64,000 bases of DNA from Gracilibacillus ureilyticus (GTDB lineage: Bacteria; Bacillota; Bacilli; Bacillales; Amphibacillaceae), in the NCBI RefSeq assembly GCF_900111195.1, contig NZ_FOGL01000006.1, positions 1 to 64,000 on the forward strand. Reading direction: 5' to 3'. How positions within the stretch are numbered: the stretch's first letter is position 1; each line of letters opens with the position of its first letter. Both the position numbers and the translations under genes were made by a program. Under the pieces are notes generated by a model that worked only from the letters and a program-made list of their open reading frames with translations, was not told the origin of the DNA and did not search any database. This document shows, piece by piece, positions 1-64,000 of this stretch.

Positions 1-518
1 CACTCGATTCAGAAAAAGGCCATTTATCGCTACATTCCTTAATCTGAACGGCGCATCCAGTGGTTAGACCTTTCGTGATGAACGACGGGTAGCAGGCTAA
101 ATAAGCAGTCCAATATGGCCGCAAGGAGGAAAAGCAATCTCCTAAAAAAGTTCTGTCCCTATCATTGTCCAATGGGCTAGTCTGAATGTCTATAAAAAAA
201 TGACGGAGTCATAAAATGGGGCATCCCCCACCCTCCGCCATTTCACATATTTTATTTTTGGGTATCTTAAATAAGCATATGATCAGAATCATCTGCGTAA
301 AAGCAATCTATACAACATGTTAGTCACGCTTCCCCCACCCACTGGTGAAGCAAAACGAAAAAGATGTGAATGAGGAAGCAATGACTTTCTCATTACTTAA
401 AAACTTACTAATTAATAACATTTCGCGAAATGCGAAGAGGGCCTTCAAGGGGATCCGGATCCAACTGGAAATTCCTCTAAAATGAGCTCTTAAACATATT
501 ATACGAGGATGGATTACT
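1..518. other. Gene-free leading segment
   Basis: No convincing coding region is seen before the germination-protein gene. The segment holds one hairpin (about 199-234) and otherwise unassigned sequence. The first 190 bases are richer in GC than the rest and contain a short GGAGG...CTCC inverted repeat near 124-148. I could not assign them to an RNA family or mobile element. Confidence 0.5.
196..234 (-). terminator. Hairpin, terminator-like on the minus strand
   Basis: The arms ATGACGGAG and CTCCGCCAT pair with one mismatch and enclose a smaller GGGG/CCCC hairpin. Read on the minus strand the stem is followed by a run of seven T. No minus-strand gene is seen ending here, so the gene it serves is unclear; on the plus strand it could close a gene lying before the window. 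Confidence 0.4.
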
Positions 519-1628
519 ATGAAATCAATCGTGGAAGAAAAAAAGCTGGTTTCACCATATTTACTATTTTTCCTTATGCACTCCACTCAAACAGGAGTGG
601 GTGTATTAAAATTTCAATCACATATAATTGAGGGAGCAGGTCGAGATTCATGGATTTCTGTTTTTGCATTTGGTTTAATGCTTCACATAATTTTCTTTAT
701 GATCGTATTTATTTTAAAACAGTCAGATTCAGGTGATATCCTGTCATTTCATAAGGAAGTTTTCGGGAAAATAATTGGTGGACTTCTTAATCTTGTACTG
801 GCATGTTACTTTTCATTTGCAAGTCTCTTTACTTTACATTCTTATATTGATATTCTTCAACTTTGGGTTTTTGATGGGATACATAGTTGGGAGTTCTCGT
901 TACTTTTCTCTATTATAATTTACTACATTGTATTGGGTGGCTTTAGAATTATAACAGCAATTGCATACTGGGGTGTTGTTATTCCGAGCCTCTTGCTGCT
1001 TTCTCTCGTGTATTTGCTTAATTATTCTGAAGTGTCCTATATTTTACCTTTGTTTAATTCTGAACTGAAAGACTATGTGATTTCCGCTAGAGCAACTGCA
1101 CCGACTTTTTTAGGTTTTGAAGCAGTCCTCGTATTTTTCCCGTTTATCAGGGAAAGAGAGTATTCGAGTAAATGGGGGCATTTGGCAATATTTTATACCA
1201 CAATCCTATACACTACGATCACGATCATTACCCTGATGTTTTTTTCACTTGGAAAGCTGGAACATTTAACATGGCCTACATTAACAATGATAAAAATTAT
1301 CCAGTTTCCTTTTCTCGAGCGATTTGAGTTTATATTTATCTTTACATGGCTATTGGTAGTTATGCCTGTCATTTGTATCTATTTATGGTCAGCAATCCGG
1401 TCTGTAAAAATGACATTTCCGAAAGTTAAGCAGAGTTTTGTATTAATTGGTTTACTTATTGTTTTCCATTTTGTGAACAGTGAGTTAATAGAAATGCATT
1501 TTTCCTACATAATGGCACAAATCATTGGGACCAGCGGGCTCGTTCTGCTGCTTTGTTATATTCCGCTTCTTTTTTTAATTGCTCTTGTAAAGAAAAAAAT
1601 GAAAAACAGGGCCACAGATCTTACGTGA
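519..1628 (+). CDS. GerAB/Spore_permease family germination protein
   Basis: This 369-residue protein is almost entirely hydrophobic, with about ten membrane helices, and matches the APC-type spore germination permeases (GerAB, YndE) that sit in the spore inner membrane and take part in germinant sensing. Typical family features are the N-terminal segment with SPYLLFFLMHSTQTGVGVL (residues 12-30) and the conserved length near 365. A GAGG ribosome site precedes the ATG. Germination permeases are normally encoded with a GerAA subunit and a GerAC lipoprotein; neither is next to this gene, so it is an orphan or pairs with subunits encoded elsewhere. The substrate cannot be told from sequence. The next gene, a methyltransferase, follows after 30 bases and may be cotranscribed. 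Confidence 0.85.
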   Translation: MKSIVEEKKLVSPYLLFFLMHSTQTGVGVLKFQSHIIEGAGRDSWISVFAFGLMLHIIFFMIVFILKQSDSGDILSFHKEVFGKIIGGLLNLVLACYFSFASLFTLHSYIDILQLWVFDGIHSWEFSLLFSIIIYYIVLGGFRIITAIAYWGVVIPSLLLLSLVYLLNYSEVSYILPLFNSELKDYVISARATAPTFLGFEAVLVFFPFIREREYSSKWGHLAIFYTTILYTTITIITLMFFSLGKLEHLTWPTLTMIKIIQFPFLERFEFIFIFTWLLVVMPVICIYLWSAIRSVKMTFPKVKQSFVLIGLLIVFHFVNSELIEMHFSYIMAQIIGTSGLVLLLCYIPLLFLIALVKKKMKNRATDLT

Positions 1629-1658
1629 GATTTATACTAATATACAGGGGGGTGAATA

Positions 1659-2255
1659 ATGGGAAATAATATATTTGAAAAAATGGCCAAAAGATATGAT
1701 ACAGAAGAAAGAATGGAATTAGCTAAAATTATTGTGAAGGAGGTAAGGCCAGAATTACTTAACAGCGCATCGAAGTCTCTAATTGATTATGGCAGCGGAA
1801 CAGGACTAATTAGTTTAGAATTAACTGATTTAGTAGAAACTGTCCTTCTGGTGGATTCCTCAAAGGAAATGCTGGAGGTGGCCAAAGCAAAAATTTCGCA
1901 AAAAGGTATTGCTAATTCTAGAGTCTTATATTCAGATTTTACTCAACAGAAACCAGAACTTAAAGGAGACATTGTCTTAATGTCGCTAGTCCTTCTCCAT
2001 ATCCCTGATCCTAAGGGAATATTGGAAATATTGTACAATGTACTGAATAAAGACGGTAAATTAATAATCATCGATTTTAATAAAAATGATAAAATTTCAC
2101 ATCCGAAAGTTCATAATGGTTTTTCGCATGAACAACTGAGAAAAATTTTATCCGAAGTTGGACTTGAAACTATTGATTTGAAAACATTTTATCATGGTGA
2201 ACAAATTTTTATGAATCAGGATGCCTCGCTGTTTATTTGCACAAGTATAAAATGA
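1659..2255 (+). CDS. Class I SAM-dependent methyltransferase
   Basis: The 198-residue protein has a Rossmann-type methyltransferase fold. Motif I is LIDYGSGTGLISLEL (about residues 42-56), the acidic residue at the end of strand 2 lies in LLVDSSKEML, and the post-motif region IVLMSLVLLHIPDP matches the Methyltransf_11/25 families. It would transfer a methyl group from S-adenosylmethionine to an unknown small substrate in the cytoplasm. An AGGGGGGTG ribosome site lies just before the ATG. A bidirectional hairpin follows the gene. The substrate cannot be inferred from the neighbours. Confidence 0.85.
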   Translation: MGNNIFEKMAKRYDTEERMELAKIIVKEVRPELLNSASKSLIDYGSGTGLISLELTDLVETVLLVDSSKEMLEVAKAKISQKGIANSRVLYSDFTQQKPELKGDIVLMSLVLLHIPDPKGILEILYNVLNKDGKLIIIDFNKNDKISHPKVHNGFSHEQLRKILSEVGLETIDLKTFYHGEQIFMNQDASLFICTSIK

Positions 2256-2271
2256 TAATTGGTTAGATATG

Positions 2272-2325
2272 CAAAGCCGGATAGTCCAGGTATAGATACT
2301 GACTGTCCGGCTTTGATAATTGTTT
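2272..2325. terminator. Bidirectional hairpin between convergent genes
   Basis: CAAAGCCGGATAGTC pairs with GACTGTCCGGCTTTG with one mismatch, followed by ATAATTGTTTTT. It separates the methyltransferase from the convergent chemoreceptor gene. Confidence 0.75.
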
Positions 2326-3801
2326 TTAACTGCCTTCGTTTTTGGTGATTTCTTCCAATTCATTACTTAACACATTTATTTCGTTAATTGTAACGTCCAT
2401 TGAGACAACGTCCTGGATCCAGTCTTCCATTGTAGCTGCTACTTCCTCAGTTGAAGCTGCCTGTTGTTGAGAAATACTTGAAACATTCATAATTTGATCC
2501 TGGATAGAAACGATATTAGTAGATACTTTTTCGATCATTTGTGTTTCAGTATTAACTGATTGACTAGTCTTTTGAAAGCCGTCTGTAAACTCCTCGAAAT
2601 ACACCATCACATCACCTAATATTTCATTACCTGTTTTTAAGGCTGTGTCACCTTGATTTACAGTCTGTAAAGCTTCTTCAGTTTGCTTGGAAAGATCCAT
2701 AATTATTGTGTTAATTTCATTGACAATACTTGAACTGCCTTCTGCGAGTTTTCTTACTTCATCAGCGACAACAGCAAATCCTTTTCCGTGTTCGCCGGCT
2801 CTAGCTGCTTCAATTGATGCATTTAATGCTAATAGATTTGTTTGTTCTGCAATTTGGTTAATTGCATTCAAGCTGCTGATTATATCGTTTGTTTTTCCTT
2901 GCAGTTGATTAACAATCGTCAAAGAGGTACCTACCGCATCATTAATTGTATTCATTTGATTTCCCATTTGATGTACTTTTTCAGTTCCGCCTGTGACTTT
3001 TTCCATCATAAGATTAGTGTTTTCTAACACGTTTTCAGATGCCTTTTTCGTTTCATTCATTTGGCTTGCAATATCATTTATACTTTCGCTGACACTGCTA
3101 ATACTTTCTGCTTGATGTTGTATTCCCTTTGCCATATCCTGTACTGTGGAATTCACGTTTTCTATTTTATTCTTATTAGATTCGAGATTTCCTGAAAATA
3201 CATTAATGCTGTTATTTAATATGGTGGAACCTTCTTTCACTTTGTTAAGTGTTATATTAATAACATCTACTAACCCTAATGCTTCTTTAGCTTTGTTTTG
3301 TGATTCTGTGATAAGATTTGATCCCCACTTGTTTACAAAGTAATGACTGGCCAAGATCCCATTTACATTAATGAAAACAAGAAGAAATAAAGTGATACGT
3401 ACAGCTTCACCTAATACTGCGTGAGGGTTGATGATATACACTGTAATTAGAGCGATATTTACTAGTATTCCATGAATAAAAACTAACTTCTTATTAAAAT
3501 ACATGGAAACAACGGCAAGAGATAAGAGTAATCCATAGGCTCCATTAAATTCCATGCCGGGAGTCAAGAAATGCATGATGGCAATTAAAACAATAAGAAC
3601 AGCATAGCATAATCCTTTGATATTGCTATTAATTCTGGTGAAATAAAATGCTGTTACAACGACCCCAGTTACAATGACTGGAACTGATTCTTTTAAACCT
3701 GCTATAAAACCAAATTTTACAAAAGCCAATATCATAGTTAACAAAATAATTGAATATATAATCATCGTAGTAACTTTATCGGCATTTTTCTGGTGATTCA
3801 T
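2326..3801 (-). CDS. Methyl-accepting chemotaxis protein with multi-helix membrane N-terminus
   Basis: This 491-residue receptor has a C-terminal cytoplasmic signalling domain with the invariant hairpin tip around [20 protein letters not shown] and [16 protein letters not shown], where CheA and CheW bind. The N-terminal 180 residues are about six membrane helices with very short loops, so there is no extracytoplasmic ligand domain of the usual type and no obvious HAMP domain; sensing is probably within the membrane. The start at 3801 is chosen because GGAGG stands eight bases upstream; an upstream in-frame ATG at 3852 has no such site. A sigma-D-like promoter lies about 40-70 bases upstream, as is usual for motility genes. 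The ligand is unknown. Confidence 0.9.
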
Positions 3802-3842
3802 GGTGTGTCGCCTCCATTTATTTTTCTTTCTATATATTTTTA

Positions 3843-3869
3843 ATATCGTCAATATTCGACGAAGATGTA
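3843..3869 (-). promoter_or_regulatory. Sigma-D-like promoter for the chemoreceptor gene
   Basis: On the minus strand TACA is followed after 15 bases by GACGATAT, close to the Bacillus sigma-D consensus TAAA-N15-GCCGATAT. It stands 42 bases before the chemoreceptor start. The match is imperfect in both boxes. Confidence 0.5.
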
Positions 3870-3983
3870 GTGTCTTTTTTTATGGACCGTGCTGTTTCTT
3901 TTTTCTTAATTGCCCTCCATTTATTAAATCCAACATCTGGTATCATTTCAATGACATAAATCAATATATTGTGATTTGAATTG

Positions 3984-3992
3984 TGATATAAT
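3984..3992 (+). promoter_or_regulatory. Extended -10 promoter before the deoxynucleoside kinase
   Basis: TGATATAAT is a perfect extended -10 box. No good -35 box lies 17 bases upstream. It would give a leader of roughly 140 bases before the start chosen for the kinase. The remainder of the 3802-4137 gap shows nothing else clear. Confidence 0.5.
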
Positions 3993-4137
3993 GAGTAGGC
4001 TGCTTATCCATAAGGATCTAGTAAGAATAAAACATCTGAGGATAGTTACAGTTTTTCTAAAGGAGATAAGTATGATGGGAAGCTTTTATGCTGATTGCTT
4101 AAAATTGTTAAAAAAAACCGAAGGAGAAGAATTAAAC

Positions 4138-4758
4138 ATGATAACAATAGATGGGGTTGTAGGGGCAGGTAAGACAACATTAATGGACATAATTGTAAAA
4201 GAATTAGGGTATACACCTTTTGAAGAGCCTGTGGTCAATAACCCGATTTTAGATAAATTTTACTATGATCGTGAACGTTACAGTTTTCCGTTACAGGTTT
4301 TCTTCCTGAATGAACGGTTCAATCATATTAAAAATGCCAGTAAAATCCCCAAAGCAGTATTAGATCGTTCTATTTACGGTGATGTAATCTTTGCTAAAAT
4401 GCTAAAAGATGGGGGAGAAATGTCTGAAGAAGAATTCGATATTTATTTAAATTTGTTTAAAAATATGATGGAACATTGTCAGCCTCCAACATTAATGATT
4501 TACTTGGAAGTTTCGCTTGAAGAAGCAGTTCGACGTATCAATAACCGTGGAAGAAGCTATGAGATGGATACAGAAATTTCCTATTGGGAGAGACTAAACA
4601 AAGAGTATGAAGAATATTTTGATGCATATAGTGCTTCTCCGTTATTAAAAATAAATGTTGATAAGCTTGATTTTGAGAAGAACCCTGCAGATCGTGAATA
4701 TATTATATCGCTCATTAAAAATAAATTAGATTCGCTTCAGTTAAAAGAAGTCAGGTAA
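4138..4758 (+). CDS. Deoxynucleoside kinase (dGK/dCK family)
   Basis: The 206-residue protein phosphorylates a deoxynucleoside with ATP in the salvage of DNA precursors. It has the P-loop GVVGAGKTT (residues 6-14), the EEP substrate motif (29-31), the DRS motif (76-78) and an arginine-rich lid near INNRGRSYE. The length equals that of the Bacillus deoxyguanosine and deoxyadenosine/deoxycytidine kinases. Which nucleoside it prefers cannot be judged. The ATG at 4138 (AAGGAG 12 bases upstream) gives the family's usual N-terminus; an in-frame ATG at 4072 with a better spaced AAGGAGAT site would add 22 residues and cannot be excluded. It is a single gene closed by a terminator. Confidence 0.85.
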   Translation: MITIDGVVGAGKTTLMDIIVKELGYTPFEEPVVNNPILDKFYYDRERYSFPLQVFFLNERFNHIKNASKIPKAVLDRSIYGDVIFAKMLKDGGEMSEEEFDIYLNLFKNMMEHCQPPTLMIYLEVSLEEAVRRINNRGRSYEMDTEISYWERLNKEYEEYFDAYSASPLLKINVDKLDFEKNPADREYIISLIKNKLDSLQLKEVR

Positions 4759-4814
4759 GCATTAGTCAAACTTACAAGGACGTATAGTTGTACGATCAAT
4801 ATCGTATGAATTCT

Positions 4815-4858
4815 GGAGATGGTTTTCTGCTTAATGCAGGTAACCATCTCTATTTTAT
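4815..4858 (+). terminator. Rho-independent terminator after the kinase
   Basis: GAGATGGTT pairs with AACCATCTC around an inner CTGC/GCAG hairpin and is followed by TATTTTATT. The rest of the 4759-5080 gap is AT-rich; it contains a weak half-match (4979-4996) to the operator described at the LacI gene. Confidence 0.75.
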
Positions 4859-5080
4859 TAGAGAAATAAATAATAGCGGGAACGACCGGAGAACTAGATT
4901 TGACCATCGATAAATAGTACAATGATTAATAATTATTAAGTTATCCACGCTTCGACTAAATAAAGAGATGTAGTAAAAAATGTGATCGATTCGGATGAAC
5001 TTATAGAGGAAAATAACAAGATTACAAGAGCAATACGGTAGCTTTATCAAAAATCTTATCTTATTGGAGGATTGATAGAT

Positions 5081-5815
5081 ATGCATTGGCTTCACGTCCA
5101 TTTCCATTCAGAGACCCTGGGAATGCCAGTCCAGATGGAAGTGTTGTTGCCTGAGAGCCCCATACTGACTGATAAAGATTACCCAGTTCTGTATTTGCTT
5201 CATGATATGGGAGATGGCCACACCTCATGGTTAAGAAAGACTAACATTGAAACACATATAGAAGAACTTTCCATGGCAGTTGTTATGCCAATGGGCCATT
5301 TAGGGTATTATACGGATATGTTTTCTGGTAAAAAGTATTTCAGCTTTATAACCGAGGAATTACCTGCTATTTGTGAAAGAATGTTTCCGCTTTCGGAGGA
5401 ACGCATAATTGCCGGAAACGGGATTGGAGGATACGGTGCGTTGAAAGCTGGCTTGTTGGCCTTTGATAAATTTAAAAAAGCAGCCTCTTTCTCTGCTCCA
5501 ATTGATATTGACAGCATCTCCCGGCGGCTCACTCAGGATCAATCATTGGATATCTTTGGATTAAACGATGATCTGAAGGGAACAGAACATGATCTTTATG
5601 CAGTTGAAGTTCTGTCTTCACGGACACAATTCTATCTTTCCTGTGACGTGGATGATTACAGGAAAGATAACCGGTTGTTTGCGGAATATTTACAAAGATC
5701 CGGCCTATCCTGTTCCATAAGAGAAATTCAGCAATTTCCCGATAAGTGGAAGAACTTGGATCGCTCATTAAGTGAATTCATCATATGGTTGTCTGAGAAA
5801 AAGGGGGTTAAATGA
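5081..5815 (+). CDS. Esterase-family protein lacking catalytic Ser and His (probable pseudoenzyme)
   Basis: The 244-residue protein has the alpha/beta-hydrolase fold of the esterase D / tributyrin esterase group (Esterase, PF00756) and aligns along its length with the next gene product. In the nucleophile elbow, where the family has G-x-S-x-G-G-Y-G, it reads GNGIGGYGA (residues 112-120), so the catalytic serine is a glycine. Where its neighbour has the catalytic histidine in YGHTWDFW, it has FPDKWKNL. The aspartate region (CDVDDY) is kept. It is therefore unlikely to hydrolyse esters and may bind a ligand or form a heteromer with the active partner. GGAGG lies ten bases before the ATG at 5081; a TTG at 5072 is too close to it. 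The two genes abut without a gap. Confidence 0.75.
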   Translation: MHWLHVHFHSETLGMPVQMEVLLPESPILTDKDYPVLYLLHDMGDGHTSWLRKTNIETHIEELSMAVVMPMGHLGYYTDMFSGKKYFSFITEELPAICERMFPLSEERIIAGNGIGGYGALKAGLLAFDKFKKAASFSAPIDIDSISRRLTQDQSLDIFGLNDDLKGTEHDLYAVEVLSSRTQFYLSCDVDDYRKDNRLFAEYLQRSGLSCSIREIQQFPDKWKNLDRSLSEFIIWLSEKKGVK

Positions 5816-6610
5816 ATGGCTCTAATAGAAACCTTTGTTCATTCGAATGTATTAGGGATGGAGATGCCGGTAAACATAATTTTACCACAGGAAAAGCAAC
5901 CTTACAGACGAAACAATAAGAGGAAAGTATTATGGTTACTCCATGGCGGTTCAGGGGATGAGTCCGCATGGCTCCGTATGACCAATATAGAACGATATGC
6001 GAATGATTATGATATCGCTGTCATTACTCCAGGTGGGTTAAACTCTTGTTTTACTAATATGGAACATGGAGGGAAATTCTTTACATATCTGACTGAGGAA
6101 TTGCCATTCATTCTTCGTCAAATTTTCCCGCTTCTTTCGCCAAAACGTGAAGATAATTATATTGCAGGGTTTTCTAACGGGGGATACGGGTGTTTAAGAA
6201 ACGGCCTTGCCCGGCCTGATATATATTCGGCAATTGGTGCTTTTTCAGCTGGTGACAAGTCTGATGTTTCTTTTGAAAATGATGGCAGTAAAAAAGCAAG
6301 GGGGAGAATAGAGGTATTTGGTGATGGTGAGATTAAAGGAACTAACCATGACCTCAAGTTTCTGGCAATGAAAGCAATCGAGACAGGTCAGCCTCTGCCT
6401 AAAATCTACCATGCATGCGGCAGCCTCGATCCATGGCTGGACTTAAACGAAATACTTTGTTCCTTCTTTCGGAAGCAAGGAGTTTATGACTATACTTATC
6501 ACTTAGCGGAAGGTTACGGACATACATGGGATTTCTGGGATAAGGAAATAGTCAATTTCCTGGAATTCCTACAACTTTGTAGAGGTAATACAAGTTATAT
6601 CGGGTTATAA
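5816..6610 (+). CDS. Esterase family protein (tributyrin/acetyl esterase-like)
   Basis: This 264-residue alpha/beta-hydrolase probably removes acetyl or other short acyl groups from sugars or other small esters. The nucleophile elbow GFSNGGYG (residues 118-125) contains Ser120, the acid is probably in GSLDPW, and the histidine is His236 in YGHTWDFW. LLHGGSGDESAW (41-52) provides the oxyanion region. There is no signal peptide, so it should act in the cytoplasm. Its ATG follows the stop codon of the upstream paralogue directly, with AAGGGGG as ribosome site inside that gene. The LacI gene and sugar importer downstream suggest that its substrate is an esterified carbohydrate; this is an inference from context. 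Confidence 0.8.
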   Translation: MALIETFVHSNVLGMEMPVNIILPQEKQPYRRNNKRKVLWLLHGGSGDESAWLRMTNIERYANDYDIAVITPGGLNSCFTNMEHGGKFFTYLTEELPFILRQIFPLLSPKREDNYIAGFSNGGYGCLRNGLARPDIYSAIGAFSAGDKSDVSFENDGSKKARGRIEVFGDGEIKGTNHDLKFLAMKAIETGQPLPKIYHACGSLDPWLDLNEILCSFFRKQGVYDYTYHLAEGYGHTWDFWDKEIVNFLEFLQLCRGNTSYIGL

Positions 6611-6757
6611 ACAAAAACAGAAGAATGGACTGATCACACTTATCACAGCACTTAACACCCGGTGTATTTACTGAAATAGTATTATAACAGTTTGAATCTG
6701 TTGTGCTGGAGAGTATCTCGTAAATCTTCCATTAAACTAGAATATAATGCAATAGAC

Positions 6758-6775
6758 AATGTAATGGATTACATT
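6758..6775. promoter_or_regulatory. Perfect palindromic operator upstream of the LacI gene
   Basis: AATGTAATGGATTACATT is a perfect inverted repeat (8-bp arms, 2-bp centre). It lies ten bases after a TATAAT (6743-6748) and 25 bases before the lacI-type ATG, the position expected for autoregulation by a LacI-family repressor. A similar half-site stands at the importer promoter (8000-8007). Confidence 0.65.
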
Positions 6776-6800
6776 AAGGATAGCAGAAAGGGGAACTAGC

Positions 6801-7784
6801 ATGCCAACCATTCAGGATGTTGCACGAAAAGCAGGCGTATCAGTGGCAACTGTTTCTCGTGTATTAAATAATCCTTCAGCAGTTGCTGAAAAAACGAGAT
6901 TGCAAGTACAGAGAGTGATGGAGGAAATTGATTATGCCCCAAGTATACTTGGCCGCAATTTACGTACATCAGAAAGCAGAATGTTTATTGTCCTATTGCC
7001 TATGATCTCTAACCCGTTCTATGTCAATATCGTAGAGGGAATAGAAGAGACCGCAATAGAAAATGGCTACAATATCTTGCTCTGTCAAACACACTCTAAA
7101 CCTGAGCGGCAAAATGTATATTTTGAATTATTACGAAATCGTTTAGCCGACGGTGTCATTTCAATGGATCCGACATTAAATAAAGAAAAGTTAATTCATT
7201 TAGCAAAGCAGTTTCCAATTGTTCATTGCAGTGAATATGATAAAGATAAGAGTCTATCCTATGTAACAATTGATAGTGAGCTTGCAGCATATCAGATGAC
7301 TAGATACTTATTGAAACAGGGCCATACACGAATTGCCCTCATTAATGCTGACGAAAAATTTCTGTATGCAAGAGAACGAAAAAGAGGATATCTAAGGGCG
7401 TTGGAAGAGTATAAAATAGATTATGATGAGAGCTGGATATTAACCGCAAGAGATGTATCATTTGATGCAGGACAGCAAAGTATGAGATCGTTATTGCAAC
7501 GGAATCAGAAATTCACTGCTATCTTTGCTGTATCCGACGTATTGGCTATTGGGGCTTTAAAAGAACTGAATATAAAGGGTATTCGTGTACCTGAAGAGAT
7601 GGCAATTGCTGGATTTGATAAAATAGATTTCAGCAATATGACATATCCTTCTTTAACAACGATTTCTCAACCAATGTATAAAATGGGGTGCACAGCTGTA
7701 GAAATGTTAATAAAAAAAACCCGTGGTGAGAAAGTGGATGATGTTATTCTGGAACACGAACTGATCATCCGTGAATCTACGTAA
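6801..7784 (+). CDS. LacI-family transcriptional regulator
   Basis: The 327-residue protein has the N-terminal LacI helix-turn-helix and hinge (TIQDVARKAGVSVATVSRVL, residues 3-22) followed by a periplasmic-binding-protein-like effector domain. It probably represses, in a sugar-dependent way, its own gene and the adjacent ABC importer. Two operator-type sequences support this: a perfect palindrome before its own start and a related site overlapping the transcription start of the solute-binding-protein gene. The ribosome site is AAAGGGG. The effector is unknown; the esterase, dehydrogenase and kinase genes nearby point to a sugar or sugar derivative. Confidence 0.9.
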   Translation: MPTIQDVARKAGVSVATVSRVLNNPSAVAEKTRLQVQRVMEEIDYAPSILGRNLRTSESRMFIVLLPMISNPFYVNIVEGIEETAIENGYNILLCQTHSKPERQNVYFELLRNRLADGVISMDPTLNKEKLIHLAKQFPIVHCSEYDKDKSLSYVTIDSELAAYQMTRYLLKQGHTRIALINADEKFLYARERKRGYLRALEEYKIDYDESWILTARDVSFDAGQQSMRSLLQRNQKFTAIFAVSDVLAIGALKELNIKGIRVPEEMAIAGFDKIDFSNMTYPSLTTISQPMYKMGCTAVEMLIKKTRGEKVDDVILEHELIIREST

Positions 7785-7811
7785 TTTCATGGTATAAGTT
7801 ATTCTTTAGTC

Positions 7812-7848
7812 TTCACCTTAATAATAAATAGTTAAGGTGAATTTTTTT
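7812..7848 (+). terminator. Rho-independent terminator after the LacI gene
   Basis: TTCACCTTAA and TTAAGGTGAA form a perfect 10-bp stem with a 10-base loop, followed by seven T. Confidence 0.9.
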
Positions 7849-7967
7849 CCGTTGGCAGAATAAAATCATAATAAGAAACTAAATGAATGAGAACATCAAA
7901 ACACGTTTTTATTAAGTGCAGATACTATCCTGAATATCTGCTGTAATCGGGGATGATAAAAAAGTGT

Positions 7968-7995
7968 TTGACATGTATTTGGAATTTGTTATAAT
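7968..7995 (+). promoter_or_regulatory. Consensus sigma-A promoter of the sugar importer operon
   Basis: TTGACA and TATAAT are separated by 16 bases. This is one of the strongest promoters in the window and drives the solute-binding-protein gene starting at 8059. Operator-type sites lie directly downstream. Confidence 0.85.
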
Positions 7996-8001
7996 CATAA
8001 A

Positions 8002-8036
8002 TGTAATCGATTTCATCTAAAGTGGAATCGATCAAA
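8002..8036. promoter_or_regulatory. Tandem cre / LacI-type operator sites
   Basis: TGTAATCGATTTCA (8002-8015) matches every fixed position of the Bacillus cre consensus TGNAANCGNTNNCA. TGGAATCGATCAAA (8023-8036) matches with one mismatch. Both lie just after the -10 box, where a bound CcpA or LacI-family repressor would block transcription. The first also shares its left half AATGTAAT with the palindrome upstream of the LacI gene, so it may be bound by the local regulator, by CcpA, or by both. Confidence 0.65.
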
Positions 8037-8058
8037 AAATATAAATGGGGGTTCTGTT

Positions 8059-9399
8059 ATGGTACAGATGAAAAAGTTATTTATTGTTGTCTTTATTTTA
8101 TTGATGTCTGTTTTTGTAATGGCGTGCAGCGAGGACAGTGGAACTGATTCAGCCAACGGAACAAATTCTGATGACACCGAAAATAATAATACAAATGAAG
8201 AAAATGAAAGCGCTTCAAATGACGAAGAGGTTACACTTGTGTATGCACGCGGGGTAGATACAACTGGTGCGATTGATCTAGTTATTGAAGCATTTGAAGA
8301 AAAACATCCAAATATTAATATTGAATTCAGAGAAATGCCTGCAGATACAGGTCAATCCCACGATCAATATGTGACAATGTTTAGCTCGATGAGTTCTGAG
8401 GTTGATGTGTTTGATGCAGACGTTATTTGGCCGGCAGAGTTTGCACAGGCGAATTATGCGCTGGAATTAGATCGATTCATCCAGCGGGACGGTATTGACA
8501 TGGATGCATATTTTCCTGGTACTGTAGCCGCAGCAAATTTTAATGGAAAGCAATGGGCGATGCCAAAGTTTACTGATGCCGGAATGCTATATTACAGGAC
8601 AGATATTGTGGAGGAGGCACCTGAGACTTGGGATGATTTAATTAAGCAGGCAAGTGAGCTTCAGGGAGAGCAGGGGACGCAGTTTGGTTATTTAATGCAG
8701 GCGGCACAGTACGAAGGGCTGGTATGTAACTATATTGAATTTATTGCATCTTATGGCGGGCAAGTTATTGATGAGAACAACAATATAGTCGTTAACAGTC
8801 CTGAAACAATCAAAGGCCTGGAGAAATTAGCGGAAATAGTTAATTCAGATTTCGTACCAGACAATATACTGAATTTTATGGAAACAGAGACGGAAAATGC
8901 ATGGATAGCTGGCGATGCAGTGTTTGCACGTAATTGGCCTTATCTTCAGGCATCTTCGCAAGATGAGGAACGTTCTTCCGTTGTAGATAAAGTAGATATT
9001 GCACCATTGCCGGCGGGGGATGCAGGACATGCAGCGACATTAGGTGGCTGGATGGGAATGATTAACCGCTACACAGAACATCCTGAGGAAGCATGGGAAT
9101 TCCTGAAGTTTATGACAGGTGAAGAAGGTCAGAAAATAATTGCGGTTCATGGCGGTCGCGCACCAACTTTAGAGGCACTCTATGATGATCCGGAAGTACA
9201 GGAGGCTGGTCCATTATTCTCGAATCCGGAATTCGTAAAAGTATTGCAATCTGCTGTTCCTCGTCCTGTTACACCAATCTATCCGGAGATTTCGGATATC
9301 ATGCAGATTGAAATTTCTAAATTTTTGACTGGTGATCAAACAGCAGAGGAAGCAGCACAAAATATGCAGACAAAAATGGAAGCAGCGATGGCTGAATAA
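8059..9399 (+). CDS. Sugar ABC transporter solute-binding lipoprotein
   Basis: The 446-residue protein is an extracellular, lipid-anchored binding protein of the extracellular family 1 (maltose/trehalose type). The signal peptide ends in a lipobox, VMAC, with Cys near residue 23, followed by an acidic Asn/Asp/Glu-rich linker of about 35 residues. The family pattern is visible in LVIEAFEEKHPNINIEF and in the C-terminal HPEEAWEFLKFMTGEE region. It delivers an oligosaccharide or related sugar to the two permeases downstream. A hairpin separates it from the permease genes and probably lowers their expression relative to it. ATG 8068 is an alternative start. Confidence 0.9.
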   Translation: MVQMKKLFIVVFILLMSVFVMACSEDSGTDSANGTNSDDTENNNTNEENESASNDEEVTLVYARGVDTTGAIDLVIEAFEEKHPNINIEFREMPADTGQSHDQYVTMFSSMSSEVDVFDADVIWPAEFAQANYALELDRFIQRDGIDMDAYFPGTVAAANFNGKQWAMPKFTDAGMLYYRTDIVEEAPETWDDLIKQASELQGEQGTQFGYLMQAAQYEGLVCNYIEFIASYGGQVIDENNNIVVNSPETIKGLEKLAEIVNSDFVPDNILNFMETETENAWIAGDAVFARNWPYLQASSQDEERSSVVDKVDIAPLPAGDAGHAATLGGWMGMINRYTEHPEEAWEFLKFMTGEEGQKIIAVHGGRAPTLEALYDDPEVQEAGPLFSNPEFVKVLQSAVPRPVTPIYPEISDIMQIEISKFLTGDQTAEEAAQNMQTKMEAAMAE

Positions 9400-9421
9400 A
9401 CTACTTAAAATTCACATATCA

Positions 9422-9463
9422 AAAAGCAAGGTGGGCAGCATCTCTCTCATCTTGCTTTTCTTT
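9422..9463 (+). terminator. Intercistronic hairpin between binding protein and permeases
   Basis: AAAAGCAAG pairs perfectly with CTTGCTTTT, followed by CTTTC. It is probably a partial terminator or mRNA-stabilising stem, allowing more binding protein than permease to be made. Confidence 0.7.
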
Positions 9464-9513
9464 CAAGTACATCTTGTTTTCAGGTGTATTTGATAGAAAG
9501 GGAGGGCAGGTTG

Positions 9514-10836
9514 ATGAAGAAGTTAGGCAAATTTCAGTTGAATGAAAAGCAGTTGGGTTATGCGATGATTTTGCCATCATTAATTTTAGTATTTGTTGTA
9601 ACACTTTGGCCTGTTGCACAGTCATTTTATAACAGTTTATTTGATTATCGCTTAAATGATCCAACCAGATCACAGAAAATGTTAAATGCAACTATTGATT
9701 TGGAGCGATATGCAGATAATTATTTTTATATTGAAGGTCAATTATCGAACCTGGAAAGTAATGCAGATGGAGAAGTATCAGCAGCTGTAGAGCAGGTAAG
9801 AGAAGTGGTGGACAGTTATCATGGCGAGCTGATAAGTAACTCGGAAATAAGTGAAAAAATTAAGCAAATTGATGAAATGTTAATGAACTACCAGCCAGTG
9901 ACGGATGAAAATCTTAAATACACAGAAGTAGACAATGATTTTGCTAAAGAGTATCGTTCTGCGCTTCAGGAATCAGCAGTTGAATTCCAGACAATTGCAG
10001 ATTCAACAGAAAATGAACAACTGGCACAAAGTCTTTCACAAACAAGCTCATTGCTGACTGCTACAAGTGAAAATATATTGGAATCTAACTTTATCGGTTT
10101 TGCCAACTATGGGAAATACCTTAAAGATCAGAGAATGTGGCAATCTCTTGGAAATACGGTTTATTTTACAGTGGTTTCCGTATCATTTGAGCTGATTTTA
10201 GGCTTGGCTATTGCATTATTAATCAACAGAGCATTTAGAGGTCGTGGATTAGTACGTGCGTCTGTACTTATCCCTTGGGCTATCCCTACAGCGGTAGCTG
10301 CAATGATGTGGGGATTCTTATATGATGGTCAATCTGGTATCATCGGTCATTACTTTGAACAAATTGGTATAATTTCAGATGCTTCATGGCTGCTTTCAAC
10401 ATCAAGTGGTGGACTGTTTTCGGTAATTTTTGCTGATGTGTGGAAGACAACACCGTACATGGCTCTGCTTTTACTTGCTGGCTTGCAGACAATCCCCAGG
10501 TCTTTGTATGAAGCAAGTGATGTTGATGGTGCGAACAGATTCCAGCAATTCATTAAAATCACATTACCTTTATTAAAATCTTCTATTCTTGTTGCATTAT
10601 TATTTAGAACACTTGACGCTTTCAGAGTATTCGACTTGATTTATGTACTAACTGGTGGAGGACCAGCAAATGCAACTGAGTCGATCTCCATTTATGCATA
10701 TAAAACATTATTTTCCCAACAAAACTTTGGAGAAGGTTCTGTTCTGTCAGTCATTGTATTCCTATGTGTTGCATTAATCAGTTTTATCTATGTACGCCTG
10801 ATTGGCTCTGATTTATTCGCTGGACGTATGAAATAG
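9514..10836 (+). CDS. Sugar ABC transporter permease (MalF-type) with ~140-residue insertion
   Basis: The 440-residue membrane protein is the MalF-like permease of the importer. Beyond the usual six-helix core, with the EAA loop EASDVDGANRFQQFIKITLP that contacts the ATPase, it has a long insertion (about residues 50-190) between the first helix and the conserved NFIGFANYGKYL segment. The insertion is polar, Glu/Gln/Ser-rich and looks helical or coiled-coil, and should face the outside. Typical permeases of this family are near 290-310 residues. The start at 9514 follows GGGAGG by eight bases. The second permease starts 14 bases after the stop. No ATPase gene is in the operon; a shared MsmX-type ATPase is the likely partner. 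Confidence 0.9.
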   Translation: MKKLGKFQLNEKQLGYAMILPSLILVFVVTLWPVAQSFYNSLFDYRLNDPTRSQKMLNATIDLERYADNYFYIEGQLSNLESNADGEVSAAVEQVREVVDSYHGELISNSEISEKIKQIDEMLMNYQPVTDENLKYTEVDNDFAKEYRSALQESAVEFQTIADSTENEQLAQSLSQTSSLLTATSENILESNFIGFANYGKYLKDQRMWQSLGNTVYFTVVSVSFELILGLAIALLINRAFRGRGLVRASVLIPWAIPTAVAAMMWGFLYDGQSGIIGHYFEQIGIISDASWLLSTSSGGLFSVIFADVWKTTPYMALLLLAGLQTIPRSLYEASDVDGANRFQQFIKITLPLLKSSILVALLFRTLDAFRVFDLIYVLTGGGPANATESISIYAYKTLFSQQNFGEGSVLSVIVFLCVALISFIYVRLIGSDLFAGRMK

Positions 10837-10850
10837 AAAGGAGAAATCGT

Positions 10851-11669
10851 ATGAAACGAGCAGGCATTGGCTTCTATATTTTTCTCATTATTTTTGTATT
10901 TTTAGTTATGTTCCCATTCATTTGGGTCTTCCTTACATCAATAAAACCTGTTGGAGAGATATTTACATCGTTTAAATGGTTCACAACAAATCCTACATTA
11001 TCTTCTTACGAAGCAGCCTTAACTAATCGCCCTTTAATGCGTTATATGTTAAACAGTTTTGTTGTATCAAGTATAACCACATTGTTATCGGTTGGATTTG
11101 CAGCCTTTGCTGCATATGCTGTTACAAGATTACCTATTAGAGGAAAAGGCTTATTTTTAGGGATTGTACTAGCAGCATCAATGTTCCCGCAAATTGCTAT
11201 CATTTCACCAATGTTTAACTTAATTACATCTTTAGGATTGCGGAATAGTTATTTTGGGCTGGTTATTCCTTATATAACCATCAGTTTGCCTTTATCTATT
11301 TGGGTTCTTTCCACATTCTTTCAGAAGATCCCATTTGAATTGGAGGAGTCAGCTAAGTTAGATGGGGCAAGTCCTTTTCAAACTTTTAGAAAAATTATCT
11401 TCCCATTAGCAACTCCTGGTATATTTACAACAGGGATTTTAGTGTTTATTGCTGCATGGAATGAGTATTTATTTGCCTTAACAATTAACAGTGATGACTT
11501 GTGGAGAACTGTGCCTGTAGGTATTTCAATGTATCAAAGTGAGTTCTCGATACCTTGGGGAGATATATCAGCGGCAACCGTTATTGTAACCATCCCAATC
11601 GTTATTTTAGTATTGCTCTTCCAGAAACGAATCGTATCAGGGTTAACTTCAGGATCAGTGAAGGAATGA
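10851..11669 (+). CDS. Sugar ABC transporter permease (MalG-type)
   Basis: The 272-residue protein is the second membrane subunit of the importer. It has six predicted helices and the EAA motif EESAKLDGASPFQTFRKIIF, the docking loop for the ATPase. The N-terminal pattern FPFIWVFLTSIKPVGEIF is typical of carbohydrate permeases of the MalG/AraQ type. AAAGGAG stands seven bases before the ATG. It forms a heterodimer with the preceding permease. Confidence 0.92.
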   Translation: MKRAGIGFYIFLIIFVFLVMFPFIWVFLTSIKPVGEIFTSFKWFTTNPTLSSYEAALTNRPLMRYMLNSFVVSSITTLLSVGFAAFAAYAVTRLPIRGKGLFLGIVLAASMFPQIAIISPMFNLITSLGLRNSYFGLVIPYITISLPLSIWVLSTFFQKIPFELEESAKLDGASPFQTFRKIIFPLATPGIFTTGILVFIAAWNEYLFALTINSDDLWRTVPVGISMYQSEFSIPWGDISAATVIVTIPIVILVLLFQKRIVSGLTSGSVKE

Positions 11670-11764
11670 ATTTGATTACTATTAACTAAAATATAGTTTA
11701 AATTGTTCCCAATTTTCACTTACATCTGTTATCATTTGGTAAATATGAAAAAGTAGGTGAGTGA

Positions 11765-12748
11765 ATGCTTAAAAAGAGAGTAATTCAAGTTGGTGCAGGA
11801 GGATTTGGTCTATCATGGCTGGAGATATTACATCAGCATGAGGAGATAGAAATTGTAGCTGTTGTAGATGTGGACATCGATAACCAGAAAAGAGCACAAG
11901 AACTTTTGCAAAATGAGAAAGTTCCCTGTTTTACAGACTATAACCGTGCTTTTGAGGAGATAGTGGCCGAAATTGCAGTAATTGTTACACCACCTCAGAC
12001 GCATAAAGAAATAGCAATTAGGGCATTGGAAAACGACTTACATGTATTTATGGAGAAACCCATAGCACATACTGAAAAGGATGCTATCGAACTAACTGAA
12101 TTTTCAAAGTCGTGTTCAAAATCAATAATGATTAGTCAGAATTATCGTTACAGACCTGAGATTCAAGCAATAAAGAATGCTGTTAATGCCCATATGGCTG
12201 GGCCAATAGAATACGTGGAATGGAATTTTCGAAAAGCGACAAAATTTGGTGGCTGGCGTGATCAATATGATGAAATTATTGTCGAAGATATGAGTATCCA
12301 TCATTTTGATCTCATGCGATATTTATTAGATGAAAATCCAACTAGCATATACGCGAAAAGCATGAGACCTTCATGGAGCTGGTTTAAAGGTAACCCGAAT
12401 GTAAGCGCTACTATTAAACTTGGTAATATATTGGTAAATTATTTTGCGAGCTGGGTAACAAGTGTCCGTGAAACTTCATGGAATGGGGATTTTATGCTGT
12501 ATGGTGAAAAAGGGGCAATTACCCTCATTAATGATAAGCCTTGTATCCTCAGAAATGATGGAACGAAAGAGAATTTAGTGATCCCTGAAATGGATTTAGT
12601 AGATCGGGCATATTCCATTACAGAGATGATTCGTTCCATTGATGAAAGCAGATTGCCGTTGACAGATATCTCTGATAATATTCACAGCTTCCAGATGGTA
12701 AGTACGGCCTTAAAATCGATTAAGCAAGGAAAAGAGATTTCTCTGTAA
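11765..12748 (+). CDS. Gfo/Idh/MocA family oxidoreductase
   Basis: The 327-residue protein has an N-terminal Rossmann fold (VIQVGAGGFGLSWLEIL, residues 5-21) and the family motif EKP in HVFMEKPIAHTE (about residues 95-106), followed by the C-terminal alpha/beta domain. It should oxidise or reduce a sugar, inositol or sugar derivative with NAD(P). It lies 96 bases after the importer permeases in the same direction and could share their transcript; its ribosome site is AGGTGA. The substrate is not known, but the neighbours suggest it acts on the imported carbohydrate. Confidence 0.88.
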   Translation: MLKKRVIQVGAGGFGLSWLEILHQHEEIEIVAVVDVDIDNQKRAQELLQNEKVPCFTDYNRAFEEIVAEIAVIVTPPQTHKEIAIRALENDLHVFMEKPIAHTEKDAIELTEFSKSCSKSIMISQNYRYRPEIQAIKNAVNAHMAGPIEYVEWNFRKATKFGGWRDQYDEIIVEDMSIHHFDLMRYLLDENPTSIYAKSMRPSWSWFKGNPNVSATIKLGNILVNYFASWVTSVRETSWNGDFMLYGEKGAITLINDKPCILRNDGTKENLVIPEMDLVDRAYSITEMIRSIDESRLPLTDISDNIHSFQMVSTALKSIKQGKEISL

Positions 12749-12794
12749 TTAAATCTTGGAGTAAATATCATCATCATATTAAAACGCAACCGTC

Positions 12795-12830
12795 AAGAAG
12801 CAGGAATTTTACCCTGCTTCTTACCGTTTT
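12795..12830. terminator. Bidirectional terminator between convergent genes
   Basis: AAGAAGCAGG pairs with CCTGCTTCTT, followed on the plus strand by ACCGTTTTTC. It overlaps the stop codon of the minus-strand VOC gene. Confidence 0.75.
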
Positions 12831-13237
12831 TCTTGCATTTTCCTGATGTTATCAGGATGGAATGGTGAGTTAATGTCTTCGTACACTACACTAAATGGAT
12901 TGTTATCTAAGTCAAAGAAATCAAAAAATTTCATATCATCATAGTCTTGTATTTCACTTGTTTTGACTCCATTACTAATTAGTTTATCATGTGCTGCTTC
13001 AATATCATTCACAAAGAAGTTATAATAAGAATTTCTGTTATTTCTGATGATTTCAAATTCAGTAGCTTGTGCTGATGCCACTTTTACTAAAGAGAGTTGT
13101 GCTGAACCGCTTGGCAAACAGAATCCCGCCCCATCCTCCCAATCGGATATCTTTTTTAAATCTAAGTTTCTCTCAAACCATTCTGTTGAGCTCTCTAAAT
13201 TTGTCACAGGTATAAATATACTGCCGATAGAAAACAT
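12821..13237 (-). CDS. VOC (glyoxalase/bleomycin-resistance) family protein
   Basis: The 138-residue protein shows the paired beta-alpha-beta-beta-beta modules of the vicinal oxygen chelate fold: FIPVTNLESSTEWFERNLDL at the start and FFDFFDLDNNPFSVVYED near the end, the second ending in a Glu suitable for metal binding. Function may be metal-dependent isomerisation, dioxygenation or drug binding; none can be assigned. It interrupts the carbohydrate region on the opposite strand. Confidence 0.85.
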   Translation of the reverse strand: MFSIGSIFIPVTNLESSTEWFERNLDLKKISDWEDGAGFCLPSGSAQLSLVKVASAQATEFEIIRNNRNSYYNFFVNDIEAAHDKLISNGVKTSEIQDYDDMKFFDFFDLDNNPFSVVYEDINSPFHPDNIRKMQEKR

Positions 13238-13564
13238 ATCTTCTCTCCCTTTCCTAATAAGTTATATACTCGTTTATAATTCAGTGAGAGGGAGGAAAAA
13301 ATCCTTCTATTTTATTAAAAAAGATATTTGTTTGCGAATATACACGTACGGACAAATTGTGATTGACGCGTGTATATTGTAAGTGATATCATATGAATAT
13401 ATATGAAGATATAATATAAAAGAGACAAATAAAGAATTTTTTTGATTGTTTAGTAATATAATTATTTGTACAGACAAGTTTAAGAGATTCATCATAATTT
13501 ATCATGAATAATTGATTGCTAGTTTATTTAATATTAATTTATATTCTATTGGAGGAAAAATAAT
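13238..13564. other. Gap upstream of the FGGY kinase with a long-spaced inverted repeat
   Basis: AATATACACG (13337-13346) and CGTGTATATT (13379-13388) form a perfect 10-bp inverted repeat separated by 32 bases. The rest is very AT-rich. It may hold the kinase promoter and operator, but no clear -35/-10 pair was found, and neither the importer-type operator nor a cre site is present. Confidence 0.4.
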
Positions 13565-15163
13565 ATGAGTATGGAAATTAAAGAGGCAATTCAGAATGGT
13601 AAAACGGTTTTAGGTATCGAGCTGGGATCTACCCGCATTAAGGCAGTACTTATTGGAGAAGATAATGCTCCGATTGCATCAGGCAGCCACGATTGGGAGA
13701 ACAGCTATGTGGACAACATTTGGACATACAGTGTTGATGAAATTTGGAAGGGGATACAAGACAGCTATCAAAAAATGGCTAGTGATGTTAAACAGCAATA
13801 TGGTGTTAACTTGAAAAAGGTAGGAGCAATTGGGTTCAGTGCAATGATGCATGGATATATGGCTTTTGATAAAAACGAAGAGCTGCTGGTCCCATTCCGT
13901 ACATGGAGAAATAATATTACAGAGCAGGCTGCAACGGAATTAACAAAGTTATTTAATTATAATATTCCCCAAAGATGGAGTATTGCTCACTTGTATCAGG
14001 CGATCTTAAATCAGGAAGATCATATTGGAGATATAGCTTTCCAGACCACTTTAGCGGGATATGTTCACTGGAAACTTACAGGACAGAAAGTATTAGGCGT
14101 TGGTGAAGCATCAGGCGTTTTCCCTATAGACTTAAATACTAAAAAATTCAATCAAAAAATGATCGGACAATTTAATGAATTAATTAACTCTCGCAATCTT
14201 TCCTGGAAGCTGGAAGATATCCTGCCAGAAGTATTAGTAGCAGGAGAAAGTGCAGGTACTCTTACAGAAGAAGGTGCAAAGCTGCTTGACCCTGCTGGAG
14301 AATTAGAAGCAGGAATACCACTCTGCCCGCCAGAGGGAGATGCGGGAACAGGAATGGTAGCAACGAACAGTGTGGCGAAACGTACAGGTAATGTTTCTGC
14401 AGGTACTTCTGCTTTTGCAATGGTTGTATTGGAGAAGGATTTGTCAAAAGTATACCCTGAAATTGATCTGGTAACGACACCGACTGGTAATTTAGTAGCA
14501 ATGGCACACTCCAATAACTGTACATCCGATTTAAATGCATGGGTAGGATTATTTGGAGAGTTTTCAAAAGCAATCGGTATGGATGTAGATATGGATAAAT
14601 TGTATGGCACATTATTTAACCACGCACTAGAGGGAGATCCTGATGGAGGCGGTCTGTTGTCATACGGCTATTTATCGGGTGAGCATATGACACATTTTGA
14701 AGAAGGGCGTCCATTATTTGTACGGAACTCTGAAAGTAATTTCAATCTGGCTAATTTTATGCGCACACATTTAATGACAGCTTTTGGAGCAATGAAAATT
14801 GGGATGGATATCCTGATCAAAGAAGAAGGTGTCAAGCTTGATGAAATCCTGGGCCATGGTGGTGTATTTAAGACTGAAGGTGTTGGACAAAGTGTCCTGG
14901 CTGGTGCACTCAATGTTCCGGTTTCTGTTATGGAGACAGCAGGTGAGGGCGGTGCATGGGGTATGGCGCTGCTTGGTTCCTTTATGTTGAATAAAGCCGA
15001 TAATGAAACGCTTGATGACTACTTAAATAATCAGGTTTTTGCAGATCAGGCAGTTAAAACAGTGTCTCCAGATCCTCAGGATGTGGCAGGATTTGAACAA
15101 TTTATTGAACGCTATAAAAATGGCCTTCCAATTGAAAGAGCGGCAATTGATAATTTAAAATAA
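13565..15163 (+). CDS. FGGY-family carbohydrate kinase
   Basis: The 532-residue protein belongs to the FGGY sugar kinases (xylulokinase/ribulokinase group). The N-terminal phosphate-binding loop is [15 protein letters not shown] (about residues 16-30), the sugar-site region contains [11 protein letters not shown], the second phosphate loop lies in [15 protein letters not shown], and [20 protein letters not shown] is the family signature near the C-terminus. It phosphorylates a keto-sugar or polyol with ATP in the cytoplasm. The exact sugar cannot be read from sequence. Ribosome site TGGAGG. It is a single gene closed by a strong terminator; its own upstream repeat suggests control separate from the importer. 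Confidence 0.88.
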
Positions 15164-15169
15164 CACAAT

Positions 15170-15208
15170 AAAACGATAGGGGATAAAAATCCTCTATCGT
15201 TTTATTTA
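15170..15208. terminator. Bidirectional terminator
   Basis: AAAACGATAGGGGA pairs with TCCTCTATCGTTTT with one mismatch, between the kinase and the convergent AI-2E family gene. Confidence 0.85.
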
Positions 15209-15246
15209 TGCTTAATAAATGTGCTCGAATGTTCGCAAAATGCGGA

Positions 15247-16395
15247 TTATTCTATTTCATATTTACCGGTTTCGTCTCCGAAATATTTATTATATCGTTT
15301 TTTAAATTTATAAAAGATGTATGTGCCGATAACTTTTACTAAAGCATATCCGGGAATACCGAGTATTACGCCGACAACTCCAAATAGATTACCAGCTATA
15401 AGTAAGACAAGAATAATAGTTAGTGGATGAATTTGCATCGTTTTCCCCATAATATTTGGGGAAACGAAATTACCTTCTAAAAATTGTACGGCAATCCAAA
15501 CAATAGCTAATTTCAATAGCATAAACGGAGAGTCTACTATCGCTATAATAGCTGCAGGAATGATAGCAATAGTAGGCCCTAAATATGGAACAACACTCGT
15601 AACAGCAGCTACAATGGCCAAAGTAAAAGCGTAATCGAGTCCGATAATTAAATAACCAATAAAAAGCAGAATGCCAATTACTGATGCAACAATAATCTGG
15701 CCCTGGATGTAAGAACCTACTTGTGTATCCATATTATTTAAAATATTTCTGGCATCCTCCCGGAATTTTGGCGGGAATATTTTGATTACAAAACGCTGAA
15801 ACTTTTTCCCGTCTTTTAATAAGAAGAATAGTATAATCGGAAATGTTATGATATTCACAACGGTATTAGTTATCGTACTAGCTACATTTTGAACACCTTG
15901 AAACCCATCGGAAATGTATGTACCTATTAATTGAGGCAACTCACTAAGCCTGTCCATTACCCAGTTGTATCCCTCATCATAATATGGTCCAAGAAATGAA
16001 TTTTGAAGCCAATCTTCTGTAGTAGTACCTAATTGTTTCAGGTAATCTGGAAAACTTCTCACTAAATCCTTCACCTGTGCTTCAATTTCTGGTGCTGTTA
16101 ATAATATTAACCCAGTAAAAGCACCGCTGATCCCAAGAATGAGAATAATAATTCCCCAGATTCTCTTAATTCGGAATTTTTCCAGCAAGTCTACTACCGG
16201 ATTCAATAAATAATACGCAATAAATGCGAGAATAACAGGTGTCACAATAGTAGAAAGGATCACCTCTAAAGGATAAAATATAAACGAAACTTTTGTATAA
16301 ATAAAGATCATTATACCAATTAAGATAAAAAAGGCTAGCATGTAAAAGATATTTTTGCCGCCAATAAATGATATAAATTTATTTTGATTTTCCAA
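15247..16395 (-). CDS. AI-2E family transporter
   Basis: The 382-residue membrane protein has about eight helices and the layout of the AI-2E/PerM-like family (Bacillus YtvI, YueF, YdbI types): two N-terminal helix pairs, a soluble region of about 80 residues (LTAPEIEAQVKDLVRSFPDYL onward) and a C-terminal group with the conserved segments SVVPYLGPTIA and VILGIPGYALVKVI. Members move small solutes; some export autoinducer-2 and others are Na+/H+ antiporters in halophilic bacilli. The substrate is not predictable here. It is transcribed alone. Confidence 0.88.
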   Translation of the reverse strand: MENQNKFISFIGGKNIFYMLAFFILIGIMIFIYTKVSFIFYPLEVILSTIVTPVILAFIAYYLLNPVVDLLEKFRIKRIWGIIILILGISGAFTGLILLTAPEIEAQVKDLVRSFPDYLKQLGTTTEDWLQNSFLGPYYDEGYNWVMDRLSELPQLIGTYISDGFQGVQNVASTITNTVVNIITFPIILFFLLKDGKKFQRFVIKIFPPKFREDARNILNNMDTQVGSYIQGQIIVASVIGILLFIGYLIIGLDYAFTLAIVAAVTSVVPYLGPTIAIIPAAIIAIVDSPFMLLKLAIVWIAVQFLEGNFVSPNIMGKTMQIHPLTIILVLLIAGNLFGVVGVILGIPGYALVKVIGTYIFYKFKKRYNKYFGDETGKYEIE

Positions 16396-16503
16396 TCCTA
16401 ACAGCTCCTTATATCGTCATGTAACATATTATAACTAATTTTCCACCATATAACGAATTTAAACAGATAAGGAGCATAATTAATTGGATAGCGCAATTTC
16501 CCC

Positions 16504-16540
16504 ATCAACTAAAAGCGATGGGCATAAACTTTTAGTTGAT
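16504..16540. repeat. Perfect 12-bp inverted repeat before a chemoreceptor gene
   Basis: ATCAACTAAAAG and CTTTTAGTTGAT flank a 13-base spacer. No T run follows on either strand, so it looks like a regulatory hairpin or binding site rather than a terminator. It lies between the divergent AI-2E transporter and chemoreceptor genes. Confidence 0.6.
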
Positions 16541-16596
16541 AGACTTAAATTACTAGAAATATTATCCTATTATAAGTGGAAAGAAGGGGGAAAATC

Positions 16597-18339
16597 ATGC
16601 GCAAATCTATTGCACGACGAATATTATTTATTTTGATATTTTTAACGTTTCTATTTGCAATAAATACTGCACTTAGCGGTGTTACCAATTCTCAAGTCCA
16701 ATTATCTGCTAACATAATGTCCAATTATTTTCTCAATTTAGAGAATCAGAAGGCAGTGTTGGCAGAAGAAATGAGTCAAATTGAATTATCAATTCAGACA
16801 TATCTTCTCGACGAAAATTCGAACAATAATGCGAAATCTGAAAGCGTATTATCCAGTGTGCAGAATGCAAACGAAATCTCAGCAGAACTGGCAGAAATAA
16901 CAGAAGATTTCTCTGTTGAGTCGATGAGCAATACACTTGAAAATGCATTTAAACCATATTTTGAAGATCTGGGTTCCTATCTGGAATTAGCTGGATCAAT
17001 AGCTGAAGAAATTGCTGAGGATAATGAGGAGTCGGTAAATCAAAGTTATCTCACACTACAGACTTTAGCTGCAGAAATGAACACATCAAAAAGAAACTTT
17101 CAGGAAGTGTTAGAAGAAAGTATCGCCCATGAAAAATCTCTAATACAGTCTAGAGTATCGAGATCCACTGCCATTATATGGGGAATGGCGATTTTATTTA
17201 TTATTTCGGCAGGCATTGCTTTTCTGATTACAAGGAGAACAATCACGGTACCATTGAAGAAAGTAAATAACAGCCTTCATGATATTATACATAAGCTTGA
17301 AAATAATGAAGGAGATCTAACAGTCCGGATCGAAAGTAAATCTCATGATGAGATTGGCCAAATGACGAATGGTATTAACAGATTCCTGGATACACTCCAG
17401 AATGCAATGATCTCGATAAAGTCAGGTTCTAATACGATCAATACATCTACCGAAAATATAAGCAATCATATCGAAGGGTCCAAAAATTCAACAACACAGA
17501 TCTCGATTGCATTAAACGAACTATCCGCAAGCATGGAGGAAATTAGCAGTACAATACAAACAATTGATGATGGCGCCCAGAATATTTTAGCAGATGCAAA
17601 TGTGATTGCAGGGGACGCAAAAGAAAATTCTGACCATGTCGGCAGGATAGTGGAAAGAGCAGATCAAATCAGCGAAAAATCAGTTGAAAGTAAAGATCAG
17701 ACTTCGACAATTATAAAAGGTATAAAACAAACAATGACACAATCAATTGAGAAGAGTCGTTCAGTGGAGAAAATAAATGATCTTACAACAAATATTTTAG
17801 ATATTTCCTATCAGACAGATTTACTTGCATTAAATGCCTCCATTGAAGCAGCTAGAGCAGGTGAGGCAGGAAAAGGATTTGCCGTCGTGGCGGAAGAAGT
17901 AAGAAAACTGGCAGAAATCACAAAGAAAACAGCCAACGATATTCAGAGTATCAACACGCTTGTAACCGAGTCTGTAGAGGAGCTAGCTGAAAACTCTAAC
18001 AAAATATTATCATATATAACAGACACTGTTCTGGATGATTATGATGAATTCGTCAATATTGCGGAAAATTATAAAGATGATATGGAAACAATTGATGAAA
18101 TGTTAGGCCGGTTTAGTAAAAAGTCAGATGATCTGAGAAGAATATCTAACAATATGGCAATTGGTATACAAGAGATCACTATGGCGATTGAGGAAAGTGT
18201 AAATGTGGTACTAGAATCTAATGAAAACACATCAACATTGCTGGAATCTGTCACAACAATATCTGATGAAGCAAACCATAATAGGGAAATAGTTTATGAT
18301 TTAAACAAACAGGTAAATAAATTCAGAAAAGTAGAATGA
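16597..18339 (+). CDS. Methyl-accepting chemotaxis protein (classical, with HAMP)
   Basis: This 580-residue receptor has an N-terminal membrane helix, an extracytoplasmic helical sensor of about 150 residues, a second helix ([20 protein letters not shown], about residues 188-207), a HAMP domain and the cytoplasmic signalling coiled coil with its tip [20 protein letters not shown] and [16 protein letters not shown]. It signals through CheA/CheW. The sensor looks like a four-helix bundle; the ligand is unknown. The start at 16597 follows AAGGGGG; an upstream GTG at 16576 lacks such a site. A terminator follows. Confidence 0.93.
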
Positions 18340-18360
18340 ATGTGTTCACTAATGCATAGC

Positions 18361-18399
18361 AATCCTCTGGCCGAATTATTGCGGTCAGGGGATTTTTTA
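18361..18399 (+). terminator. Rho-independent terminator after the chemoreceptor gene
   Basis: AATCCTCTGGCCG pairs with CGGTCAGGGGATT (G-T pairs and one mismatch) and runs into TTTTTT. Confidence 0.85.
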
Positions 18400-18651
18400 G
18401 GTTAATAAAACTCAGTTAAGTATAATCGCCTTAAGTTATTATACCTAGATAAAAGTAATTATCGGGAAGCTCCCAGGAAAACAGTTATAATGTATCATTT
18501 TAATACGGGATAAGTGAATCTTTTTCAAAATTAAGCATTATTTTTCAGTTTTTCGGAACGGTTGCCAACAGTGACAGAGTAAGAGTAAAAAGCAAAATTT
18601 TTTATTGAATAGGAACAAATACTTATCGATACAACAGTGATCTGTATCAAG

Positions 18652-18680
18652 TTGACAACATTAACAAGTATTGCTAAATT
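18652..18680 (+). promoter_or_regulatory. Promoter of the lipoprotein gene
   Basis: TTGACA and TAAATT are 17 bases apart. Transcription would begin near 18687, which favours the TTG start at 18734 over the ATG at 18698. The remaining sequence in the 18400-18651 gap shows nothing else clear. Confidence 0.65.
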
Positions 18681-18733
18681 CTTATTGGTAGATTAATATG
18701 GATGTTTATCCATTAAGAGGGGAAGAGTTAGAT

Positions 18734-20020
18734 TTGAAAAAGTTATTATTGTTATTTATAATGACGTGCTTCTTTGGTATAGTAATTGCTGGCTGTGGCA
18801 GTCAGGATACAGAAGCACAACCGAAAGAGGAAGCTGACGAAACAACGGGAGATGAAAAGGAAGAGGTTAATGAAGAAGAAACTGAATCTGAAGATAAAGA
18901 GAGCGACTCTGAAACTGATGGAGACAATACAGATACAGCGACAGCAGCTGATTTTTCAGAAGTAATTAGTTATATGGAGGAAGTGACAGAAGGAACTGCT
19001 GATATTCAGTATGAAGGTACTACAGACTTTGAACACGATATGGAAGGTGTAAAAACCTCAGTGGATTCTTATGTTCTGGCAAATTTAACTGATTTTCATA
19101 CAGATTTCAGTATACCATTTGACGATGAGACAGATGGAGCTGTCCTTCTGGTTAAATATACGGTAAAGAATGAAACGGATAAAGACGCTTATTATATGCC
19201 AAGCTTTTATTTAACTTATACTGGTGCAACAAAATCATTTACTAATTATAAAGAATTATTGCCAGAGGAGCAACAATTGCAATCATTGTTATCACCATCT
19301 AGTGATTACTTAATCGAAGCAGGAAAAGCATATACAGGGTATTTTGCTTATCCTTTTGGCAAGTCAATTATGCCTGGTGTTTTAAATGAAGGAATTGTAT
19401 CCATAGAAGTTCCAGCCCCACATGCGACAAAAGGTGATGTGAATGATAATTTTGGCAATGGAACAACCCTTCATTTAGGCCTGACAGAAGAGGCGAGCAG
19501 CAAAGTAACAGAGAATCAAAGTTTTTATCAGGATAAACTAACTACCCAGAATATGGGTGAAAAGATCATGCTGGAGGAAAAGCAAGGGATAGGAACAACA
19601 GAGACTATTAGCGATTTTGCGATTACTTTGGAAGGATACCAGTTTACAGAATTTATTCCAAACGAAGTGGAAGCACCACGGTTCGAAAATTTTACGACTG
19701 GAATGGTAATGCTAACGGTTAAGTTCCTTATCGAAAATAATAGTGATTCCGAAATTGGCTTAACTCCTCTCGGTTCAAAGCTTACTGTCAACGATGGAGC
19801 ACAGTATATGTGGGATGAAGGTATGTTGCTTGATTATGGGTATGATGATGTAATTGGAGCAGGGGAATCCGGAGAACTACTGCAGATTTATGTGCTTGAT
19901 AAAGAGCAGTATGATAAAATATGGAAGGAAAAATCATTTGAAGTGGAATTAGGACCGATGAAAGATCAATCAGCAAAAGATATCTCTAAAGGAAAAACAG
20001 CTGTTTTTAAACTAAAATAA
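18734..20020 (+). CDS. Lipoprotein, DUF5068-like, unknown function
   Basis: The 428-residue protein begins with a lipoprotein signal peptide (KKLLLLFIMTCFFGIVIAGC, lipobox IAGC) and a linker of about 45 residues that is extremely rich in Glu, Asp and Thr. The mature part seems to hold two beta-rich domains (about residues 100-250 and 275-420), each with the pattern VLLVKYTVKNETDK or MLTVKFLIENNSDS, as in Ig-like DUF4352/DUF5068 lipoproteins. I infer an extracellular, membrane-anchored structural or binding role. The TTG start is chosen from the promoter position and the GAGGGG upstream; an ATG at 18698 would add 12 residues before the signal peptide. Confidence 0.7.
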   Translation: MKKLLLLFIMTCFFGIVIAGCGSQDTEAQPKEEADETTGDEKEEVNEEETESEDKESDSETDGDNTDTATAADFSEVISYMEEVTEGTADIQYEGTTDFEHDMEGVKTSVDSYVLANLTDFHTDFSIPFDDETDGAVLLVKYTVKNETDKDAYYMPSFYLTYTGATKSFTNYKELLPEEQQLQSLLSPSSDYLIEAGKAYTGYFAYPFGKSIMPGVLNEGIVSIEVPAPHATKGDVNDNFGNGTTLHLGLTEEASSKVTENQSFYQDKLTTQNMGEKIMLEEKQGIGTTETISDFAITLEGYQFTEFIPNEVEAPRFENFTTGMVMLTVKFLIENNSDSEIGLTPLGSKLTVNDGAQYMWDEGMLLDYGYDDVIGAGESGELLQIYVLDKEQYDKIWKEKSFEVELGPMKDQSAKDISKGKTAVFKLK

Positions 20021-20186
20021 GTGTACTTCAGAAAAAAAGTGAAGGTGAGACATAACCGGTCATGTGCCACAAAACACGAGAATATTAGAAAAAATCAGTG
20101 TACATTATATGGGTTACAAAAAAACTGTTTGAATCACCCAGTGAAGATGTTTGATATCCTGTATTGGGTGAACATACGTTAAAATA

Positions 20187-20235
20187 AAAATTCTCATGAA
20201 CATTTCAAGTATATAATGTTTATGAGAATTTTATT
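20187..20235 (+). terminator. Rho-independent terminator
   Basis: AAAATTCTCAT-G-AACAT pairs with ATGTT-T-ATGAGAATTTT, giving a stem of about 17 pairs with one internal mismatch. It lies 167 bases after the lipoprotein gene. Confidence 0.75.
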
Positions 20236-20275
20236 ATGTTTCTATTATTGCAACAGAGCAATACTTTAGCGTAGG

Positions 20276-20384
20276 CCGATTGCGTAGACTCCTGCGGGAC
20301 AGGACGAGCAGAAGATCCACTTGGTGAAACGGGTTTCTTCACCAAGTTAGCTGAAGACAGCCCCGCGGAAAGCGAAGCAATCGG
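20276..20384. repeat. Structured GC-rich intergenic element
   Basis: The element is closed by the 8-bp stem CCGATTGC/GCAATCGG and contains an inner 9-bp hairpin CTTGGTGAA/TTCACCAAG (20320-20346), together with GACTCCTGCGGGA and CCCCGCGGAAAGCGAA. Sequences with these last two strings recur between genes of many Bacillaceae as mobile or RNA-like intergenic repeats of about 110-150 bases; this is from memory of the family, not a search. Only one copy was seen in the window. The rest of the 20021-20552 gap holds the terminator above and AT-rich sequence without genes. Confidence 0.65.
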
Positions 20385-20552
20385 ACGAAGCGCCACCCTT
20401 GCACACTAAAAATATCAAGGTGACTCTATTCAAGTGAATGCACATTATCCCCATAATATGCATTAAAATTGGAAGATAGAATTCACGTCATCGTTCGGAT
20501 TTTATTATAACTGATATGTTTTTTCCCAGACTCATTTTCCTATTGGAAGGTG

Positions 20553-21182
20553 TTAATCTGAGAAGATCTTCTCGCTAATTAAGTTAAGAAAATCGCCCCA
20601 TTTCTCTTGAAATTCCTGTTCCTCAGGATGTAATCCAGTGATCATCTCTGTCACTTTTCCATACAGCAGGGGATACACTGTCAGACTTGACATCATTAAT
20701 GTAATCAGAGCGGGGTCCAAGTCTTTTGAAACCAGTCCCTTCTGTTGTTTCGCTTTCATATCTTCCACATAAGATTGCAACACTTTTTTTCTGCTTTCTA
20801 CCCCATTCGAGTTTTCCGGGATCTCTTCAACCGCTTCCCATGCAGTAAATTTAAGAAATTCCATTAAATATTCATTATTTACTTTAAAACGAAATTCTGC
20901 AATTTTCTTTGGATCTGCAGGTAATGTAAGGTTTTCCTTTGGCACAGAGGAAGCGAAATTAGCTATTGTCGCATTAATAAGCTCCTCTTTCCCTTTGAAA
21001 TAATGATAAATCAACTGTTTGTTAATGCTGGCACGTTTTGCAATAGATTCTATTCTTGCGCCAGAGAACCCCTTTTCAAAAAATTCCTCTTTAGCGGCAT
21101 TTAGAATTTTATTTCTCGTCCGTTCTGCGTCACGTATTTTCCCCAATTTCTTCACCCTTTTCGGCATAAGTCTATTTTCCAT
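20553..21182 (-). CDS. TetR-family transcriptional regulator
   Basis: The 209-residue protein has an N-terminal TetR helix-turn-helix (ILNAAKEEFFEKGFSGARIE through INKQLIYHYFKGKEELI, about residues 25-66) and a helical ligand-binding domain (TetR_C type). It is divergent from two VOC genes, and the gap between them holds two identical-arm palindromes that are its probable operators, so it should repress itself and the VOC pair. The ligand is unknown. The start could also be the ATG at 21167; neither has a strong ribosome site. Confidence 0.88.
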   Translation of the reverse strand: MENRLMPKRVKKLGKIRDAERTRNKILNAAKEEFFEKGFSGARIESIAKRASINKQLIYHYFKGKEELINATIANFASSVPKENLTLPADPKKIAEFRFKVNNEYLMEFLKFTAWEAVEEIPENSNGVESRKKVLQSYVEDMKAKQQKGLVSKDLDPALITLMMSSLTVYPLLYGKVTEMITGLHPEEQEFQEKWGDFLNLISEKIFSD

Positions 21183-21211
21183 CTTAATAGATCAATTAAA
21201 GAAAATCAAAT

Positions 21212-21235
21212 ATAACTTTACAAATATAAAGTTAT
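21212..21235. promoter_or_regulatory. TetR-type operator, copy 1
   Basis: ATAACTTTA-N6-TAAAGTTAT, perfect 9-bp arms, in the gap between the divergent TetR and VOC genes. It lies 30 bases before the regulator start. Confidence 0.8.
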
Positions 21236-21254
21236 ATTATAAGATATTACCAAC

Positions 21255-21278
21255 ATAACTTTACATATATAAAGTTAT
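21255..21278. promoter_or_regulatory. TetR-type operator, copy 2
   Basis: A second copy of ATAACTTTA-N6-TAAAGTTAT, with five of six spacer bases the same. It starts 43 bases after the first copy, about four helix turns, and 35 bases before the VOC start. Confidence 0.8.
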
Positions 21279-21312
21279 GGATTTACCTAAGATGTGAAAG
21301 GTTGGGATAAAG

Positions 21313-21738
21313 ATGAGTGAAACAGTAGGAGCAACAAAGGTTGAGAAGATTTTTGTGAATTTGCCAGTAAAAGATTTAAAAAAATCTATGGATTTTTTTA
21401 AGAAGATTGGTTTTACTTTTAATCCTCAGTTCACCAATGAATCTGCAGCATGTATGGTAATCAATGAACATATTTATTCCATGTTATTAGTGGAAGATCA
21501 TTTCAAAACATTTACGAACAAGACCATCATTAATACTGAAAAAGAGACAGAAGCGATTCTTTCCCTGTCAGTCACCAGCAAAGAAGAAGTCGATGAATTA
21601 GTGGAAAAGGCATTACAAGCTGGCGGGAAAATATCTTCAGAAGCGAAAGATTACGGATTCATGTATCAAAGAGGTTTCCAGGATACTGATGGTCACTTGT
21701 GGGAAGTTCTGTATATGGATATGAATGCAGTTAATTAA
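21313..21738 (+). CDS. VOC family protein, TetR-controlled
   Basis: The 141-residue protein has the VOC fold of the extradiol-dioxygenase-like/lactoylglutathione-lyase group: IFVNLPVKDLKKSMDFFKKI (about residues 13-32) and GFQDTDGHLWEVLYMDM at the C-terminus, with a conserved His and Glu. Bacillus relatives are annotated only as glyoxalase-family proteins. Duplicated TetR operators upstream indicate induction by a small molecule. A second VOC gene follows after 19 bases, so the two are probably made together. Confidence 0.87.
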   Translation: MSETVGATKVEKIFVNLPVKDLKKSMDFFKKIGFTFNPQFTNESAACMVINEHIYSMLLVEDHFKTFTNKTIINTEKETEAILSLSVTSKEEVDELVEKALQAGGKISSEAKDYGFMYQRGFQDTDGHLWEVLYMDMNAVN

Positions 21739-21757
21739 TGAGAAAGGGGTAATGGCG

Positions 21758-22147
21758 ATGATTCATAAATTAGGACAAGTAATGGTATATGTTAATGATC
21801 AGGATAAAGCAGTTACCTTTTGGTGTGATATGCTTGAATTTACTATTGTCGCTGATCAAAAAACCGATAATGGGATGCGGTGGGTGGAAATCGCCCCTTC
21901 AAAAGAATCAGAAACTTCGATCGTTCTCCATAATAAAGCGAAGGTTGCGGAAATGGAACCAGAAATAAATTTGGGCACTCCTTCATTGATGTTTTATTCC
22001 GATAAAATTGAATTACTTTATGAGAAGTTAGCAGAAAACAATTTCCCGGTGGGTGAAATCACTAAACTACCTTCAGGAAGAGTATTTAATTTTGCTGATT
22101 ATGAAGGGAATTACTTCGCAGTGATGGAGAAATTTATTGAGAAGTAA
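21758..22147 (+). CDS. VOC family protein, second of the pair
   Basis: The 129-residue VOC-fold protein begins MIHKLGQVMVYVNDQDKAVT and ends with FNFADYEGNYFAVME, the usual C-terminal strand with Glu. The start at 21758 is preceded at eight bases by AAAGGGG; an in-frame ATG at 21752 is too close to that site. Sequence similarity to the preceding VOC protein is low, so the two are different subfamilies, possibly acting on the same inducer. It shares the operator-controlled promoter upstream. Confidence 0.85.
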   Translation: MIHKLGQVMVYVNDQDKAVTFWCDMLEFTIVADQKTDNGMRWVEIAPSKESETSIVLHNKAKVAEMEPEINLGTPSLMFYSDKIELLYEKLAENNFPVGEITKLPSGRVFNFADYEGNYFAVMEKFIEK

Positions 22148-22443
22148 GTGTTTTTCTGAACCGCCTGCATGATTAAACAATTCCTCAGAAACCAGTTGAG
22201 GCGATTGCATGAATTTCTAAGTCGTAATATACAGAATATTGCGGGTGCAGAGCGAGCTGAATGCCATGGCGTGAGAAAAAACCGGAGCGAAGGCACTCGG
22301 ATTCCTGAAAGGCTAATTTAAGTTTCACTCGAATGTCTTTGATAGGTAAAGACATAGTCAAAAAAAGTATTTATTGCGGTAAGTTTGAGGAAGTATACCG
22401 CCATGGCAAAGGTACAAACCATTGACATAGAAGAGCTCAACAA
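22148..22443. other. Gap with GC-richer unassigned sequence
   Basis: Between the second VOC gene and the GNAT terminator there is no supported gene. Bases 22235-22300 are GC-richer than the surroundings, with GCGAGCTG and GGAGCGAAGG strings reminiscent of degenerate Bacillaceae intergenic repeats, but I could not fold or match it with confidence. Confidence 0.35.
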
Positions 22444-22484
22444 AAAAATGGTTCCAGACGCATTTTTTGCTCGGAACCATTTTT
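22444..22484 (-). terminator. Terminator of the GNAT gene
   Basis: AAAAATGGTTCC and GGAACCATTTTT form a perfect 12-bp stem with a 17-base loop. It lies 33 bases past the stop of the minus-strand acetyltransferase gene and could work in both directions. Confidence 0.8.
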
Positions 22485-22516
22485 ATACGGACTTATCCCG
22501 GTATGAACCATATAAC

Positions 22517-22969
22517 TCACTTTAGTTCTTTTAGGAAGACATAGCTTACTTTCCTGTAACTCATTTTATCTTCATAAAAACGGTGGGCATTCTCTCGTAG
22601 TAAACCGGAAGAAAGTGAGACAATTCCGTAATCATGTTGAGTTGCCCAGTTCTCGATATAGGATAATAGTTTTCTTCCATAACCCATTGATTGCTTCTGG
22701 CTTTCTGTTACTAAATCACAAACCCAGATGAATTTTCCGTTATAGAGAGTGGTCATTGGCATAAATCCGCTCAATGCAATAATCTCGTTATTGGAATATA
22801 AACCAATTAACCTGTAGTCATGTAATTCTTTTGCTTCCTGTACTATTTTAATAAATAAATCTTTATCTAAATGTGTTCTGAGCTGTTTCATTACAGGAAA
22901 TGCTTCTATCCACTCTTCTTTTGTTACTAACTCTTTGATTTGTTCTGAAACACTATTGATCATGGTCAA
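22517..22969 (-). CDS. GNAT family N-acetyltransferase
   Basis: The 150-residue protein has the GNAT fold. The acetyl-CoA-binding motif A is seen in WVCDLVTESQKQSMGYGRKL (about residues 71-90), with Q-x-x-G-Y-G. The C-terminal part (GLLRENAHRFYEDK) matches the motif B region. It acetylates an unidentified amine. It is divergent from the MocR-type regulator, which may control it. Confidence 0.88.
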   Translation of the reverse strand: MTMINSVSEQIKELVTKEEWIEAFPVMKQLRTHLDKDLFIKIVQEAKELHDYRLIGLYSNNEIIALSGFMPMTTLYNGKFIWVCDLVTESQKQSMGYGRKLLSYIENWATQHDYGIVSLSSGLLRENAHRFYEDKMSYRKVSYVFLKELK

Positions 22970-23062
22970 TCCCTCCAGTTATTTTTTTAATTATTATAAG
23001 AAAACTCTGGTATAATCAAAAGAGCCAGATTGGTAAAAATGAATGGTACCAGAGGTGAAGAA

Positions 23063-24463
23063 ATGAATGAAATCACACCGCCTTTAGATCATCAGAGTAA
23101 ACAGCCCTTATATCTTCAAATATCGGATTATTTTAAGCAGGAGATTGTTCGGGGGAAGATTAAGGCAATGGAAAAACTGCCATCAAAGAGAGTGTTAGCA
23201 AACCACTTAGGAATTAGTTTAAATACAGTCCAGGCAGCGTATGAACAATTGCGTGCTGAAGGATTTATTAAAAGTGAAGAACGAAAAGGCCTTTATGTCC
23301 AGGAGATTGAAGGAGGCCAATACTTTGAATCTACTCCCCACTATTCCCAACAGACACCATCCCGGAGTGAAAATACAGAATATCTCATTGATTTTAATTC
23401 AGGAAAAGTCGATTTAGATCAGTTTCCTTATCATTTATGGCGGAAATTGACTACTGAGGCCCTTTATGAAGAGAACAGTATGTTACTGCAAATGGGCGAT
23501 CCGCAAGGGGAATATTCTTTAAGGACAGAGATTGCAGCATATTTATATCAATCGAGAGGAGTAAACTGCAGTCCGGAACAGATAGTAATAGCTGCAGGAA
23601 CACAGCAATTAGTTGGTTTGTTATCCATTTTAATTGGACCGGATTATCATTATGCATTGGAAGATCCGGGGTTTCACCGCACGAAACAAGTCTTGAAAGA
23701 TTATCGCATCACTACCGTTCCGATTTCACTTGATCAAAGTGGTATATCTGTTAAGGAATTATTAGTATCACAAGCTAAGGTAGTATACGTTACTCCATCA
23801 CATCAATTCCCTAATGGTATGGTAATGCCTATTTCCCGTAGGATGGAATTGCTAAAATGGGCGAGAGAAACAGGTAGTTTCATCATAGAGGATGATTATG
23901 ATGGAGAATATCGCTACAAAGGAAAACCGATCCCCTCGTTACAGGGGCTGGACAGGCACGGATCTGTTATATATTTGGGAACATTTTCGAAGTCTTTAAT
24001 CCCTTCGATTAGAACTAGCTATGCGGTACTGCCACCAGCACTTACAAAGAAATATCAGGTTCAATTAACAATTTATAAGCAAACTGTATCAAGATTTCAT
24101 CAGGATACACTGTATAAATTTATGCAACGAGGCCACTACCAAAGGCACTTAAATAAGATGAGGGCATTATACCGGAAAAAACATAATATCCTGTTGAATG
24201 CTATTGAGAAAAAAATGGGAGAAAGTGTGAAAGTAATCGGTGAAAATGCTGGATTGCATATACTTCTAAGAGTATGTAATGGAATGACAGAAGAACAGCT
24301 CATAAAATCCGCTTCAGAAAAGTCTGTCAAAGTATATCCTACTTCGATTTATCATGATAAAAGATTAAATGGGGAGCCGGAGATATTAATGGGATTTGGA
24401 GGATTAGCAATCGAAGAAATAGAAGAGGGCATACAAATACTAAAAGAAGTCTGGAAAATTTAA
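23063..24463 (+). CDS. MocR-type PLP-dependent regulator (GntR-aminotransferase fusion)
   Basis: The 466-residue protein joins an N-terminal GntR winged helix (QPLYLQISDYFKQEIVRGKI and LGISLNTVQAAYEQLRAEGF, about residues 13-75) to a fold-type I aminotransferase domain. The PLP site is visible in EDDYDGEYR and in GTFSKSLIPSIR, whose Lys should bind the cofactor. Such regulators control pyridoxal, amino-acid or GABA genes, often a divergent gene; here that is the GNAT gene. The start at 23063 has AGAGGTGA upstream; an in-frame TTG further upstream does not. Confidence 0.9.
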   Translation: MNEITPPLDHQSKQPLYLQISDYFKQEIVRGKIKAMEKLPSKRVLANHLGISLNTVQAAYEQLRAEGFIKSEERKGLYVQEIEGGQYFESTPHYSQQTPSRSENTEYLIDFNSGKVDLDQFPYHLWRKLTTEALYEENSMLLQMGDPQGEYSLRTEIAAYLYQSRGVNCSPEQIVIAAGTQQLVGLLSILIGPDYHYALEDPGFHRTKQVLKDYRITTVPISLDQSGISVKELLVSQAKVVYVTPSHQFPNGMVMPISRRMELLKWARETGSFIIEDDYDGEYRYKGKPIPSLQGLDRHGSVIYLGTFSKSLIPSIRTSYAVLPPALTKKYQVQLTIYKQTVSRFHQDTLYKFMQRGHYQRHLNKMRALYRKKHNILLNAIEKKMGESVKVIGENAGLHILLRVCNGMTEEQLIKSASEKSVKVYPTSIYHDKRLNGEPEILMGFGGLAIEEIEEGIQILKEVWKI

Positions 24464-24486
24464 CTGCAATACAACAAAAAATCCTG

Positions 24487-24528
24487 AGGAAATCCGCAAT
24501 ACTAGTAACAGAATATTGCGGATCAGGA
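24487..24528 (+). terminator. Hairpin after the MocR gene
   Basis: ATCCGCAATA pairs perfectly with TATTGCGGAT, extended by TCCTGA and CAGGAGA. There is no T run, so termination is uncertain. Confidence 0.45.
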
Positions 24529-24606
24529 GAAAAGCTGTAATATCTTTTTGTATCCCAATACTAACGTCAGTAATGTTTCTACTGATCAAAAGTCTCGCTT
24601 TATCAG

Positions 24607-24726
24607 TTACTTCTTCAATATTTTCGCTAACAGTTTCTTTCCTTCAGGTGTTAAATAGGCATTTCTATCATGATACAGCTGGTTAGCTCTGCTTTTTGAC
24701 ATACTGTAGGTTTTCTTAGATGACAA
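24607..24726 (-). CDS. Small basic protein of 39 residues, unknown function
   Basis: Reading on the minus strand from a TTG, a 39-residue protein is encoded: it contains SMSKSRANQLYHDRNAYL and ends TPEGKKLLAKILKK. The TTG is preceded at six bases by AGGGAGGG (24733-24740), a near-perfect ribosome site, which is the main reason for calling it. About a third of its residues are Lys or Arg, no membrane segment is present, and the C-terminal part looks like an amphipathic helix. I do not recognise a family. The gene lies alone between the MocR and ASCH genes. Confidence 0.55.
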   Translation of the reverse strand: MSSKKTYSMSKSRANQLYHDRNAYLTPEGKKLLAKILKK

Positions 24727-24915
24727 GGAAAGCCCTCCCTTCCAACCACATATCATATAATATGGTCAAAAAGGGAAATTGCAAAGGACAGTTAGTGGGT
24801 GGCATTAGTGGAAAATTCTCTATTTTAAAGTTATATCAGCTCGATATTTTTAAAAGTTGATAATTTTATAAAAAGTAGTAATAATGAAAGTAATAGAAAC
24901 TATGAAAGGCATGGT

Positions 24916-25272
24916 GTGAATATGACAAGCGGACACAACAATCAGGAACTTCCCCCAAAAACGTGTACAATAGATCGGCTTATTACAGTTCCGGAAGACA
25001 TAGAAAAAGTGTTAAAGGGAAAGAAAAGTGCCACAAGAAGAAATGGCCGTTATGCTGATGTGGGAGAGATAATGACATTAGCAGGGCGACAGTTTAAAAT
25101 AATAAAAGTTTATCATCAAAAACTTGGAGAACTGACAGATGCTGATGCAATCAAAGAAGGGTATGAGAATCTTGAATCATACAAAGAATCAATCTTATCC
25201 ATGCACCCGGGGATGCCGTGGGTACCTGGCATGGGAGTCTGGGTACATGAATTCGTTCCTGCGGAGAATTGA
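24916..25272 (+). CDS. ASCH domain-containing protein
   Basis: The 118-residue protein matches the small ASCH domain proteins, a PUA-like beta-barrel thought to bind RNA or modified nucleosides. The diagnostic KGKKSATRRNGRYADVGEI (about residues 36-54) corresponds to the family's G-x-K-T/S-A-T-x-R motif. GTG 24916 is taken as start because AAAGG lies seven bases upstream; ATG 24922 is the alternative. The target is unknown. A 7-helix membrane protein gene follows after 68 bases. Confidence 0.75.
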   Translation: MNMTSGHNNQELPPKTCTIDRLITVPEDIEKVLKGKKSATRRNGRYADVGEIMTLAGRQFKIIKVYHQKLGELTDADAIKEGYENLESYKESILSMHPGMPWVPGMGVWVHEFVPAEN

Positions 25273-25340
25273 AAAATAGAAAAAAGAAAAGTATGCATGA
25301 ACGGACTCATTTCGGATAAATTTAAATGGGAGGTGAAATC

Positions 25341-26030
25341 ATGGATACTTTCTTTTATTTTCTCTTTGTAATAGCCTATATTTCCTTATTAGTTTGGGCA
25401 GTTTATTCCTCCAGTCAAAATCTATCCTATAGAAGTTTTCTTTTTCTTGTCATTACAGGTCTGGTATATGACAATGCGTTACTCGCTTTCGGGCGATTTA
25501 TTGGTGCCGGAGAATTATTAGAGACCTTAAATGCAGCACGCTATTGGATACACGCAATAGTCACACCAACACTCGTGTTGTACTGCTATGGGATTCTAAA
25601 GTTGCTAAATATAGAATGGGTAAATAGCAATAAAGGTAAAATGGTTTTCTACTATATTACCCTGTTGCTCATTGCAATTGAACTAATAATAGAGGTTATT
25701 CCCTTAAATTTAAAACCTGTCTGGGAAAATGGGGTACTTAATTACGCACCGGTTACAGCAAATAACCACCCTCCGTACATGATTCTTGCTGTTACTGTTA
25801 TTCTACTAGTCACAAGTATTATTTTGTGTAAAAAAACAAAGTGGAAATGGATGTTGATAGGGACAGTATTAATGGGAGCAGGCAGTGCAGCAGCACCACT
25901 ATTTCCTAGCGGTGCACTAACAAATGGTTTCGAATTAATATTAATCTTCACACTTGTCATTACCAAAATATATATAGAGAGGAAAAAAACACTCCCTTTT
26001 TTAGGAAATAATCCCAAAAAAGCACGTTGA
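25341..26030 (+). CDS. Seven-helix membrane protein, unknown function
   Basis: The 229-residue protein has seven predicted membrane helices (about residues 4-24, 30-53, 68-88, 98-118, 140-160, 168-190, 196-214) and no recognised catalytic motif. GGGAGGTG stands seven bases before the ATG. It is followed by another membrane protein gene and a VanZ gene in the same direction, with short gaps, so the three may be cotranscribed. Function is not assigned. Confidence 0.7.
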   Translation: MDTFFYFLFVIAYISLLVWAVYSSSQNLSYRSFLFLVITGLVYDNALLAFGRFIGAGELLETLNAARYWIHAIVTPTLVLYCYGILKLLNIEWVNSNKGKMVFYYITLLLIAIELIIEVIPLNLKPVWENGVLNYAPVTANNHPPYMILAVTVILLVTSIILCKKTKWKWMLIGTVLMGAGSAAAPLFPSGALTNGFELILIFTLVITKIYIERKKTLPFLGNNPKKAR

Positions 26031-26069
26031 TATGTTATGATGATTGTATAAAAAGGGAGGGTCATATCA

Positions 26070-26519
26070 GTGCATTATACATTTGGAAATAGTGGTAAAT
26101 GGAAAAATAAAGGCTTCGTCTCAATTATTAATGGGTGTCTTATCTTAATAGCATGGATTGTAGTTTTCGTTTTCGCCAGCAATAAATTAAGCCAGGTATT
26201 CTTTTTAATTATCACAGCAGCTCTGTTATTCTCTTTTAGCTTCCGCATATATAAAGCGGTATACTTTTTTCGATTGCCAAGTAAAGATTATGTGGTTCTT
26301 AATGAAGAATTTCTCATCTTAAGTGGCCTGTTTACAATCAAAAAGCAAATTCCCTATACGCAGATAAAGCAGGTTGCAAAAGTCAATGATACTATTGTTC
26401 TCTCATTTGAAAATGGTGGAGAGTCAATCATATATCTCGACTGGCTGGATAATGAAGATGCTAATCAGTTATGGATGCAGCTGAAAGGAAAAGCAAATTC
26501 CTTCGTGCAAAGCAGTTGA
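26070..26519 (+). CDS. Two-helix membrane protein with PH-like domain
   Basis: The 149-residue protein has two N-terminal membrane helices (about residues 18-60) followed by a cytoplasmic beta-rich stretch (VLNEEFLILSGLFTIKKQIP to IIYLDWLDNEDANQLW) resembling the bacterial PH-like bPH_2/YdbT domain. The GTG start is supported by GGGAGG nine bases upstream. It stands between two other membrane protein genes. Function is not assigned. Confidence 0.65.
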   Translation: MHYTFGNSGKWKNKGFVSIINGCLILIAWIVVFVFASNKLSQVFFLIITAALLFSFSFRIYKAVYFFRLPSKDYVVLNEEFLILSGLFTIKKQIPYTQIKQVAKVNDTIVLSFENGGESIIYLDWLDNEDANQLWMQLKGKANSFVQSS

Positions 26520-26541
26520 TTCCTGGAAAGGTTGTCTAAAG

Positions 26542-27072
26542 GTGTGGTATAAAATTTATCGAATAACACTTTGGGTAGTGTTTTACTCTTACATTTGCTT
26601 CAGTTCCTATTTATTAATTTTTCAACGTGTAATAACAAGGATAATCTATTACACCAATGGCATTACAACAAATCCCTATGTTTATCTTTCACAAGAAGGT
26701 AATCGTTATATAGATACTTTTGCTGCCAATTCTAATTTGGTTCCATTCAGGAACACGGTGCGCTACTTGACATCGTCAGACCATTTTTCTTTTGTGTTCA
26801 TTTTTAATAATATTATCGGGAATATACTTGTATTCCTGCCTTTAGGATTGCTGTTACCCTTATTATTTCGTCAATTCCGAAACTTTACTTCCGTCTTGAT
26901 TACCGTAACCAGTCTGACAATTATGGTTGAGTTTGCACAAATCACTCTACATATCGGGCAATTTGACGTTGATGATATTATTCTGAACATTATTGGTGGT
27001 GTGACTGGATTCTGGCTAAAAAAATTAATAGCGGAGAAAACAAAAATAAAATCACAACTTGTTATTGAATAA
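26542..27072 (+). CDS. VanZ family protein
   Basis: The 176-residue membrane protein carries the VanZ pattern: NLVPFRNTVRYL (about residues 65-76), then NIIGNILVFLPLGLLLPLLF and the acidic QFDVDDIILNIIGGVTGF near the C-terminus, with four to five helices. VanZ proteins were first linked to teicoplanin resistance; most chromosomal members have no defined role in the envelope. The GTG start follows GGAAAGG. A terminator overlaps the stop codon. Confidence 0.88.
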   Translation: MWYKIYRITLWVVFYSYICFSSYLLIFQRVITRIIYYTNGITTNPYVYLSQEGNRYIDTFAANSNLVPFRNTVRYLTSSDHFSFVFIFNNIIGNILVFLPLGLLLPLLFRQFRNFTSVLITVTSLTIMVEFAQITLHIGQFDVDDIILNIIGGVTGFWLKKLIAEKTKIKSQLVIE

Positions 27073-27090
27073 TATGTTGTGATTTTATCA
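27046..27090 (+). terminator. Terminator overlapping the VanZ stop codon
   Basis: ATAAAATCACAAC pairs perfectly with GTTGTGATTTTAT; the loop includes the TAA stop. Confidence 0.8.
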
Positions 27091-27129
27091 TTGTATGAAG
27101 GTAGATTGACAGGTCTTACAGGTGCCACT

Positions 27130-27579
27130 TTAACTTTTCTCCACTTTACTGATCAGTTCTTCAATTGATATTCCATTGATTGTTAAACCGGTTATATCAC
27201 AATCTGTTATCTCCATGTTTGTTAAATTGCAATTTTTTATTTGTGCTTTTGTGAGGTCGCAATTATGGAATGATATCGGCTTATATCCTCCATCGGGATC
27301 GTAATTAGGTTCCCCTTCCATTGGTAAGACAGCATGATGAAATTCTGTACCAAATAAATGAATGTGATCAAACAGTGCATGTGTAAAATTCGTATGCTGT
27401 ATTTTTGTACCGGATAAATTTACATCATTGATTTCCAGGTCTGCCATATTGACATTAGTAAATCTTGTTTTGGCTAAACTGACATTGTTAATATCCAATT
27501 CCTGTGCATTCACTTCTTCCCATTTTGACCGGGAGATATCTGTTTTGGTTAAGTCTAAATTCTGAACTTTTAAGGCCAT
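27130..27579 (-). CDS. Pentapeptide-repeat protein
   Basis: The 149-residue protein consists of irregular pentapeptide repeats with the A(D/N)LxN-type period (for example NLDLTKTDISRSKWEEV and NVNMADLEINDVNLSGTKI), which fold into a right-handed quadrilateral beta-helix. A non-repeat stretch rich in Pro, Asp and Gly (about residues 85-105) interrupts the helix. Some relatives mimic DNA and protect gyrase; most have no known role. The start at 27579 has AAGGAG nine bases upstream. Confidence 0.85.
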   Translation of the reverse strand: MALKVQNLDLTKTDISRSKWEEVNAQELDINNVSLAKTRFTNVNMADLEINDVNLSGTKIQHTNFTHALFDHIHLFGTEFHHAVLPMEGEPNYDPDGGYKPISFHNCDLTKAQIKNCNLTNMEITDCDITGLTINGISIEELISKVEKS

Positions 27580-27693
27580 TTTAACAAACTCCTTTATTAT
27601 CATTTTTATCTGTATAATAATTCGATATGGCGCCAGAATATCCTCTTTTTTGGATTTATTTGAAAAATAAGGAGGTGCTAGATGGCAAAAACT

Positions 27694-28794
27694 TTAATCA
27701 AATTCTTTCTTCACTGACTGGAGTGCTGCACCGATCACCTGATGCATATCATAATACTTATATGTTGCCAGTCTTCCGCCAAAGATAATATTTATCTCCT
27801 TATCAGCTAAGTCTTTATATTTCCTGTAGATTTGGTTGTTTTTTTCATCATTGATTGGATAGTACGGTTCGTCCCCTTTCTTCCATTCTCTCGGATACTC
27901 TTCCGTAATCACTGTTTTTTCCTGGGTGCCAAACTCAAAATGTTTATGTTCAATTATTCTCGTATAAGGTGTTTCACTGTCGGTATAATTCACAACGGCA
28001 TTTCCCTGAAAGTTAGCGGTATCTTCTATTCTTGTTTTAAATGCTAAACTCCGGTATTCTAATTCCCCGTATTTATAATCGAAATATTGATCAATCATTC
28101 CTGTATAAACAATTTTATCGGCTGAATCCATTAATTCATTGCGATTTTCGAAGAAGTCTGTATTTAACTGTATATCAATACCTTCGAGTAATTGTTCAAT
28201 GATACCGGTATAACCACCAACAGGAATTCCCTGAAATCGATCATTGAAATAATTATTATCATAAGTGAATCTGACAGGTAATCTCTTTATTATAAAGGCA
28301 GGTAATTCTTTTGCAGACCGGCCCCATTGTTTTTCTGTGTAACCTTTGATTAATTTTTCATAAATATCTGTTCCGACTAATGAAATAGCCTGTTCTTCCA
28401 GATTAGTCGGGGAAGTGATGTTTGCAGATTTTCTTTGCTCATTAATTTTTTCTTTCGCTTCATCTGGAGTAGCAACTCCCCACAGTTTGTTAAAAGTATT
28501 CATATTAAAGGGAAGGTTGTAGATTTCGCCATGATAATTCGCAACAGGTGAATTCGTATATCTGTTGAATTCAGCAAACTGATTGACATAGTCCCATATC
28601 TCCTGACTATTTGTATGGAAAATATGTGCGCCATACTTATGGACATTGATCCCTTCTACATTTTCTGTATAAATATTGCCCCCAATATGATCTCTTTTAT
28701 CAATGACAAGACATTTCTTTCCCCTTTTGTTAGCTTCATAAGCAAAAACTGAGCCAAATAAACCGGCTCCGACAATTAAATAATCATATAACAT
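27694..28794 (-). CDS. glf: UDP-galactopyranose mutase
   Basis: This 366-residue flavoenzyme interconverts UDP-galactopyranose and UDP-galactofuranose, the donor of galactofuranose for surface glycans. The N-terminal FAD site is YLIVGAGLFGSVFAYEA followed by IDKRDHIGGN; the substrate region contains INVHKYGAHIFHTN and EKQWGRSAKELP, and the C-terminal flavin motif is IFGGRLATYKYYDMHQVI. Length and motifs are those of bacterial Glf. It is a single gene, divergent from a LysR regulator, with no glycan polymerase next to it; a glycosyltransferase and a GtrA-like protein lie 9-10 kb away. Confidence 0.95.
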   Translation of the reverse strand: MLYDYLIVGAGLFGSVFAYEANKRGKKCLVIDKRDHIGGNIYTENVEGINVHKYGAHIFHTNSQEIWDYVNQFAEFNRYTNSPVANYHGEIYNLPFNMNTFNKLWGVATPDEAKEKINEQRKSANITSPTNLEEQAISLVGTDIYEKLIKGYTEKQWGRSAKELPAFIIKRLPVRFTYDNNYFNDRFQGIPVGGYTGIIEQLLEGIDIQLNTDFFENRNELMDSADKIVYTGMIDQYFDYKYGELEYRSLAFKTRIEDTANFQGNAVVNYTDSETPYTRIIEHKHFEFGTQEKTVITEEYPREWKKGDEPYYPINDEKNNQIYRKYKDLADKEINIIFGGRLATYKYYDMHQVIGAALQSVKKEFD

Positions 28795-28960
28795 AGTTGA
28801 TCTCCCTTACAAAATAGTGTGAATCTATGATAAGCTACTATTTAAACCATTTTCTATTTTTTCATATAAAAAGTAATATAGCAATAAGACATGTTTTTTG
28901 TTTAATATAATTTCATCAGAAAAAAGATAATAAAACATGACGAAAAATCTAATTGAAATA

Positions 28961-28969
28961 TGCTATACT
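28961..28969 (+). promoter_or_regulatory. Extended -10 promoter of the LysR gene
   Basis: TGCTATACT is an extended -10 element 41 bases before the LysR ATG. No good -35 box is seen. The gap to the divergent glf gene is 215 bases. Confidence 0.5.
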
Positions 28970-29009
28970 TACAATATTACGATGAGCGTTACACACGAAA
29001 GGGATCAAT

Positions 29010-29891
29010 ATGAACACAGAGTCGTTAGAATATTTCATAAAAGTTTATGAGAAAAAGAGTGTTACAGCTGCAGCGAAAGATTTATATATAACCCCCCAAG
29101 GTGTCAGTAAGACTATTAAACAGCTTGAATTAGAACTAGAGACAGAATTATTTTACCGTGGACCGCGTGGTGTAGAAGCTACAGAAGCAGGGGAATTGCT
29201 GCATGCCAGAGCGAAACACCTTCGTTATTTAATTGAAGACATTAAAAAGGAAATCAGTATCATTAGTGGGAGCAAGGGGACTCTCAATATATTGGTTACA
29301 TATTCTACCACATTGATGATACCTGTAGATTACTTGTTTCGTTTTTCTGATATTTACCCGGATATCCAAGTGAAGTTGAAAGAATATCCTGACGAATATC
29401 CATTAGATAACCTATTTCAGGAAGATATAGATGCAGGTTTAGTGATGGATCCGGATAAAATTGATAATTGCGAATCAGAACTGGTTGCACATGGTGAAGT
29501 GGTGATAGTTGTTGCTAAGACACACCCATTGGCAAAAAACGATGAAATCTCTGTTCTGGATTTAGAGAGTGAATCAGTGGTTTTAAAAGCTGTTGGGGAA
29601 GGCAGAGAACACCGCTTTGTGGAAGCTTGTTTAGAAAAAGGATTCACCCCTAATATTATTCATGAATATGGAAGTATTATAAGTGCTCATAGGTTATGTG
29701 AGATGAATGGATATGCTGCAGTTTCCATAGACTTTGTCGAAGAAGCTATTGGGAATGAAAATTTAAAAATAGTCAGATTGAAAGATAAAATCCCGCAAAA
29801 TATTTACTTGATTTTGAGAAAAAGAAATATACAGTCTAAGGCAGTATCCCAATTCCACAATTATATAATGGAAAAAAGCAAATCGTTTTGA
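29010..29891 (+). CDS. LysR-family transcriptional regulator
   Basis: The 293-residue protein has the LysR winged helix at residues 1-60 (LEYFIKVYEKKSVTAAAKDL, then TPQGVSKTIKQLELELETEL) and a type 2 periplasmic-binding-like effector domain. It lies divergent from glf, and LysR proteins often control the divergent gene. The GH43 gene begins 150 bases downstream after a strong terminator and is a second possible target. The effector is unknown. Confidence 0.92.
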   Translation: MNTESLEYFIKVYEKKSVTAAAKDLYITPQGVSKTIKQLELELETELFYRGPRGVEATEAGELLHARAKHLRYLIEDIKKEISIISGSKGTLNILVTYSTTLMIPVDYLFRFSDIYPDIQVKLKEYPDEYPLDNLFQEDIDAGLVMDPDKIDNCESELVAHGEVVIVVAKTHPLAKNDEISVLDLESESVVLKAVGEGREHRFVEACLEKGFTPNIIHEYGSIISAHRLCEMNGYAAVSIDFVEEAIGNENLKIVRLKDKIPQNIYLILRKRNIQSKAVSQFHNYIMEKSKSF

Positions 29892-29921
29892 TGTGGCAGG
29901 TAAACATCAAAACGATTTTTT
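29881..29921 (+). terminator. Terminator overlapping the LysR stop codon
   Basis: AATCGTTTTGATGT pairs perfectly with ACATCAAAACGATT, followed by TTTT; the stop codon lies in the first arm. Confidence 0.9.
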
Positions 29922-30042
29922 CAATTGTAAGTATTCCTATCTTCAAGTAACAATTAGTTACTAGCAGTTAACCATTGGTTGATAGTAATCTGACCTGTTT
30001 TAAGCTACGCTTTGTATAGTCTAGTAAAAACGGGGGATGGAA

Positions 30043-31497
30043 ATGAAAGAAGAGGCATTTAATCCATATTTACCAAGCTATGAATATATTCCGGATGCTG
30101 AGCCTTATGTGTTTGGTGACAGGGTGTATATCTATGGCTCACATGACAGGTTTAATGGCAAGTTATTTTGTATGAATGACTATGTTTGCTGGTCAGCTTC
30201 TATATATGATCTTGCTAATTGGCACTATGAAGGAGTTATTTACCGGAAAAAGCAAGATCCGATGAATAAATTAGGACTCTATCAAATGTTTGCACCAGAT
30301 CTGGTAAAGGGTCTTGATGGCAGATATTATCTGTATTACACATTAGGATTTCGGAGCGTGATGGGTATTGCAGTTAGTGATTCGCCTGCTGGGAAGTTTG
30401 ATTTTTACGGGTATGTCAGCCAATCGAATGGAGACCTGCTTTGGAACAAGAGTGGAGATCCTTTCTTGTTTGATCCAGGCGTTCTGGTAGACGATGATGG
30501 AAGTATATATTTATACTCAGGGTTTGCACCAAGGAAAGATATCCCTGCATTTATTACCGGCGGGAAGAAAAGATCATTCGATGGAGGATATGTTATTCCA
30601 CTAGCTGATGATATGAAAACCGTTAATGGTGAGCCCAAATTACTCTTCCCGAAGGTTGGTAATGCATCTGGATCTGGGTTTGAAGGCCACGAATTTTTTG
30701 AAGCAAGCTCCATCCGGAAAATAAAGGATACCTACTATTTTGTATATTCCTCAATTAATGGGCATGAACTGTGTTATGCGACAAGCAAAAGTCCAACTGA
30801 AGGATTTGTTTATAGAGGAACAATTGTTAGTAATGGAGACTTGTATATTAATGGCTATACTACTGATCAACATGCTGATAACTATATTGGTAATAACCAT
30901 GGCAGTATTGTAGAGATAAATAAGCAGTGGTATGTATTTTATCATAGACAAACGAACAGACATCATTATTCCAGACAGGGTGCCGCTGAACCAATTGAGA
31001 TTATGGAAAATGGGATGATCTCTCAGGTGGAAATGACTAGTTGCGGCTTGAATAATGGCCCATTGATAGGGAAGGGAAAGTATGAGGCAAGAATAGCCTG
31101 CTACCTGAAGTCGAAAAAAGGAGCGGGAAGATATGGTGTTTATTTTGGGGGTGTAACATTTAAAGATCATCCCTATTTTACTCAGAGCGGAAAGGACAGG
31201 GAGGATAGCCCGACCCAATATATCGCCAATATGAAGGATGGAGCAACAGCAGGTTTTAAATACTTTAATTTATATGATTTATCGGAAATATCACTAAGAA
31301 TACGAGGGAATGCAAATGGATATATGTATATTTCCACGTCTAGGGATGAAAAACCGTTTGTTCGTATAAAAGTTAACCCATCTTCAGTATTTAGTAATTT
31401 TAGTGCCAAAGCTGCTGTAACTAATGGTGTCCATTCATTGTACTTTACGTTTAAAGGTACAGGGAAATTGGATTTCGAATCATTTTACTTAAGTTAG
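30043..31497 (+). CDS. Glycoside hydrolase family 43 enzyme with C-terminal CBM-like domain
   Basis: The 484-residue protein has a five-bladed GH43 catalytic domain (about residues 8-315): the general base Asp in IPDAEPYVF, the pKa-tuning Asp in LFDPGVLVDDDG and the general acid Glu in GHEFFEASSIRK. The C-terminal 150 residues form a beta-sandwich ending GTGKLDFESFYLS, like CBM6-type modules. It should release arabinose or xylose from arabinoxylan or arabinan oligosaccharides. There is no signal peptide, so it acts on imported oligosaccharides. ATG 30043 is preferred because the GGGGG ribosome site touches the ATG at 30037. Confidence 0.87.
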   Translation: MKEEAFNPYLPSYEYIPDAEPYVFGDRVYIYGSHDRFNGKLFCMNDYVCWSASIYDLANWHYEGVIYRKKQDPMNKLGLYQMFAPDLVKGLDGRYYLYYTLGFRSVMGIAVSDSPAGKFDFYGYVSQSNGDLLWNKSGDPFLFDPGVLVDDDGSIYLYSGFAPRKDIPAFITGGKKRSFDGGYVIPLADDMKTVNGEPKLLFPKVGNASGSGFEGHEFFEASSIRKIKDTYYFVYSSINGHELCYATSKSPTEGFVYRGTIVSNGDLYINGYTTDQHADNYIGNNHGSIVEINKQWYVFYHRQTNRHHYSRQGAAEPIEIMENGMISQVEMTSCGLNNGPLIGKGKYEARIACYLKSKKGAGRYGVYFGGVTFKDHPYFTQSGKDREDSPTQYIANMKDGATAGFKYFNLYDLSEISLRIRGNANGYMYISTSRDEKPFVRIKVNPSSVFSNFSAKAAVTNGVHSLYFTFKGTGKLDFESFYLS

Positions 31498-31833
31498 GTG
31501 ACGAGAAATATATTGAAATAAATGTAAATCAACTAGTCTTTTGAACTATATTCACTTAAAACTCATGGAAGGACATTATGCTGTAGAACCATGATGTGTA
31601 AGGGATTGGAAGTGTATAGGTATAAATGAGTGAACCAATAGTTACTACCCCCTAACTTTTCGTTGATAGTCATCAAAAACTAGTTGCGCTATTCTAAATA
31701 TACAATCTTGAAAACACATTCAATTTTCAGATTGTTCTTTCCGTTTTGTTGTCAGTGAGTCAAAAGTATATACAAAAATAGTACCATTGATGCAAACACA
31801 GAACTTTTATAATACAGGGGGGAAATTATCGAG
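31498..31833. other. Gap upstream of the membrane-tethered GH3 gene
   Basis: No gene, hairpin terminator, cre site or clear operator is seen. A TATAAT at 31808-31813 stands too close to the ribosome site to serve as the -10 box of a normal leader. The promoter of the GH3 gene must lie in this stretch but I could not place it. Confidence 0.4.
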
Positions 31834-34713
31834 ATGGCAAAGAAAAAATGGAGCAAGAAAAAGTTTCGTGTCGTTTGGAGCACGGTATTGAGTATTTTGT
31901 TAGTGCTTGCAATTGGTGTGAATGGAGCATTAGCTTATTATTCAGATGTTATTACAGCATACTTTAATAAAATTGACACGACTAGCAGTGAAGCGGTTGA
32001 AGCCCGGGCATATTCAACCGAAGTTGTTGAAAAAATAACAGATGAAGGTATTATTCTCTTGCAAAATGATGAGAACGCATTACCATTTGCTGAGGGAACA
32101 AAGGTAAACGTATTTGGTTGGAGCTTTACTAACCCCATTTATGGTGGAGGGGGATCAAGTGGGACCGACGCATCCACTGCCATTACACCTAAAGCAGGAT
32201 TAGAAGCTGCAGGAATTGAGATTAATGAAGAACTGTACAATGCCTATACTGAAACAGATTTGGAAAGACCAGAAATAGGGATTGAAGGTCAGGATTTCAC
32301 CATTCCTGAACCAGAGCCGGAAGATTTTTATACAGAAGATCTAATGACTCAGGCAAAAGAATTTTCTGATACAGCTGTTATATTTATTGCGCGTTCAGGC
32401 GGGGAAGGGGCAGATCTTCCTACAAGTTTGTATGGAGAAGATACATATGATCCGAATGGAAGTGCTCAGGGACCTACAGGGCAAAAATTCGGTTTTGAAG
32501 ATGATCAGGATCCGGACAAACATTACCTGGAACTGACAAACAGAGAGCTTGGAATGCTTGATGCTGTAACAGCTAATTTTGATAATATTATTGTTGTTCT
32601 GAACAGTGCGAACACGTTTGAAATGGATTGGATTAATGATTACGATCAAATCAAGAGTGTTGTAAACATTGCTGGGCCGGGACAAACGGGATTTGGTTCC
32701 TTAGGAAGAGTACTTGCTGGAGACCTTAATCCATCTGGTAGAACAGTTGATGTTTATGCGAAAGACGTTCTTGATGCACCAGCTGCAGTTAATTTTGGAG
32801 ATTTCGATTATGTGATTGAAAATGCTGATGGGACTTATTCTACAGCTGCTGATGCTAAAGGTGTTCCATTAAAGTATGTTGATTTAGCAGAGGGAATATA
32901 TGTAGGTTATCGCTATTATGAAACCGCTGCAGAATTAGGAACAATTGATTACGAAGAAAAGATTTTATATCCGTTTGGATACGGTCTAAGTTACACAACT
33001 TTCGAACAAGAGGTAGTTGCTGACAGTTTAGCTTGGGATGATACAAATATTTCAGTTGATGTAGAGGTTACTAATACAGGTTCAGTAGCAGGTAAAGAAG
33101 TAGTACAGCTTTATTTCACTCCACCATATACTGGACAAATTGAAAAATCATCTATTAACTTAGCGGCATTTGGTAAAACCGATGTTCTTGAACCAGGTGA
33201 ATCGGAAGTAGTTACGCTTTCTTTCCAAGTAGAAGATATGGCGTCATATGATCATAATAAATTATTTAGTGCTGAAGGATCTTATGTGCTTGAAGCAGGC
33301 GAATATCAACTCATGCTGATGAAAAACTCTCATGAAAAGATCGCCGATGTAGGATCTAAAACACTTTCAGAAATTGTTTATGATTCCGGACGTTCTACAG
33401 ATAACCAGATAGCAGTTAACCAGTTTGATGAAGAAGTGACAGGCGAAGGAAGCATTGAAACATATCTTTCAAGAGAAGATGGCTTTGCCAATTTAGAAGA
33501 GATTGACCAAAACGAAACATTTACTGTGACAAATGAAGATGGAACGACAAAAGAAGTTGAAGGAACATTAGTAGATCAAAGTTTTGTTGATATGGTCAAC
33601 AGCAATCGATATGATGTTCCGGCAGACACTCATGACTCTGCACCAGCAACAGATGCTGACAATGGTCTAACATTATCAGACTATACGGGAGTAGATTATG
33701 ATGACGACAGCTGGGAACCTTTACTTGACCAATTATCTGTTAATGATCTTGTTACGATTGTTACAAACGGTGGATATAAAACGGCTGAAATCGAATCAGT
33801 AGGTAAGCCTGCAACGGTTGATTATGATGGACCTGCTGGTATAAATAATTTTCTTTCAGCAAATCCAATGTCAGGTATCGGATTCCCGGCAGAAACGATG
33901 CTTGCATCTACATGGAATATTGAGCTTGCTTATGAAATGGGTGAAGCTGTAGGTAAGGAAGCTTTAGCATATGGGGTGACTGGCTGGTATGCTCCGGCAA
34001 TGAACATTCATCGTACAGCATTTGCTGGAAGAAACTTTGAATACTATTCAGAGGATCCATATCTTTCTGGTAAATTTGCAGCTGCAACTACAGAGGCTTA
34101 CCAAGATCAGGGTGGATTTGTATATGCAAAACACTTTGCTTTAAATGATCAGGAAGACAACCGTACGCTAGGCGTTTTAACGTGGGGTAATGAGCAATCG
34201 ATCCGTGAGATTTATTTAAAACCTTTTGAGATTGCTGTTAAAGAAGGCGGAGCAGCAGGAATGATGTCATCCTTCAACAGTATTGGAAGCGTATGGGCTG
34301 GTGCTGATGAAAGCTTACTTAAAGAAGTGTTACGTAATGAGTGGGGCTTTAAAGGTGTAGTAAATACAGATTTCTATATCTTAGATGCTTATCCTTACAT
34401 GACTGCTGAGTTAGCTGTACGTGCTGGAAATGATATTCTTCTTACTGGAGTAGCGCCATATGGTGTGCCTGAGATGGATACGGAAAGTAATGATACATTA
34501 TGGGCGATGAGAGATGCTGCGAAAAATGTATTATACAATGTAGCCAACAGTAATGCTATTGATGGCGGATTAAGTACAGATACACCGCAATGGGTAGTTA
34601 TTACGATTGTCGTTGATATTCTTGTTGGTTTAGGAATTGTTCTTGGTTTCTTCTTTACCTTCCGTAATTCAAGAAATAGAGAGGAAAACACTGAAAATAC
34701 GAAACTGGCATAA
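31834..34713 (+). CDS. Membrane-tethered GH3 glycosidase with permuted domain order
   Basis: The 959-residue protein contains the GH3 domains in rearranged order. After an N-terminal membrane helix (about 13-35) come the alpha/beta sandwich (ITDEGIILLQNDENALPF onward, about 60-330), and the fibronectin-III-like domain (YPFGYGLSYTTF to VVQLYFTPPYTG, about 378-500). The (beta/alpha)8 barrel that normally comes first is at about 610-890, with KHFALNDQE and the nucleophile Asp846 in GVVNTDF. A second membrane helix (about 920-942) and a charged tail end the protein. Both ends would be anchored with the enzyme outside the cell. Substrate is a beta-glucoside, xyloside or related glycan. GH3 members with this inverted order are known in rumen bacteria (for example Ruminococcus albus). 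Confidence 0.88.
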   Translation: MAKKKWSKKKFRVVWSTVLSILLVLAIGVNGALAYYSDVITAYFNKIDTTSSEAVEARAYSTEVVEKITDEGIILLQNDENALPFAEGTKVNVFGWSFTNPIYGGGGSSGTDASTAITPKAGLEAAGIEINEELYNAYTETDLERPEIGIEGQDFTIPEPEPEDFYTEDLMTQAKEFSDTAVIFIARSGGEGADLPTSLYGEDTYDPNGSAQGPTGQKFGFEDDQDPDKHYLELTNRELGMLDAVTANFDNIIVVLNSANTFEMDWINDYDQIKSVVNIAGPGQTGFGSLGRVLAGDLNPSGRTVDVYAKDVLDAPAAVNFGDFDYVIENADGTYSTAADAKGVPLKYVDLAEGIYVGYRYYETAAELGTIDYEEKILYPFGYGLSYTTFEQEVVADSLAWDDTNISVDVEVTNTGSVAGKEVVQLYFTPPYTGQIEKSSINLAAFGKTDVLEPGESEVVTLSFQVEDMASYDHNKLFSAEGSYVLEAGEYQLMLMKNSHEKIADVGSKTLSEIVYDSGRSTDNQIAVNQFDEEVTGEGSIETYLSREDGFANLEEIDQNETFTVTNEDGTTKEVEGTLVDQSFVDMVNSNRYDVPADTHDSAPATDADNGLTLSDYTGVDYDDDSWEPLLDQLSVNDLVTIVTNGGYKTAEIESVGKPATVDYDGPAGINNFLSANPMSGIGFPAETMLASTWNIELAYEMGEAVGKEALAYGVTGWYAPAMNIHRTAFAGRNFEYYSEDPYLSGKFAAATTEAYQDQGGFVYAKHFALNDQEDNRTLGVLTWGNEQSIREIYLKPFEIAVKEGGAAGMMSSFNSIGSVWAGADESLLKEVLRNEWGFKGVVNTDFYILDAYPYMTAELAVRAGNDILLTGVAPYGVPEMDTESNDTLWAMRDAAKNVLYNVANSNAIDGGLSTDTPQWVVITIVVDILVGLGIVLGFFFTFRNSRNREENTENTKLA

Positions 34714-34764
34714 AGGGTAGTAAAGATTATTAGGGGTACAATCATCTAATTTTGAAAAAACAAA

Positions 34765-34793
34765 TCAGCGGTACTCCTTTGGGGTACCGCTGA
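34765..34793. terminator. Hairpin between the tethered GH3 and the next GH3 gene
   Basis: TCAGCGGTAC pairs perfectly with GTACCGCTGA over a 9-base loop. A T run follows only on the minus strand. It may be a processing or partial termination site within a GH3 transcript. Confidence 0.5.
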
Positions 34794-34815
34794 AATTACA
34801 AAAGAGGACTGACAT

Positions 34816-37293
34816 ATGAAGAATGTAACCGGAATGAAGATGTTTAAATATAGAGAAATTATTGAAAAAATGACCTTAGATGAAAAAGCTTCATTAATGT
34901 CTGGAAAAGATTTTTGGCAAACGGAGAACATTGACCGTTTAGGCATTAATAATATGTTTCTTGCCGATGGGCCTCATGGTATTCGTAAACAAGCGGAAGC
35001 TGCTGACCATTTAGGGTTAAATGAAAGTATTCCTGCAACATGTTTTCCTACTGCAGCGACGGTAGCAAATAGCTGGAATACAGAGCTTGGTGAAAAAATT
35101 GGTCAATATTTAGGTGAGGAAGCTGTTGCACAAAAAGTAAATGTGTTATTAGGCCCAGGTATTAATATGAAACGTGATCCATTGTGCGGGCGTAATTTTG
35201 AATATTTTAGTGAAGATCCACTTCATGCAGGGAAAATGGCTGCTAGCTATATAAAAGGTATCCAGTCACATGGTATATCGGCATGTGTCAAACATTTCGC
35301 AGTAAACAATCAGGAAGAAAGGCGAATGTCAATTGACACGATTGTTGATGAAAGAACATTAAGAGAAATTTACTTAACTGCTTTTGAAATAGCGATTAAA
35401 GAAGGCCAAACTAAAACAGTTATGTCATCATACAACATGCTTAATGGATCTTATACAAATGAAAACATTCATCTGATGAGAGAAATTCTGCGGGATGAAT
35501 GGAATTATGAGGGAGTTGTTGTGACTGACTGGGGTGGCAGCAATGACCGGGTTGCTGGGTTAATTGCCGGTAATGAATTGGAAATGCCCACAACTGCTGG
35601 CGAAACGAATAAAGAAATTATTCAAGCAATTAAAGATGGCAGATTAGATGAAGAAGTGTTAGACGAAGCTGTTAGTCGATTATTAGATCTGATTTTTACA
35701 ACAGAAGAAGTATTTTCAAAACCATATAAGACAGAGTTTGATGTAAAAGAACATCATAAAGTAGCACAGCAAGTGGCTGAAGAATCTATCGTTCTTTTAA
35801 AAAATGAGGATAATATTCTTCCACTGAAAAAAGGTGCGAAAGTAGCTACAATTGGTGACTTTGCGAAAGAAGCCAGATATCAAGGTGCCGGTTCTTCGAT
35901 AGTTAATCCGACCATGCTTGATAATACACTTGAATGTTTAGAACAATCAAGTTTGAATAACATTGGATTCGAGCCCGGTTTTGATCGCTATGGGAAGAAA
36001 AATAGCAAAAAATTAAAAAGCGCTTGTGCTCTTGCGGAAAAAGCAGATGTAGTCCTATTGTATATCGGTTTAGACGAAGTTACAGAGGCAGAAGGTCTTG
36101 ACCGTCAGAGTATGAAAATACCGGAAAACCAGATTGAATTATTAGAAGCAATCTCTAAAGTAAATCAAAATATTGTTGTTGTCTTATCTTGCGGTTCAGC
36201 TGTGGAAATGCCTTGGATTAATAATGTAAAAGGTTTAGTTCACGGATATTTAAGTGGTCAAGCTGGTGCAAAGGCAACTCTTCGTGTATTGACTGGTGAA
36301 GTAAATCCATCCGGAAAGTTAGCTGAAACATATCCACTAAAATATGAAGACACTCCGGCATTCCACCATTTTCCAGGGAAAGAAGTAAGTGTGGAATATC
36401 GGGAAGCGATGTATATTGGCTACCGTTACTATGATACAGCAAATGTTAATGTATTATTTCCATTTGGTTATGGGTTGAGCTACACGACATTTGAGTATTC
36501 AAATATAGAAGTTAATGATGACGAAGTAAGTTTCAATATTACGAATACTGGTGAGATTTCAGGTATGGAGATTGCACAACTTTATGTATCATGCAATTCT
36601 GATGAGATTTTCAGACCGAATAAAGAATTAAAAGGATTTAAAAAAGTATTCCTAAATGCTGGCGAAACAAAGAAAGTAACTATTCCTTTTGATGACAAGA
36701 CATTCCGTTATTTTAATGTGAAAACAAATAATTGGGAAGTAGAAGAGGCAACGTATTCTATACTGGTTGGTGCATCTAGTGCAGATATTCGGTTAAATGA
36801 TTCACTGTTCGTAAAAGGTACGAACGCTCCAACACCATATGAGAAAACTGCTTTACCTTCTTATTTCACCGGAAAGGCAGATCAAGTGCCGGTAGAAGAA
36901 TTTGAACAATTACTGGGCCGAAAAGTACCTGTTGCGACATGGGATCGATCGAAGCCATTGGGATACAATGATACGATTGCGCAATGTCAGTATGCTAAAG
37001 GGGCAGTTGGAAGGCTAGCCTTTCACTTAATCAATTTTGCTCATAAATTTTTGAAAAAGATCGGCAAAAGAGAAACAGCGAACTTAATTATGATGTCGGT
37101 CTACCATATGCCATTTCGAGGAATTGCCAGAATGACAGGTGGTATGGTAAATATGCCAATGCTCGATGGTCTGCTGATGATGGTTAATGGTCATTTTTTC
37201 AAAGGGCTAAGACATTTCCTTAGTGAGAGAAGAAAGATGTTAAAAGTCGCAAAACAAGATTTAGTAGTGACAAACGCGACAGAGGAGAGGTAA
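34816..37293 (+). CDS. GH3 beta-glycosidase, cytosolic, with conserved C-terminal tail
   Basis: The 825-residue enzyme has the canonical order: (beta/alpha)8 barrel (about 10-290) with CGRNFEYFSEDP, KHFAVNNQE (159-167) and nucleophile Asp238 in GVVVTDWGGSND; alpha/beta sandwich (about 315-520); fibronectin-III-like domain (about 555-680). It then carries a tail of about 120 residues, with TWDRSKPLGYNDTIAQCQYA, then MTGGMVNMPMLDGLLMMVNG and a basic amphipathic end. No signal peptide is present. It should cleave terminal beta-linked glucose or xylose from oligosaccharides or glycolipids. The GtrA-like gene starts two bases after its stop, so the genes are translationally linked. About 70% of positions appear shared with the GH3 at 39130 (by eye). 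Confidence 0.9.
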   Translation: MKNVTGMKMFKYREIIEKMTLDEKASLMSGKDFWQTENIDRLGINNMFLADGPHGIRKQAEAADHLGLNESIPATCFPTAATVANSWNTELGEKIGQYLGEEAVAQKVNVLLGPGINMKRDPLCGRNFEYFSEDPLHAGKMAASYIKGIQSHGISACVKHFAVNNQEERRMSIDTIVDERTLREIYLTAFEIAIKEGQTKTVMSSYNMLNGSYTNENIHLMREILRDEWNYEGVVVTDWGGSNDRVAGLIAGNELEMPTTAGETNKEIIQAIKDGRLDEEVLDEAVSRLLDLIFTTEEVFSKPYKTEFDVKEHHKVAQQVAEESIVLLKNEDNILPLKKGAKVATIGDFAKEARYQGAGSSIVNPTMLDNTLECLEQSSLNNIGFEPGFDRYGKKNSKKLKSACALAEKADVVLLYIGLDEVTEAEGLDRQSMKIPENQIELLEAISKVNQNIVVVLSCGSAVEMPWINNVKGLVHGYLSGQAGAKATLRVLTGEVNPSGKLAETYPLKYEDTPAFHHFPGKEVSVEYREAMYIGYRYYDTANVNVLFPFGYGLSYTTFEYSNIEVNDDEVSFNITNTGEISGMEIAQLYVSCNSDEIFRPNKELKGFKKVFLNAGETKKVTIPFDDKTFRYFNVKTNNWEVEEATYSILVGASSADIRLNDSLFVKGTNAPTPYEKTALPSYFTGKADQVPVEEFEQLLGRKVPVATWDRSKPLGYNDTIAQCQYAKGAVGRLAFHLINFAHKFLKKIGKRETANLIMMSVYHMPFRGIARMTGGMVNMPMLDGLLMMVNGHFFKGLRHFLSERRKMLKVAKQDLVVTNATEER

Positions 37294-37294
37294 A

Positions 37295-37930
37295 ATGAGT
37301 AATGGAAAAGCAAAAGACAATAAATTAGCTGCGGGACCATTAGGTTTTTGGGCGAGATATAAGGAAAATCACCCAAACATTGCCCAATTCCTGGTTTTTT
37401 TCCTTTTAAGTAATGGAATAACCGTCCTGCAGCTCGTATTAATGCCAGTTTTTAAGAGTATTTTTGCACAGACTTCTTTAGTGAGTACTAGTTTTCAAAT
37501 TTTACAGTTCGGTCAAAACTTTGATGGCAGCCCCTATTATGTGTTTGATTATGCAGCCGGTTCACTTTCGTCAGGAGGCGGTGGCGGGCTTGCCTATTTC
37601 CTGGCGGTTCAAATTACCATCGCAATTGCGCAGATCATTAATTTCTTTGCCCAAAGAAGTATAACATTTAAATCAAACAGCAATATCTGGGTAGCAGCAT
37701 TTTGGTATTTGGTTGCATATATAATTATTACGATAGGTGCTGCGGCAGCCCAAGGTTTCTATAAAGCGCCAATCTATGATTTATTAATGAATACATGGGG
37801 ACTCGGATCAGTTGGTGAGACAACTGCTGATGTTATCACAATGATAATCAATAGTGCGATCTCGTTCTGGGTATTCTTCCCGATTTTTAAAATTATTTTC
37901 AAACAAGAACCAGAAAAACAAGCAGAGTAA
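37295..37930 (+). CDS. GtrA-like membrane protein
   Basis: The 211-residue protein has four membrane helices and the GtrA pattern: QFLVFFLLSNGITVLQLVLM (about residues 29-48), and NFFAQRSITFKSNS after helix three, where the family has N-F-x-x-x-R-x-x-x-F. GtrA-like proteins help move lipid-linked sugars across the membrane for glycosylation of wall polymers. An extracytoplasmic Gly-rich loop (SLSSGGGGGL) is unusual. It lies between a GH3 gene (2-base gap) and a family 2 glycosyltransferase (14-base gap), the usual GtrA partner. Confidence 0.75.
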   Translation: MSNGKAKDNKLAAGPLGFWARYKENHPNIAQFLVFFLLSNGITVLQLVLMPVFKSIFAQTSLVSTSFQILQFGQNFDGSPYYVFDYAAGSLSSGGGGGLAYFLAVQITIAIAQIINFFAQRSITFKSNSNIWVAAFWYLVAYIIITIGAAAAQGFYKAPIYDLLMNTWGLGSVGETTADVITMIINSAISFWVFFPIFKIIFKQEPEKQAE

Positions 37931-37944
37931 AGGTAGTGTGAAAG

Positions 37945-38961
37945 ATGAAGTTATTATCAGTAGTTATCCCCTGTTACAACTCGCAGGATTACATGAGATA
38001 TTGTATTGAATCGCTGTTACCAGGAGGAGATGCTGTAGAGTTACTGATTGTAAATGATGGGTCTGTTGATCAGACTGCAGAAATTGCTGATGAATATGCA
38101 GCGAAGTACCCGAATATCGTTAAAGTGATCCATCAGGAAAATGGCGGACATGGTGAAGCTGTTAATGCAGGTATTCGCCACGCCAGTGCTAAGTTTTTTA
38201 AAGTAGTAGACAGTGATGACTGGGTAGATACAAGGGCATATATGAAAATATTAAATGAATTGCAGAAACTGATTTCACAACACCAGGTAGTAGATATGAT
38301 TATTAGTAATTTTGTCTACGAAAAAGAAGGAGCAAAATATAAGAAGGTTATGAAGTATGATAATGTACTTCCGGAGGGGACTGTGTTTACATGGGATGAT
38401 ATTAAATTATTCAGAAAAGGACAATACCTTCTGATGCATTCCGTTATCTACAGAACTCATCTGCTAAAAGAATGTGGATTGGTACTGCCAAAGCATACAT
38501 TCTATGTGGATAATTTATATGTTTATACACCACTTGAATATGTGAAATCCCTTTACTATGTAAATGTTGATTTTTATCGCTACTTTATTGGAAGAGAAGA
38601 TCAATCAGTTCAGGAAAATATTATGATAAAACGAATTGATCAGCAAATAAAGGTAAACAAATTAATGATTAAGCAAGTGGATTTAGATAACATCGATAAC
38701 GATTATTTAAGACATTATATGTTAAGACATTTAGAGATCGTAACAGTTGTTTCTGCTATACTTCTTATACGGTCAGGCACAGTAGAAAATTTGAAGAAGA
38801 AAAAAGATCTGATGAAATTTGTAAAAAGAAATAACTTACAATTATACCGCAGTTTGAAATACGGTATTATGGGCAGACTAATCAATTTGCCCGGAAGAGC
38901 AGGAAGAAGTATTTCGGTTGGAGCTTATAAAATTTCTCAACGATTAGTAGGTTTTAATTAA
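37945..38961 (+). CDS. Family 2 glycosyltransferase
   Basis: The 338-residue protein has a GT-A domain at the N-terminus: LSVVIPCYNSQDYMRYCIES (residues 4-23), LLIVNDGSVDQT, and the metal-binding region FKVVDSDDWVD (DxD type). It would transfer a sugar from a nucleotide donor, in this setting perhaps to polyprenyl phosphate or to a glycolipid, with the GtrA-like protein moving the product. The C-terminal 60 residues are basic and may touch the membrane. It ends the transcript, with a strong terminator following. Confidence 0.9.
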   Translation: MKLLSVVIPCYNSQDYMRYCIESLLPGGDAVELLIVNDGSVDQTAEIADEYAAKYPNIVKVIHQENGGHGEAVNAGIRHASAKFFKVVDSDDWVDTRAYMKILNELQKLISQHQVVDMIISNFVYEKEGAKYKKVMKYDNVLPEGTVFTWDDIKLFRKGQYLLMHSVIYRTHLLKECGLVLPKHTFYVDNLYVYTPLEYVKSLYYVNVDFYRYFIGREDQSVQENIMIKRIDQQIKVNKLMIKQVDLDNIDNDYLRHYMLRHLEIVTVVSAILLIRSGTVENLKKKKDLMKFVKRNNLQLYRSLKYGIMGRLINLPGRAGRSISVGAYKISQRLVGFN

Positions 38962-38965
38962 TATG

Positions 38966-38999
38966 AAAAGCAGGAATCTATTACGGTTTCCTGCTTTTT
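38966..38999 (+). terminator. Terminator after the glycosyltransferase gene
   Basis: AAAAGCAGGAA pairs with TTCCTGCTTTT and runs on in T. It separates the GH3-GtrA-GT2 set from the third GH3 gene. Confidence 0.88.
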
Positions 39000-39129
39000 C
39001 TATATTTATCGATAGTAGATAGTAGAAGAATTATGATAATATAATGAATAGAGGTTAGTTGAAAATAAAACTTTTATAAATGGAAATATGATCTTGTCGG
39101 AATAACAAATAGATAAACGAGGAATTAAG

Positions 39130-41565
39130 ATGAAGTATAGAGAACTAATAGCGGAAATGACTTTAGAAGAGAAAGCGTCTTTAATGTCTGGTAAAGATTA
39201 TTGGCAAACTGAAAATATTGAACGGCTTGGGATCAACAGTATATTTCTTGCAGATGGTCCTCACGGGATTAGAAGACAGGCTGCCGCTTCGGATAAAATC
39301 GGTCTTAATCAGGGTGTTCCGGCAACTTGCTATCCAACAGCTGCTACAGTTGCTAACAGCTGGAATGCAGAATTGGGCGAGAAAGTAGGAGAATATCTCG
39401 GTGAAGAAGCAGTATCACAAAAGGTAAATGTTTTACTTGGCCCAGGGATCAATATGAAGAGAAACCCATTATGTGGTAGAAACTTTGAATATTTCAGCGA
39501 GGATCCGTATTTGGCCGGCAAAATGGCTGCTGGATATATTAGAGGCATTCAGTCACATGGTGTGTCAGCATGTGTTAAACACTTTGCTGTTAATAATCAG
39601 GAAGAAAAAAGAATGACAATAGACACGATTGTTGATGAAAGAACTTTAAGAGAAATTTACTTAACGGCATTTGAAATTGCAGTTAAAGAAGGTAAGACAA
39701 AATCTATCATGTCGTCCTATAATAAATTAAACGGGACATATACAAATGAGAATTTCCATTTAATGCAGGAAATATTAAGAGGAGAATGGGGATACACAGG
39801 TACAGTAATTACAGATTGGGGCGGAAGTAATGACCGTATTGAAGGCTTATTAGCAGGGAATGAATTAGAAATGCCTTCAACAGCAGGTGAAACAGATCGT
39901 GAAATAATGGAAGCAATAAAGAATGGGAAGATAAAGGAAGAAGTATTAGATGAATCAGTTGACAGATTACTTGATTTAATATTTTCCACTGAAGCTGCAA
40001 TAAATCGCAGTAAAGTTGAAATTGATATAGACAAGCATCATCGAGTTTCACAGAAAGTAGCCGAAGAATCTATCGTTTTGTTGAAGAATGAAGAGGATAT
40101 TCTCCCACTGAAATTCGGAAAGAAAGTAGCAGTAATCGGAGAATTCGCTCAAAATGCCCGTTATCAGGGAGCAGGTTCTTCCCTTGTAAATCCAACCATT
40201 CTGGATCATACAATGGATAGCTTCGAAGAATCCGGTATCTTAAGCATTGGGTATGAACCCGGTTTCGAAAGATATGGAAAGAAAAATAAGCAAATGATTG
40301 ACAGAGCGTGTGGACTAGCAGAGAAGGCTGATGTTGTCCTATTGTATATCGGACTCGATGAAGTAACAGAAGCTGAAGGATTAGATCGAAAAAATATGAA
40401 GATTCCGGAAAACCAGATTGATTTGTTACATGCGATTCATGAGGTCAATCAAAACATTATTGCGATTATTTCTTGTGGTTCGGCGGTAGAAATGCCATGG
40501 ATAGAAAAAGTAAAGGGCCTGTTGCATGGTTATCTGGGTGGGCAGGCTGGGGCAAGAGCTATCCTGAGAGTGCTATCAGGTGATGTAAATCCTTCCGGGA
40601 AATTAGCCGAGACATACCCATTGAAATATGAGGATACACCTTCATACAGACATTTCCCCGGCAAAGAGGCAACAGTCGAGTATCGGGAAGGTCCTTTTAT
40701 TGGCTATCGCTATTATGATACTGCTGGAGTTGATGTATTATTTCCTTTTGGTTATGGCCTTAGCTATACGACATTCGAGTATTCGGATATTCAAGTGGAT
40801 CGGAGCGGGGTAAGTTTCTGTTTAACCAATAGGGGGACAAAAGCTGGAATGGAAGTAGCTCAGCTTTATATCGGATGTAGATCCGATAAAATTTTCCGTG
40901 CAAGTAAAGAACTTAAGGGATTTACAAAAGTATTTATCAATGCGGGTGAATCAAAGACTGTCAGAATACCTTTTGATGATAAAACGTTCCGCTATTTTAA
41001 TATTGAGACAAATCGCTGGGAAAAAGAAAGCGCCCATTATGATATTATGATTGGTTCATCAAGTGCAGACATTCGCTTAGTTGATACCGTTTTAATAGAG
41101 GGAACAGAAGCCCCAGTGCCATATGATAAAGAAAAGTTATCTGCATACTATTCCGGAAAAGTAAGTAATGTTTCCAAAGATGAATTTGAAAATTTAATCG
41201 GCCGCAAATTGCCTGATCCGACATGGAACAGGAACAAACCATTAGGATATAATGATACAATAGCCCAATGCCAGTATGCGAAGGGCCTATTTGGAAGAAT
41301 CGCCTATCACAGTATCATTTTTACACATCGTTTCCTTTGGAAAATTGGAAAAAGAAGTACAGCAAATATTATAATGATGTCTATTTTAAATTTACCATTT
41401 AGAGGGATCGCCAGAATGACTGGTGGTGTTGTTAATATGCCAATGTTAGATGGTATTTTAATGATGGTGAACGGGCATTTCTTTAAGGGGATATGGCATA
41501 CAATAAAAGAAAAGATAAAATTACGTAAAGTGCTAAAAAGGAAGAATACAAATGTAAGTCAATAA
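39130..41565 (+). CDS. GH3 beta-glycosidase, cytosolic, paralogue with the same tail
   Basis: The 811-residue enzyme is a close paralogue of the GH3 at 34816: the same domain order, CGRNFEYFSEDP, KHFAVNNQE and nucleophile Asp229 in GTVITDWGGSND, and the same C-terminal tail (PLGYNDTIAQCQYA, MTGGVVNMPMLDGILMMVNG). It lacks the first 14 residues of that protein. Gene duplication is the simplest origin. It has its own promoter region after a terminator and ends with a terminator, so it can be expressed separately. The substrate is a terminal beta-glycoside of unknown detail. Confidence 0.9.
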   Translation: MKYRELIAEMTLEEKASLMSGKDYWQTENIERLGINSIFLADGPHGIRRQAAASDKIGLNQGVPATCYPTAATVANSWNAELGEKVGEYLGEEAVSQKVNVLLGPGINMKRNPLCGRNFEYFSEDPYLAGKMAAGYIRGIQSHGVSACVKHFAVNNQEEKRMTIDTIVDERTLREIYLTAFEIAVKEGKTKSIMSSYNKLNGTYTNENFHLMQEILRGEWGYTGTVITDWGGSNDRIEGLLAGNELEMPSTAGETDREIMEAIKNGKIKEEVLDESVDRLLDLIFSTEAAINRSKVEIDIDKHHRVSQKVAEESIVLLKNEEDILPLKFGKKVAVIGEFAQNARYQGAGSSLVNPTILDHTMDSFEESGILSIGYEPGFERYGKKNKQMIDRACGLAEKADVVLLYIGLDEVTEAEGLDRKNMKIPENQIDLLHAIHEVNQNIIAIISCGSAVEMPWIEKVKGLLHGYLGGQAGARAILRVLSGDVNPSGKLAETYPLKYEDTPSYRHFPGKEATVEYREGPFIGYRYYDTAGVDVLFPFGYGLSYTTFEYSDIQVDRSGVSFCLTNRGTKAGMEVAQLYIGCRSDKIFRASKELKGFTKVFINAGESKTVRIPFDDKTFRYFNIETNRWEKESAHYDIMIGSSSADIRLVDTVLIEGTEAPVPYDKEKLSAYYSGKVSNVSKDEFENLIGRKLPDPTWNRNKPLGYNDTIAQCQYAKGLFGRIAYHSIIFTHRFLWKIGKRSTANIIMMSILNLPFRGIARMTGGVVNMPMLDGILMMVNGHFFKGIWHTIKEKIKLRKVLKRKNTNVSQ

Positions 41566-41572
41566 AACTGCT

Positions 41573-41621
41573 AAAGTCTAATCATTTATTATCAGCAATA
41601 GATGGTTGGGCTTTTTTTTAA
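41573..41621 (+). terminator. Terminator after the third GH3 gene
   Basis: AAAGTCTAATCAT pairs with ATGGTTGGGCTTT using several G-T pairs, followed by a run of T. Confidence 0.75.
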
Positions 41622-41647
41622 CAGTTTTTATGAAAATGTCATTTACA

Positions 41648-41666
41648 AACATACTGTTTGTATGTT
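41648..41666. promoter_or_regulatory. Palindromic operator before the VOC-TetR-CPBP genes
   Basis: AACATAC-TGTTT-GTATGTT is a perfect 7-bp-arm inverted repeat 29 bases before the VOC start. Its form fits a TetR-family operator, and a TetR gene lies one gene downstream. Confidence 0.65.
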
Positions 41667-41695
41667 AAAGTCTGGTTAAGAAGGAGGCGAAAATT

Positions 41696-42124
41696 ATGAA
41701 TATAAAATCTTTTTATCCTGTGTTGATGTCAGAGGATGTAGAACTTACCAGTGATTTTTATAAGCACTATTTCGGCTTTAATTCTGTCTTCCAAGTAGAT
41801 TGGTATACAAGCTTGAGGCAAGAGAAGGCAGGGTATGAATTAGCTATTATTGATAAGAATCACCAAACAATCCCGGCACAATTTAGTAAACATGTTCAAG
41901 GATTGATTCTGAATTTTGAAGTGGAAAATGTGGACGAGGTCTATGCCAATCTAATCAGACAAGCAAAACTTCCTCTGCATATGGATATCAGGGATGAAGA
42001 ATTTGGACAAAGACACTTTATTACAAGTGACCCGGATGGTGTGTTAATCGATATCATAAAAATCATCCCGCCCTCACAGACTTTTCATGAACATTACAAG
42101 GAAAGTATCTGGATGGATGACTAA
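41696..42124 (+). CDS. VOC (glyoxalase-like) family protein
   Basis: The 142-residue protein shows the VOC fold: [23 protein letters not shown] at the N-terminus and [17 protein letters not shown] at the C-terminus. The metal-binding Glu is not in the usual final position (ID instead of VE), so it may bind rather than transform a compound. Strong AAGGAGG ribosome site. A palindromic operator precedes it and a TetR gene follows, so it is probably induced by a toxic or signalling small molecule. Confidence 0.82.
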
Positions 42125-42267
42125 TTAATGAAAAAAGCCACTGAGGATTATTGGATTACTTTAGTGAGAATGTTGTGAATCAAATTTATTTTACTGAGAT
42201 ATATAAAATGGTGCCACAGCATTAATCAAGATAATAGCAAATGATGTAAGAAAGGTTGGAAGGCAAC

Positions 42268-42861
42268 ATGAGAAAAAGCAGGGAAGAAACAGAATTAACG
42301 GTCCAAAAGCTGAAAGAGATCGCTAAATTTCATTTTATTGAAAAGGGATATGCCCAGGTTGCTTTGGAGGATATTGTAAAGGATGCTAATTTAACGAGGG
42401 GTGCGCTTTATCATCATTTTAAAAATAAACAAGCACTTTTTTTAGCTGTTTTTGAATCAATCCAAAGGGATGTCGCGGAATATGTGGAAGCTGAAGCCGG
42501 AAAAAGTGATGATCTGTGGGAACAACTTATAAATGGATGTCGCGCATTTCTAACTGCTGCAACCGAAGCAAATAATGTGAAGATTTTGTTAATCGATGGT
42601 CCATCAGTGTTAGGGTGGGGTGTTTTTCGCGAAATGGACGAGAAATATTCCATGAATTCATTAAGAGAGCAACTTATATATTTGCAGGAAAATAATCAAT
42701 TGAAGGAAATAAGCATTGATGCGGTAACACACAGTTTGTCTGGTGCAATGAATGAAGCAGCACTATGGATAGCAGAACAGCGAGACCGACAAAAGAGAAT
42801 AGGGGAAGCTGTAGATACAATCATACTTTTATTAGAGGGAGTTAAAAACGAAACAACCTAA
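42268..42861 (+). CDS. TetR/AcrR-family transcriptional regulator
   Basis: The 197-residue protein has a TetR helix-turn-helix near the N-terminus (AKFHFIEKGYAQVALEDIVK, then NLTRGALYHHFKNKQALFLA) and a helical effector domain. It probably binds the palindrome upstream of the VOC gene. ATG 42268 has GGAAGG at a workable distance; the in-frame TTG at 42256 overlaps that site. The CPBP gene begins 17 bases later and may be in the same transcript. Confidence 0.88.
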   Translation: MRKSREETELTVQKLKEIAKFHFIEKGYAQVALEDIVKDANLTRGALYHHFKNKQALFLAVFESIQRDVAEYVEAEAGKSDDLWEQLINGCRAFLTAATEANNVKILLIDGPSVLGWGVFREMDEKYSMNSLREQLIYLQENNQLKEISIDAVTHSLSGAMNEAALWIAEQRDRQKRIGEAVDTIILLLEGVKNETT

Positions 42862-42878
42862 AAGAAAGGTGTGTTTTA

Positions 42879-43691
42879 GTGATGGAGGGAAAGCATCAAT
42901 TAAGATCAAAGATATTAACCAGGATTGCAATTGTTTTTGTAGTGACGAACATTATCTGGTTAGTAACGAGTATGTCTAGTAACCTATACAGCAATGAAAA
43001 TTACGCTCGTACCACCCATTTTTTAATGGGGCTTTTTATATCTTTTCTTATAATTCTTCTTTTATTGTTTGTCTGTAAAAAAGGCAATACATCATGGTCC
43101 AATATTGGCTTTGCGAAGAGTTTGAAGGTGAATTTTATCGCGGTTACTCTGGGGATAGCTATTTGGTTAATTCCCGCATTAATTGGCACATTATTACTGC
43201 AAACTATCGGACTGGTCGATATTGGTCTCCAGTCTGGCTGGGGAGAGATTATCGGGAATCTTTTGTTTTTATTTCTGGCGGTCTTTTTAATTGAAGCATT
43301 GCCTGAAGAACTTATTTTTAGAGGGTATATATTCTCACAGCTTCAAAAGTTGTTTCCGGATAATGTTGTGATTTTACTGCAAGTGATGCTGTTTACATTA
43401 TTTGCTTACTTAATAGGTTCAATCTATTCATTGGAACAGCTGATGTTCATTCCTGGATTTGCTTTTATTCTTGGATATTTCCGGGCAATATCAAAAAATA
43501 TATGGGTTCCAATCGGCTTCCACTTAGCAATAATGACAGGTACACAACTGTTGGGACCCCTTCACAACCATTTTGTAATAAGTAACTTTTTCACACTTCA
43601 ATTTGCAGCATTCATATTATTCCCAAGCGCTATAGGGGCAATTGTGTTAAATTATCAATTTGACAAAAGAAAAAGCATAGCTTTAAATTAA
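42879..43691 (+). CDS. CPBP family intramembrane glutamic protease
   Basis: The 270-residue membrane protein has seven to eight helices and the CPBP (Abi/Rce1-like) motifs: EALPEELIFRGYIF with the catalytic EExxxR, FRAIS in the following helix and GFHLAIMT with the catalytic histidine. Members process or protect against peptides, or act on prenylated or membrane substrates. A GTG start at 42879 has AAAGG upstream; ATG 42882 is equally possible. Located after TetR in the same direction. Confidence 0.87.
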   Translation: MMEGKHQLRSKILTRIAIVFVVTNIIWLVTSMSSNLYSNENYARTTHFLMGLFISFLIILLLLFVCKKGNTSWSNIGFAKSLKVNFIAVTLGIAIWLIPALIGTLLLQTIGLVDIGLQSGWGEIIGNLLFLFLAVFLIEALPEELIFRGYIFSQLQKLFPDNVVILLQVMLFTLFAYLIGSIYSLEQLMFIPGFAFILGYFRAISKNIWVPIGFHLAIMTGTQLLGPLHNHFVISNFFTLQFAAFILFPSAIGAIVLNYQFDKRKSIALN

Positions 43692-43793
43692 GGCGTATTA
43701 AATAATATTTTGAAACTCCCATATAACCTGGAGGGTTGTTAATAAACGAACGGATTTCGAAAGAATATACAAGAGAGAAGACTAAGGGCTCGC

Positions 43794-44666
43794 TTAGTCC
43801 TCAAAAGTTAAGTTAATTGGTTCGTCCAAAAGCACTTGTCCAAAATCAATGTGGGTGGTCGGTGTACTTTCATCTGCTTCTTCTAGTTTAAAATTGTCCA
43901 CCCATACTTTCCCGGTTCCATATAAGAGGACACCAAAGGAAATAATAGCACTTTGTTCTGGTACATCTAAAACAATCGAATATGGAGTCCAATTCGTTGT
44001 ACCAGCAATTGGGCGATCATTCATATTATCGAATTGAAGTATATCCTCTGATTTATTATCAATCCTCATCCACATTCCAGCATACTCGGCAACATCTTCA
44101 GTTTTTAGGAATCCAGTAAGTTTTAATCTTTTTCCAATATACTTATCTGCCTTAAATTGCTGCATCATTGTTCCAAAATCACCGGGATTATTAGCTTTTG
44201 ACCGAAAAAAGCCCGCCGCTTTTCCCTGATGAACAGTCTTATAGTCTAGATCGAGTTCATAGTTATAGGGATTGCTTCCACTTAAAAACCAGCCTTTTAT
44301 TTTCTCTTCCACGACTAATTCCTCCTTTTTCTCAAACATTTCTCTCATTACTTTACGATATCGCCCTGGCGGTATATGAAATAATTGCTTAAATGCTCTT
44401 GTGAACGCCTCTTGTGAATCAAATTGGTAGTAAAGAGCGATGGTTAAGACATTTTCATCCGAATGAATTAGTGAGCTGGCGGCATTTGTCAATCGTCTGA
44501 GACGGATATATTTCGAAAAGGAAATGCCAAGTTCAGACTGAAATACTCGGTGAAAATGAAATTTTGAAAAGCTGGCAATACCGGCAACATCATCCGCAGT
44601 TATAGGTTCGTGTAAATGCTCTTCAATCCAGTCAATAGTTCTCTGGATAATCCTTTCATATTTCAA
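43794..44666 (-). CDS. AraC-family regulator with C-terminal jelly-roll-like domain
   Basis: The 290-residue protein has two AraC helix-turn-helix motifs in the first 100 residues (ITADDVAGIASFSKFHFHRV and ALYYQFDSQEAFTRAFKQLF). The C-terminal 150 residues form a beta-rich domain (KRLKLTGFLKTEDVAEYAGM to GTGKVWVDNFKLEE) that resembles carbohydrate-binding jelly rolls of the CBM4/9 kind, so a sugar-type or drug-type ligand is possible. The TTG at 44666 is chosen because AAGGAGG stands eight bases upstream; an upstream ATG at 44696 would place this site inside the gene. A short GACTAAG/CTTAGTC hairpin (43780-43799) sits at its end. Confidence 0.85.
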   Translation of the reverse strand: MKYERIIQRTIDWIEEHLHEPITADDVAGIASFSKFHFHRVFQSELGISFSKYIRLRRLTNAASSLIHSDENVLTIALYYQFDSQEAFTRAFKQLFHIPPGRYRKVMREMFEKKEELVVEEKIKGWFLSGSNPYNYELDLDYKTVHQGKAAGFFRSKANNPGDFGTMMQQFKADKYIGKRLKLTGFLKTEDVAEYAGMWMRIDNKSEDILQFDNMNDRPIAGTTNWTPYSIVLDVPEQSAIISFGVLLYGTGKVWVDNFKLEEADESTPTTHIDFGQVLLDEPINLTFED

Positions 44667-44774
44667 TATTTCACCTCCTTGATCATATAATAGCAAATCT
44701 GTAAAAGAGATATTTGATAATTATTGCTATAATCCATAAAAGCAATGTATGCCCGAATAGCGGACCATTGCCAC

Positions 44775-45020
44775 CTTGTGATGATGAAACGCCATTTATT
44801 CATCCCAACGCTGGGTTATTCTCCTTGTTCAGATGAATAATCCCTTCCTATTCATCGCAACAGGGTTACATGCTCCGTCTTGTGATGATGAAACGCCATT
44901 TGTTCATCCCAAAGCTGGGTTATTCTCGTTGTTCAGATGAATAATCCCTTCCTATTCATCGCAACAGGGTTACATACTCCGTCTTGTGATGATGAAACGC
45001 CATTTATTCACCCCAACGCG
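44775..45020. repeat. 104-bp tandem repeat, about 2.4 copies
   Basis: Units begin CTTGTGATGATGAAACGCCA at 44775, 44879 and 44983, an exact 104-base period; the first two copies differ at only a few bases and the third is cut off after about 35. Each full unit contains GATGAATA-N9-TATTCATC and further TTCATC/GATGAA pairs able to form hairpins. Direct repetition with long non-variable units excludes a CRISPR array. The rest of the 44667-45126 gap holds only the terminator below. Confidence 0.9.
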
Positions 45021-45042
45021 GCGGGGGGGCTCCTTAATAAAC

Positions 45043-45070
45043 AAAAAATCCGAACACTCACGTTCGGATT
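45043..45070 (-). terminator. Terminator of the PH-domain gene
   Basis: AATCCGAAC and GTTCGGATT form a perfect 9-bp stem; on the minus strand it is followed by TTTTTTG. Confidence 0.88.
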
Positions 45071-45126
45071 AGAATGTAACACTAATATAATATTTACTCG
45101 CTCTCTATGTATGTGGAGGTATAGTT

Positions 45127-45741
45127 CTAGTTCTGGATATACTTATCGAATACCTCACTGAAATCTTTCTGTGTGTTTTGATTATATGCAGTATTTAACC
45201 AGTCGTTAGCAAATTTGGTTGCTTTTTCGAATTCGGTGGAAATAGTTCCATCATGGAATCTGTTATCAGTAAATAAAAATTTTGATAACTCAAGGCTCTC
45301 TTTTGCATAATCTTTCATTCTTTCATTCTCATCCTGAATATGGGAGATAGCAATTAAAGACTTATACAGGTCAGCTATTGCTTCTCCTTCCCGCTTGTCA
45401 ATATCTACTGAGATAGACTGACCGCCTATTGAGAATTTAATCTCTAAATCTAAATCAATGGTTCCAGCAGTTTCAACAGATACATTTTTAATAGGGAATC
45501 GGTAGTATTCATAGCGGTAAATGTTCCGTTTGCTGCTTGTTGCCTTTTCACCGTCTAAGTGAATTAATGCACGATTGGTAAAACAATACTCATCAGATTT
45601 CGATTTAATGAGAAAGTGAATTTTCTCCCCGTCTTCATGTAAAACATAGTCATCTGACTCGGTTTTATCAAAATCTTCCGGATTAATAATTTTGCCAATA
45701 TCACTTAAACCTAATGCATCACTAGCAATCTTTTTAAACAT
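45127..45741 (-). CDS. yvbH: PH domain-containing protein, YvbH-like
   Basis: The 204-residue protein matches the bacterial PH-domain protein YvbH in length and pattern: MFKKIASDALGLSDIGKII at the start, a bPH_1 beta-barrel with YCFTNRALIHLDGEKATSSK and RYEYYRFPIKNVSVETAGTI (about residues 50-125), and a helical C-terminal part. It is cytoplasmic. The biochemical role of the family is not established. It is transcribed alone, with its own terminator. Confidence 0.75.
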   Translation of the reverse strand: MFKKIASDALGLSDIGKIINPEDFDKTESDDYVLHEDGEKIHFLIKSKSDEYCFTNRALIHLDGEKATSSKRNIYRYEYYRFPIKNVSVETAGTIDLDLEIKFSIGGQSISVDIDKREGEAIADLYKSLIAISHIQDENERMKDYAKESLELSKFLFTDNRFHDGTISTEFEKATKFANDWLNTAYNQNTQKDFSEVFDKYIQN

Positions 45742-45877
45742 AAAGCAGCTCCTCCTTCAAAATTTATACATATATTTACATTCTATCGTAAAATACAAAT
45801 AATAAAAACGTAGTATCTCCAAAATAAGCCAATAGTCTCAGTGATGGAGAAATGAAATTTGTAAAGTTCAAGTTCCA

Positions 45878-45906
45878 CTTACAGCTCGTTTTAAAATCTG
45901 TATAAT
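45878..45906 (+). promoter_or_regulatory. Promoter of the TRAP importer operon
   Basis: CTTACA and TATAAT stand 17 bases apart, 71 bases before the binding-protein ATG. Confidence 0.6.
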
Positions 45907-45913
45907 GTGATGA

Positions 45914-45935
45914 ATGTTTCTAAACTTTGAAACAT
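45914..45935. promoter_or_regulatory. Inverted repeat at the TRAP transcription start
   Basis: ATGTTTC-N8-GAAACAT, perfect 7-bp arms, directly after the -10 box. The position fits a repressor operator. No regulator gene is adjacent. Confidence 0.5.
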
Positions 45936-45976
45936 AGTATGAGACATACACTACATTCTTAATGGGGGTATGTTTA

Positions 45977-47041
45977 ATGAAAAAGGGAAATATATTCGTC
46001 CTGCTTCTTTCCTTTTTAGTGATGTCATTTGTTCTTATTGCGTGTGGATCAGATAATTCCGGGAATGAGACTGAACCGGAAGAACCGGCTGATACGTCAG
46101 AGAACACAGCAGAGGATGAAACAGATGGGAATAAAGAAGTGGCAGAAGAAGAAACTGAAGAACAGTCGTTTGATTTTTTAAGTATGTTAACAGGTGGTAC
46201 AAGCGGAACCTACTATCCGCTTGGTGGAGAAATGGCCTCAACAATTACGGATGCGACAGGGATTCAGACAGATGCACTCTCATCGAATGCATCAGCAGAT
46301 AATGTGGTTGCACTGCAAAATGAGGAAGCAGAATTAGCTTTTGTTCAGACTGATGTAATGGATCATGCAGTAAATGGTATTAATGCTTTTGATGGGAATC
46401 CGGTAGAAAATGTTCAGGCAATTGGTTCACTTTACCCTGAAACGATCCAAATTGTAACAAAAAAGGACTCCGGCATTGCCTCAGTTGAAGACCTGGCTGG
46501 AAAGAAAGTATCTGTTGGGGCTCCAGGCTCGGGAACATATATTAATGCGGAACAAATATTAGAAATCTACGGAATGACAATGGATGATATTGAAGCACAA
46601 AATCTTGATTTCAGTGAATCAACTGGTGGAATTCAGGATGGAAATATTGATGCGGCATTTATTACATCAGGTACACCGACAGGGGCTGTTGAAGGACTTT
46701 CTGCGACTGTAGATGTAGCAATTGTACCAATAGAAGAGGATAAGATTGAAGCATTAATCGAGCAGTATCCTTTCTATGCGAAGGATACAATTGCAGCAGG
46801 AACTTACGGATTGGAGGAAGACGTTGTTACAGTTGCGGTTTTGGCGATGTTAGCAGTTACAGATAACATCCCTGAAGAGTTAGGATATGAAATTACAAAA
46901 GCTATTTATGAAAATGCAGAATCTATGGCTCATGACAAAGCTTCCTTTATCACTGTTGATTCAGCTTTGGATGGAATCGGTATAGAGCTACATCCGGGAG
47001 CGAAAAAATACTTCGATGAACAGGGAATCGCCCAGGAATAA
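45977..47041 (+). CDS. TAXI-family TRAP transporter solute-binding lipoprotein
   Basis: The 354-residue lipoprotein is the extracellular receptor of a tripartite tricarboxylate-type TRAP importer of the TAXI class. After the signal peptide (lipobox LIAC) and a long Glu/Asp/Asn linker comes the TAXI signature LTGGTSGTYYPLGGEMA, then AVQNEE-like and GKKVSVGAPGSGTYINAEQI segments. Such systems take up dicarboxylates, glutamate or related acids with Na+ or H+. ATG 45977 follows GGGGG at eight bases. A hairpin separates it from the membrane-subunit genes. Confidence 0.92.
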   Translation: MKKGNIFVLLLSFLVMSFVLIACGSDNSGNETEPEEPADTSENTAEDETDGNKEVAEEETEEQSFDFLSMLTGGTSGTYYPLGGEMASTITDATGIQTDALSSNASADNVVALQNEEAELAFVQTDVMDHAVNGINAFDGNPVENVQAIGSLYPETIQIVTKKDSGIASVEDLAGKKVSVGAPGSGTYINAEQILEIYGMTMDDIEAQNLDFSESTGGIQDGNIDAAFITSGTPTGAVEGLSATVDVAIVPIEEDKIEALIEQYPFYAKDTIAAGTYGLEEDVVTVAVLAMLAVTDNIPEELGYEITKAIYENAESMAHDKASFITVDSALDGIGIELHPGAKKYFDEQGIAQE

Positions 47042-47053
47042 CAGCTTTACCAT

Positions 47054-47085
47054 AATAGTCGACTGTTGATAAACAGTCGGCTATT
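47054..47085 (+). terminator. Intercistronic hairpin after the TRAP binding-protein gene
   Basis: AATAGTCGACTGTT pairs with AACAGTCGGCTATT (one mismatch, GATA loop). There is only a short T tract, so it probably reduces rather than stops transcription into the permease genes. Confidence 0.7.
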
Positions 47086-47147
47086 TCATAACAGAAAAAT
47101 CTTCAACCAGCATGGAATGATGAATTTTGAAAAAAAGAGGGTTTACA

Positions 47148-47678
47148 GTGTCAGGGAAAATTTTCGGAAGTGTTTGTATCTGTTGCACAGTTATTGCCAT
47201 CGTTATCTTTCTTGTTCCAGCCACTACAGCATTAGTTTTTTATCACGAGAATACAAATAAAATTGAAGCATTTCTGCCATTAGAAACAGGAGATACATTC
47301 CAATTTATATTCACCCACTCCATTCATTTAACAGACGTTGTGGAAACATATGAAGTTACGGATGATTTAGAAATCAAACAGAATGAAATCGCTTACGAAC
47401 ATTTCGGTATTGGAATGCCTTCAAATGCTGGAGAAGGAGAAAAGTTCACATATGAAGATGGCAAATACCGTATAAGCAAATTAGATAATATTTTTTCATC
47501 GATTAATATAAGAAATGGAAAAACTGTTTCACGGAATCGACTGATTTGGGGCAATGAAGGAGAAAATTTAATCTGGTTTAATCAATATTTTGATCCGGGT
47601 GCCTGGTTCAAAGTGAAAATAAAAAGAATCACACTATGGGAATATATCAGAGGGGTGAGGATATATGAGGGAAGATAG
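47148..47678 (+). CDS. DUF1850 protein of the TAXI-TRAP system
   Basis: The 176-residue protein has one N-terminal membrane helix (about residues 5-28) and an outside domain of the DUF1850 family, including FIFTHSIHLTDVVETYEV. DUF1850 genes regularly lie between TAXI binding-protein and fused permease genes, so it is probably an accessory subunit; its exact role is not established. GTG 47148 is preferred because AGAGGG lies six bases upstream; an in-frame TTG at 47127 would add seven residues. It overlaps the permease gene by 14 bases. Confidence 0.8.
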   Translation: MSGKIFGSVCICCTVIAIVIFLVPATTALVFYHENTNKIEAFLPLETGDTFQFIFTHSIHLTDVVETYEVTDDLEIKQNEIAYEHFGIGMPSNAGEGEKFTYEDGKYRISKLDNIFSSINIRNGKTVSRNRLIWGNEGENLIWFNQYFDPGAWFKVKIKRITLWEYIRGVRIYEGR

Positions 47679-49641
47679 CGGGGGTACTTCTATTTCAGAA
47701 GATAAGAAGAGAGAATTGCTGGAAAAATATGACTCGGAAGCCGGTATAAGAAATTTATCCGGGATGCTTGCTAAGGCAGTTGTCATTATTCTTGTCGGCT
47801 TTTCTTTATTTCAAATTTATACAGGCATATTTGGTCAATATACGGCATACATTCAGCGAACTGTACATTTAGGCTTTGCACTTGTACTGATTTTCTTCCT
47901 ATTTCCTTCTATTAAGAATAAAGGAAAAACTTCCGTCCCGTGGTTTGACTATATACTGATTATGTCAGCAATTGTTGTATGTGCTTATTGGCCATTATTT
48001 TATCAAACACTCGTACAAAAAGTCGGCGGAATTGATAATATCCAAATGGTGATTGGCGGTGTTGCTATTCTGCTTGTGCTGGAAGCTTCCAGAAGAGCGG
48101 TCGGGCTGCCAATAACTGTTATTGCAATCATTTTTTTACTTTATGCGTTATTGGGTCCTTATATGCCGGGAATGCTTGCACATCGGGGCTTAAGCTGGAA
48201 TCAGTTAATTGATTCCATGTTCTTCACAACAGAGGGGATTTTAGGGACACCATTACAAGTATCCTCCACCTATATTTTTCTGTTTTTACTGTTTGGTGCT
48301 TTCCTCGTACAAACAGGTGTTGGTCAATATTTTAATGATTTAGCATTAGCGATAGCAGGTAAAAGAACAGGTGGACCAGCCAAAGTAGCGATATTCTCAA
48401 GTGCGTTAAATGGAACAATCTCTGGTAGTTCTGTTGCAAATACTGTTACTACTGGCTCTTATACTATACCAATGATGAAAAAACTAGGGTATCATAAAAA
48501 TTTCGCTGGTGCTGTGGAGGCAACTGCCTCAACTGGTGGTCAGCTAATGCCTCCGATTATGGGTGCAGCGGCCTTCTTAATGATCGAATTTGCCGGGGAA
48601 AGCTACTGGAATATTGCCAAGGCAGCAATTATTCCTGCTAGTCTTTATTTTGCAGGGATCTGGATTATGACACATTTAGAGGCAAAAAGAATCGGTTTGC
48701 ACGGGTTAAAGAAAGAAGAGCTTCCTAATCGAAAAGAAGTTTGGAAGAAGCTTCATTTATTAATCCCGATATTAGCTATTATCTTATTTCTGTTTCAGGG
48801 AATGAGTGTGGAGCGTGCTGCTTTGTACGGAATATTAGCAACAGTTATTGTTAGTCTCTTCCGGAAGGAAACGAGAATAACACCAAAGAAAGTGTTAACA
48901 GCATTACAACAGGGTGCACGAACAGCTTTAGGAGTAGCAGCAGCAACCGCTTGTGCCGGGATAATTGTCGGTGTTGTAACAAAGACGGGGTTAGGGTTAA
49001 AACTAGGCAACAGTCTTGTTGATATTGCGGGTTCCTTATCGTTTTCTGTTTCATCGCAATTGTTATTAACATTATTTTTTACCATGGTCGCCTCCATCAT
49101 ACTAGGAATGGGATCCCCAACAACTGCTAACTATATTATTACATCAACAATTGCTTTGCCTGCCATATTAGCATTAAATGACAGTTTAGAAATAGCTATT
49201 CCTGTTCTGGCTGCCCATATGTTTGTCTTTTATTTCGGAATTTTAGCCGATATTACCCCACCCGTTGCATTAGCAGCATTTGCGGCAACAGGCATCTCTG
49301 GCGGTGAACCGATAAGAACAGGAATTAATGCGGCGAAACTTGCCATTGCTGCATTTATCATCCCCTATATGTTTGTGCTGAATCCCACACTATTAATGAT
49401 TGATGCAAGCTATCTGGAGGTCGGCTGGTCATTATTGACAGCTTTACTTGGTATGATGGTTATCGGTGCATGTATGATAGGTTACTGGTATCGCAGACTT
49501 TACTGGTTTGAAAGAATTCTAACATTAATTTCAGGCTTATTTCTTATGTATCCAGAAGGTATATCTGATATAGTGGGATTAGGTGGATTTATCATTCTTT
49601 TCCTCATTCAGATATTTACAAAGGAAAAGAAAGAAGTATAA
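47665..49641 (+). CDS. TRAP transporter fused permease subunit (TAXI type)
   Basis: The 658-residue protein joins the small (DctQ-like) and large (DctM-like) membrane subunits of a TRAP importer in one chain, with about 16 helices. The DctM part carries the family signature GTISGSSVANTVTTGSYTIP near residue 250 and EATASTGGQLMPPIMGAAAF just after, and the C-terminal half repeats the pattern with MGSPTTANYIITSTIALPA. It couples uptake to an ion gradient. Translation is coupled to the DUF1850 gene by a 14-base overlap. A strong terminator follows. Confidence 0.93.
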   Translation: MREDSGGTSISEDKKRELLEKYDSEAGIRNLSGMLAKAVVIILVGFSLFQIYTGIFGQYTAYIQRTVHLGFALVLIFFLFPSIKNKGKTSVPWFDYILIMSAIVVCAYWPLFYQTLVQKVGGIDNIQMVIGGVAILLVLEASRRAVGLPITVIAIIFLLYALLGPYMPGMLAHRGLSWNQLIDSMFFTTEGILGTPLQVSSTYIFLFLLFGAFLVQTGVGQYFNDLALAIAGKRTGGPAKVAIFSSALNGTISGSSVANTVTTGSYTIPMMKKLGYHKNFAGAVEATASTGGQLMPPIMGAAAFLMIEFAGESYWNIAKAAIIPASLYFAGIWIMTHLEAKRIGLHGLKKEELPNRKEVWKKLHLLIPILAIILFLFQGMSVERAALYGILATVIVSLFRKETRITPKKVLTALQQGARTALGVAAATACAGIIVGVVTKTGLGLKLGNSLVDIAGSLSFSVSSQLLLTLFFTMVASIILGMGSPTTANYIITSTIALPAILALNDSLEIAIPVLAAHMFVFYFGILADITPPVALAAFAATGISGGEPIRTGINAAKLAIAAFIIPYMFVLNPTLLMIDASYLEVGWSLLTALLGMMVIGACMIGYWYRRLYWFERILTLISGLFLMYPEGISDIVGLGGFIILFLIQIFTKEKKEV

Positions 49642-49649
49642 AACAAAAA

Positions 49650-49684
49650 GAGCAGGTGAAGTTATAAATCACCTGCTTTTTTTG
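49650..49684 (+). terminator. Terminator after the TRAP operon
   Basis: AGCAGGTGA and TCACCTGCT form a perfect 9-bp stem followed by seven T. Confidence 0.92.
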
Positions 49685-49764
49685 AAACAAATCCTCTTCC
49701 TGAATCGTAAGGTGATTATGGAGTTAATAATATTATTAATGAGACAGAAAAAGAGGTACATAGA

Positions 49765-52107
49765 ATGAACGATAATCAATTGAAAAATTCCAATACAATG
49801 TACCAGGCGGCGGAAAAACAGGCTGAAGTGTATTTTCAAAAGTTACTTCATTTAATCCAGTCAGGTGAAGTTTTCCCGGCTTTAGAAAGTGACTTGGAAA
49901 CACTAAAAGGAAAACATTCCATATCCAGACTTTTTTCCATATCAGCTAAACTCGTACAAACGAAAGAATACTCTTCCTATATCAATTTGCTGAAAAAATC
50001 CGGATCTTTAACGAGTTATTTAGAGCGGAGTATCTCTTATATTTATTTGCGGGATTTAGGTAAATCGTTAGCCTCTCAGGAAACGAGAGAAAGGATTACT
50101 AGTACTGTCAGTGATCTGGAGAAATATCTGACCAGTAAAAGTGGTATGGAGCCATTTCGTTTAACAGAACTGTATCGATGGGCAAAAAATGAACAGATTG
50201 AAGAAACGTTCCTCTGGTTAATGGATAAGTTGAAACTGGTCTCTGATCATATTCCTGAAGGCATGGACAAAGACAATGCTAAACGTAAACTCATTAAAAT
50301 AATTGGAGGGGTGCTTCTCCATGAATATGATGAGATGGAAGAGAATATGGAAGGAAATAAGAGAGCCAAACGACTGGATGAGGCAATCCGTTTGGGCTAT
50401 TGTTATGGATTAACATATCCATTTATTGATGATCTGTTGGATGCTGATATTTTGACAGCCCATGAGAAAAAGCAATATTCGGATCTGTTACGAACCACTT
50501 TTACAAACAGAGAGGTTGTTGTGTGGAAAGAGTGGGAAGGAGAAAATGAAGAACTGATTCGTTTTGTTCACAGGGAACTTGGAGAAGCATTTTCCTTTAT
50601 TACACAGCGAATATCCGTGGAATTAAGAGAAAAGTTTTTTGATCAGGTAAATATTTTTTTCCAATCACAGGAGATTGACAGGGAGAAAAACTTAACAAAC
50701 CCCTCTCTTACTAATAGAGAACTCTATCTTCCCGTAATTTTAAAGTCTTCATCTTCACGCCTGATTGTCCGGTCTTTAATTAGCAGTACAGATAAAGAAA
50801 TAGATAATCGGACATTTTACTACGGAATCTATAATCAATTATCTGATGACTTTACTGATTTTTTCCAGGATTATGAAGACGGAGCTGTTACACCATATAC
50901 GTATTATTTTACTTACTATGACAAGAGGAATGATTTAATAAATCCGTTTGAGCTATATTGGGCAGTTATCTATTATTTAATTCACAATGTTTATCATTCT
51001 GATAAAAAAACTGCACACATTATCTTAAGCAGGGCAATAAATGGCTTGAAACGAAATAAAGAGAGATTAGGTGAGGATAAATATCAACAGCTGATGGGTG
51101 TCTTTGCAAGAAATATCAAGGAATTTCACCAATCTATTCTTCAGCTGATTCATAAAGTTAATGATGTTGATTTTTTTGATAAGCTGTTGCGTGATCATAT
51201 GCTGAAAACAATGAAAGAAAATCGTGAGGAGAAGAAACAATTTTTAAGGAATGTTTCTGTAATAAGAAATAGGTTAAACAAAAGGTTACCGATTCAGCAG
51301 AGTGAAGAAATACGTGAATTAATTACAGGGGCTGCGAACTACAGTTTAGTAAGTGATGCAAAAAGATTACGTCCGATTGTCGCTTCAATGGTTGCTACAG
51401 ATATCTATCAATTAGATGAAGTGGCCATTATACCGCTGTTGAAATCACTGGAATACATGCATACCGCTTCACTTATATTTGATGATTTACCATCACAGGA
51501 TAATGCTTCTATAAGACGGGGGAAACCGACACTGCATGAAGCTTATAATAGTGCTGTCGCAGAGTTGACAGGTTTATTTCTCACCCAAAAGGCATACGAA
51601 GAACAGGCAGCACTGGATCAGTTTGACCCCAAAAGTGTTCTTGGTCTCATCCAGTATTCAGCCAAAATGACTGCCCAAATGTGCAAAGGGCAGGCGATTG
51701 ATCTGGAATCTAAAGGCAAGAAGCTGACACTATCAGAACTGAATCAAATGTGTTATTTTAAAACAGGAATTGGATTTGAAGCCGCTATAATTATGCCAAT
51801 GATTCTTGCGCAGGCCTCAGATACGGAAAAAAGTTATATGAAGAAATATGCTTATCATGCCGGAATCGCTTTTCAAATTAAAGATGACTTGCTCGATGTG
51901 GAAGGGAAAAAGGATATTATCGGAAAGCCTACAGGAAACGATCAACATAATGACAGCTCAACATTTGTTTCAGTACTCGGAATTGTGGAAGCCAAAAAAG
52001 CAATGTGGGATCATTATTGTGAGGCACAGGAAAGTTTAGATGGAATGTCGCAAAATTCCAATTTCCTGAAACACTTACTGGATTATTTTATTAACAGGGA
52101 GAAATAA
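49765..52107 (+). CDS. Two-module class I isoprenoid synthase (polyprenyl synthetase C-terminal)
   Basis: The 780-residue protein has a C-terminal trans-prenyl diphosphate synthase module (about residues 510-775): AKRLRP (532-537), first Asp-rich motif IFDDLPSQD (571-579), RRGKPT (584-589), KTGIGFEAA (666-674) and second Asp-rich motif IKDDLLDVEG (705-714), as in short-chain farnesyl/geranylgeranyl diphosphate synthases. The N-terminal 480 residues also look all-helical and contain two Asp-rich motifs about 138 residues apart, IDDLLDAD (221-228) and LSDDFTDFFQDYEDG (359-373), the spacing of a second class I isoprenoid synthase fold. It may make a prenyl diphosphate and use it in a second reaction such as cyclisation or transfer. 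Family members in Bacillaceae carry only generic names. The length is over twice that of IspA. Single gene, own terminator. Confidence 0.8.
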   Translation: MNDNQLKNSNTMYQAAEKQAEVYFQKLLHLIQSGEVFPALESDLETLKGKHSISRLFSISAKLVQTKEYSSYINLLKKSGSLTSYLERSISYIYLRDLGKSLASQETRERITSTVSDLEKYLTSKSGMEPFRLTELYRWAKNEQIEETFLWLMDKLKLVSDHIPEGMDKDNAKRKLIKIIGGVLLHEYDEMEENMEGNKRAKRLDEAIRLGYCYGLTYPFIDDLLDADILTAHEKKQYSDLLRTTFTNREVVVWKEWEGENEELIRFVHRELGEAFSFITQRISVELREKFFDQVNIFFQSQEIDREKNLTNPSLTNRELYLPVILKSSSSRLIVRSLISSTDKEIDNRTFYYGIYNQLSDDFTDFFQDYEDGAVTPYTYYFTYYDKRNDLINPFELYWAVIYYLIHNVYHSDKKTAHIILSRAINGLKRNKERLGEDKYQQLMGVFARNIKEFHQSILQLIHKVNDVDFFDKLLRDHMLKTMKENREEKKQFLRNVSVIRNRLNKRLPIQQSEEIRELITGAANYSLVSDAKRLRPIVASMVATDIYQLDEVAIIPLLKSLEYMHTASLIFDDLPSQDNASIRRGKPTLHEAYNSAVAELTGLFLTQKAYEEQAALDQFDPKSVLGLIQYSAKMTAQMCKGQAIDLESKGKKLTLSELNQMCYFKTGIGFEAAIIMPMILAQASDTEKSYMKKYAYHAGIAFQIKDDLLDVEGKKDIIGKPTGNDQHNDSSTFVSVLGIVEAKKAMWDHYCEAQESLDGMSQNSNFLKHLLDYFINREK

Positions 52108-52133
52108 TGATATCGTCGTTGCTGACTGATTGG

Positions 52134-52165
52134 AAAAGCATCAAATAATCCATTTGATGCTTTTT
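52134..52165 (+). terminator. Terminator after the isoprenoid synthase gene
   Basis: AAAAGCATCAAAT pairs perfectly with ATTTGATGCTTTT, followed by T. It may also serve the convergent siderophore permease gene. Confidence 0.9.
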
Positions 52166-52259
52166 CAGTTACGATTGTTTTATTTCCGCGTTGTTTCAAG
52201 AGGCTCTGAAAGTTCAGCGAGTATAGGGAACCAATGATGAGCAGTCCTGGAGACGATAT

Positions 52260-53267
52260 TCATTTTTTTCGAAGTAACAGAAAGATAAAGTATGGGGCAC
52301 CAATCAGGGCAGTAATAATCCCTGCTGCAATCTCCTCAGATTCTAATGCATTACGCCCTATTGTATCAGCAATAAGTAACAACAGTCCCCCTATTAAAAT
52401 AGCAATGGGAACAAAGAGATGGTTTCGAGGACCAACTAGCGACTTAGCAATATGTGGTGCCATCAGTCCAACAAAAGCAATCCCGCCTGTTACGGAAACA
52501 GCAGCAGCAGCTAACGCGACTGCAGAAATTAACAGGACAACTCTCTCTTTTTCCACCTGTACCCCTACTCCGACAGCCACTGGTTCACTAAAAGCCAGTA
52601 AATCTAACTTACTTGCTTTATATAAAGTAAAAGGAACAAGAATAACAAGCCATGGAAGGAGCGCGAGAATAAATGGCCAGTCTGTGCCCCAGATGGAACC
52701 TGCCAGCCACTTGGAGATGAAAGCAACTTTTTCATCCTCTGCCGATGAAATGAGGACAACCATTCCTCCGGAGCATGCCATAGAAAAACCTACTCCAACA
52801 AGAACCAGTTTTATTGGCTGAACACCAAGTCCTTTCGTATAGGAAAATATGTAGATGAAAAATGCAATCAGGATAGCACTGAAAAAAGCGACCGCTGGGA
52901 GTGCATATACAAAGCTTCCAGCTTCAACAGGATAAAATAAAAAGAAGATCGCTACCCCAATTCCTGCTCCAGCATTGATGCCGATTATACCGGGATCAGC
53001 TAAGTCATTTCGTGTAATACTTTGTAATATGGCCCCAGATAATGCTAGTGCCATCCCTGCCAAAATGGTGACAAGGATTCGAGGTAATCTGAATGAAAAT
53101 AGTACCATTTCTTCTTTAACTGTGCCTTCACCTAAAAGTGTAGGAATTATCCGCTGAAAAGATACGGAAGAATAACCTAATCCCAGACTGAGTATTGCTG
53201 CAATGATAATTAGTAAAATTAAAGAAATGACAATAACCCGCTGTCTTACTAATTTATTCGTCATCAA
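52260..53267 (-). CDS. fhuG: Siderophore ABC transporter permease (FecCD family, FhuG-like)
   Basis: The 335-residue membrane protein has about ten helices and the FecCD signature, with RLPRILVTILAGMALALSGA (about residues 57-76), LADPGIIGINAGAGIGVA and GLMAPHIAKSLVGPRNHLFV near the C-terminus, where the ATPase docks. It forms a heterodimer with the permease encoded just upstream, whose gene it overlaps by four bases. The symbol rests on gene order and on FhuD-like features of the binding protein; the siderophore is not proven. No ATPase gene (FhuC/YusV) is in the operon. Confidence 0.82.
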   Translation of the reverse strand: MMTNKLVRQRVIVISLILLIIIAAILSLGLGYSSVSFQRIIPTLLGEGTVKEEMVLFSFRLPRILVTILAGMALALSGAILQSITRNDLADPGIIGINAGAGIGVAIFFLFYPVEAGSFVYALPAVAFFSAILIAFFIYIFSYTKGLGVQPIKLVLVGVGFSMACSGGMVVLISSAEDEKVAFISKWLAGSIWGTDWPFILALLPWLVILVPFTLYKASKLDLLAFSEPVAVGVGVQVEKERVVLLISAVALAAAAVSVTGGIAFVGLMAPHIAKSLVGPRNHLFVPIAILIGGLLLLIADTIGRNALESEEIAAGIITALIGAPYFIFLLLRKK

Positions 53268-54256
53268 ATCTGTTTCGCTCCTTTTCTTACAATAATCAGA
53301 AAAAATGGTAATCCAATTATCGATATAATTGCTGCAACTGAAGTCTCGTACGGTGCATTAATTGTTCTGCCAATTGTTTCAGCGGCTACCAGAAAGGCGG
53401 CGCCTATGATCATAGACATTGGGAGAATATTTCGATAATCAGAACCAACAATAGCACGCACGACATGCGGTATCATTAAGCCGACAAAGGCGAGGTTCCC
53501 GACTAATGCAACAGAAGCTCCAGCTAATAGACTGATTAGTAAAAAAAGGACTGCTTTAATCACAAGAATGTTTTGTCCAAGTCCGACTGCAACATCTTCA
53601 TTTAAACTTAATAAAGAAAGCTGTCTGGAAAACAGTAAGGAGACGATTAATGTTACAGCAATAAACGGTAAGACGACTTGTAACTGAGACCAGTTTGTTC
53701 CAATAAATCCTCCAGCAGTCCACATTGATACATCTTTTGAGATGTCGAAATAAATGGCGATCCCATCTGCAATTGCATATAGGAAAGCAGAAACAGCTGA
53801 ACCTGCGAGGACTATTCTCAACGCTGAGAATCCACTATTGCTAATGGCACCGATTCCAATAACGAGCAATGTTCCAATTGTTGCTCCAATAAAGCATGCG
53901 ATCATAATAGAAAAATAATTTGCAACAGGAATGAATGCCATTGTCATAGCAAGTGCCACATTTGCTCCAGCAGATACCCCAAGTAATCCCGGGTCTGCTA
54001 ATGGGTTGCGAGTTACCCCTTGCATAATGGCTCCTGCTACTGCTAGAGCAGCACCAACAAAGATAGTAGCGATAATTCTTGGGAACCGAATTTCCTGCAG
54101 CATTGTTACTGTATCTGTTTTTTTCGAAGAGGTAACAGCAAACCATACATCTTTCAACGAAGTATCCGCAGCACCGAATCTCATTGCAATCAAGCTGACG
54201 AGAATCAGTAAGATGAAACTTCCTGTTAACTTGTAAGAGAAATTTTTCGCTTTCAT
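53264..54256 (-). CDS. fhuB: Siderophore ABC transporter permease (FecCD family, FhuB-like)
   Basis: The 330-residue protein is the second FecCD permease, with RFPRIIATIFVGAALAVAGA, NPLADPGLLGVSAGANVALA and GLMIPHVVRAIVGSDYRNIL. It lies downstream of the binding-protein gene after a 129-base gap that contains a hairpin, and overlaps the next permease gene by four bases. The two permeases would form the membrane channel for ferric siderophore import. Confidence 0.82.
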   Translation of the reverse strand: MKAKNFSYKLTGSFILLILVSLIAMRFGAADTSLKDVWFAVTSSKKTDTVTMLQEIRFPRIIATIFVGAALAVAGAIMQGVTRNPLADPGLLGVSAGANVALAMTMAFIPVANYFSIMIACFIGATIGTLLVIGIGAISNSGFSALRIVLAGSAVSAFLYAIADGIAIYFDISKDVSMWTAGGFIGTNWSQLQVVLPFIAVTLIVSLLFSRQLSLLSLNEDVAVGLGQNILVIKAVLFLLISLLAGASVALVGNLAFVGLMIPHVVRAIVGSDYRNILPMSMIIGAAFLVAAETIGRTINAPYETSVAAIISIIGLPFFLIIVRKGAKQI

Positions 54257-54350
54257 TATTTATCAACGTCTTTCCTACAGATTATCGTTTTCTTCTTTTA
54301 TCACAGCGCTAAATGTCTGTCATACCCTATTGATTAAATGTAATGAATAG

Positions 54351-54378
54351 AGGATGGGACTGAAAACAGGCCCATCCT
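54351..54378 (-). terminator. Intercistronic hairpin after the siderophore binding-protein gene
   Basis: On the minus strand AGGATGGG and CCCATCCT form a perfect 8-bp stem eight bases past the binding-protein stop, without a strong T run. It probably lowers permease expression. Confidence 0.7.
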
Positions 54379-54385
54379 AGAGTAA

Positions 54386-55330
54386 TTATTTTTCTAAAAA
54401 GTTATCGAGGAAAAATTCCAGCTGGTTATCCAGTGTAATTGGATCAGTAAAATAAAACTCTCTCGCATCTGCGACCATAACTTGATCGTTTTGAACAGCA
54501 GGGATGTTCTTATAAGTTTCGGTTTCCATAAAAGAGGTTTCCGTTTCTTCTGTCTTACTGATAACAAGATAATCACCAACATAGTCTGGGAGAACTTCTA
54601 ATGATAAGGTATAATAGCCAGCCTCTAATGCATCCTCTTTCACTTTATCAGGCATTGCCAGACCCATTTCCTGATAGAGAATTTCCGTACCGCGAGCCCA
54701 GTTATCACCGAACACATATAATTCTTTATCTGCATTCTCAATTACTGTAACAGTGGCATCTTCACCGATTTCTACCTTAATTTCTTCTCCGGCCTGTTGA
54801 GCGCGTGCTCTAAAATCTTCTACCCATTTCGTTGCCTCTTCTTCTTTGTTTAATAACTTTCCAATTTCAATATGTTGATCTAAATAATCATATTCCCCAT
54901 ATGTAAATGTTACAGTAGGAGCAATTTCGCTTAATTGATCATAATTTTTAATTGTAGTGAGTCCGATAATCAAATCAGGATCTAACTCAATAATTTTTTC
55001 TAAATTCTCATCTGAAACTTCTTGTACCCCTTCAAGGTCATATAATGGATTCTGCATGCTGAATGATTCTGCCCCAATCAAAGGAACATCCAATGCAAGA
55101 ACATTACCTGCAAAGCCGGATAGTGCGATTACACGCTGCGGATCGGAAGGAACTTCAATTGGCCCATTCTCTGATTCATAGGTTATCGTCCCTTCTGCGG
55201 ATTGATTATCTGCAGCTGTTTCTTCTTCATTTGTATTATCCGAATTATTAGTGTCTGTTGCGCTTTCACCGCCACATGCGGCAAGTATAAATAAAGGGAT
55301 AATAAAGATAAGCCATAAAAACTTTTTCAT
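54386..55330 (-). CDS. fhuD: Iron-siderophore ABC transporter binding lipoprotein (FhuD-like)
   Basis: The 314-residue lipoprotein has a signal peptide ending in the lipobox LAAC, an acidic Asn/Thr/Glu linker, and the two-lobed, helix-bridged fold of type III binding proteins. DPQRVIALSGFAGNVLALDV (about residues 63-82) is the usual first motif, and VFGDNWARGTEILYQEMGL resembles Bacillus FhuD, which binds ferric hydroxamates such as ferrichrome. It delivers the iron complex to the two permeases. A Fur-type box lies about 60 bases upstream, shared with a divergent flavoprotein gene, indicating induction by iron limitation. Confidence 0.85.
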   Translation of the reverse strand: MKKFLWLIFIIPLFILAACGGESATDTNNSDNTNEEETAADNQSAEGTITYESENGPIEVPSDPQRVIALSGFAGNVLALDVPLIGAESFSMQNPLYDLEGVQEVSDENLEKIIELDPDLIIGLTTIKNYDQLSEIAPTVTFTYGEYDYLDQHIEIGKLLNKEEEATKWVEDFRARAQQAGEEIKVEIGEDATVTVIENADKELYVFGDNWARGTEILYQEMGLAMPDKVKEDALEAGYYTLSLEVLPDYVGDYLVISKTEETETSFMETETYKNIPAVQNDQVMVADAREFYFTDPITLDNQLEFFLDNFLEK

Positions 55331-55387
55331 ATGTAAAACTCCTTTTTAAAATTATTAATTGAAATCGATTATCAATATCGTTTATAA

Positions 55388-55402
55388 TGATAATGGTTAT
55401 CA
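55388..55402. promoter_or_regulatory. Fur box between divergent iron genes
   Basis: TGATAATGGTTATCA matches the 7-1-7 Fur consensus TGATAATNATTATCA at all but one fixed position. It lies 58 bases from the binding-protein start and 48 bases from the flavoprotein start. A weaker related sequence (TGAAATCGATTATCA) stands near 55362-55376. Confidence 0.85.
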
Positions 55403-55449
55403 TTATCGTTTGTCAACGGTTTTTTAAAATATATGTTGGAGGGATTGCT

Positions 55450-56499
55450 TTGCGACAAGAGGACTGTTTTGATGTAACTGTAATCGGTGGAGGACCTGCT
55501 GGATTATATTCAGCTTTCTATAGCGGATTAAGAGAAATGAAAACAAAGATTATTGAATTCCAGCCGCAATTAGGCGGGAAAATCCATGTATACCCAGAGA
55601 AAATGATCTGGGATGTCGGAGGTTTATTACCAGTTACCGGCCAGCAGCTGATTGATCAATTAACCGAACAAGGATTAACGTTTCAGCCGGAAGTTGTCCT
55701 GAATGAAAAGGTGGAATCAATTGAAAAGAGAGCAGATGGAATTTTTCTCTTACATGGAAGTACAGGAAAAGTCCATTACACAAGAACAGTCATTGTTGCA
55801 ACAGGGAGCGGTATATTAAAACCTCAGAAATTAGAGATAGATGGAGCAGAACGTTTCGAGCTGACTAATTTGCATTATACAGTTCAGTCTTTTAAAAAAT
55901 TCAAAGATAAAGTTGTCATAATTTCTGGTGGTCGTGATTCAGCAATTGATATCGCAAATGAACTGGAGCCAATTGCGAAGAAAGTCTACCTGACATATCG
56001 CCGCGAGAATTTAAATGGACATGAAGCACAAATAACACAATTGCTAAATAGCTCGATTGAATGCTTCTTTCAGACAACTATTACTAAATTAATATCTAAT
56101 CAGAAGAAAGAAAAAATTAATCAGGTGGAACTAACCAACAGCAAGACTGGAGAGGTTACGTCAATACCAGTAGATGATGTTGTCATTAACCATGGTTTTG
56201 ATCGTGATTCATCCCTCATTGAAAACAGTGATTTACCTATTGAGCTTATCGACGATTTTTATATCGCTGGAGATAACAAATCGGCATCTAACGTTGGAGG
56301 TTTATTTGCTGCGGGAGATAAATTAAAAAATGATGGGAAAGTGCATCTTATATTAGGAGCATTTCAGGATGCAGCTAATGCGGTGAACAGTGCCAAAAAA
56401 TACTTAGAACCAGAAGCAACGGAATATGCGATGGTTTCTTCACATAATGATATATTTAAAGAAAAGAATAAAAAATTAGTGCAGGATTTACTGAAGTAA
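55450..56499 (+). CDS. Ferredoxin/flavodoxin-NADP+ reductase-like flavoprotein (YumC/YcgT type)
   Basis: The 349-residue protein is a thioredoxin-reductase-like ferredoxin-NADP reductase (type 2 FNR). The FAD site is VTVIGGGPAGLYSAFYSGLR (about residues 8-27), the NADPH domain has IISGGRDSAIDIANEL with the FNR-type GGRDSA, and GLFAAGDK is the second flavin motif. There is no CxxC redox motif, which excludes thioredoxin reductase. The divergent Fur-controlled siderophore operon suggests that it supplies electrons for reducing ferric siderophores, as proposed for Fur-regulated YcgT. The TTG at 55450 is chosen because GGAGGG lies six bases upstream; other in-frame starts run into the Fur box region. 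Confidence 0.85.
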   Translation: MRQEDCFDVTVIGGGPAGLYSAFYSGLREMKTKIIEFQPQLGGKIHVYPEKMIWDVGGLLPVTGQQLIDQLTEQGLTFQPEVVLNEKVESIEKRADGIFLLHGSTGKVHYTRTVIVATGSGILKPQKLEIDGAERFELTNLHYTVQSFKKFKDKVVIISGGRDSAIDIANELEPIAKKVYLTYRRENLNGHEAQITQLLNSSIECFFQTTITKLISNQKKEKINQVELTNSKTGEVTSIPVDDVVINHGFDRDSSLIENSDLPIELIDDFYIAGDNKSASNVGGLFAAGDKLKNDGKVHLILGAFQDAANAVNSAKKYLEPEATEYAMVSSHNDIFKEKNKKLVQDLLK

Positions 56500-56530
56500 A
56501 CAGATACTTATATAGTGTATCTGTTTTTTT
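56499..56530 (+). terminator. Terminator after the flavoprotein gene
   Basis: AACAGATAC pairs perfectly with GTATCTGTT and is followed by T; it starts at the last base of the stop codon. Confidence 0.88.
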
Positions 56531-56592
56531 GTTAAACTGGAAGAATAAAGAGGAATATAGTCAATCTTTTAACAGAATAATAAAAGAATATA

Positions 56593-56604
56593 CGATAATT
56601 ATCG
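56593..56604. promoter_or_regulatory. 12-bp palindrome before selO
   Basis: CGATAATTATCG is a perfect palindrome 18 bases before the selO start, resembling a shortened Fur-like core. Its role is uncertain. Confidence 0.35.
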
Positions 56605-56622
56605 ACTGGAAAGGGAGATTCA

Positions 56623-58080
56623 ATGGCTAAAATAGGTTTTCACTTTGATAATAGTTACACATCATTGCCGGAGCGGTTTTACAGCAAAACAAATCCAACA
56701 CCTGTGAGTAGTCCTGTTTTACAATTGTTTAATGAAGGTTTAGCAGAACAGCTTGGCCTTAAGGTGGATGAATTAAAGCAGGAAACCAATATTGGAATAC
56801 TGGCAGGTAACACAATACCTAATGGGGGAATGTCTATCGCACAAGCATATGCAGGACATCAATTCGGACATTTTACAATGCTGGGGGATGGGCGTGCAAT
56901 CCTGTTAGGAGAGCATGTTTCACCAAATGGTGATAAATTTGATCTGCAATTAAAAGGGGCAGGTATCACACCATACTCCAGAGGTGGTGATGGCCGGGCG
57001 ACTCTTGGACCGATGCTGAGAGAGTATATTATTAGTGAGTCAATGCATGCTTTAGGAATTCCAACTTCAAGGAGTTTAGCTGTTGTGACAACTGGAGAAC
57101 AAGTAATGCGTGAAACTGTACTGCCTGGTGCTATTTTAACACGGGTTGCTTCAAGTCATATTCGATTTGGTACTTTTCAATATGCAGCGACATTTGGGGA
57201 AGAGGGAGATGTTCAGAAATTAGCAGATTATACAATTAAACGGCATTATCCTGATTTGGAAAAGATGGACAATCCTTATCTTGCTTTGTTGCACGAAGTT
57301 GTGAAGCGGCAGGGAAACCTTATAGCAAAATGGCAACTGGTTGGGTTTATCCATGGTGTAATGAACACAGACAACATGACAGTAAGTGGTGAAACGATTG
57401 ACTATGGGCCCTGTGCATTTATGGATGAGTATGATCCGGCAACTGTTTTTAGTTCTATTGACAGGCAAGGTAGATATGCATACGGAAACCAGCCAAACAT
57501 CGGCGGTTGGAATCTGGCTAGATTTGCCGAAAGTTTAATACCATTAATAGATGAAGATAATGACAGGGCAGTTGAGTTGGCACAAGAAGCAATCTCAAAG
57601 TTTCCTGAACATTTTCATAATCATTGGCTCAAAGGAATGTGCGCAAAGCTCGGCATTTATAATCCGGAAGAATCAGATGAAGAGCTTATTAAGGAGCTGC
57701 TCGAATTAATGAGCCAATTCGAAGCAGACTTTACCAATACCTTTAGAGCCCTGACTTTTGAAGATAGAAAAAGTCTTGTAATGTTTGGTACAGAACCTTT
57801 TCAATTATGGGAGAATAAATGGCAAGAGCGTCTGAAGCGGCAGAAAGAATCAATGAGTCAGTCTGTGGATTTGATGAAAGATAACAACCCGGCAATTATC
57901 CCAAGAAACCATCGTGTAGAAGAAGCGATAAATGCGGCAGTGATGGATGATGACTATTCTAAATTGTTTCAATTGCTTAACGTCTTATTTAAACCTTATG
58001 CACATTCAAGTGATCAATTGGAGTACGCTTCATTACCACCTAAATCGGAAAGACCGCAACAGACGTTTTGCGGAACATAA
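56623..58080 (+). CDS. selO: SelO/YdiU protein adenylyltransferase
   Basis: The 485-residue protein is the bacterial homologue of selenoprotein O, a pseudokinase-fold enzyme that transfers AMP from ATP to Ser, Thr or Tyr of target proteins, with a role in redox stress. Family strings are [21 protein letters not shown] (shown here in part), [20 protein letters not shown] and [16 protein letters not shown]-like sequence; the metal and catalytic residues appear in [20 protein letters not shown]. The C-terminal Sec or Cys of the eukaryotic form is represented by a Cys at the third-last residue (CGT). It is a single gene closed by a terminator. Confidence 0.93.
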
Positions 58081-58088
58081 TTTGAAGG

Positions 58089-58127
58089 AAGAGATTAATG
58101 ACAAGTTAATCTCTTTCTTTTTTTGTT
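58089..58127 (+). terminator. Terminator after selO
   Basis: AAGAGATTAA and TTAATCTCTT form a perfect 10-bp stem followed by a long T-rich run. Confidence 0.92.
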
Positions 58128-58158
58128 AGAAATAATCAATAATCATTATATTAGTTTT

Positions 58159-58172
58159 TGCAAACGTTTCCG
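58159..58172. promoter_or_regulatory. cre/LacI-type operator before the ABC efflux operon
   Basis: TGCAAACGTTTCCG matches the cre consensus with one mismatch at the last base and contains the AAACGTTT core common to LacI-family sites. It ends eight bases before the -35 box. Confidence 0.5.
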
Positions 58173-58180
58173 AAAATTCC

Positions 58181-58209
58181 TTTACATCATAAAATGGATA
58201 ATTTATACT
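58181..58209 (+). promoter_or_regulatory. Promoter of the ABC efflux operon
   Basis: TTTACA and TATACT are separated by 17 bases, 48 bases before the TTG start of the first gene. Confidence 0.75.
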
Positions 58210-58256
58210 TTTTACTGTAAGTGCTTACATTAATAAGAAAATTAGGAGGGGGAAAA

Positions 58257-58949
58257 TTGGATACAGAAAATGCACCAATATTAATATCAGAACAGGTTAG
58301 CAGGGATTATGGCTCTGGCAAAAATATAGTCCGTGCGCTAAGGGACGCATCCATTAAAGTTGACCAGGGACAATTAGTAATACTAAGGGGTAGATCAGGT
58401 TCCGGAAAAACAACTTTACTAAATATTCTCGCAGGTCTGGATCAGCCAACTTCCGGAAAAGTTATATTTAATCATAAGGATCTCTACGCATTATCCTCAG
58501 AACAACGTGATGAATTTAGACAGAAAGATATAAGTATAATTTTTCAGTCACATGCTCTTATTCCATTCATGTCAGCATATGAAAATGTTGAATTTGGATT
58601 GAGGATTGCGAAGATACCTGTACAGGAAAGAAGAAAATATGCAGAGGAAGCTCTCACTTTTGTTGGATTAAAAGAACGGATGCACCATCGTCCAGATGAA
58701 ATGTCGGGTGGTGAACAACAGAGAACATCCATTGCAAGGGCAATTGCCTGCAAGCCTAAAGTCATTCTCGCAGATGAACCAACAGCAGAACTTGACACCA
58801 AAATGGGGCTGCAAATAATGAAGTTATTTAAAGATTTAATAGAAAAAGAACAAGTTGGAATTATTATGACGAGTCACGACCCGGCAATGCTTGATATTGC
58901 TGATCAAGTTTATACCTTAGAGGATGGTGAAATTATTGAAGCGGTCTAA
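58257..58949 (+). CDS. ABC transporter ATP-binding protein (MacB/LolD type)
   Basis: The 230-residue ATPase has Walker A GRSGSGKTTL, the signature MSGGEQQRTSIARAIA, Walker B VILADEPTAE and the switch His in TSHDPAM. The subfamily is that of FtsX-type efflux and lipoprotein transporters. The TTG start follows AGGAGGGGG at four bases; a GTG at 58221 has no such site. It is the first of four genes that encode two ATPases, a membrane-fusion-like lipoprotein and an FtsX permease; it overlaps the second by 14 bases. Confidence 0.9.
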   Translation: MDTENAPILISEQVSRDYGSGKNIVRALRDASIKVDQGQLVILRGRSGSGKTTLLNILAGLDQPTSGKVIFNHKDLYALSSEQRDEFRQKDISIIFQSHALIPFMSAYENVEFGLRIAKIPVQERRKYAEEALTFVGLKERMHHRPDEMSGGEQQRTSIARAIACKPKVILADEPTAELDTKMGLQIMKLFKDLIEKEQVGIIMTSHDPAMLDIADQVYTLEDGEIIEAV

Positions 58950-59955
58950 TAAAATTTTCATGTACAGTTTCAGTGGGATACTACTCTCACTATTAATGGG
59001 ATGTTCTCTTTTGCCCAAAGAAGAATCAACATTAGCACCACCTCTGGAAAAACCAGCAAGTGAAGAGATAGCGACAGTAGAGGCAAGTGTTGGAACAATT
59101 GAAAGAAGCTTATCAGGGAATGGAATATTCGAGTCAACAGAAATGGCTTATCATCAGTTTACCCAGACATCTGGAAGAGTGGAAGAGGTTTATTTTACAG
59201 CTGGAGACACAGTAAAGAAAGGTGATGTTCTTTTGCAGCTGGAAAGCAATGGAGAAGATCTTGAGGTATTAAAAAAAGAACTGGAATTGGAAAAGAAACA
59301 ATTAGCACTTGATGAAGCAAAATATTCCGGGAATTCAAAAAAAATCCGTATTGCACAACTAGAAAGGGACATTGCCCAAAAGGAATATGATGCAGTCAAC
59401 AATGAGCTGACAGACAAAGCTTTAAAAGCAAAAATGGATGGAGTGATTGTATTCGATGGAGGCATCAAAGCTGGAGATACAATCGAATCATACCAGATGC
59501 TTTATACGGTGGCGAATCCTGCGGAGGCACGATTAGCGTTCAGTGGTACATCTGATGCTTATTTAAAAGAAGTCACTGTTGGTATGTCTGCTGATGTTAT
59601 TTTCAGAAACAAGACATATAAAGGGAAAGTTGTGCAGACACCTGCTACTGCCCCATCTGTTGAGGATGAAGAATTAAAAGAGAAGTACAGTCAGCAATTA
59701 TATATCGAATTACCTGAAGCACCTGAAGATATTCAAATCGGCGAAAAGGCAACAGTGAAAATTGTCTTGGATAAAAAAGAAAACGTTGTTATTGTTCCTA
59801 AAAATGCCATACGTGAGATGTTAAACGAACAGTATATCCATGTACTGGAAGACGGTGTGCGTATAGAGAAGAATGTGGAAGTGGGAATTAGTAATACAAC
59901 AGAAACTGAAATAATAAGAGGAATAGAAGCCGGTGATCAGGTGATTGTAAAGTGA
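58936..59955 (+). CDS. HlyD/RND-type adaptor lipoprotein of the ABC system
   Basis: The 339-residue protein has a lipoprotein signal peptide (lipobox LMGC) and the adaptor layout of MacA-like proteins: a first half-lipoyl domain (VEEVYFTAGDTVKKGDVLLQ), a coiled-coil hairpin (about residues 110-155), a second half-lipoyl domain (ALKAKMDGVIVFDGGIKAGD) and a beta-barrel with C-terminal membrane-proximal domain. It would sit outside the membrane and link to the FtsX permease. TTG 58936 has GGTGA five bases upstream and overlaps the ATPase gene; ATG 58924 is an alternative. Confidence 0.87.
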   Translation: MKRSNKIFMYSFSGILLSLLMGCSLLPKEESTLAPPLEKPASEEIATVEASVGTIERSLSGNGIFESTEMAYHQFTQTSGRVEEVYFTAGDTVKKGDVLLQLESNGEDLEVLKKELELEKKQLALDEAKYSGNSKKIRIAQLERDIAQKEYDAVNNELTDKALKAKMDGVIVFDGGIKAGDTIESYQMLYTVANPAEARLAFSGTSDAYLKEVTVGMSADVIFRNKTYKGKVVQTPATAPSVEDEELKEKYSQQLYIELPEAPEDIQIGEKATVKIVLDKKENVVIVPKNAIREMLNEQYIHVLEDGVRIEKNVEVGISNTTETEIIRGIEAGDQVIVK

Positions 59956-59975
59956 TCAATAGGAGGATCTGACAA

Positions 59976-62792
59976 ATGACCATCTTTATGATGTTATTTA
60001 GAAAAATGAATAAAAATCGCTGGCTTGTTATTAGCTTGTTAAGCGGCATGATGATAAGCACGATGCTAACAAGCAGTCTTCCCATTTACAAAGAATCCAT
60101 TCTTCAAAGAATGTTAATCAAAGAATTAGATCAGTTCTATATGGATACATGGAAATACCCTGGCAGCTTATCAGCAAAGTTATCTTTAAGTTTACATGAT
60201 GACGAAGAGGTTACAAGGTATGAACTGCTGCAGCAATTAGATGAGTACTGGGAGCAGCAAATTATAGAGGAGAGAAGCTTTGAAATCCACGAATTTATCA
60301 GGGAACGAAGCACAAGACATTTTAGTGTCCGGCCGGTTACTGACAAGGAAAGTAATTCAGATAGTCACCAGGTAGATATGGTGATGCGGACAAATATTGA
60401 GGAGCATGTCGATCTGGTTGAAGGCAAATACCCTTCAGCTGCCCCGGTAGACGGTGTATATGAAGGAATGGTTACAGAAGCCTTACTTGTCCAGTATGAC
60501 ATGGAACTCGGCGATACGTTTATAAGTGAAAATAGTATTGCAGATGGTGTGAAGGTGAAAATAGTCGGCATAATAGAACAGAAAGATCTAAATGACCGGT
60601 ATTGGACTGAACCGCTAAGCGAGTACAGCAAATCTATTATTATAAATGAACAGTTATTTAATGAGATTGTACAACAGGAAATTATTCCCCTTAGTTCCGC
60701 AAGCTGGCTGGCAAACGTTGATTACACCAAGTTATCAGTTGCATCAGCCGATTTATTTCTGCAGAAGAAACAGCAAATAGACAATTATTACAAACAAACA
60801 ATTCAGGGTTTCACACCAACTTTATTAGCAGCAATGGATATATTTTCACAGTATAAAGAGAAAGAAGAAAGACTCAGCCTGTTATTACTGTCTTTAAATA
60901 TTCCTTTATTAGTTTTAGTAATATTCTATGTTTACATGGTGTCAGGTTTATTAGTAGAAAGACAGTTACCTGAAATGGCTGTTCTCCGAAGCAGAGGAGC
61001 ATCCAGAAAACAAATATTTTTATTATATTTAATAGAATCTGTGATACTGGCTTGTATTGCTTTTACCACTGGTCCATTCTTAGGAGCTTTTGTGACCAAA
61101 ATATTAGGTTCGAGTGACAGTTTTCTAAGTTTTGTGAACAGAGGGGATTTAAATGTTTCCTTAAGTTTCACCAGTTTTGCGTATTCAGGGATTGCAGCTG
61201 TTTTTGTTATCATTGTTAATCTTGTTCCAATGCTTCTCTCTATGCGGGTAAGTATTGTAGATCAGAAGCGTGATAAAGCCAGGGAAAGAAAGTTATCGTT
61301 CTGGTTCCGTTATGGAATTGACTTTATACTGCTGGGACTTGGTTGCTATGGCCTTTATCACCTTAACAGAAAACTTGAAACACTGCTTGCTTTAGAAACA
61401 GAAGGGTTGGAAATGAACATTGACCCGATTTTGTTTGTTATACCGTTTGTATTCATTACAGGTCTGGGCCTAGTTCTTTTGAGGTTGTATCCATATGCGC
61501 TTCATTTAGTTTACCGAATCGGAAAAAATGCCTGGACACCGCCTTTTTATTCTTCATTATTACAGGTAAGCAGACGAACTAAGCAATATCAATTACTCAT
61601 GTTATTTCTAATCTTAACAGTAGCCATTGGTATATTCAGTACAAGTGCTGCCAGAACATTAAATGATAATATGGAAGAACAAATCTGGTATCGTAATGGC
61701 AGTGAGATTGTACTGAGCCAGCAATGGACGGTTGATCCTGCAAGCCTTCAGGATGAAGAAGAACAAGTACGCTATATTGAACCACCCTATGAAACATTCA
61801 GTAAGCTGGAGGGAATTGACAGCAGTGCTCGCGTGTTTTCTAAGGAAGATGCTTACTTCTGGGCTGAAGAAGGTAATGGGAGAGCAGAACTGATGGGGAT
61901 TGTTACAGATGAATTTGGCAGGACTTCATGGATGAAGGATGGTTTGCTACCACATCATTTTTATGAATATCTGAATGTAATGGCGACAGATCCTTATGCT
62001 GTTCTGATTTCCGATACGCTGGCGAAAAGTTTAAATGTCTCTGAAGGTGATAAGATTGAAGTAGGTTGGGTAGGTACGGAGAAATTGCAAGTAACTGTCT
62101 ACGGTATTTTGGACTATTTTCCGTCTTTTAACCCGAATATCCCTAACCCATCACAGGAAAATGCAGATTCTATGCTTATTGTTGGGCATTTAGAAACTAT
62201 ACAAAATGAATTAGGTTTAGAACCTTATGATGTATGGGTTAAACTTAATAAAGGTATGAATAAGCAAGCTTTTATTGACCAGCTTACAGAAAAAGATATT
62301 CATTTAGTTGGCTATAAAGATACAGCAGCAGAAATCATTCAAAGCCGTAATGATCCATTCCGGTTGGCGATGAATGGTGTGATGAGTTTCGGTTTTATAT
62401 TATCATTATGTGTTACATTCTTCGGGTTTTTATTATATTGGATATTGTCATTACAGCGTCGCATCTTACAATTTGGCATTCTGAGGGCGATGGGAATTAC
62501 ATTCAGACAAATGATTGCAATGTTAACTTTAGAACAATTACTGACATCAGGTGTTGGTATTTTTGTTGGAATGATCACTGGTGCTGTTACAAGTTTTCTT
62601 TTTGTACCAATGTTTCAAACAGTATTTAACCCGAGTCAGATAGTGCCTCCATTTGAAGTTATGATTAAAGGAATGGATATATTGATTCTCTCTATATTCA
62701 TATTATTAATGATGATGATTGCGCTATTAACACTAGGTTATTATTTAAAACGAATTAAGATCCACCAGGCGCTTCGTCTTGGTGAGGACTAA
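59976..62792 (+). CDS. FtsX-like ABC permease, 938 residues
   Basis: The large membrane protein has an N-terminal helix, a long outside domain (about residues 40-295), a first FtsX unit of three to four helices (about 305-425, including LPEMAVLRSRGASRKQIFLL), further helices, a second outside domain (about 560-780) and a final FtsX unit (about 790-935, including ILQFGILRAMGITFRQMIAM). This double-FtsX plan is typical of mechanotransmission-type transporters that move or act on peptides and lipids outside the membrane rather than carrying solutes through a pore. AGGAGG precedes the ATG. It should partner with one or both ATPases of the operon. Confidence 0.9.
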   Translation: MTIFMMLFRKMNKNRWLVISLLSGMMISTMLTSSLPIYKESILQRMLIKELDQFYMDTWKYPGSLSAKLSLSLHDDEEVTRYELLQQLDEYWEQQIIEERSFEIHEFIRERSTRHFSVRPVTDKESNSDSHQVDMVMRTNIEEHVDLVEGKYPSAAPVDGVYEGMVTEALLVQYDMELGDTFISENSIADGVKVKIVGIIEQKDLNDRYWTEPLSEYSKSIIINEQLFNEIVQQEIIPLSSASWLANVDYTKLSVASADLFLQKKQQIDNYYKQTIQGFTPTLLAAMDIFSQYKEKEERLSLLLLSLNIPLLVLVIFYVYMVSGLLVERQLPEMAVLRSRGASRKQIFLLYLIESVILACIAFTTGPFLGAFVTKILGSSDSFLSFVNRGDLNVSLSFTSFAYSGIAAVFVIIVNLVPMLLSMRVSIVDQKRDKARERKLSFWFRYGIDFILLGLGCYGLYHLNRKLETLLALETEGLEMNIDPILFVIPFVFITGLGLVLLRLYPYALHLVYRIGKNAWTPPFYSSLLQVSRRTKQYQLLMLFLILTVAIGIFSTSAARTLNDNMEEQIWYRNGSEIVLSQQWTVDPASLQDEEEQVRYIEPPYETFSKLEGIDSSARVFSKEDAYFWAEEGNGRAELMGIVTDEFGRTSWMKDGLLPHHFYEYLNVMATDPYAVLISDTLAKSLNVSEGDKIEVGWVGTEKLQVTVYGILDYFPSFNPNIPNPSQENADSMLIVGHLETIQNELGLEPYDVWVKLNKGMNKQAFIDQLTEKDIHLVGYKDTAAEIIQSRNDPFRLAMNGVMSFGFILSLCVTFFGFLLYWILSLQRRILQFGILRAMGITFRQMIAMLTLEQLLTSGVGIFVGMITGAVTSFLFVPMFQTVFNPSQIVPPFEVMIKGMDILILSIFILLMMMIALLTLGYYLKRIKIHQALRLGED

Positions 62793-62808
62793 TCAGGAGG
62801 TGTAGATA

Positions 62809-63690
62809 TTGATCCAATGTGAAAACTTAGTAAAAATCTATCAGGCCTCAGGTTTAGAAGTAGTAGCATTGCAAGGTTTAGACTTAATGATAGAAAAAGG
62901 AGAGTTTACAGCTATTATCGGAAACTCAGGAAGCGGCAAATCTACATTATTAAATATGTTGGGCGGGCTTGACCGTCCTTCGGCAGGCAAGTTGTTTATT
63001 GATGGAAAGGATATGCTAAAATTCAATGAAAAAGAATTAACAGAATATAAACGTGATACAGTTGGATTTATCTGGCAGAATAATGCTCGCAATCTGATTC
63101 CGTATTTAACTGCTGTAGAAAATATAGAAATACCGATGTTGCTGAATAAACGGCTGCGGAGGGAACGGGCTTTGGAATTACTGGATGCTGTCGGTCTCTA
63201 CCATCGTAAAGACAATTTATTGCACCAACTCTCAGGTGGTGAACAGCAGCGAGTGGCGATAGGGATAGCACTAGCTAATCAGCCGAAATTACTGTTGGCA
63301 GATGAACCAACAGGTGCTGTCGATACGAAAACTGCAGACCAGATTATGCAATTATTTAATCGTCTGAATAGAGAACTAGGCTTAACTGTTGTAATAGTGA
63401 CACATGATCAGCGTTTAGCCAAGAGAGTAGACCGGGTAATTGCGATAAGAGACGGGAGAACATCTTCGGAAATGATTAGAAGGAAATCTTATGCAGAAGA
63501 AATGGCAGTGCTTGAAGAATCACTTGATCTGGAAGAGGATTCACATGATGAATATGTTGTAATGGATCAGTCGGGAAGAATTCAGATTCCCTCAAACTAT
63601 TTAGAAGAATTGGAATTAGCAGGCTTAAACAAATTGCAACTGCATCTGGAAGGTAAGGAGATCGTAATTCGGGCTCCATCAGATGATTAG
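62809..63690 (+). CDS. ABC transporter ATPase with C-terminal AbrB-like tail
   Basis: The 293-residue protein has an ABC ATPase core of about 220 residues: Walker A GNSGSGKSTL, signature LSGGEQQRVAIGIALA, Walker B LLLADEPTGA and the switch His in VTHDQRL. It then extends by about 70 residues. An acidic linker (EESLDLEEDSHDEY) leads into residues 252-293, DQSGRIQIPSNYLEELELAG and LNKLQLHLEGKEIVIRAP, which follow the SpoVT/AbrB swapped-hairpin pattern (G-R-I-x-I-P, helix, then two strands). The extension could be for dimerisation or DNA binding. TTG start, with AGGAGG eight bases upstream. It is the second ATPase of the operon. Confidence 0.88.
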   Translation: MIQCENLVKIYQASGLEVVALQGLDLMIEKGEFTAIIGNSGSGKSTLLNMLGGLDRPSAGKLFIDGKDMLKFNEKELTEYKRDTVGFIWQNNARNLIPYLTAVENIEIPMLLNKRLRRERALELLDAVGLYHRKDNLLHQLSGGEQQRVAIGIALANQPKLLLADEPTGAVDTKTADQIMQLFNRLNRELGLTVVIVTHDQRLAKRVDRVIAIRDGRTSSEMIRRKSYAEEMAVLEESLDLEEDSHDEYVVMDQSGRIQIPSNYLEELELAGLNKLQLHLEGKEIVIRAPSDD

Positions 63691-63723
63691 TTTTATCATT
63701 AAGAGCAGAAAGGATGTACACAA

Positions 63724-64000
63724 GTGAAAGTGACAATAAAGGATATCGCAAAAGAATTAGGGCTGGCTGTAAGTACTGTATCACGTGCCTTAAACGGGAG
63801 TTATGGTGTACATCCAAATACGATCGAACAAGTGAAGAAGAAGGCAAAAGAATTGGGGTATATTCCTAACCTCGGAGCACAGCAAATGGCAGGAAAATCA
63901 AGTCAATTAATAGGTATCTTCTTTCCTGAATTTGATATAGAAGGAGTAAACCCTGATTTTTTTGAACTGTTACCATCCATTCAGGAGGTTCTCAGAGAAG
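63724..64000 (+). CDS. LacI-family transcriptional regulator (cut off by the window end)
   Basis: The first 92 residues are present. The LacI helix-turn-helix and hinge are clear (TIKDIAKELGLAVSTVSRAL, then VHPNTIEQVKKKAKELGYIP), followed by the first strand of the effector domain (LIGIFFPEFDIEG). GTG 63724 has AAAGGA upstream; GTG 63730 is an alternative. It starts 33 bases after the second ATPase gene and could belong to that transcript or begin a carbohydrate operon beyond the window. A LacI-type site stands before the ABC operon at 58159. Confidence 0.9.
   Translation, partial: MKVTIKDIAKELGLAVSTVSRALNGSYGVHPNTIEQVKKKAKELGYIPNLGAQQMAGKSSQLIGIFFPEFDIEGVNPDFFELLPSIQEVLRE

Follow-up and report, generated by a model that had tools for sequence, protein, structure and literature searches.

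A conserved two-module protein of Bacilli joining a predicted trans-prenyl diphosphate synthase to a diverged class I isoprenoid-synthase-like module

The genome of Gracilibacillus ureilyticus carries, at positions 49765-52107 (+ strand) of the window (i.e., the whole stretch of 64,000 nucleotides that was analyzed), a gene for a putative fused two-module isoprenoid synthase of 780 amino acids, and the fusion is conserved. The sequence evidence supports the view that this protein consists of two class I isoprenoid-synthase-like modules, as had been proposed in the preliminary description of this DNA; both the profile alignment and the order of the motif-bearing helices agree with that proposal. 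We tentatively interpret the protein as a bifunctional enzyme in which a PT-like C-module feeds a prenyl-synthase-derived, terpene-synthase-like N-module, as in the PT-TS chimeras of fungi, an interpretation that we judge to have a slightly better than even chance of being correct.

The fused gene and its distribution

The open reading frame starts with ATG and runs for 780 codons on the + strand, on which all other features of the window named below also lie. Its diverged, class I isoprenoid-synthase-like N-module spans residues 1-482 (49765-51210) and its C-module, assigned to the short-chain trans-prenyl diphosphate synthases, residues 483-780 (51211-52104). The preliminary description had noticed DDLLDAD (residues 222-228) and DDFTDFFQD (361-369) in the first and DDLPSQD (573-579), RRGKPT, and DDLLD (707-711) in the second, and each of these motifs was confirmed in position.

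Among 84,980 species genomes scanned, 477 stretches matched and 427 places were confirmed, 80 of which were kept for detailed comparison. In 79 of these 80 relatives the protein is encoded by one open reading frame, which has 780-834 residues if measured from the earliest possible start; at the remaining locus (L048) the frame is split after the N-module and the C-module lies in the next one. The kept loci come from Gracilibacillus, Neobacillus, Sporosarcina, Psychrobacillus, Paenibacillus, Oceanobacillus, and others, and include one named Clostridium. The closest relative, at 72% in the N-module and with five upstream genes in common, is that of Gracilibacillus oryzae. The N-module was present in 55 of 159 genomes of the host’s family (15 out of 46 genera), in 82 of 148 genomes of a second family of Bacilli, in 32 of 299 genomes drawn from the host’s class, and in nine of 398 drawn from the phylum, where eight were near-full-length and one (G512) was a distant standalone relative. 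The second family is probably the Paenibacillaceae, judging by the many Paenibacillus loci encountered in the species-genome scan. Plasmid records gave no match.

The distances of the N- and C-modules in a full-length alignment of the window protein and 61 of the 80 loci (62 rows) correlate with an r of 0.86. This fits inheritance of the two modules as one, although shared descent alone would also correlate them. Typical fused copies were also seen outside the host’s class (G282) or under the label Clostridium or Clostridia (L110, Clostridium polyendosporum; L095, a MAG), for which horizontal transfer, mislabelling, or a binning error are possible explanations. Split, shortened, or stop-bearing copies were observed at L048:4416-6856, L008, L017, L022, G011:C41, and G948:C8; these few genomes seem able to do without the gene.

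The two modules

The C-module passes the curated cut-off of PF00348 by a wide range (164 vs. 27 bits, E 4.2e-48) and stays below those of the NCBIfam models FPPsyn (210 of 275 bits) and CrtE (162 of 460). A full-length AlphaFold2 model of the fused protein (pLDDT 85.1, pTM 0.83) matched crystal structures of FPP synthase and CrtE, among its best 50 matches, at TM scores of 0.79-0.90 by target length. The motifs follow one another in the manner of a chain elongator: KRLRP (533-537, 51361-51375), which we take to be the region of the IPP site, HTASL (566-570, 51460-51474), the first Asp motif DDLPSQD (51481-51501), RRGKPT (584-589, 51514-51531), presumably also part of the IPP site and lacking a counterpart in the N-module, and the second Asp motif DDLLD (51883-51897), 134 residues after the first. 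In the full-length alignment KR[ILV]R, RRG, GQxxD, DDLP[SA]xD, and HTASL occur in all 62 C-modules and FQ[IV]KDD[LIV]LD in 60 of them. The C-module thus belongs to the trans-prenyl diphosphate synthase family, and its motifs strongly suggest that it elongates prenyl chains. The residue five places before the first Asp motif limits the length of the prenyl chain. Here it is the Ala of HTASL, whereas the nine aligned FPP-synthase-like rows all have Tyr, and because of this replacement the product of the C-module is probably C20 or longer. The unusual GLFLT at residues 603-607, to which the preliminary description had drawn attention, was indeed found and turned out to be a family trait, since 79 of the 80 relatives read [FY]L[TIS]Q at 605-608 and the exception, L048, is cut before that region. 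The host genome holds two other PF00348 proteins and one YtpB (E 2e-147), and the fused enzyme is therefore probably not the housekeeping one.

The N-module is far more divergent. In an alignment of 81 rows (a first alignment held 29 of 30 rows, L017 being left out) D222, D223, D226, D361, D362, D365, and D369 are invariant. The first Asp-rich motif (DDLLDAD, 50428-50448) is DDLLD in 79 rows, the other two having DDILD and DDLMD, respectively, and the second (QLSDDFTDFFQD, residues 358-369, 50836-50871) reads DDxxDxxxD in 81/81. A distance of 138 residues between them had been reported earlier; the spacing itself stands, but its exact value, from first Asp to first Asp, is 139, and it varies between 139 and 141 over all 81 rows. 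The layout had been described as that of a class I terpene synthase or a diverged prenyl synthase. Prenyl synthases, with two DDxxD motifs, proved to be closer, whereas a canonical class I terpene synthase combines one Asp motif with an NSE triad. This triad, (N/D)DxxS/TxxxE/D, is absent from 81/81 N-modules, in which Asp replaces Ser/Thr and the third acidic place is kept. No N-module (0/81) has RRG after the first Asp motif, so that the module is probably not a chain elongator; RRG was found upstream of this motif in L045 and L097.

Database searches place the N-module at the edge of detection. This copy reached no Pfam or NCBIfam family above cut-off; its match to PF00348 (E 0.029) amounts to 14 bits against a curated cut-off of 27, and no Pfam terpene synthase or PF10776 match was obtained at E ≤ 1. 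Searching the PDB with the single sequence returned nothing at E ≤ 10 and with the profile eight unrelated matches with E of 0.22 or worse. PF00348 matched 16 of 29 N-modules at E ≤ 1. As read from the end coordinates of the matches, the best stretch is in register in 10 of the 16, with about residues 280-380 on profile positions 93-197 (in L005 a short one, 340-370 on 160-194), and off-register, with the first Asp motif on the second of the profile, in six, including this copy and L025. The latter is the only one of the 29 to reach the cut-off (27.2 vs. 27 bits, in two stretches). Outside these 29, L110 has an in-register match with an E of 7.6e-4. A purpose-built prenyl-synthase HMM gave a best E of 0.0036; in L113, the one fused row inspected residue by residue, its best match is off-register. 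Comparison of the C-module profile with the N-module profile produced no real match or usable alignment.

Comparison of profiles was more informative, and trans-prenyl synthases are the best-scoring profile for the N-module. When 81 N-modules and two standalone relatives were aligned by hhalign with 37 prenyl synthases (31 plus six C-modules), the top alignment comprised 209 columns with a score of 34.9 and a probability of 23%. It is co-linear: D222, D223, D226, Q358, D361, D362, D365, D369, G373, and T376 fall on their counterparts, the first Asp motif exactly on the first, and GIYNQLSDDFTD exactly on GMAFQIVDDILD, i.e., on the FQxxDDxxD place. Downstream, QDYEDGAVT is placed on SDLRQGNIT, with D369 on the Asp of DLxxGxxT and, after a missing loop, T376 of VTPYTYY (375-381, 50887-50907) on its Thr. 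SQEIDR (301-306, 50665-50682) stands at the GQxxD place, one residue off, and K327 (50743-50745) corresponds to the KT lysine with an offset of two residues; K327 is invariant in the 81 rows and has the same helix depth as K666 in the full-length model. Control maxima were 26.1 for column shuffles and 28.7 for ten-column blocks (150 each), and 24.9 for the reversed alignment; 100 further ten-column block shuffles reached at most 29.8, none attaining 34.9. Thirty-column block shuffles exceeded 34.9 in 2 out of 150, because whole motifs survive in such blocks. A second, off-register alignment of 60 columns, with the first motif on the second, scored 34.3, and when a third standalone protein (L176) was added the co-linear alignment fell to 24.4 and the off-register one rose to 39.0. 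Both Asp motifs of the N-module thus look somewhat like the second motif of a prenyl synthase. The co-linear reading is favored by the way in which the motifs are ordered and spaced and by the D, G, and T that follow them. YtpB was considered as the parent of the N-module and was attractive by eye, but its score lies within the shuffled controls (11/100 as high).

Standalone relatives were found in three of the 398 phylum genomes: L137 (L137:1495-2754, + strand, 419 aa), L122 (L122:3-1193, - strand, cut by the contig end), and L176. The search that found them recovers three of the eight fused proteins in the phylum sample, with E of 8e-5 to 3e-4. Over ten rows, i.e., these three and seven fused proteins, 18 columns are invariant (A172, R174, Y218, D222, D226, L264, E271, Q302, G354, Q358, D361, D362, D365, D369, T376, N393, L474, and L475), while D223 is Asn in the three standalone proteins. 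A prenyl-synthase-like QxxDDLQDV segment was observed in the standalone family. L122 had no Pfam match at E ≤ 1. The profile of the group scored 37.0 against prenyl synthases (0/100 shuffles as high, 4.0 SD above the shuffle mean) and 30.7 against SQS_PSY (0/100, 5.6 SD), whereas 62/100 shuffles were as high against YtpB, so the group can, judged by its profile, be regarded as a class I relative. An Arg that is conserved in this group and lines up with R174 coincides with the arginine of KRxRP, and a part of the IPP site may thus remain in the N-module.

The N-module had been described as all-helical, and a model built from 81 rather similar rows (mean pLDDT 85.3, pTM 0.87) is all-helical. In the fold search that had been suggested, Foldseek found 458 PDB matches at E ≤ 10, the best with an E of 8.2e-3 and thus none (0/458) at E ≤ 0.001. 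By title, 47 of the best 50 are prenyl or terpene synthases; the other three (Rv2173 twice and HEPS2) are, as we understand them, isoprenoid synthases as well. The fold search therefore came out as anticipated with regard to the identity of the best 50 of the 458 matches, all being isoprenoid synthases, but less so in their strength, given the best E of 0.008, TM scores of at most 0.34 (query) and 0.47 (target), and rmsd values of 10-20 Å. In the full-length model the anchor helices occur in the same order in the N- and C-modules (197-226/556-573, 285-306/622-649, 317-338/656-681, and 344-364/686-713), and the Asp motifs of the N-module lie near helix ends in prenyl-synthase order. The class I isoprenoid synthase fold is, therefore, indicated for the N-module, not proved.

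Genomic neighborhood

The preliminary description saw no terpenoid genes nearby, and indeed none occurs among the eight flanking proteins scanned; no conserved terpenoid gene cluster was seen around the fused gene among the compared loci either. The one recurrent neighbor is the gene for SelO, a protein adenylyltransferase (56623-58080), which accompanies the fused gene at 31 of the 141 loci compared (80 named loci, 60 further regions, and the window), within 9-10 kb or less on each side. In all 31 cases it lies on the same strand (none on the opposite), on either side of the fused gene, and in eight within 1 kb. By sample, it was found at 21/80 named loci and in 10/60 further regions, with one partial match more. 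We estimate that uniform placement would predict SelO near under 1% of loci. The next clusters of neighbors are an ABC ATPase, for which many paralogues are expected (23 loci), and others that attain at most 11. The SelO neighborhood is clade-patterned: in the 60 regions it was present in nine of ten genomes of the same genus, in none of 30 of other genera of the family, and in one of 20 of the second family. The named loci with SelO nearby belong to Aquibacillus, Neobacillus, Mesobacillus, Metabacillus, Robertmurraya, Bacillus methanolicus, and other taxa, and its distance and side vary among them. Because many of these loci are related, the number of independent events is smaller than 31. 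The literature searched showed no link between SelO and terpenoids in Bacillus.

Upstream, a TAXI-type TRAP transporter set was observed at 45962-49641 (+ strand), comprising an NMT1-like binding protein, a DUF1850 protein, and a DctM permease, which ends 123 bases before the fused gene. This set also adjoins the fused gene in G. oryzae (L034), and homologues of the binding protein and DctM lie near that of L035; it was seen beside the fused gene at no other of the 80 named loci and in one of the 60 further regions. Just after the stop codon a terminator-like stem-loop of 20 pairs is present (52127-52171), which is suggestive only, as three such sites were found where 1.5 are expected. A promoter scan was uninformative (12 found vs. 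10.5 expected).

Possible function and known systems

In the mechanism that we prefer, the C-module would extend a short allylic diphosphate by condensation with IPP, probably to C20 or beyond. The N-module would then take over this prenyl diphosphate and ionize it, with no IPP being added, and a terpene, linear or cyclic and either a hydrocarbon or an alcohol, would be released. The N-module would be a diverged relative of trans-prenyl synthases that has kept both Mg-binding Asp motifs and has no RRG. There is precedent for such a change. According to a study of a rust fungus, this organism has prenyl-synthase-like terpene synthases without coupling activity, one of which keeps its second motif, DDxxN, intact and acts as a terpene synthase all the same, and changing one Arg of the synthase, thought to contact the diphosphate of IPP, abolished activity and gave some release of terpene (PMC7484799). 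Because of this precedent and the missing RRG, ionization without IPP is favored. R174 may be the counterpart of this Arg, in which case elongation would be conceivable.

A bolder version of the terpene-synthase interpretation is that Bacilli evolved their own chimeric terpene synthases independently of fungi, i.e., a new class I lineage with the DDxxDxxxD motif and a dedicated prenyl synthase for C20 or longer chains, spread over hundreds of species, producing an undescribed di- or sesterterpenoid and tied through SelO to redox stress. We regard this as a serious possibility that falls somewhat short of an even chance.

Alternatively, the N-module could be a coupling enzyme that attaches the product of the C-module to another prenyl chain, in a head-to-head or head-to-middle manner, to a peptide, as ComQ does, or to some other lipid. 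The retention of both Asp motifs in the absence of RRG would fit such a role, as would the standalone relatives, which align with SQS_PSY as clearly as with prenyl synthases; the fused N-modules themselves, however, do not stand out against SQS_PSY (13/100 shuffles as high) or YtpB (11/100), and among the neighbor clusters, annotated in part, only SelO stands out as recurrent. We consider coupling, for which ComQ and MoeN5 are conceivable parallels, rather unlikely.

Still less probable, in our view, is that the N-module is itself a diverged prenyl synthase and lengthens the product of the C-module with IPP in a second phase of chain elongation. The trans-prenyl synthase profile scores best, the N-module has two DDxxD motifs, and R174, K175, and K178 are conserved before the first of these, but RRG follows this motif in none of the 81 N-modules, and their sole [KR][KR]xRP is at residue 63 of L106, far upstream. 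A non-catalytic N-module, in the role of an integral small subunit governing chain length or location, seems to us marginally more improbable again: the first ~165 residues are without a prenyl-synthase counterpart in the hhalign alignment, and heterodimeric prenyl synthases with a chain-length subunit exist (HexA/HexB and HepS/HepT; PMC7839719), but the metal-type Asp residues are invariant in 81 rows and mostly kept in the three standalone relatives. Finally, the fusion could be accidental or an error of assembly, or the Asp motifs could have arisen by chance in a protein that is merely helical, and the few split, shortened, or stop-bearing copies (L048; L008, L017, L022; G011; G948) might be taken as a sign of this. 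Such an artefact is very improbable and already refuted by conservation, as 79/80 kept relatives are single frames of 780-834 residues and the fusion occurs in many separate assemblies.

If the bifunctional terpene-synthase reading is true, these proteins would be a bacterial counterpart of the fungal enzymes with a differently derived N-module, and hence a case of convergent fusion. A single gene would then provide terpene scaffolds from C5 precursors, and ideas on the origin of terpene synthases from prenyl synthases could be tested on these proteins. Their presence would also hint that widespread soil genera, among them Neobacillus, Sporosarcina, and Paenibacillus, make an unknown terpenoid. 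The fused family was not found in the literature searched, which comprised titles and the starts of abstracts and had most subscription journals outside its range. Likewise, 12 of the 15 passages of a 2025 genome-mining paper on spore formers (PMC12654598) contain none of the terms ‘polyprenyl synthetase’, ‘fusion’, ‘bifunctional’, or ‘two domains’.

Among known systems, several are informative for comparison. Bacterial FPP and GGPP synthases (IspA, CrtE) have the motifs and fold of the C-module in common but differ in having HTYSL where it has HTASL and, in the form given in the preliminary description, GDxLLT where it has GLFLT. YtpB (tetraprenyl-beta-curcumene synthase, DUF2600) is, like the proposed N-module, a class I terpene synthase of Bacilli, but the similarity of the N-module to it does not go beyond shuffled controls. 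The standalone proteins of ~420 residues of other Bacillota have the motif residues of the N-module in common but have no prenyl synthase attached. The ILTPS of Melampsora and the IDS-type TPS of insects are likewise terpene synthases derived from prenyl synthases (PMC7484799); they are standalone and closely resemble GGPP or FPP synthases, whereas the N-module is a barely detectable relative of prenyl synthases, larger, and fused. The parallel with fungal fused synthases, already drawn in the preliminary description, is apt: in PT-TS such as fusicoccadiene synthase PaFS, according to a 2021 survey that calls these chimeras unique to fungi, a TS module is N-terminal and a trans-prenyl synthase C-terminal in one protein, which itself produces the allylic diphosphate (PMC8307374). 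In our case the TS role of the N-module is putative. The fused enzyme differs in being bacterial and in its prenyl-synthase-like N-module with two DDxxD-type motifs and no NSE triad. If our interpretation holds, it would thus work like a PT-TS chimera without being one, failing on the NSE triad.
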